Origin: Fidelibacterota bacterium
GTDB lineage: Bacteria > Marinisomatota > Marinisomatia > SCGC-AAA003-L08 > TMED6
Direction: 5' to 3'
Assembly: GCA_014239355.1 (NCBI GenBank)
Contig: JAAZYZ010000077.1
Span: 1 to 23,675 of the forward strand
DNA: 23,675 nt
Translations under genes and position numbers: made by a program
Part shown: positions 1 through 23,675 of the stretch, piece after piece
Layout of the letters: every line of letters begins with the position of its first letter
Position numbering within the stretch: position 1 is the first letter of the stretch
Notes under the pieces: generated by a model
What the model saw: the letters and a program-made list of their open reading frames with translations, nothing else
Database searches by the model: none
What the model was told of the DNA's origin: nothing

Positions 1-627
1 AAATGTATCAATATCTACTACTTTTAAATTCTTAATAAATAAAGATGGATTAATTACTTTTCCATCTTTCCATAATTCAAAATGAAGATGAATACCTTCA
101 CTTTTAACCGAAGACCCAGAATTACCCATTTCCGCTATAGGCTTATCTGTACTTATATTTTCACCAGATTTTACAAAGTTTTTTTTATTATGCATATATT
201 TGGTTATACAACCATTACTATGAGAAATGATAATTGAATTACCATTTTTTTTATCAAACCCTGAATAAATTACTTGACCAACCATTGGAGAATAGATTTT
301 AGTACCAATACTTCCATTTATATCAATACCCATATGATTATTATCAAAATTACTTGTAATAAAAGATGTCTCAAAATCAGAATTATTTTTTGCTTTAACA
401 GGATCTTTTAAGAATTGAATATTAGAAGTATCATTATTATAAATTGGAGTAGGATTAATTTGAGGACTATATAAAAATAAGAAATAAAATCCAAAAAATG
501 AGAAAAACAAAACTAAAAATAAGCTACTAATAAGAAAATAAATTGAAAACTTACTTATTGAATAAGAGGTTCCAAAATTATCAACATCATTAGATGTTAT
601 AAATAAATTAAATTTCTTATTCTTCAT
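1..627 (-). CDS. Membrane-anchored M23-family peptidase, C-terminus cut by window edge
   Basis: Probable cell-wall endopeptidase (LytM/M23 fold, zinc metallopeptidase acting on peptidoglycan cross-links) or a non-catalytic relative that activates amidases. The 209 visible residues have a short charged N-terminus, one membrane helix at about 28-53, a linker, and an M23 domain from about residue 85. The zinc ligands are present: H98 and D102 in HMGID, and the HLH motif at H180-H182; H146 is in the usual active-site position. This suggests a catalytically competent enzyme anchored in the inner membrane and facing the periplasm. The ATG at 627 lies inside the end of parB (11-nt overlap), so it is the last visible gene of the secD-parB run. 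The frame stays open to base 1; only the extreme C-terminus is missing. Confidence 0.9.
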   Translation of the reverse strand, partial: MKNKKFNLFITSNDVDNFGTSYSISKFSIYFLISSLFLVLFFSFFGFYFLFLYSPQINPTPIYNNDTSNIQFLKDPVKAKNNSDFETSFITSNFDNNHMGIDINGSIGTKIYSPMVGQVIYSGFDKKNGNSIIISHSNGCITKYMHNKKNFVKSGENISTDKPIAEMGNSGSSVKSEGIHLHFELWKDGKVINPSLFIKNLKVVDIDTF

Positions 628-1498
628 TTAAAATTAAATCTATAATTCTATCTAAATCTTCATCATCAGAAAAATGTATGTTTATAACATTCTTGTTTTT
701 TGTGTTATTTACAATTACTTTAGTGCCTAAGTGCTCAATTAGGGAGTTTTCATGATTAGTTATATGATTGTTCTTTTTTAAAGATTTAATAGATTTTTTA
801 AAGATTTTAGAAGATTTTAGACTTTTAACTAATTTTTCAGTATCTCTTACACTTAACTTATCTCTCTTAATTCTCCTGAAAAGATTTTTCATTTTTTTTG
901 ATTCTCTTAAACTAAGCAAAGCTCTAGCATGACCTTCTGAGAAATCTGGATCTTTTGATCTTAAAACATCTTTTAAATTAGGAGGGAGTTTAGTTAAACG
1001 TAATTTATTTGCAATAGTAGAACGATTCTTTCCTATTTTTTTTGCTAAATCTGATTCTGAAATTGAATATTTTCCTCTTAAAATCGCATACACTTCAGCC
1101 TCTTCAATTGAACTTAAATTATCTCTTTGAATATTTTCAATTAAAGCCAATTTAAGCATATCATCATCTTTTTGAACATCTATAACATAAACAGGAACTT
1201 TTTTAATTTTTAATTTTTTTGCTGCTCTTAAACGTCTCTCTCCAGCTATGAGTTCATAAGAATCATTACTTAATAATCTCACTGTAAGAGGTTGTAAAAT
1301 TCCATTTTCAGCAATTGAATCAATAAGGTCTTGCATATTTTTATCTGAAAAAAATTGTCTAGGCTGATTTGAATTGGGAACAATTGATTTAATTGCTACA
1401 TGATCAATATAATTTTCAGTTGGGTCATCAGTTTGATAGTTAGGGATTAAAGCTTCTAGACCAATCCCTAAAGGTTTATTTTTTTTATTTTTTTTCAT
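617..1498 (-). CDS. parB: Chromosome-partitioning protein ParB
   Basis: ParB/Spo0J CTP-dependent DNA clamp that loads at parS sites near the origin and works with ParA in chromosome segregation. Length 293 aa is typical. The N-terminus has the short ParA-contact motif (GIGLEALIP, residues 11-19). The CTPase/ParB domain follows with the GERRLRA box at 86-92 and ENIQR box at 121-125. A helix-turn-helix lies around 147-168, and a lysine-rich linker leads to the C-terminal dimer domain. It starts 8 nt after parA. No Shine-Dalgarno is visible, so translation is probably coupled to parA. I found no full parS site in the window. Confidence 0.97.
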   Translation of the reverse strand: MKKNKKNKPLGIGLEALIPNYQTDDPTENYIDHVAIKSIVPNSNQPRQFFSDKNMQDLIDSIAENGILQPLTVRLLSNDSYELIAGERRLRAAKKLKIKKVPVYVIDVQKDDDMLKLALIENIQRDNLSSIEEAEVYAILRGKYSISESDLAKKIGKNRSTIANKLRLTKLPPNLKDVLRSKDPDFSEGHARALLSLRESKKMKNLFRRIKRDKLSVRDTEKLVKSLKSSKIFKKSIKSLKKNNHITNHENSLIEHLGTKVIVNNTKNKNVINIHFSDDEDLDRIIDLILNEE

Positions 1499-1506
1499 AA
1501 ATCTAT

Positions 1507-2286
1507 TTATTTGTTTTTTGATAAAATTTCAGATACTAAATTCATATAATTTTGAGCTCCCATTGATGCTGCATCATAAAGGACAATTGGCTTTCCATGG
1601 CTTGGAGCTTCCCCTAATCTTACATTTCTTTTTATAAAAGTACTATATACTTTATCACCAAAATAATTTTTAACTTCATCTACAACCTGTCTAGATAACT
1701 TTAAACGATTATCATACATAGTAATTAAAATGCCTTCAATTTCTAAGTCTTTATTTAAATGTTTTTGAACTAGCCTAATAGTATTTAGTAATTGAGACAA
1801 TCCTTCTAAGGCATAATATTCACATTGAATCGGAATAATAATTGAATCGCAAGCTGTCAAAACATTTAAAGTAAGTAATCCTAAAGAAGGAGGGCTATCT
1901 ATTATAATATATTTATATTGGCCCAAAACATTTTCTAAGCCTTCTTTTAAAAATTTTTCTCTAGCATATTGATTTACTAACTCAACTTCAGCACCAACTA
2001 ACTTACCGGAAGCTGGAATTACATCTAAATATTCTAAATCCGTTTTAATAATTGTTTTTTTTATATCTTTTTTCTTGATGATTAAATCATAGATAGAATC
2101 TTTATATGTACCTGGACGTATACCTACTCCTGTAGTAGCATTTCCTTGTGGATCCATATCAATCAGAAGAGTAGGAGCCTCTGATACCGCTAGATATGAA
2201 GCAATATTAACAGAACTCGTTGTTTTTCCAACTCCTCCTTTTTGATTAGAAATAGCAATTATTTTTGTATTATAAAAATTTACCAT
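1507..2286 (-). CDS. parA: Chromosome-partitioning ATPase ParA (Soj)
   Basis: Deviant-Walker-A ATPase that binds nucleoid DNA in its ATP dimer form and is stimulated by ParB. Length 259 aa is typical of chromosomal Soj-type ParA without an N-terminal DNA-binding extension. The deviant Walker A KGGVGKTT is at residues 16-23, with the signature lysine K16. The Walker A' strand LLIDMDPQGN follows, and the Walker B-like strand IIIDSPPSLG comes later. The ParA-ParB pair next to a cell-wall peptidase is usual for chromosomal loci. There is no obvious Shine-Dalgarno upstream, and the gene begins 18 nt after the metalloprotease gene. Confidence 0.97.
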   Translation of the reverse strand: MVNFYNTKIIAISNQKGGVGKTTSSVNIASYLAVSEAPTLLIDMDPQGNATTGVGIRPGTYKDSIYDLIIKKKDIKKTIIKTDLEYLDVIPASGKLVGAEVELVNQYAREKFLKEGLENVLGQYKYIIIDSPPSLGLLTLNVLTACDSIIIPIQCEYYALEGLSQLLNTIRLVQKHLNKDLEIEGILITMYDNRLKLSRQVVDEVKNYFGDKVYSTFIKRNVRLGEAPSHGKPIVLYDAASMGAQNYMNLVSEILSKNK

Positions 2287-2304
2287 ATTAATTTATTATT
2301 AGTT

Positions 2305-4872
2305 TTAATCATCTAATGCCATTTCAATTTTTGATTTCATATTTAAAAGATGTAGCTGTGTATAATTATCATATAGTTTATCAATATCCTGTTTATCAAG
2401 GATATCATAAATTGTTTGAATTGATTCTAATGCTAAATTTTGTGCATCAATTGGAAATTTTTTATTTTGAAACATATTAATCATTAAATTAATATGATGG
2501 CTTTGCAATTCTCTTCTAAAACTATTAATTGAGTCTTGTTTTTTCAATTCTAACCAAATAATATTATTCATACTATCAAACATTTCAAATAATGTGAAAA
2601 TCTCTTGATTAACATTAAATCTAAGTTCATTATTATGCACTCTTGAAATAACATCTAAACTATAAATATTATTAAGAGTTCTAGTCTGTAAATTTTTTAT
2701 CATTTTATGAATAGGATAATCTAACTGCTCCATATACCATAGAGTTCCTTCAAAATCATCTAATCTAGTCGGAGCTAACTTATTTAATAGCTTAGGAGGA
2801 AAATCAAAAAAATCTGAAGATAAAATATATTTATCTAAAAAATCAATAGCCCTTCTTTGATCTTTTGCATCTACAACTATAAATGGATCTTTTTCTATAT
2901 CCCCTATATGATGACGACTATAATAAATTCCTCCAATAAACTTATAAATATGTCTAGAAGCTCGAAAATATTCATATAAACCTTGTTGAAATTTATTTTT
3001 AATATGATTATAACTTTTCCCATCTACCATAGAATCATCTAATAATATATTCCAATATTCATTAATCATATCTAAATAAATTTCATAATATTCGATTGGA
3101 TCAGAACTCATGTCATATCTTGATATTAATGGATCACACTCATCTGCATCTTCATCTGTTCCGTAAGCTAAATGAGGATTGCTTGTTGATTTTGAAATAA
3201 TACTATTTAAACACTCTTCTTCATTCTTAAAGTTATCACAAGTTGAATAAGCATATTCAATAGCCCAATCATCATAAGGTCCTGGCTCTGTTAAGAAAAA
3301 ATTATTACCTTTATCAAGAATGTTGGCAGGAGTATAGTCCATCACAGATGCAGTAATATTATATTGAGATACTAAATCAGGGTCAGACAATTGCTCAGAT
3401 GAAAGCATAGAACTAGCTTTAAAATTATGTCTTAGACCTAAAGTATGACCAACTTCATGAAGAATTAAATCTACAATACCTTCATATACAAATTTATCGA
3501 GCTGTTCATTATTTCCTTCTATAAAATCTTTAGCAACCATATAATCCCATAAAAAAGACATTTGATTTTGTTTTTCAAAAGAATAATTACACTTACTAAT
3601 ATGATTAATAGAATCATGGTTTACAATAGGGTCTGGATTCAAAATTGGATCTACTTGTATTGTGTATTCATTATAATAATGCCTAACCCAATCTGAGCTT
3701 ACCCTAACATCAGCATCATATATTTCACCTGTAATTGGATTAGCTCTACTAGGACCTACAGCTATTCCTACACCAGGCTGTATCATCCATCTAATTGTAT
3801 TATATCTCACATCTGCAGGATCCCAATCAGCATCATCAGGCATTTGTTTTGCAATAATCGCATTTTTAAATCCAATTTTTTCAAAAGATTTATTCCAAGC
3901 TAGGACTCCATCTCTAAATGCTTTTCTAAATTTATGAGGAACTGTGTTTTCAATCCAAAAGACAATTGGTTCTTTAGGTTCAGAAAATTTAGCTTTTGGA
4001 TTTTTTTTCTCTAAATTCCATCTAGTGATATATCTTACATATGGTGATTCAGATAACATGTCTGAATAATCTTGATATATAACTTCAAAATGACCTACCC
4101 TATCATCTAATAATCTTGGTTTATAGTTATTATCAGGTAACTCAGAAATACTTAAATGATATTTATGTAACATACTTGATGAATTAGGTAAAGTAAAAAC
4201 ATAATCTGCTTTTTTTCCTTTATAATGGAATACCATATCTAATTCAGAATTAGATTCAAAAGAATTAATTTCTTCAAAATAACTATTTTTTTTATCTAAA
4301 ATATATTTACCGCGATTAGAAATGCCTGGAAAATCAAATATAAACATTTGAGAAGCATCTATTAAAATTAAACTGTCTGTTTTAGAAATAGCTTGAATTT
4401 TAGCTGTAGAAAAAATTGATTCAGTTATATTATTAGTAATTGCTTTAAAAATAACAGAATCCTTATCAGCTCTGAATTTTACATTTTCTGCTATCATCTG
4501 GATATTAGGACCTATTCTTCTAAATGAAAAAGGGAATTCATGCATCATGGCACTTCCATGATATCTATATGCATCACCAGTATTCCTAGTAAGGTTTAAT
4601 AAAAAAGTATTATTTAATTGACTTTTATCAATTACTAAATAACATTTAGCCTGTTCTTCATTCCAATAGTAATTAAATAAACCTTCTTTTTTTTCAGAAT
4701 CTTTAATTAAAGTTTCAAAAGAATTTTTAGCGTCTTTATTAGATATAGCCTTTTTTTGTGGATTAGGTTCAGCTTTCTTTTTTAAAAAACCATAATCAAA
4801 ACTATCATATTGACTTAAAGTAATAGCAAATAGTAAAATACAAATAATCTTCTTATCTTTGAATAATATCAT
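2305..4872 (-). CDS. Secreted zinc metalloprotease, DUF5117/DUF4953-type metzincin
   Basis: Large (855 aa) exported protease. A hydrophobic segment at residues 9-20 looks like a signal peptide. The catalytic site is HEVGHTLGLRH, with zinc ligands H472, H476 and H482 and catalytic E473. A Met-turn (SVMDY, M511) about 29 residues later makes it a metzincin. The long N-terminal part and the GVGIAVGPSRANPITGEIYDADVRVS region fit the DUF5117/DUF4953 family common in FCB-group bacteria. The substrate is unknown. The ATG at 4872 overlaps the end of purA by 20 nt and is preceded by GGGGAG, supporting this start. Placement between purA and parA looks like ordinary operon packing, not a functional link. 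Confidence 0.88.
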   Translation of the reverse strand: MILFKDKKIICILLFAITLSQYDSFDYGFLKKKAEPNPQKKAISNKDAKNSFETLIKDSEKKEGLFNYYWNEEQAKCYLVIDKSQLNNTFLLNLTRNTGDAYRYHGSAMMHEFPFSFRRIGPNIQMIAENVKFRADKDSVIFKAITNNITESIFSTAKIQAISKTDSLILIDASQMFIFDFPGISNRGKYILDKKNSYFEEINSFESNSELDMVFHYKGKKADYVFTLPNSSSMLHKYHLSISELPDNNYKPRLLDDRVGHFEVIYQDYSDMLSESPYVRYITRWNLEKKNPKAKFSEPKEPIVFWIENTVPHKFRKAFRDGVLAWNKSFEKIGFKNAIIAKQMPDDADWDPADVRYNTIRWMIQPGVGIAVGPSRANPITGEIYDADVRVSSDWVRHYYNEYTIQVDPILNPDPIVNHDSINHISKCNYSFEKQNQMSFLWDYMVAKDFIEGNNEQLDKFVYEGIVDLILHEVGHTLGLRHNFKASSMLSSEQLSDPDLVSQYNITASVMDYTPANILDKGNNFFLTEPGPYDDWAIEYAYSTCDNFKNEEECLNSIISKSTSNPHLAYGTDEDADECDPLISRYDMSSDPIEYYEIYLDMINEYWNILLDDSMVDGKSYNHIKNKFQQGLYEYFRASRHIYKFIGGIYYSRHHIGDIEKDPFIVVDAKDQRRAIDFLDKYILSSDFFDFPPKLLNKLAPTRLDDFEGTLWYMEQLDYPIHKMIKNLQTRTLNNIYSLDVISRVHNNELRFNVNQEIFTLFEMFDSMNNIIWLELKKQDSINSFRRELQSHHINLMINMFQNKKFPIDAQNLALESIQTIYDILDKQDIDKLYDNYTQLHLLNMKSKIEMALDD

Positions 4873-6103
4873 TTCTCCCCGGACCTATTGATATAATTGA
4901 AATTTTTGTTTCTACAAAGTTTTCAATAAATTCTATATATTCTTTACATTCAAAAGGTAACATATTATAATCACTTATACCATTTAAATCAGAATTCCAA
5001 CCCTTAAAACTTTTATAGATAGGCTTAACATTATGAAGATCAATTAATTCAGAATAATTCTTTATTTTTTTTTCTTCATATTCATAGCCTATACATACCT
5101 GAATATCTTCAAATGAATCAAGTATATCTAATTTAGTAAGCGCAATATCAGTTAAACCATTAATCATACAACTATATTTTGCAGCTATAGCATCAAACCA
5201 CCCACATCTTCTAGGGCGTCCTGTCGTTGCACCAAATTCACTACCTACTTTTTGTAGTTTTTCTCCATCTAAATCATTTAATTCTGATGGAAAAGGTCCA
5301 CTCCCAACTCTTGTTGCATATGCTTTAAAAATTCCAATAATATTTTCTAATTTAGTTAAAGGGACACCTAAACCTGTTGATATTCCCCCTGAAAAAGGAC
5401 TTGATGAAGTTACAAAAGGATAAGTTCCATGATCAATATCAAGCAAAGTTCCTTGGGCTCCCTCTATTAAAATATTTTCTTTTGAAAATAATACATTAAA
5501 GGTGTCCTTGACAAAAAATTTTATAATATTACATGAATCAAAGAATGATTCTATTTCTGATTCTATTTTCTCATATTCATCATTACTTATTTTAGAATTA
5601 GATATGCAATTATTTATTCGTTCCACAAGAATACTTTTTAATTTATCTGGATTTTTTAAATCTATAGCTCGAATACCAACTCTATTATACTTATCAACAT
5701 AACATGGACCAATACCTTTACAAGTTGTTCCAATGAAATTATTTGTTTTTTCTTCGTTTTTTCTATCTAACAATTTATGTAATGGAGTAACTATATGAGC
5801 ATGAGGTGAAATTAAAATATTTTGAGTTGAAATATTTTTGTTTTTTAACATATTTATTTCTTCAACTAATTCAATTGGATCAATCACCATGCCATTACCC
5901 ATAATACAAAAACAATCTTTTCTTAAAATACCTGAAGGTATTTGATGTAAAACAATTTTTTCTTCATTTTTGTATACAGTATGACCTGCATTAGCTCCGC
6001 CTTGATATCTAGCAACAATTTCAGCATCTTTACTTAGCAAATCAACAATTTTTCCTTTACCTTCATCTCCCCATTGACCACCTATTACTGCTTTTATTGC
6101 CAT
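4853..6103 (-). CDS. purA: Adenylosuccinate synthetase
   Basis: Cytosolic enzyme of AMP synthesis: IMP + aspartate + GTP give adenylosuccinate. Length 416 aa is close to the usual ~430. The N-terminal GTP-binding loop GGQWGDEGKGK covers residues 8-18. The catalytic pair D13 and H41 (GANAGHTVY) occupies the same positions as in the E. coli enzyme. The IMP/aspartate loops YATRVGSGPFP and ATTGRPRRCGWFD are intact. The start codon shares one base with the secF stop (TAATG) and has a good AGGAG Shine-Dalgarno inside secF. The C-terminus overlaps the metalloprotease start by 20 nt. Confidence 0.98.
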   Translation of the reverse strand: MAIKAVIGGQWGDEGKGKIVDLLSKDAEIVARYQGGANAGHTVYKNEEKIVLHQIPSGILRKDCFCIMGNGMVIDPIELVEEINMLKNKNISTQNILISPHAHIVTPLHKLLDRKNEEKTNNFIGTTCKGIGPCYVDKYNRVGIRAIDLKNPDKLKSILVERINNCISNSKISNDEYEKIESEIESFFDSCNIIKFFVKDTFNVLFSKENILIEGAQGTLLDIDHGTYPFVTSSSPFSGGISTGLGVPLTKLENIIGIFKAYATRVGSGPFPSELNDLDGEKLQKVGSEFGATTGRPRRCGWFDAIAAKYSCMINGLTDIALTKLDILDSFEDIQVCIGYEYEEKKIKNYSELIDLHNVKPIYKSFKGWNSDLNGISDYNMLPFECKEYIEFIENFVETKISIISIGPGRNDIIQR

Positions 6104-6975
6104 TATAAATCTCCTTCGTTTTCTTCTTCATAATATTTGTCTCTTAAAAACATCATAACAGGAGTTGCAACAAATATTGAAGAATATGTTCCTGATAAAA
6201 TACCTATTATTAAAGCAAATGATAGACCTCTTAAACTACCTCCACCAAAAATAAATAAAGAAATAACTACAAATAATGTAGTAAGAGATGTTATAATTGT
6301 TCTATTAAATGTTTCACTCAAAGATAAATTTATTATTTCATGTAACTTCATATTTGAATATTCATTAATATTTTCTCGCATTCTATCAAATATAACAATT
6401 GTATCATTAAGAGAATATCCAATAATAATAAGAAAAGCAGCAATAATATTAGTGTTAAATTCATATGAACAAAATACTAACATAGTTACCACAATAAGAA
6501 TATCATGAATTAATGCAACTACAGATCCTATGGCTGAATACCAATCAAATCTAATAATAATGTATAAACCAATTAAAAGTACAGCAATTGATAATGCTTT
6601 CATTGCATCATATTTTAAATCATTAGAAATTGTTGAACCAATTTTATTATAACTAATTATATTAAAATTATTATTCATGAATTTTTGATTAGCCTCAGAT
6701 TCAAAAAGAATTCTTACTTTATCTAAGCCATAAGATTTGATGCTAGAGTATTCAATGTGATTCCTATCTAAATAGTCAATAACAGTAGTTTTATTGTTAT
6801 ATTTTTCATCTAATTGAATAATTAATTCTGTACCACCTTTAAAATCAATCCCTAACTGCGCTCCATTAAACAATAATAATAATAAACCCAAAACTATAAA
6901 AATTAATGAACTATAATTAGCAATTTTAAATTTTGATACAAAATCAATATTAATATTTTTAATAAACTGAATCAT
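6103..6975 (-). CDS. secF: Protein-export membrane protein SecF
   Basis: Inner-membrane partner of SecD; the pair uses the proton gradient to complete protein translocation through SecYEG. The protein has 290 aa with a first membrane helix at about 22-40, then the conserved GIDFKGGTELIIQ stretch that starts the periplasmic loop. This is followed by the cluster of five membrane helices. The SecF signature GYSLNDTIVIFDRMRE lies in the helical bundle. The ATG overlaps the secD stop by 4 nt (ATGA), which indicates translational coupling. The separate SecD and SecF genes differ from the fused SecDF typical of Bacteroidetes. Confidence 0.97.
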   Translation of the reverse strand: MIQFIKNINIDFVSKFKIANYSSLIFIVLGLLLLLFNGAQLGIDFKGGTELIIQLDEKYNNKTTVIDYLDRNHIEYSSIKSYGLDKVRILFESEANQKFMNNNFNIISYNKIGSTISNDLKYDAMKALSIAVLLIGLYIIIRFDWYSAIGSVVALIHDILIVVTMLVFCSYEFNTNIIAAFLIIIGYSLNDTIVIFDRMRENINEYSNMKLHEIINLSLSETFNRTIITSLTTLFVVISLFIFGGGSLRGLSFALIIGILSGTYSSIFVATPVMMFLRDKYYEEENEGDL

Positions 6976-8741
6976 ATACTTATTTTTTTAATCCTATTTA
7001 TATTTAAAAAAGTTAAAACTATAGTTTTTGTAACAAAAATTGCTGTAAACATTGAACATATTATTCCTAATGATAAAGTTACAGCAAATCCTTTGATAGG
7101 TCCAGACCCAAATAAATATAAACTTCCAGCAGAAATTAATGTTGTCAAATTAGCATCTAAAATAGTTTTAAATGCTCTCTGATAACTAAATTCTATAACA
7201 TCCTTAATTTTTTTATGCTTTGACATTTCTTCTCTAATTCTCTCAAAAATAATAACATTTGCATCAATAGCCATTCCAACTGTCAAAATTATCCCAGCTA
7301 TTCCAGGTAATGAAAGAGTTGCATTAATCCATGGATTTGATAAAAAAGCTAAAATAAATAAAAGATTTAATATCATTGCAAAATTAGCAAGAAAACCAAA
7401 ACCCTTGTAATATAGAATCATAAAAATTAGAACCAATGATAAAGCAATAATTATAGATTTAAATCCATTATTAATTGAATCCGAACCAAGGGAAGCATCA
7501 ACTTGTAATTTTGAAGCAATATTAATTTTTGAAGGTAATTCTCCTGCAATTAAAATAGCTTCCATATCTTTAGCTTCTGTTTTACTAAAATTGCCTGTAA
7601 TCTGAGCTCTACCGCCTGCAATTTTTTGATTAATTCGAGGTGCCATTTTAACTTCATCATCTAAAACAATAGCTAAAAACTTACCCTTATTATCATCAGT
7701 AATTTCTTCAAAGTCCCTAGGATTAATAAATTCTAAAGATATATACCATTGACCACTATTCATATCCTCAATTGGAAATTGTTGAGCTTTTGGATTTTTA
7801 ATTTCATTTCCTGATAATTCAACATATTTATTAAGAAAGAATAATTGAGAATAACCAACTAATTCTTGATTTTCTTTACCCCATAAGAATTGTGAATCAA
7901 TTAAATAGTTATTATTATTATCCAAGATTTCTTCAACAAAAATTTTATCTGCATTTTTAACAAAGGCATAAGGAATAATCATATCTATACTATTAGAATT
8001 AAATTTTTGCATAGATTGAACGCCATCAAATAAATATAAATATTTTCTCAAATCTTGAGATTCACTAATTTGATTTAATATTTTATTCCATGCATTGCTA
8101 TTATCTTTAACTACTACAAATTCTAACTTACCTGTATTTTTAATTAATGCTTCTGCCCTACTTGTATCTTGGATTCCTGCAATCTCAATAATAATTTGAT
8201 TGTTTCCTTTAGTCTGAATTATTGGCTCAGTTACCCCCATTGCATCAACTCTATTACGTATAATTTCTGTTGATGATAATAATTTAGTAGCAAGTTTATC
8301 CTTAAAAATTTCCTTTAATATATTTAATTCATCTTTTGATTCAATACTTTCAGGAATAAAATCAGAATAATAATTAATAAGAGTTTCATTATCATAATTA
8401 TCAAATAGATTATCTATAAAAGTTAAACTTGTTGATTTAGTATTTATTTTTTTTAAACTATTCTCAAAAGCTTCTATTTCTTTAAAATCATTCTTATACT
8501 CATGATTGATTAAATTTATAAATAAGTCAACTAAATCAAGCTCTAAAACCATATGAATTCCGCCTTGAAGATCTAAGCCCAATGTAAGACTTCTATTTTT
8601 AAGGTCTTCAACTTGATTAGAATTTTTATTATCTAGATTATCTTTACCAAAATAATTAGAATAATAATCTATTGTAGGCATGATACCAACAACAGACAAA
8701 ATAGTAAGCCCTAAAAAGATAATCCATCTAAAATATAACAT
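6972..8741 (-). CDS. secD: Protein-export membrane protein SecD
   Basis: RND-family subunit of the SecDF motor. The 589-aa protein has an N-terminal membrane helix at about 4-22, then LGLDLQGGIHMVLELD at the start of the large periplasmic P1 region (residues about 50-410). Five C-terminal membrane helices follow, including the conserved GMAIDANVIIFERIREE. P1 is somewhat longer than in E. coli-like core alignments but without obvious foreign insertion. This is the first gene of the minus-strand run; no Shine-Dalgarno is visible before the ATG. The shared 147-nt gap with miaA must carry its promoter. Confidence 0.97.
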   Translation of the reverse strand: MLYFRWIIFLGLTILSVVGIMPTIDYYSNYFGKDNLDNKNSNQVEDLKNRSLTLGLDLQGGIHMVLELDLVDLFINLINHEYKNDFKEIEAFENSLKKINTKSTSLTFIDNLFDNYDNETLINYYSDFIPESIESKDELNILKEIFKDKLATKLLSSTEIIRNRVDAMGVTEPIIQTKGNNQIIIEIAGIQDTSRAEALIKNTGKLEFVVVKDNSNAWNKILNQISESQDLRKYLYLFDGVQSMQKFNSNSIDMIIPYAFVKNADKIFVEEILDNNNNYLIDSQFLWGKENQELVGYSQLFFLNKYVELSGNEIKNPKAQQFPIEDMNSGQWYISLEFINPRDFEEITDDNKGKFLAIVLDDEVKMAPRINQKIAGGRAQITGNFSKTEAKDMEAILIAGELPSKINIASKLQVDASLGSDSINNGFKSIIIALSLVLIFMILYYKGFGFLANFAMILNLLFILAFLSNPWINATLSLPGIAGIILTVGMAIDANVIIFERIREEMSKHKKIKDVIEFSYQRAFKTILDANLTTLISAGSLYLFGSGPIKGFAVTLSLGIICSMFTAIFVTKTIVLTFLNINRIKKISI

Positions 8742-8782
8742 ATATCATTTTCATTTAATTATTAATATATAATGGTTCTCAA

Positions 8783-8795
8783 ACGTTAATAACGT
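8783..8795. promoter_or_regulatory. 13-bp inverted repeat in secD/miaA divergent promoter region
   Basis: The gap between the divergent secD and miaA genes (8742-8888) contains ACGTTA-A-TAACGT, a perfect palindrome with 6-bp arms and a 1-nt centre. On the minus strand it overlaps a weak possible secD promoter (TTATTA, 17-nt spacer, TATATT). On the plus strand TATAAT at 8872-8877 would give a very short or leaderless miaA transcript. The palindrome could be an operator, but in DNA this AT-rich a chance origin is possible. Confidence 0.3.
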
Positions 8796-8888
8796 AGAAT
8801 TAATTAAAAAGAATATTATGAATTTAAGTATGAAAAATATATTTTATTACAGATAATTCATACAAAAAAGATATAATGGCTCATACAA

Positions 8889-9794
8889 ATGAAAAATACG
8901 AATGAAAGTATAATAATTTTAGGTCCTACAGCTACTGGAAAAACAAATTTAGCTGTTCAATTAGCAGAAAAATATGATGGTGAAATTATTTCTGCTGATT
9001 CTAGACAAGTCTACAAGCATTTAAATGTTGGTACAGGTAAAGATTTAGAAGAATATCAATTAGATAATAAAAAAATTAATTATCATTTAATTGACATTAT
9101 TAAACCTAATAAAAATTATAGTGTTTATGCATTTCAAAGAGATTTTGTAAAAGCTTATAAAAGTATAATAAAAAAAAATAAAAAATGTATTATTTGTGGA
9201 GGAACAGGACTATACATAGAATCCTTACTATTAAATTATGATTTATCATCTAATCCACCTCCAAATAAAGAATTACGAGCAAAATTAAGTAAAAAAAAAT
9301 TTGATTATTTGAAAAAATATTTTAATGAAATAAATAAAGGTATTATCAAAAAACCAATAACTGACACAAAAAATCGAGTTATTAGGAATATTGAAATTTG
9401 TTTAAATAAAAAAGATAAAATCAATCCTATTGATACATTACCAATTAAAAACTATAGGACTATTGGCATTTTCCCTGGTAGACAAATAGTTCGAGAAAAT
9501 ATAACAAAAAGATTAAATGAAAGATTTAAAAATGGTATGATTGAAGAAGTAGAATTTTTGCTTAAAAATGATGTAACTCATGATAGGTTAAATTACTTTG
9601 GATTAGAATATCGGTTTATTAGTAGATATTTAAATAAACAGTACACAAAACAAGAATTATTTGAAAAATTAAACACTGCTATTCACCAATTCGCTAAAAA
9701 ACAAATGACTTTTTTTAGAAGAATGCAAAAAAGAAATATTAAGATAGATTGGATTGAAAAAAATAATATTAACGAAATTAAAGAATTAACATAA
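8889..9794 (+). CDS. miaA: tRNA dimethylallyltransferase MiaA
   Basis: Transfers a dimethylallyl group to N6 of A37 in tRNAs that read UNN codons, which improves decoding accuracy. Length 301 aa is typical. The P-loop GPTATGKT is at residues 12-19. The SADSRQVYKHLNVGTGK motif with catalytic D37 follows, then GGTGLYIESL. The C-terminal QFAKKQMTFFRRM is characteristic of the family. An out-of-frame ATG 13 nt upstream (8876) opens only a 9-codon frame ending inside miaA, so 8889 is the preferred start. It is the first gene of the plus-strand run toward plsY. Confidence 0.97.
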   Translation: MKNTNESIIILGPTATGKTNLAVQLAEKYDGEIISADSRQVYKHLNVGTGKDLEEYQLDNKKINYHLIDIIKPNKNYSVYAFQRDFVKAYKSIIKKNKKCIICGGTGLYIESLLLNYDLSSNPPPNKELRAKLSKKKFDYLKKYFNEINKGIIKKPITDTKNRVIRNIEICLNKKDKINPIDTLPIKNYRTIGIFPGRQIVRENITKRLNERFKNGMIEEVEFLLKNDVTHDRLNYFGLEYRFISRYLNKQYTKQELFEKLNTAIHQFAKKQMTFFRRMQKRNIKIDWIEKNNINEIKELT

Positions 9795-9832
9795 AAAATT
9801 ATTATATTATATTACAATTAATATCTTGAAAA

Positions 9833-11689
9833 ATGGAAAATTTAAAAGAAGAAAAGTTATTAAAGATAGCTGTAAATAAGAAAATCCAGTATATGGATGG
9901 ACTTAGACTTAACAGAGCAGTCAGTTCTGGAATAAGATATCTTGTTTCTAGACAAGACTATCTAAATAAAATTAATGTTTTTCCTGTTCCTGATGGAGAC
10001 ACAGGGACTAATATGGCTTTTACTTTAACCTCTGTATTAGAAGCATCCATTGAACACATTGAACCTCGAGTGGATAAATTTACACAACTTATTTCTGAAG
10101 CTGCTATAGATGGAGCCAGAGGTAATTCCGGAGTATTAATTGCTCAATTCTTTGTTGGTTTTTCTGAAGGTTGTGAGGGGAAAGAAAAATTAGATGCTCA
10201 TACACTTGCAAACGCCTTCAAAAATGGTGCAATATCTGCAAGAGAAGCAATGGAAGATCCAAAAGAAGGAACAATTCTTACTATTTTTCAAGACTTATCT
10301 GACAAAATTACATCAACTGTAGAAGAAGGTATCCAAGACATTTATGAAATAATGAAAATTGGTTATAAAACTGCTTGTAAATCACTGGAAGAAACTCCAC
10401 AAAAATTAAAAATTTTAAAAAAAGCTGGAGTAGTTGATGCAGGAGCTCAAGGGTTTGTTGATTTTTTAACTGGTATGATGAATTTTATGAAAGATGGATC
10501 ATTAAAAGATATAGATATTAGTGATATAGCAGTTAAAGAAACAGAGATTAATCCTGAAGGGCATCACTATGATGAAGATATAGATATTAATTATAGATAT
10601 TGCACTGAGTGTAGAATAAAAGGTTCTAATATTAATAAAAAAGATTTAAGGAGTAAATTAAAAAAGATTGGAGACAGTTTAATTGTTGCTGGTTCTACAA
10701 ATAGAGTTCATGTTCATATACATTCTAATAAGCCTGCTCAAGTATTTTCTATGTGTGAGAGGTTTGGAGATGTGGATGAACAAAAAGCTGATGACATGTT
10801 TCATCAACAACAACTTTTAAATACTAAAAATATTGAAAAAAGATCTGTTGCAATTGTAACAGATTCAGCTTCTGATTTTGAAGATGAAAACCTTAATATT
10901 TACGTAGTCCCAATGAGATATAATTTTGGTAGTAAAGGCTATATAGATAAAGTATCACAAACCTCATCTGAATTTTATAAAGAGTTGACGAGTGGTAATC
11001 ACCATCCACAAACTTCACAACCATCTGTAGGAGACTTTAAAAAACAATATCAATTTTTATCTTCTCATTATGAAACAATTATTTCATTACATATACCTAA
11101 AAAACTAAGTGGAACATATCAGTCAGCAAAAAATGCATCCAAACAAGCTCCTGATGCAAAAATAACCGTAATTGATACCAACAATGCTTCTGTAGGTAAT
11201 GGTTTAATCGTTAAATATGCAGGAAAATTAGTTAAAGCTGGAAAAACGCATGAAGAAGTAATATCTGGAATAAATAAAGCAATTGAAAAAACACAAATTT
11301 ATGTCGTTCTTGATAATTTAGATTCAGCTGTAAAGGGTGGAAGACTTAACCCAACAATAAAGCTAATAAGTGATTTTTTAAATTTAAAGCCTATAATGTC
11401 TATTAAAAAAGATGGTTCATTAGGTCCAATTGGAACTATGTGGGGCAAAAAAAATGTTGTCAAGAAAATTACTAATTCTATTATTAAAAAAATGAATACT
11501 AATAAACAATATGATATAGCAATTGCTCATAGTATTTGTGAAGAAAATGCTGAATTACTTAGAAAATTACTTTATGAAAAATGCTCAAATATTAAATCAA
11601 TTAGTATTCTAGAATTAGGTTGTGCCTTAGGAAGTCATACAGGATCTGGTACTTTAGCTATTGGCTTACAAGAACATTTATCAATATAA
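9833..11689 (+). CDS. Fused fatty-acid kinase: FakA-like DhaL/DAK2 kinase plus FakB-like DegV protein
   Basis: In Firmicutes, FakA phosphorylates a fatty acid held by FakB (a DegV protein), giving acyl-phosphate. Here both parts are in one 618-aa chain. Residues about 25-225 are the DhaL kinase domain, with the Mg-ATP loop FPVPDGDTGTNM (D54, D56) and GARGNSGV. Residues about 250-335 resemble the FakA middle domain, with YCTEC (C257) and HVHIH (H293, H295), possible zinc ligands. Residues about 337-618 are DegV: TDSASD (343-348), TSQPS, LSGTYQSA and the terminal SHTGSG. The FakA C-terminal domain, which contacts FakB, seems to be replaced by DegV itself. The stop shares a base with the plsY start. 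M21 (9893) is an alternative start; neither has a Shine-Dalgarno. The lipid role is inferred from family and context. Confidence 0.9.
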   Translation: MENLKEEKLLKIAVNKKIQYMDGLRLNRAVSSGIRYLVSRQDYLNKINVFPVPDGDTGTNMAFTLTSVLEASIEHIEPRVDKFTQLISEAAIDGARGNSGVLIAQFFVGFSEGCEGKEKLDAHTLANAFKNGAISAREAMEDPKEGTILTIFQDLSDKITSTVEEGIQDIYEIMKIGYKTACKSLEETPQKLKILKKAGVVDAGAQGFVDFLTGMMNFMKDGSLKDIDISDIAVKETEINPEGHHYDEDIDINYRYCTECRIKGSNINKKDLRSKLKKIGDSLIVAGSTNRVHVHIHSNKPAQVFSMCERFGDVDEQKADDMFHQQQLLNTKNIEKRSVAIVTDSASDFEDENLNIYVVPMRYNFGSKGYIDKVSQTSSEFYKELTSGNHHPQTSQPSVGDFKKQYQFLSSHYETIISLHIPKKLSGTYQSAKNASKQAPDAKITVIDTNNASVGNGLIVKYAGKLVKAGKTHEEVISGINKAIEKTQIYVVLDNLDSAVKGGRLNPTIKLISDFLNLKPIMSIKKDGSLGPIGTMWGKKNVVKKITNSIIKKMNTNKQYDIAIAHSICEENAELLRKLLYEKCSNIKSISILELGCALGSHTGSGTLAIGLQEHLSI

Positions 11690-12339
11690 TGAATATATCA
11701 TTAATTCTAATCATACTATTATCTTATATGGTTGGTTCTATTTCTGGTGGAGTGCTGATTGGAAAGCTTAGAAATGTTGATATTAGAAAACAAGGAAGTA
11801 AAGCTGCAGGTGCAACCAATGCATTTCGCACCATGGGTACTCTATTTGCATTATCTGTTTTAATTATTGATGTATATAAAGGCTATTTTGCTACATATTA
11901 TATTCCAAATTTATTTTTAGACCAAACTACTGATTTATCTAAATCTTTAGCTGGATTTTCAGCTATTTTAGGCCATGTCTATCCTTTATATTTTAAATTT
12001 AAAGGAGGTAAAGGAGTAGGCACAGCATTAGGAACTTTATTTGCCTTTCCTCAATTCTATTTTCCAGTAGCTATTGGATTTTCATCTTGGTGTATTAACC
12101 TTATATTAACTGGATTTGTTAGTTTAGGTTCTATAATAGCAGGAATTGTTGTTTCTGTAGTATTTTTATTAGGGAACATAGGTATATTTGATGAATTACT
12201 AACTTTAACTGTATATATTATACTTATATCTATATTTTTTGTTATAACACACCGCCAAAATATTCAAAGACTTCTAAATGGAACAGAAAATCAATTCAAA
12301 AAAATTATGATTATCAATCTATTTAAAAAAAATGACTAA
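11689..12339 (+). CDS. plsY: Acyl-phosphate:glycerol-3-phosphate acyltransferase PlsY
   Basis: Inner-membrane enzyme that moves an acyl group from acyl-phosphate to glycerol-3-phosphate, the first step of phospholipid synthesis in most bacteria. I start it at ATG 11689 (216 aa), which forms a TAATG junction with the preceding kinase gene. The frame is open further upstream (ATG 11620), but that would overlap 70 nt of the kinase gene and add 23 non-family residues. The motifs are recognisable: GSKAAGATNAFRTMG (a variant of the usual GSGNIGATN), GHVYPLYFKFKGGKGVGT and HRQNIQRLLNGTE. Several membrane helices are evident. The direct link to a fatty-acid kinase gene is functionally coherent. Confidence 0.95.
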   Translation: MNISLILIILLSYMVGSISGGVLIGKLRNVDIRKQGSKAAGATNAFRTMGTLFALSVLIIDVYKGYFATYYIPNLFLDQTTDLSKSLAGFSAILGHVYPLYFKFKGGKGVGTALGTLFAFPQFYFPVAIGFSSWCINLILTGFVSLGSIIAGIVVSVVFLLGNIGIFDELLTLTVYIILISIFFVITHRQNIQRLLNGTENQFKKIMIINLFKKND

Positions 12340-12643
12340 TACTTTAGATCAATTAGATCATATTGCAATTCAAGTTAAAGATATTCAAAAATCATTAGAC
12401 TGGTATTTGAATAATTTTAAATGTGAAGAACTATATTCAGATAAAACATGGGCATTTATAAAGTTTGAAAATATAAAATTAGCTCTTGTAACTAATTCAG
12501 AGCATCCTCCACACTTTGCAATTCTTAGTAAAAAAATAAAGTTAAATCAAAAATCTGTTATTGAGCATAGAGACAAATCTATTTCTAAGTATATTAAAGA
12601 TTTAGATGGGAATTATTTAGAATTAATTAATTATAATGATTAA
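12332..12643 (+). CDS. Small VOC-superfamily (glyoxalase/dioxygenase-fold) protein
   Basis: 103-aa protein with one vicinal-oxygen-chelate-type repeat unit. It begins with the typical LDHIAIQVKDIQKSLDWY strand-helix (H10 is a likely metal ligand) and ends with IKDLDGNYLELIN, where the last glutamate is the usual second ligand. The middle part is shorter than in typical 120-130-aa VOC proteins. The reaction cannot be told from sequence; methylmalonyl-CoA epimerase and lyase-type members share this pattern. It overlaps plsY by 8 nt, so it is probably cotranscribed, and meets the Omp85-like gene tail-to-tail with a 4-nt overlap and no visible terminator between. Confidence 0.8.
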   Translation: MTNTLDQLDHIAIQVKDIQKSLDWYLNNFKCEELYSDKTWAFIKFENIKLALVTNSEHPPHFAILSKKIKLNQKSVIEHRDKSISKYIKDLDGNYLELINYND

Positions 12644-13902
12644 TTATTTAAATGTGTAAATCTTTGACCATAAGGATTGAATCCAAATGTAATAGAGATA
12701 GGCGGTGGGCCTGTAATAAAAAATTTAAAACCAAATCCATAACCAACCAATAAATGGTTTAATGAAAATTTCTGAATTTCTTTACTTCCAATACCAGAGT
12801 TAATAAATAATAAACCATCTATACCAAATTCAATTTTCCCATAATCTTTCTTTTTTAAAATAGTACTCTGAACCTCTAAATAATTATAAATAATATTTGA
12901 TACTTCTATATGTTTATTAAAACCATTAGGATGTTCATCATCAAAAGAAGAATATCCTCGTACAAATTCTTCTCCACCTAAATATTCATATTCATGAATA
13001 GGTAATTGAGAAAATTTAGGTAGTTTGAATAATCCATAAATCCCATATGATAAAACAGGTTCATGTAAATACTTTAATTTTAAAAGAAAAAACTTCTGAA
13101 AAGATATACTTAATTGACTAATGTCAGTATTGTCTTTTATTAAACTTTTCGAATATCTAGTATTAATTCCAAATAATGTACCTTTTAATGGATCTTTATA
13201 AATATCTCTTGTATCATATTCATAATCAAATTCAAAACTAATATATCTATAAAGTTCTTTTTCATTCTGAAATGATTCAGGTATGGTATGCTTTTTATTT
13301 TTATAATAACTTAAACCAAATCCAAACTTATTATTTAATCCATTGTAAAAGCCACTCTCAACTAAAAAATAAGTTGCATTGTATTGATAATCATAAAAAG
13401 GGTTATCCCCAAATCTATTATATAATACAGATTTAAATGATATATGATCCCCATATATCCAAGGGTCATTTAATGAGACTGCAAACCATTTTTCACCTAT
13501 AAATGCACCACCAAAGTATAATTGTTGATTCAATCCCAAAAAGTTTATATGAGCTAAGCCCAAACCATATGACCATTTTTTAGTAATTTCACTATAATCT
13601 ATTACTAAGTCTGGTAATATTGAAAAAGATTCAACTACATTTATTTCATAAATATGATTAACACAATTTATATCAACAGAAGAAAAAATACCCAAATTAT
13701 AGAGTCTATTAATGTCTTCTTTTAATAATAGAGAATCTAATTGTTGGTTTGTAGGGTGTAATATCTCTCTTAGAATAATATGTTCTTTTGTGTTTTTATT
13801 TCCAACTATACTAATTTTTTCTACTGAAGAATTATTTGAAAACAAAAGTAATGGAACTAATAATATAAAATAGATATTTTTCATAGACATATAATTTTTC
13901 AT
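12640..13902 (-). CDS. Omp85-like outer-membrane protein with a single POTRA domain
   Basis: 420-aa protein with a hydrophobic signal-like N-terminus (residues about 9-22). One POTRA-like domain follows at about 26-95 (EKISIVGNKNTKEHIIL through FSSVDINCVN). The remainder is a long beta-rich region fitting a 16-strand barrel. The Omp85 loop-6 signature is present as VRGYSSFD (R315-G316-Y317), and the end has GPPPISITFGFN. BamA has five POTRAs and TamA three, so this is neither in standard form. It may be a minimal assembly or secretion porin, or a FhaC/TamA-like relative. ATGs at residues 5 and 7 are alternative starts; no Shine-Dalgarno is visible. A terminator hairpin ends only 12 nt upstream of the start. 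Confidence 0.82.
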   Translation of the reverse strand: MKNYMSMKNIYFILLVPLLLFSNNSSVEKISIVGNKNTKEHIILREILHPTNQQLDSLLLKEDINRLYNLGIFSSVDINCVNHIYEINVVESFSILPDLVIDYSEITKKWSYGLGLAHINFLGLNQQLYFGGAFIGEKWFAVSLNDPWIYGDHISFKSVLYNRFGDNPFYDYQYNATYFLVESGFYNGLNNKFGFGLSYYKNKKHTIPESFQNEKELYRYISFEFDYEYDTRDIYKDPLKGTLFGINTRYSKSLIKDNTDISQLSISFQKFFLLKLKYLHEPVLSYGIYGLFKLPKFSQLPIHEYEYLGGEEFVRGYSSFDDEHPNGFNKHIEVSNIIYNYLEVQSTILKKKDYGKIEFGIDGLLFINSGIGSKEIQKFSLNHLLVGYGFGFKFFITGPPPISITFGFNPYGQRFTHLNN

Positions 13903-13914
13903 AAATTAATAAAA

Positions 13915-13944
13915 AAAAAGCCTTCAATTAAATGAAGGCTTTTT
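13915..13944 (-). terminator. Intrinsic terminator after the 75-aa repeat protein gene
   Basis: Perfect 12-bp stem (AAAAAGCCTTCA at 13915-13926 pairing with 13933-13944) around a 6-nt loop. On the minus strand it continues into a run of Us (A-run 13911-13919 on the plus strand). It lies 30 nt after the stop of the small repeat protein and 12 nt before the Omp85-like start codon. Confidence 0.9.
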
Positions 13945-13974
13945 CTTTAATTAAGAGTAAAACTTAAGTTATAC

Positions 13975-14202
13975 TTATTTTCTGCCTCTAGCCATTTTAG
14001 CTCTTGAAACATCACCATCTTTATCGATGAAATATAACCAACCAGATTCTCTAGAAACACCGCATTGAGCAACTACTTCAGCGCCACCGCCTTTGTTAGC
14101 TCCTCTAGCCATTTTAGTTCTAGCAACATTTCCACCTTTATCTAAATAGTATAAGTATCCTGATTCTTTTGATACTCCTGTTGTTTTTACTTTTTCTGCC
14201 AT
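13975..14202 (-). CDS. Small basic two-repeat protein of unknown function, probably highly expressed
   Basis: 75-aa protein made almost entirely of two 26-residue repeats (residues 9-34 and 48-73). Their shared pattern is GVS[KR]ESG[YW]LY[YF][LI]DK.G.V.R.KMARG, with 18 of 26 positions identical. The repeats are joined by a glycine-rich linker. It is basic, has one cysteine (C47), and has no signal or membrane segment. I recall similar 'GYLYFIDKxGDxSRAKMARG' small proteins in diverse bacteria but know no assigned function. Expression signals are unusually strong for this window: AGGAGG (14212-14217 on the plus strand) spaced 9 nt from the ATG, a good sigma-70-like promoter, and its own terminator. 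This argues for an abundant, separately controlled product, perhaps nucleic-acid binding given its charge (inference only). Confidence 0.85.
   Translation of the reverse strand: MAEKVKTTGVSKESGYLYYLDKGGNVARTKMARGANKGGGAEVVAQCGVSRESGWLYFIDKDGDVSRAKMARGRK
13984..14178 (-). repeat. Internal duplication (117-nt period) within the 75-aa protein gene
   Basis: Two coding units, 14101-14178 and 13984-14061, are offset by exactly 117 nt. A 16-nt exact direct repeat (CCTCTAGCCATTTTAG on the plus strand at 13985-14000 and 14102-14117) encodes the KMARG part of each. Elsewhere the copies differ mostly at third codon positions, which suggests an old duplication kept by selection on the protein. Confidence 0.85.
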
Positions 14203-14256
14203 TTTTAATAGCCTCCTTAAGTGAACTTATTATTGTTTAAAGTAAATTTACTATTA

Positions 14257-14285
14257 ATTATACCACGTCCTCGTCGAAAAAACAA
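14257..14285 (-). promoter_or_regulatory. Sigma-70-like promoter for the 75-aa repeat protein gene
   Basis: Read on the minus strand: -35 box TTGTTT (plus-strand 14280-14285), a 17-nt spacer, and a perfect -10 box TATAAT (14257-14262). The expected start of transcription near 14250 gives a leader of about 48 nt ending in a strong AGGAGG. The spacer is conspicuously GC-rich (CGACGAGGACGTGG) against an AT-rich background. The -35 box sits inside a small hairpin (14277-14294, 7-bp stem) at the end of the MBL gene. Confidence 0.75.
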
Positions 14286-14292
14286 GAGTTTT

Positions 14293-14967
14293 TTACTTTT
14301 TTTTTCTATTTTGCTCATATTTTTTCATGACGAGCTTAAATTGTTCCAAATTTTGACAATTAAAAAATTTAGATGACACTATATTATTACCTATTGTATC
14401 TAACGTTGTATAGCCGTAATCATGACCAGGATAAATCATTGTATTATGAGGTAATTTTAATAAAATATTGTAAACGCTATTATATAGATCATTAATACTA
14501 CTTTTAGAGCTTAAGACACGACCAGTTCGACCAATAAACATTGTATCTCCTGTAAAAATACGTTTATTTCTTGAATCCCAAAAAGATACGCTATCATAAT
14601 AATGGCCTGGAGTTTCAAGGCATGTTATGATGTTTGTACCAATATTAATAACCTGATTATGTGACAAAGGAGAAAAAATAGAACTCTCATTTATTAATTT
14701 AGTATTAAATTTTGCTGAACTTGCTTTAGAAATGTATATTTTAATTAAATTAAAAAAATCAATTAAATCATATAAATATTTAATGTGATCATGATGAGAA
14801 TGTGTTATCAGAATTTTATCTAAAATTAAATCCTGTTTATCTATAAATTCTATTATAGGGCTAATTTCAACTGAAGGGTCAATAATCGCTGCATGCTTTG
14901 ATTCACTGCACCATAGCAAATAACATATATTTTTATCATAACCACCAATAAAATATTTAACTTTCAT
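14293..14967 (-). CDS. MBL-fold metallo-hydrolase (glyoxalase II / persulfide-dioxygenase-like)
   Basis: 224-aa soluble protein with the full metallo-beta-lactamase metal site: THSHHDH (H56, H58, D60, H61), then H122 in TPGHYYDSVSF, D141 in FTGDTMFIGRTGR, and H182 in YPGHDYG. Length and motifs match the short glyoxalase II/ETHE1-like group. GDTMFIGRTGR resembles both, so thioester hydrolase and persulfide dioxygenase remain open. The usual TPGHT is replaced by TPGHY. Its ATG lies inside the end of the alpha/beta hydrolase gene (11-nt overlap), so the two are probably translated together as the last genes of the hflKC run. Confidence 0.9.
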   Translation of the reverse strand: MKVKYFIGGYDKNICYLLWCSESKHAAIIDPSVEISPIIEFIDKQDLILDKILITHSHHDHIKYLYDLIDFFNLIKIYISKASSAKFNTKLINESSIFSPLSHNQVINIGTNIITCLETPGHYYDSVSFWDSRNKRIFTGDTMFIGRTGRVLSSKSSINDLYNSVYNILLKLPHNTMIYPGHDYGYTTLDTIGNNIVSSKFFNCQNLEQFKLVMKKYEQNRKKK

Positions 14968-16024
14968 TGAATTTAAAATATCCTTTAAAAAATTTATACA
15001 TTTTAAAAAATTCTTTGATTTTGAAAATTATTCCCTTATCTGTAGATATTTCTTTATGTTCATACATATATGATATAAATAATGATGAATTTTGTATACA
15101 TTTATTTAAATCTATAGACTCTGTAAATGGGACCATAGAATCATTAGAACCATGCATAATAAACACTTTACTATTAATCTTTTCTCCCCAATATCTAGGT
15201 GACATTGATTGTATAAACTCTTTTTCTTCACTAATAGCACGACTTATTTCATTTTCAATTTTCTGATTAATGTCTGAATTAAAAATATTTTGAATAAATT
15301 CTCCAGGAATATTAGGCAATTCTGAAATTTTATTTTTGACTTCTTCAAGTTTATCCTGAATTCGAAGATTTAGAATCTCTCTAATTTCTTTTTTGTAACC
15401 CTTTATTTCTTCAAAATTTAATTTATCTAAAAAATTATGAAAAAGAACTGTTAAACCCCAACTGTGAGGTTTAATTACATAGGATGTGTTATCTAAATTT
15501 ATTTGACCATTACATAAAAATTTGAGCGTGCTTTGAATATCATAATAAGTCCCAAAAGTCATTATTGATTTAGGAGGATTTTTAGAAATCCTTGAATCTA
15601 AAGACGCTTTTAAAAGTAACCCTCCACCAAAACTTAAAGCCATTGTAGAAACTTTGTTATTTGATATGTCTTTTCTACTAATTATCTCAGAATATGCATG
15701 AGCAAACCAATTATAGCATTCATTGTTAAGGCGTAATTCTTTTAGTGGTGGTATTCTAGGAATAAGTACTTTATAACCTAACTTACATATTATTGAAGCT
15801 AAAAAAAGTAACCCAGTATGTTGCTCTGCATCAGGTGATGCTCCTGGAAAAATGATAATACTATTTTCATCTTTTTTGTTAAACCTAGTTAAAATTCTAA
15901 GTGAAGTTTTAGTGTTATCTAAACCATTATAGGTTTCATCGTGAATTTTAACTTTAGGGTATTTATCAGGGTTATATCTAGCAAGAAAATAAATAAATTT
16001 TAAAGATTTTATTGCATTTCTCAC
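14957..16024 (-). CDS. Alpha/beta-hydrolase, probable lipase/esterase-type
   Basis: 355-aa cytosolic serine hydrolase with a complete candidate triad: S131 in the nucleophile elbow ALSFGGG, D295 in HGSNDSMVP, and H323 in YEHKE. The oxyanion-side strand is IIIFPGASPD (56-65). A large insertion between core strands, about residues 165-280 and largely helical and charged, forms a cap or lid. The substrate is unknown. Translation appears to begin at a GTG (16022-16024), 13 nt after hflC, without a clear Shine-Dalgarno. It overlaps the MBL gene by 11 nt. Confidence 0.85.
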   Translation of the reverse strand: MRNAIKSLKFIYFLARYNPDKYPKVKIHDETYNGLDNTKTSLRILTRFNKKDENSIIIFPGASPDAEQHTGLLFLASIICKLGYKVLIPRIPPLKELRLNNECYNWFAHAYSEIISRKDISNNKVSTMALSFGGGLLLKASLDSRISKNPPKSIMTFGTYYDIQSTLKFLCNGQINLDNTSYVIKPHSWGLTVLFHNFLDKLNFEEIKGYKKEIREILNLRIQDKLEEVKNKISELPNIPGEFIQNIFNSDINQKIENEISRAISEEKEFIQSMSPRYWGEKINSKVFIMHGSNDSMVPFTESIDLNKCIQNSSLFISYMYEHKEISTDKGIIFKIKEFFKMYKFFKGYFKFNES

Positions 16025-16037
16025 TTAAGGTTAGATT

Positions 16038-16961
16038 TTATTTTAAAACTTCAGGTCGAACACCAAATATATTACTATTTGGATAATTCTGAGTAGAAAG
16101 CCAAAAAACAGACTTAGAACCTATTGCATCAGGAAGGATATCAAATGTTTTCCATAATTCATAAAAATCAGGATCTTTTTGATAAGCTAATGCATAAGTA
16201 GCTGCTGCGGTTGAATCAGCCACACCTTCAATAATCTTTGCTTCTTTATTAGCTGTTGATATGATTAAGTCAGCCTCTCGATCAATTATACCCAAAATTT
16301 CTGAACGTTTTGCTTTACCTTGACCCTCAAATTTTGCAGCTTCCGCCTCTTGTTCACTTGCCATACGATCAAATACTTGAGGCATAATTTTATCATTAAA
16401 TGTTAATCTTTTAATCTCTATACCTATAACTTCAATTCCAATATCAAGTGATTTAAATTCTGCTACAATTGATTCTAATGCTTTACCCATTATCTGATCA
16501 CTATCTATAACAATATCATCAATATATTGAGGAGCAATTTGATCTCTAATTTTTCCATCTAATATTCCATCTAATCGTGATTGAGCTTGTTTCTCATTGT
16601 TTACACTAATATAAAATTTTAAAGGATCAGAAATTCTCCATCTAGCAAAAGTGTCTATAAATATATTAGTTGTTTCTTGCTTTTCTTTTTGTACTGAATC
16701 TCCTGAAGCGCGTTTATCTATCATTCCTTTTGTAGGGACTTCTGTTGCATCACCATCCCACTCCAAAATTCTTTTATCAAACTTAATTACATTTTGTAAA
16801 AAAGGTAATTTAAAAGCAATTCCTGCTTCTGTTTTAGAACTAATTGGTCTTCCAAACTGCAATACTATAGCCTGTTGAAATTCATTAACAATAAAAAATG
16901 AATTCATAGCAAAAACTATAATAAATGGTAAAAATAATATTTTAAAATATTTAAAAAACAT
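16038..16961 (-). CDS. hflC: HflC, SPFH-domain membrane protease regulator
   Basis: Partner of HflK in the large membrane cage that surrounds and modulates the FtsH protease. The protein has 307 aa with one N-terminal membrane helix (about 6-25), then an SPFH/band-7 domain (FQQAIVLQFGRP, FIDTFARWRISDP). A long helical segment rich in A, E and K follows (EQEAEAAKFEGQGKAKRSEI). The C-terminal LWKTFD...FWLST hydrophobic region is typical of HflC. It starts 2 nt after the hflK stop, so the two subunits are encoded together in the usual order. Confidence 0.95.
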   Translation of the reverse strand: MFFKYFKILFLPFIIVFAMNSFFIVNEFQQAIVLQFGRPISSKTEAGIAFKLPFLQNVIKFDKRILEWDGDATEVPTKGMIDKRASGDSVQKEKQETTNIFIDTFARWRISDPLKFYISVNNEKQAQSRLDGILDGKIRDQIAPQYIDDIVIDSDQIMGKALESIVAEFKSLDIGIEVIGIEIKRLTFNDKIMPQVFDRMASEQEAEAAKFEGQGKAKRSEILGIIDREADLIISTANKEAKIIEGVADSTAAATYALAYQKDPDFYELWKTFDILPDAIGSKSVFWLSTQNYPNSNIFGVRPEVLK

Positions 16962-16963
16962 AT

Positions 16964-17974
16964 CTATTTAGATTTATTCTTTTCTTTTATATAATCATCA
17001 AAGTTACTACCCATAGATTGATTTAAACCTAATAAAGGAACTGCCCCTATAGATGGATCCACAAAGTTTAATTGATCCACATTTGAATAAATTTCTTTTA
17101 TTGTTTCAATCATTCTTGTGGTTATGAATACTTGTTTATTTAAAATATATGAATCATATATTTTTAAAAATTTTTGTGTTTCTCCTTCAGAGGTTTGGAT
17201 AGTTCTATATTTATATCCTAATGCTTGATTCTTGATTTTTAATGCTTGACCTCTTGCTTCAGTTAATTTTAATGAACTATCTCGTTCAGCTTGATTAATC
17301 ATTTTTTCCATATTTTGAAGTGCCCGTGCAACTTGGTTATAAGCATCCATAACAATTGATGGTGGTATAACAGATTGTAATTGAACCATTTTAATTGTTA
17401 TACCAGCTTCTAACTTATCAAGTTTTTTTTGCATTAATATTTTTGATTCTTGACTAATCATTTGTCGACCTTCTTTAATCACTTTATCAAAAAGTCTAGA
17501 ACCAACAATTTTCCTCATAACTGATTCTGAAATATCTCTAATTGTACCTTCCACATTTTTAATATTAAACTTATAATCTTTAGGATTAGATATAATATAT
17601 TGTACTTGCCACTTTACTTCTGCTACACTCAAATCATTAGTTAGTGTCCAAGACTCACCTTCGTATGTATTAGAAAAACGTGTTTTTTTACCCGCTTCTA
17701 CAGTTCTAAATCCAAATTCTTCAACAAATTGTTTAGAAGTTTTAACTTTATATACTTCATCTACGATAGGTATTTTAAAATGAAGGCCTGGATAAGAAAT
17801 AGAACTGAATTTTCCTAAACGTAGTAAAACTCCTTGCTCTTCTGCTCTTATTGAGTAGACAGAAAGATAGCCTAAAAGAAGTATGATTACTAAAAAAATT
17901 AATGGAAGAATTTTTTTGAAATCAAATTCTGGAACTTCTACTTCAACATCGCCAAATTGGTATTTTTTATTCAT
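16964..17974 (-). CDS. hflK: HflK, SPFH-domain membrane protease regulator
   Basis: 336-aa SPFH protein with a membrane helix at about 26-45 and the band-7 domain starting at RAEEQGVLLRLGKF. The helical region has VARALQNMEKMINQAERD. It lacks the glycine-rich N-terminal cytosolic extension of E. coli HflK and is therefore somewhat shorter. It is first in the hflK-hflC-hydrolase-MBL run, with a predicted promoter 34 nt upstream. No ftsH gene lies in the window. Confidence 0.94.
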   Translation of the reverse strand: MNKKYQFGDVEVEVPEFDFKKILPLIFLVIILLLGYLSVYSIRAEEQGVLLRLGKFSSISYPGLHFKIPIVDEVYKVKTSKQFVEEFGFRTVEAGKKTRFSNTYEGESWTLTNDLSVAEVKWQVQYIISNPKDYKFNIKNVEGTIRDISESVMRKIVGSRLFDKVIKEGRQMISQESKILMQKKLDKLEAGITIKMVQLQSVIPPSIVMDAYNQVARALQNMEKMINQAERDSSLKLTEARGQALKIKNQALGYKYRTIQTSEGETQKFLKIYDSYILNKQVFITTRMIETIKEIYSNVDQLNFVDPSIGAVPLLGLNQSMGSNFDDYIKEKNKSK

Positions 17975-18007
17975 TTTATAAACAAATTAATATTAAGTGC
18001 CTTGTTA

Positions 18008-18036
18008 ATTATCATAAGTTAAAAAAAAAATTGCAA
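18008..18036 (-). promoter_or_regulatory. Predicted sigma-70-like promoter for the hflK operon
   Basis: Read on the minus strand: -35 box TTGCAA (plus-strand 18031-18036), a 17-nt spacer containing a 10-nt T-run, and -10 box GATAAT (18008-18013). The expected start of transcription is near 18001, about 27 nt before the hflK ATG. The divergent gap of 116 nt (17975-18090) also has to hold the promoter of the DUF2914-like gene, for which I see no clear boxes. Confidence 0.55.
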
Positions 18037-18090
18037 GAAATCTATTCCTTTATTTGTCGAATTAATAGTAAACACATTAAAGGAGAAAAA

Positions 18091-18870
18091 ATGAATAATA
18101 CTAAATTAACTAAATATCTTTTTGGTCTCGGATCTTTTATAATTGTTTTTTACTTAGCAATTAATACAAATAAAGAAAACACACAAACTATTCTTGACCA
18201 AGAAAATATAATAACTGAAGAACATAATTTAAATCAAATTGATGAAGAAGATTTTTCAGTAACTAAAGAAAAACTAAAAGATTTAACTGATATACCATCA
18301 GTTGAAGATGAAAGTTTTGAAACTGGTGATAATAATACTAATTATACAGATTTAGTTGAAGATCAAAAATCTATTTTTGTAAATAACATTAAAATTGCAA
18401 AACAAATTGATTCAGATGAAAGTTCTGATAGTTATAGAGAGCCTATTAGCTCATACAAGACAATCACAACATTAGATAAAAATGTTACCAAGACAATTGA
18501 TTATTATCCTGAATTTTATATATGGACTAGTATTAATACAGAATTCATGGACTTAAATCAAAAAAATCAAGTAGCTGATAATCAATCTGAAATTATTAAT
18601 ATATTGCAACCAGCTAAATTATCAATGATAGTAACATGCAACGAAAATGTTATAAGTGAATTTGATTATCAAATCAATGCAAAAACTCCAAGATGGAGAG
18701 AATGGGTTAAAATTGATTTAACACAATTTGAAACAGAATCTATCATGGGAAAATGGAACGTCCAAATTGTTAATCAAAATAATAGCCAAGTTTTAGAATC
18801 CAGAAATTTTACATTTGAAAAAGAGTTGGATATAGAACAAATCAAACAAACAGCAGAGATTGTGAATTAA
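18091..18870 (+). CDS. Membrane-anchored DUF2914-like protein
   Basis: I start this 259-aa protein at ATG 18091, preceded by AGGAG at a 5-nt spacing. The frame is open back to a TTG at 18031, but that adds 20 residues without a ribosome site. Residues about 8-24 form one membrane helix. Residues 30-120 are an acidic, low-complexity linker. Residues about 120-243 form a beta-rich domain with FYIWTSI, TPRWREWVKI and MGKWNVQIV...VLESRNFTF, the pattern of DUF2914. The domain probably sits in the periplasm and may bind polymer or ligand; no function is established. It is a single-gene unit ending in a shared bidirectional terminator. Confidence 0.75.
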   Translation: MNNTKLTKYLFGLGSFIIVFYLAINTNKENTQTILDQENIITEEHNLNQIDEEDFSVTKEKLKDLTDIPSVEDESFETGDNNTNYTDLVEDQKSIFVNNIKIAKQIDSDESSDSYREPISSYKTITTLDKNVTKTIDYYPEFYIWTSINTEFMDLNQKNQVADNQSEIINILQPAKLSMIVTCNENVISEFDYQINAKTPRWREWVKIDLTQFETESIMGKWNVQIVNQNNSQVLESRNFTFEKELDIEQIKQTAEIVN

Positions 18871-18894
18871 GTAATAATCTTAAATTAACTACAT

Positions 18895-18924
18895 AAAAAG
18901 GCTCTAGTTAATTAGAGCCTTTTT
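18895..18924. terminator. Bidirectional terminator between the DUF2914-like and CHAT genes
   Basis: Perfect 12-bp stem AAAAAGGCTCTA (18895-18906) with 18913-18924 around a 6-nt loop, flanked by A/T runs on both sides, so it works in both directions. It stands 24 nt after the DUF2914-like stop. It contains the stop codon and last codons of the convergent CHAT gene, whose TAG is plus-strand 18904-18906. Confidence 0.9.
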
Positions 18925-20661
18925 TATATCAATAACTAAATGATTTTTAAACTTAAAATCTTTTTTTATTAATTCAAAATTACTATTTCTAGGAAAATTA
19001 GATGGCGAATTATCAAGATAATTATTTAAATGATCTTTATGTATAGGTAGGGACATTTGAAGCAATTCATTGAAATCAATTTTGTAACTTAAATTATTAT
19101 CAATACTAACTATATGAAGAGTAAAAAATTCTTTGAATCCACGCTTATCATATCTTAAATAAACTGAATATTCAATATCATCTTCAAAAAACAATTCTAA
19201 TCTATAAAAATTATCTTTCTTTAATAAAAATGTAGTTAATAAATCTTTATCAAATTTATAAGGGTACTTAACAATCATTTGATTCGTTTCTAAATTATTA
19301 TCAACAGTATCCAAAATCAGCTGAAATTTTTGTCGATAATAAGGAGGCCCACTAGTTAAAGAAAAGTATGGCTTTCCATTTAATTTAATAGAATCACACT
19401 TTAAAGAAATCGGATAATACTTATTTCTAATATCTTTGGACCTAATATCTGTTGGAAAAAAATTATAAAACTCACCCATATTAATGGTTGTATCTTTAAT
19501 TTCAGGGTTAATATTTGAATTATACATAATCTTTAATTCAGTTTGATATTTATTACTATTAAATATATATCTATATGTAAAAATTGATATTAAAATAAAA
19601 GAGATAATAAATATTGACTTAGTAATCATACTTTTTGAATCTTGTGATATTAAATTATTTTTTTTATTAATCGATAATAAGCTTGAACCATATAACTGAT
19701 AAAAACACCATATAATATCTTTATAGCCATTTTTTTTTATCATCTGTTTTTTGGTTAAAAATAAAGACTCACCAGCATCATAGCCATAATGAATGAAATA
19801 CTTATAAAAAATACTACTAAAATCACTAGCTTTATTAGATGGAAGATTTCCCAAACTACAAACAATTGTCTTTGTCCCTTTATTTAAGAATGAACTAATA
19901 AAAGTCATAAATTTTTGTGTGTAATGCCCACAGCTATTAGAAAAAATAAAATCAGAACTTTTTGAACATTTTAAAATATCATCAGTCTGGAAAGTATCAT
20001 CAAAAAGTTTCCAACCATCATTTGCATAGTGCCCTGAAAAATGAAACAATGAACTTGATCCTAATAACTTAATTAATTCAACTTTATCTACATTTCGATT
20101 TTTAAATGGTCCTCTTAAATCAAAATTAGAATCCACAATATTAGCAATATAGCTAGCTTCATCAATAACATCATCCTTAATATCATCTGATTCAGAAGGA
20201 TTGACTACTATGGAAAACTTATTATCTGAACCAATTTTGTATTCATCGTTAACAATATTAGTATTTGTAAATTCTCTTGATAAAATTAAAAAATCAGATA
20301 AAAAATCTTTACCATCATATAACATCTCAAACGGAATAAAATTTAATTCGGTATCTATAATAAGATGTAAATAATGATTTTTATTATCTCTTTTAGCTTG
20401 ATTGAAATATTGCTCAAGTTTAAAAAAATCTAAAAGTTGAAATAATAGATTTGCTGATTTTTTTAATCTTTCTAATTGCTCTCTAGAAGAACCGTTTTTA
20501 ATATAACTATTTAAAATATCATGAGTTATTTTTCTAGATTCTGATTTAATAGAATCTATTGATAAATTAATAGTGATTTTTTGAGAAAATTTAATCGATT
20601 CAGAATTTAATTCTGTATATAATTGATTTTCATTAATTTTGATTAATCGTAAAGTATCCAC
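18904..20661 (-). CDS. Transmembrane CHAT-domain (caspase-like) protease
   Basis: 585-aa protein. Residues about 95-330 form a CHAT domain: LIIDTELNFIPFEML, then LFHFSGHYANDGW with candidate catalytic H211, then FIFSNSCGHY with candidate nucleophile C244. The C-terminal IIWCFYQLYGS strand is typical of CHAT proteins. The N-terminus (1-90) is helical. A membrane helix follows at about 347-366, then a beta-rich domain (about 370-585) I do not recognise. Basic residues before the helix suggest the protease faces the cytosol and the C-terminal domain the periplasm. It is third in a run after an ECF sigma and an anti-sigma-like gene (27-nt gap). It appears to start at GTG without a Shine-Dalgarno, implying low translation. 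Its 3' end is in the terminator stem. Substrate unknown; the adjacent protein is the obvious candidate (inference). Confidence 0.85.
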   Translation of the reverse strand: MDTLRLIKINENQLYTELNSESIKFSQKITINLSIDSIKSESRKITHDILNSYIKNGSSREQLERLKKSANLLFQLLDFFKLEQYFNQAKRDNKNHYLHLIIDTELNFIPFEMLYDGKDFLSDFLILSREFTNTNIVNDEYKIGSDNKFSIVVNPSESDDIKDDVIDEASYIANIVDSNFDLRGPFKNRNVDKVELIKLLGSSSLFHFSGHYANDGWKLFDDTFQTDDILKCSKSSDFIFSNSCGHYTQKFMTFISSFLNKGTKTIVCSLGNLPSNKASDFSSIFYKYFIHYGYDAGESLFLTKKQMIKKNGYKDIIWCFYQLYGSSLLSINKKNNLISQDSKSMITKSIFIISFILISIFTYRYIFNSNKYQTELKIMYNSNINPEIKDTTINMGEFYNFFPTDIRSKDIRNKYYPISLKCDSIKLNGKPYFSLTSGPPYYRQKFQLILDTVDNNLETNQMIVKYPYKFDKDLLTTFLLKKDNFYRLELFFEDDIEYSVYLRYDKRGFKEFFTLHIVSIDNNLSYKIDFNELLQMSLPIHKDHLNNYLDNSPSNFPRNSNFELIKKDFKFKNHLVIDIKKALIN

Positions 20662-20688
20662 AATATAAAATAATAATCAAAAATTATT

Positions 20689-21282
20689 CTAAGAAAGGTT
20701 TATTTTAATATTGCCAACTTCTGATTTTAAAGTTGATACATTAATATAATAAATGCCTGGATTGATTATAAAACTACCTGTATTTCCATTTGATTGAGTA
20801 TATTTTTCAACAGTATGTTTGTTATCTTGAATTATAGAAAATTTTATATTATCTATTTCTTTATCATTCTTAGAAGCTGCCAAATTCATTAAATATTGTC
20901 CTTCTTCCTCTGAACAAACATCACACAGTATATCAAATTCATTCATTTTTTTTGAAAATAATAATGATTTGTCATTACTTCTAGTAACAAATGCTGGATT
21001 AATATCTAGAGAATATTCTTTACCTAAAATAACATCTAGTAATTGGTCTGCTTTTTTAATAGCTACATCCATAAATGTTTTATCCTTTATGTTAGCCATT
21101 TGATAAATTTTTTGTCTTAATTCATATGGAGGAATTTCTTCTGGTTCATTATCAATAAGATTTCCTAGCATTTCAACCTCTAATTGCAAATCGCTATTTG
21201 ATTCAATTAAAGCTTCAAAATCCTTCTTATCTTGATCAGATAATTGTCCTTCTAAGTATCTTAATATTTTATTATTTTCCAT
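20689..21282 (-). CDS. Soluble anti-sigma-like protein between the sigma and CHAT genes
   Basis: 197-aa protein of unknown family. Its first ~45 residues (ILRYLEGQLSDQDKKDFEALI then LEVEMLGNLI) follow the helical pattern of anti-sigma N-terminal domains ('YLdGeLs..e...fE..l'), but without the HxxxCxxC zinc motif. No membrane helix is visible, unlike most ECF anti-sigma factors. The middle (70-135) is helical and holds the only two cysteines as CDVC (C120, C123). The C-terminal part (about 145-197, GSFIINPGIYYINVST) is predicted beta. A good AAGGA precedes the ATG. Position directly after the sigma gene (36-nt gap) supports an inhibitor role; binding to sigma and cleavage by CHAT are inferences. 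Confidence 0.7.
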   Translation of the reverse strand: MENNKILRYLEGQLSDQDKKDFEALIESNSDLQLEVEMLGNLIDNEPEEIPPYELRQKIYQMANIKDKTFMDVAIKKADQLLDVILGKEYSLDINPAFVTRSNDKSLLFSKKMNEFDILCDVCSEEEGQYLMNLAASKNDKEIDNIKFSIIQDNKHTVEKYTQSNGNTGSFIINPGIYYINVSTLKSEVGNIKINLS

Positions 21283-21318
21283 AATTTTTCCTTTGTATAT
21301 ATTATGACAATATAAACT

Positions 21319-21870
21319 CTAATTATCTTGCATACATTTTTTTAATTTTCTATTTGCTCTTGATATAGTGGCTGCAATAGTATTTGGTTTTTGATTAAGT
21401 TTATCAGCAATTTCTCTTTGTTTATAACCCTGACCCACCAAATCCATTATAACTTGCTCTTTATCTTTTAACTTTGACAAACAATACTCTAAACTCAAAT
21501 CATCATTTATATCGGTAGTCTTATTAAAAAGATTATAAGCATCATCAATAGAGCTAGTTTTAGGCCTATATTTCATACCTTTACTCTTTAAAAAAGAAAG
21601 AGTTGTATAGGTAACAATCTGATATAAATAGGAGCTAAACTTACTATCACCTCTAAATTTTCTAAGAGGTTCATATTTACCTTCTAAACCTAATATCTTT
21701 TTTTGGATAATATCTGATACTAAATCTTGTTTGTCTTCGTAAGGAATTTGATCAAATGTTTTTAATGCACCCCAGATAATTTTTTGACATAAATCAATAA
21801 ATATTTTAATCGATTTTTGATCTCGATTAATAACAGAAATTAAAAGTTTATTATCTATTTCTTGATTCAT
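21319..21870 (-). CDS. ECF-type sigma-70 family RNA polymerase sigma factor
   Basis: 183-aa sigma factor with only regions 2 and 4. Region 2 spans about 20-98 (EDKQDLVSDIIQKKI; KFRGDSKFSSYLYQIV is the -10/core-binding part). Region 4 spans about 126-178, with helix-turn-helix YKQREIADKLNQKPNTIAATISRANRKL for -35 recognition. It heads the operon with the anti-sigma-like and CHAT genes. The 48-nt gap to the divergent SelW gene shows no clear sigma-70 boxes and no typical ECF AAC-type -35, so autoregulation cannot be read from sequence. Confidence 0.92.
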   Translation of the reverse strand: MNQEIDNKLLISVINRDQKSIKIFIDLCQKIIWGALKTFDQIPYEDKQDLVSDIIQKKILGLEGKYEPLRKFRGDSKFSSYLYQIVTYTTLSFLKSKGMKYRPKTSSIDDAYNLFNKTTDINDDLSLEYCLSKLKDKEQVIMDLVGQGYKQREIADKLNQKPNTIAATISRANRKLKKCMQDN

Positions 21871-21918
21871 ATATTTTGTTTGAATAAAATTAATACATTA
21901 AATATAAGGTAATTTATT

Positions 21919-22146
21919 ATGAATATACATATTGAATATTGCGAAAAATGAAACTACGGCCCAGAATTTGATCGTGTATCAAAAATTATAAAGAAGTATG
22001 CTCCTGAATCTCAAATAGAGGGAAATGAACAATACCCAAGAAGCGGAGCATTTGAAATTACTCTTGATAATGAATTAGTCTATTCAAAATTTGAAACAAA
22101 CAAATTTCCATCAGAAGAAGAAATACAAAGTATTTTAAATAGCTAA
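21919..22146 (+). CDS. selW: SelW-family (Rdx) selenoprotein with in-frame UGA (selenocysteine)
   Basis: 75-residue protein if UGA at 21949-21951 (codon 11) is read as selenocysteine. The N-terminus is MNIHIEYCEKU, giving the CxxU redox motif (C8, U11) after a beta strand, exactly where SelW/SelT/SelH proteins carry it. After the UGA the frame stays open for 64 codons and shows the family pattern: EGNEQYPRSGAFEITL, then NELVYSKFETNKFP, a final helix, and a TAA stop. A bacterial-SECIS-like hairpin follows the UGA. Thioredoxin-fold thiol oxidoreductase activity is the family expectation; the partner is unknown. The start has a weak AAGG 8 nt upstream. The 3' end overlaps the PepC-type gene tail-to-tail by 12 nt. 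Conserved codons after the UGA argue against a pseudogene. Confidence 0.9.
21967..21983 (+). promoter_or_regulatory. Bacterial SECIS-like hairpin downstream of the SelW UGA
   Basis: TTTGAT-CGTGT-ATCAAA forms a perfect 6-bp stem with a 5-nt loop. The loop begins 21 nt after the UGA and has G as its second base. Bacterial SECIS elements need a small stem-loop about 16-37 nt after the UGA with a G among the first two loop bases. The lower stem is AT-rich and not extended perfectly, so the exact fold is uncertain. Confidence 0.65.
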
Positions 22147-23475
22147 AGCTCCCATTGGATCCCATGGCTCTAATGCTACTGGCTCTCTATTAAATAAATC
22201 AAGAACTCGTTTAGATAAATATTTTTTATCGACAACAATTTCATAATTATATTCATTAAACCATTTATCAGACATCAGATAATAGCCTTTATCTCCACCT
22301 TTAATACCCCAACTATTTTCAACACGCCATCTTCTAGATTTTCCACCTACTAAATCTACACCTGTAAATAACATAGCATGAGTCATTTGACTATCTCCAT
22401 ATTCAAGACGAGTAGCTTTGTTCATTTTAAATTTAGTTCCAAATAATGCTTCATAATCATATAAATCCATATCCATCAAACCTAATTGCCTATGGAACAT
22501 CTTCCCAACATCACAACCAAACCATACTGATTCATTACTTTTTATTGATTTAATAGCAGCTTTTTTAATATCATCTATTTCAACATTAGCATATTTAATG
22601 ATTTGACCACCAACAACATTACCAAGATAGCTTACTGTATATAATTCATTCATTTTCTTATTTGACATAGGAGCATGAATTAAGCATACTTTATCTTTTA
22701 GATTTATATTGCAATGTTTTTTATAAAAGTCTTGAGGAGTTAAATCCGTTAATCTAATAAATTTGTTTTTCTTATCACGAGTTTGCCAATCAAATTTTGT
22801 TGGAGGATTACCTAAACATATGCAAAGCATATTATAAATTACTGACATCATTTTTTCTTTTTCTTTTCTTAAATCAACAATTTTTTTACCCTTGTCATTC
22901 ATTCCTCTTAAGGTCCACGCAAATTCTCTAAGCTTTCTTGTTAAAAATTGATTCATCATTCTTGATTGACTACTTTGAAAACTTTCTGCCATAACAGATT
23001 GTGGTACTACTCCATATTTTTCAATAAGATTAACAAACATATCCCATTGACCACCATCTTGAACAGGACTATGAAGTAAATGCATCATTAATCTACTATC
23101 ATAAGATTCATCTAAAGTTTTTAAAATATTTTCAAGAAAATAATTAGATTTTTCAAGTTTATCAAAAAACATAAAATAATTTTGAGAAAATTCAAAATTT
23201 GCTAAGTTGTATTTTTCAGCAATTGAAATACGCATCAAATTAAGGCCAGCAAAACCCCAACAACGACCAGAAGCTTTTTGATTTGTTACTTTTTTCATTT
23301 CATTTGTAACAACATTAGAATATGTATGATCAACCATTCTAAAAGCATCCCAATCCATTGCAATATTATCTATTTGACTTCTTGTTAACGCATTTCTTGA
23401 TATTTTATTAATAGGATTACTTTTAAACTCTTTATTGAATTTTATTATATTAGTTTTAGATATAGAATCTTTCAT
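22135..23475 (-). CDS. pepC: C1-family aminopeptidase, bleomycin hydrolase / PepC type
   Basis: Cytosolic papain-fold cysteine aminopeptidase, usually a self-compartmentalised hexamer. Length 446 aa is standard. The catalytic residues are C72 in SGRCWGFAGLN (with oxyanion Q66), H366 in MTHAMLFTGV, and N387 in VENSWG. The C-terminus WDPMGALAI matches the conserved tail of bleomycin hydrolases, which reaches into the active site and sets aminopeptidase specificity. There is no signal peptide. It begins 15 nt downstream of a terminator hairpin, so its promoter must overlap that hairpin or lie further upstream. It ends 12 nt inside the convergent SelW gene. Confidence 0.96.
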   Translation of the reverse strand: MKDSISKTNIIKFNKEFKSNPINKISRNALTRSQIDNIAMDWDAFRMVDHTYSNVVTNEMKKVTNQKASGRCWGFAGLNLMRISIAEKYNLANFEFSQNYFMFFDKLEKSNYFLENILKTLDESYDSRLMMHLLHSPVQDGGQWDMFVNLIEKYGVVPQSVMAESFQSSQSRMMNQFLTRKLREFAWTLRGMNDKGKKIVDLRKEKEKMMSVIYNMLCICLGNPPTKFDWQTRDKKNKFIRLTDLTPQDFYKKHCNINLKDKVCLIHAPMSNKKMNELYTVSYLGNVVGGQIIKYANVEIDDIKKAAIKSIKSNESVWFGCDVGKMFHRQLGLMDMDLYDYEALFGTKFKMNKATRLEYGDSQMTHAMLFTGVDLVGGKSRRWRVENSWGIKGGDKGYYLMSDKWFNEYNYEIVVDKKYLSKRVLDLFNREPVALEPWDPMGALAI

Positions 23476-23490
23476 TTTTACTACTGTTTA

Positions 23491-23526
23491 TAATAAAGCC
23501 TCAGAATAAAAACTGAGGCTTTATTA
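23491..23526 (-). terminator. Intrinsic terminator hairpin after the sorting-domain protein gene
   Basis: Perfect 14-bp stem TAATAAAGCCTCAG (23491-23504) with 23513-23526 around an 8-nt loop. It lies 10 nt after the stop of the gene at the right edge and 15 nt before the pepC start codon, read on the minus strand. The trailing U-run is short and interrupted, so efficiency is uncertain. Confidence 0.8.
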
Positions 23527-23536
23527 GAATATTAAC

Positions 23537-23674
23537 TTACTTAAGTAGCATTATTTTTTGTGTTGCTACTTGTCCATTACTTTCTGCTTTTATCATATAA
23601 ACACCACTTGATAAATGCTGAGCATCCCAAGTTAAGTTATATGTGTTAGCATCAACCATACCATCCATTAATAC
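23537..23674 (-). CDS. C-terminal end of a secreted protein with a T9SS-type sorting tail (partial)
   Basis: Only the last 45 codons are in the window. They read as the end of a type IX secretion (Por) type A sorting domain: a WDAQHLSSGVYMIKA strand pair (the typical 'L.sGvY.i.a'), a turn with NG, then VATQKIMLLK at the end (the typical 'kkmvllK'). Such tails direct proteins through the type IX pathway in FCB-group bacteria and are cut off at the cell surface. The cargo domain lies outside the window and cannot be named. Confidence 0.85.
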   Translation of the reverse strand, partial: VLMDGMVDANTYNLTWDAQHLSSGVYMIKAESNGQVATQKIMLLK

Positions 23675-23675
23675 A

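Follow-up and report, generated by a model that had tools for sequence, protein, structure and literature searches.

Organization of the Locus

The window analyzed in this work, i.e., the whole 23,675-nt stretch of DNA, carries on its minus strand three genes encoding a sigma factor, a 197-aa protein, and a CHAT protein (Table 1). A sequence-only reading had placed these genes in one direction, separated by 36 and 27 nt; the gaps were recomputed and agree. It had also assigned them as an ECF sigma, a soluble protein with an anti-sigma-like N-terminus, and a CHAT protein with an intact H211/C244 pair and one membrane helix, all of which is upheld by the results below. The loop around a near-invariant Arg as a candidate cleavage site and a PEGA match behind the helix in a relative are additions of the present analysis. 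HflKC (FtsH modulators) are encoded next door to the unit.

Table 1. Coordinates of genes and predicted features in the window.
Feature	Position	Strand	Basis
ECF-type sigma-70 factor, 183 aa	21319..21870	-	TIGR02937 and family profile
Soluble two-domain anti-sigma-like protein, 197 aa	20689..21282	-	AF2 and full-length relatives in CHAT-bearing genomes
Anti-sigma-like N-terminal domain, residues 1-62	21097..21282	-	Profile matches in both directions
Ig-like C-terminal beta-sandwich, residues 70-196	20695..21075	-	
Candidate scissile bond R101-S102 in flexible loop (prediction)	20977..20982	-	pLDDT and conservation
CHAT protease-like protein with membrane anchor, 585 aa (GTG start codon)	18904..20661	-	PF12770 and AF2
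Predicted catalytic His211 codon	20029..20031	-	His in 41/41
Predicted catalytic Cys244 codon	19930..19932	-	Cys in 41/41
Membrane helix (predicted), residues 341-368	19558..19641	-	AF2 helix
Beta-rich C-terminal domain, residues 375-585, predicted extracytoplasmic	18907..19539	-	AF2 strands

The Sigma Factor

The product of the first gene matches the sigma70-ECF model TIGR02937 (57 bits vs. a cut-off of 42.9) and Sigma70_r4_2 (29.4 vs. 25.7 bits). Sigma70_r2 (region 2) scored 17.9 bits in the window copy, under the cut-off of 24, and 37.7 and 25.9 bits, over the cut-off, in the two relatives tested. A sigma family profile matched solved ECF sigmas with a best E-value of 7.7e-18; it scored at least 197 bits in 9 of 245 genomes of the phylum, and the next best genome reached 74 bits. 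A GAA...TCTWA pattern was dropped as a shared sigma promoter: it was picked post hoc after inspection, occurs 5' of the sigma gene in only 3 of 10 loci (∼0.29 expected from simple shuffles), and is absent from the window clade. By eye, the region upstream of hflK is similar among relatives, and no counterpart was noticed 5' of sigma.

The Soluble Anti-Sigma-Like Protein

The best of five AF2 models of the 197-aa protein (mean pLDDT 85.1; 70.5-73.8 for the other four) displays four helices followed by a beta-sandwich. The protein has no membrane-helix-like stretch, its best 19-residue Kyte-Doolittle mean being 0.8 (≤1.39 across a 65-row family alignment), compared to 1.78-2.58 in 11 membrane anti-sigma-like proteins. 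The anti-sigma-like N-terminus is weak in a single-sequence scan (NF052375, E = 0.075) though clear with family profiles. The N-terminal profile matches the N-termini of the membrane anti-sigma-like proteins of the phylum, which are encoded directly behind an ECF sigma gene in 11 of 11 loci examined, and the reverse profile constructed from these membrane proteins retrieves the window protein with an E-value of 1.7e-9 among 211 ORFs; two unrelated window ORFs reach 7e-4 and 1.4e-3 in this search. Among relatives' inhibitors, the reverse profile matched that of genome G182 weakly (E = 0.056) and that of G181 without significance (0.95), and the G178 protein was not listed. For six other ECF sigmas of the phylum, chosen by the sigma alone, the gene immediately following gave weak matches to the N-terminal domain in four cases (E = 0.017-0.41) and none below 1 in two; the anti-sigma-like domain thus does not mark every anti-sigma. 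No zf-HC2 (PF13490) match was found at E ≤ 1 in the window protein or in the five divergent relatives scanned. We concluded from the profile comparisons that the N-terminus is related to those of the membrane anti-sigma-like proteins of the phylum, with the membrane anchor replaced here by the predicted beta-sandwich. In all 10 loci the gene immediately follows that of the sigma, at gaps of 13-38 nt. The protein may well act as a soluble anti-sigma that binds and inhibits the sigma factor, and is called the inhibitor below.

The CHAT Protein

The third protein matches PF12770 (CHAT) at 38.9 bits (cut-off 24), and its AF2 model (mean pLDDT 87.5) matches separase and Csx29 structures; the modeled structure has a caspase/separase-type fold. 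In the Pfam scan, no TPR family was detected before CHAT at E ≤ 1; the CHAT match has 67 residues ahead of it. The window copy has both H211 and C244, which are invariant in all 41 aligned homologs. This alignment includes the window protein (P0001) and leaves out P0003, P0007 (a 421-aa piece), and P0037 from the 37 listed proteins. When the His and Cys motifs were checked in all 37, they were present in 36; P0037 carries the variants HFAGH and SNACD, as judged by eye. The window protein is a putative protease.

A single membrane helix is predicted (Table 1), with the hydropathy peak at residues 344-362. The membrane flank on the CHAT side is more positively charged in 35 of the 41 aligned proteins, less so in one, and equal in five, including the window copy, whose net charge is the same on both flanks. 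PEGA was found behind the helix among five divergent relatives scanned, over the cut-off in G183 (29.6 vs. 20.8 bits) and just under it in G182 (20.1 bits).

Distribution and Co-inheritance of the Three Genes

The closest relatives of the unit are found in Marinimicrobia (Fidelibacterota). With at most five candidates scored per genome, the CHAT family profile matched 9 of 245 genomes of the phylum, and those nine genomes also encode the soluble protein at full length together with this subtype of sigma, in the same order and on the same strand. The co-occurrence in relatives that the sequence-only reading had proposed to check was indeed found within this phylum. Inhibitor and CHAT have a gene each in all 10 loci, and the gene order is kept between two clades whose inhibitors share only 21-23% identity. 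An ordinary ECF sigma lying by chance beside two unrelated genes is hardly credible. Two other genes do intervene between CHAT and the sigma/inhibitor pair in G182, but chance is contradicted by the presence of all three genes in the same nine genomes and by the order retained at such low identity. Co-occurrence in the same genomes makes the gene set more than chance, and the data support a conserved, co-inherited unit.

Alternatively, CHAT could have another target, either an envelope protein or a death effector, and its link to the sigma/anti-sigma pair could be one of co-regulation only, CHAT being part of the regulon. Cleavage of a bacterial gasdermin by a CHAT protease has been reported (PMC9729208). 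We consider this explanation improbable for the window protein, since sigma and inhibitor are the constant neighbors of CHAT in 10 of 10 loci (counting G182 with its two genes between) while the other neighbors vary, and no gasdermin-like gene was noticed by eye in the loci.

The protein searches were word-based and could miss more distant relatives, and the genome scans covered this phylum. The CHAT search, in which the 7991 candidates sharing most words were scored, gave at least 37 proteins among the matches listed. Inhibitor searches found 151 proteins, of which the best 120 were listed, and a further search with six divergent inhibitors gave eight proteins, three of which carry an organism name, in each case Marinimicrobia/Fidelibacterota. 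All 128 listed inhibitors entered the Arg-conservation alignment of 137 sequences described below, and a selection of them entered the 65-row alignment. L003 was omitted from the Arg-conservation alignment and from alignments A3-A7 because of ambiguous bases, and L001 was omitted from A3-A7. Using the CHAT protein of a relative as the query, two of 72,556 plasmid records were matched (Azotobacter and a Leptospira plasmid); no sigma was found beside the Azotobacter CHAT among the six annotated features of a gene table that is incomplete by its own description.

A Candidate Cleavage Loop in the Inhibitor

Residues 98-102 are the sole part of the 197-aa AF2 model with pLDDT under 50. This loop of the beta-sandwich contains Arg101, the only near-invariant basic residue of the inhibitor: of 137 aligned sequences, 135 have Arg at this position and two have TRG displaced by a gap, and the next aligned position is occupied by S, G, T, N, or A. 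The combination of this near-invariant Arg, the small residue after it, and the low model confidence of the loop makes R101-S102 a plausible candidate scissile site. CHAT position 272, which we take to be the equivalent of separase D2151 by a motif-based and uncertain placement, shows no conserved acid that could form a P1-Arg pocket in the 41 aligned proteins (K in 16, N in 8, D in 8, E in 4, and others in 5). In separase, D2151 reads the P1 Arg, and TPR-CHAT has Lys in its place (excerpt of PMC9729208).

Release of the sigma factor could also take place by a non-proteolytic route, in which the sandwich would dock on the membrane CHAT protein to form a split membrane anti-sigma, a conformational change would free the sigma, and other proteases (e.g., FtsH) would degrade the inhibitor. 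Such tethering is unlikely in our estimate: the His-Cys pair is invariant across the alignment and would be needless for a pure scaffold, and the conserved Arg loop would be left unexplained.

Comparison With Type III-E CRISPR

The sequence-only reading had likened the operon to the Csx29/Csx30/RpoE trio without CRISPR. The likeness holds for the roles and the general layout, which parallel those of type III-E Csx29 (TPR-CHAT), Csx30, and CASP-sigma (RpoE), but not for the sequences. The window sigma scores 35.8 bits with the type III-E sigma model NF041236, below the cut-off of 100, and no match relating the inhibitor to Csx30 was found in NCBIfam or PDB sequences, libraries whose coverage of Csx30 may be incomplete. 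Type III-E relies on TPR and RNA-guided activation, whereas the window CHAT protein is predicted to have a membrane helix and an outer domain instead. No Cas family was recognized among the window proteins scanned and no array-like repeat in the window; Cas1 was found in two of the nine unit-bearing genomes, on other contigs, and not in the other seven. PADLOC gave no match at E ≤ 1 for CHAT or the inhibitor, and three of its models match the window sigma through the helix-turn-helix part. The data support the conclusion that the sigma/inhibitor/CHAT unit is not tied to CRISPR.

A Csx29-like role of the unit in phage defense or suicide would be in keeping with the fold common to the window CHAT model and Csx29, and the Csx29/Csx30/sigma set operates within a CRISPR system (PMC10028731, in part). 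It is nevertheless very unlikely that the window unit serves such a function, given the PADLOC and Cas1 results, the lack of a recognized Cas family or array-like repeat in the window, the similar neighbors in most loci, and the retention of the unit in small genomes with two to four sigma-family matches each.

Proposed Mechanism

We lean toward a stand-alone envelope-to-transcription switch, which we judge somewhat probable: an envelope signal would cause CHAT to cut the anti-sigma, and the sigma would be freed. The N-terminal helices of the 197-aa protein would hold the ECF sigma inactive, and the C-terminal beta-sandwich would be the part read by the protease. The CHAT protein would reside in the inner membrane, its protease domain facing the cytoplasm and its beta-rich part serving as a sensor on the outer side. 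Once activated by a signal on the outer side, the protease would cut the inhibitor at the exposed sandwich loop (predicted R101-S102), the N-terminal fragment would fall apart or be degraded, and the freed sigma would transcribe its regulon. Sigma binding, cleavage and its site, CHAT orientation, the signal, and the fate of the fragment are the steps that we infer. In one type III-E study, the N-terminal fragment of Csx30 remains sigma-bound after cleavage (excerpt of PMC9729208), which counts against this switch. So do the lack of a conserved acid at CHAT position 272, the equal charge of the membrane flanks in the window copy, the weak or absent matches of the N-terminal domain behind other sigmas and in the reverse profile search, and the lower scores of four of the five inhibitor models. 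A fuller version, which we hold tentatively as slightly less likely to be right than wrong, is that a CRISPR-free switch, with a single-pass membrane CHAT reading an envelope signal and cutting a soluble anti-sigma at the near-invariant Arg of the sandwich loop, could be the chromosomal housekeeping counterpart of the III-E Csx29-Csx30-sigma module, and possibly a model for its origin.

Membrane anti-sigmas usually follow a site-1/site-2 protease scheme. If the proposed switch is true, a caspase-type protease would replace this usual cascade, so that a single step would suffice to control transcription across a bacterial membrane; the type III-E sigma switch would have counterparts outside CRISPR, and CHAT proteases of uncultured marine bacteria would gain a housekeeping function. 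The unit would also offer a small, soluble, and directly testable pair of protease and substrate for which the cleaved bond is predicted.

Relation to Other Known Systems

RseA and RsiW exemplify membrane anti-sigmas that are cleaved through the membrane pathway (PMC10028731, in part). The window inhibitor resembles this type in its anti-sigma-like N-terminal domain, and sigma would be freed by proteolysis in the model proposed here as well; in contrast to them, it lacks a membrane helix, and the adjacent gene encodes a CHAT-type protein that has a predicted helix of its own. Caspase or metacaspase genes neighbor sigma factors in Myxococcus, Fibrobacter, and others (PMC3501461), and an EACC2-caspase is found with an ECF sigma and DUF1822 (PMC8195603). 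As excerpted, these neighborhoods are similar to the window unit in having a caspase-fold protease beside a sigma, with DUF1822 as the third partner in the EACC2 case; they differ in that the genes are those of metacaspases or caspases, not CHAT, and no anti-sigma of the window architecture is named in the excerpts. A full-text literature search, with most subscription papers outside its coverage, gave no account of a sigma/soluble anti-sigma/membrane CHAT unit. In Myxococcus xanthus, DdvS and DdvA are an ECF sigma and its anti-sigma (PMC4374960, in part). DdvA, which PDB entries 8rot and 8rw5 name in their titles as a transmembrane anti-sigma factor, has a CHAT-like part within the anti-sigma itself, whereas the window unit has separate genes, the comparison being one of gene layout.

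Conservation of the three-gene unit

The sequence-only reading described three co-directional genes, for an ECF sigma factor, a soluble protein with an anti-sigma-like N-terminus, and a CHAT protein. Recomputed ORF coordinates reproduced this arrangement, the intergenic distances being 36 and 27 nt, and profile scores above cut-off bore out the ECF sigma and CHAT identities (Table). A membrane helix is absent from the middle protein, in agreement with the claimed solubility. The CHAT protein has an established invariant dyad (His211/Cys244), model fold and predicted membrane helix. GTG is its start codon in 7 of the 10 loci (window position 20661 and relatives) and perhaps keeps the protease less abundant than its substrate.

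Named close relatives of the window proteins are mostly from Marinimicrobia/Fidelibacterota, judged by record titles and protein-match names. In three close relatives found in genome contigs (L001-L003) the order sigma, middle gene, CHAT is the same, and 36-38 and 27-28 nt separate the genes. The CHAT family profile matched 9 of 245 genomes of the phylum at E ≤ 0.001 (at most five candidates scored per genome; completeness is not stated for the assemblies of relatives). The middle-protein alignment (65 rows), used as a profile, gave full-length matches of 208-291 bits in those same nine CHAT-bearing genomes; the 68 remaining reported places scored below 28 bits with partial coverage, mostly over the N-terminal third of the profile. 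The sigma alignment scored 197-298 bits in the same nine, and the next genome reached 74. All three profiles pick the same genomes, thus a full-length member was never seen without the other two. In six divergent genomes (G178-G183) the gene order and strand are as in the window despite only 19-23% identity between inhibitors, a range set by the choice of alignment. The gap from the middle gene to CHAT is 4-28 nt in four of them and 256 nt in G181; in G182, CHAT lies 3068 nt behind the inhibitor gene, with two minus-strand genes intervening.

Coordinates of features in the window and in related sequences
Feature	Sequence	Position	Strand	Remarks
ECF-type sigma factor, 183 aa	window	21319-21870	minus	TIGR02937, 57 bits (cut-off 42.9)
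Middle protein, 197 aa	window	20689-21282	minus	no library match above cut-off
CHAT protein, 585 aa, GTG start	window	18904-20661	minus	PF12770, 38.9 bits (cut-off 24)
hflK-hflC	window	16038-17974	minus	also L001, L002, L003 (close relatives), L020, L021, L022, L025 (divergent relatives)
Rdx/SelW-type gene	window	21919-22146	plus	in-frame TGA at CxxU position
77-nt imperfect direct repeat	window	13985-14178		75% identical, spacing 117 nt
Small divergent gene	L020	6231-6698
Small divergent gene	L021	6487-6966
Small divergent gene	L022	10130-10594
Small divergent gene	L023	6185-6721
Small divergent gene	L024	9347-9883
Another ECF sigma match and anti-sigma-like gene	G001:C4	2161-2806
Another ECF sigma match and anti-sigma-like gene	G002:C43	13615-14326
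CHAT-like stretch	NZ_CP092665.1	47480-48244		Leptospira plasmid

Anti-sigma-like domain of the middle protein

The 68 weaker places are N-termini of other proteins of the phylum. Loci were supplied for 11 of them, from the best 12 by E-value. In all 11 an ECF sigma immediately precedes the matching gene (E 5e-14 to 1e-11 with the sigma profile), and each protein has a hydrophobic 19-residue peak beginning at residues 91-99. At the twelfth (G002:C43) the sigma match stops 5 nt ahead of the middle-profile match, and one further place (G001:C4) likewise lies behind a sigma match; these two small genomes carry another ECF sigma match directly followed by a gene with the inhibitor-type N-terminus. 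Among 10 of these membrane proteins, Pfam zf-HC2 was above cut-off in one and below it in seven more; the NCBIfam anti-sigma model NF052375 was matched by 4 of 5 proteins (best E 1.9e-10, all sub-cut-off).

A reverse profile, restricted to residues 1-75 of the 11 membrane proteins, was run on 211 ORFs taken from the window and its relatives; its top match sits in one of its training loci. It found the middle proteins of the window (E 1.7e-9), of the three close relatives (5e-10 to 6e-7) and of three divergent relatives (2e-5 to 5e-4); two window ORFs unrelated to the family scored 7e-4 and 1.4e-3. G182 was weak (0.056), G181 not significant (0.95), and G178 absent from the list. In a stricter test on genes behind six other ECF sigmas, matches were obtained in just four, all of them weak (E 0.017-0.41). 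Forward and reverse profiles together uphold the anti-sigma-like N-terminus. We conclude that the middle protein most likely derives from the membrane-type anti-sigmas of the phylum, with a soluble domain replacing the membrane anchor and outer tail.

Comparison with type III-E systems

In one study of type III-E, an ECF sigma is bound and inhibited by Csx30, and Csx29, a CHAT protease, cleaves this inhibitor at a small flexible loop within the C-terminal domain; its authors propose that cleavage relieves the inhibition of sigma, and the N-terminal fragment was detectable in E. coli lysates only with its end blocked (PMC10028731). In a second study, the cut N-terminal part remains sigma-bound (PMC9729208), so sigma may be freed only after additional degradation.

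The unit described here shares the three proposed roles, and its inhibitor likewise has two domains, the C-terminal one with a flexible loop, whereas its CHAT protease is predicted to be membrane-tied with an outer domain and the type III-E protease is tied to an RNA-guided effector. The earlier suggestion of the same roles without CRISPR stands as to setting: no Cas family was found among the window proteins scanned and no array-like repeat in the window. The interactions among sigma, inhibitor and CHAT are all inferred. Because role and layout are parallel, we propose that an envelope signal would activate the CHAT protein, which would then cut the inhibitor near Arg101, a near-invariant residue of the loop.

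Caspase-fold proteases near ECF sigmas are in principle not new. In addition to type III-E, operons that combine a metacaspase with a sigma factor are reported from Myxococcus, Fibrobacter and others (PMC3501461), as are caspase-EACC2 genes with an ECF sigma and DUF1822 (PMC8195603); DdvS/DdvA is a further precedent (PMC4374960; PDB titles). The literature searched in full text yielded no description of a sigma / middle protein / membrane CHAT unit.

Genomic setting

The window proteins scanned fall mostly into housekeeping families (ParA/ParB type, PurA, SecD, SecF, MiaA, DAK2/DegV, PlsY, BamA-like, HflK, HflC). Cas1 was found in two of the nine unit-bearing genomes, there on contigs that do not carry the unit. 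PADLOC gave no match for the CHAT or middle protein, and the sigma matched three models through its helix-turn-helix part. Each of the small genomes G001-G003 (1.1-1.5 Mb) contains 2-4 matches to the sigma family, the unit's sigma included. In this setting the unit resembles a chromosomal regulator rather than a mobile set of defence genes.

HflK and HflC are modulators of the FtsH protease. Eight of the 10 loci (window, G001-G003, G178, G181-G183) have their genes beside the unit, counted by gene order and confirmed by family for the window pair and the HflK of four relatives; none were seen in the stretches of G179 and G180 examined. The adjacency could have a function, FtsH degrading what is left of the cut inhibitor, or could be no more than synteny. 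Seven of these eight loci have a convergent gene between CHAT and hflK, DUF2914-like in the two copies tested (one above cut-off).

Divergent from the window sigma gene is an Rdx/SelW-type gene that matches PF10262 (E 3.4e-18) with its TGA read as selenocysteine; the same TGA context was seen by eye in the three close relatives, and no strong hairpin was found behind the TGA (z 0.47). In five of six divergent relatives a small divergent gene lies just upstream of the sigma gene; by eye we take it to be AbrB/MazE-like, and the L020 copy had no Pfam match. The direct repeat sits between BamA-like and metallo-beta-lactamase-type genes.

Among the 37 proteins listed in the CHAT search, the distant P0037 (738 aa) has, by eye, a CHAT part followed by a hydrophobic helix and TPR repeats, possibly a second kind of outer domain within the same membrane-CHAT architecture. 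The CHAT-like stretch of the Leptospira plasmid, which has no listed gene, shares 24% identity with the CHAT protein of a relative.
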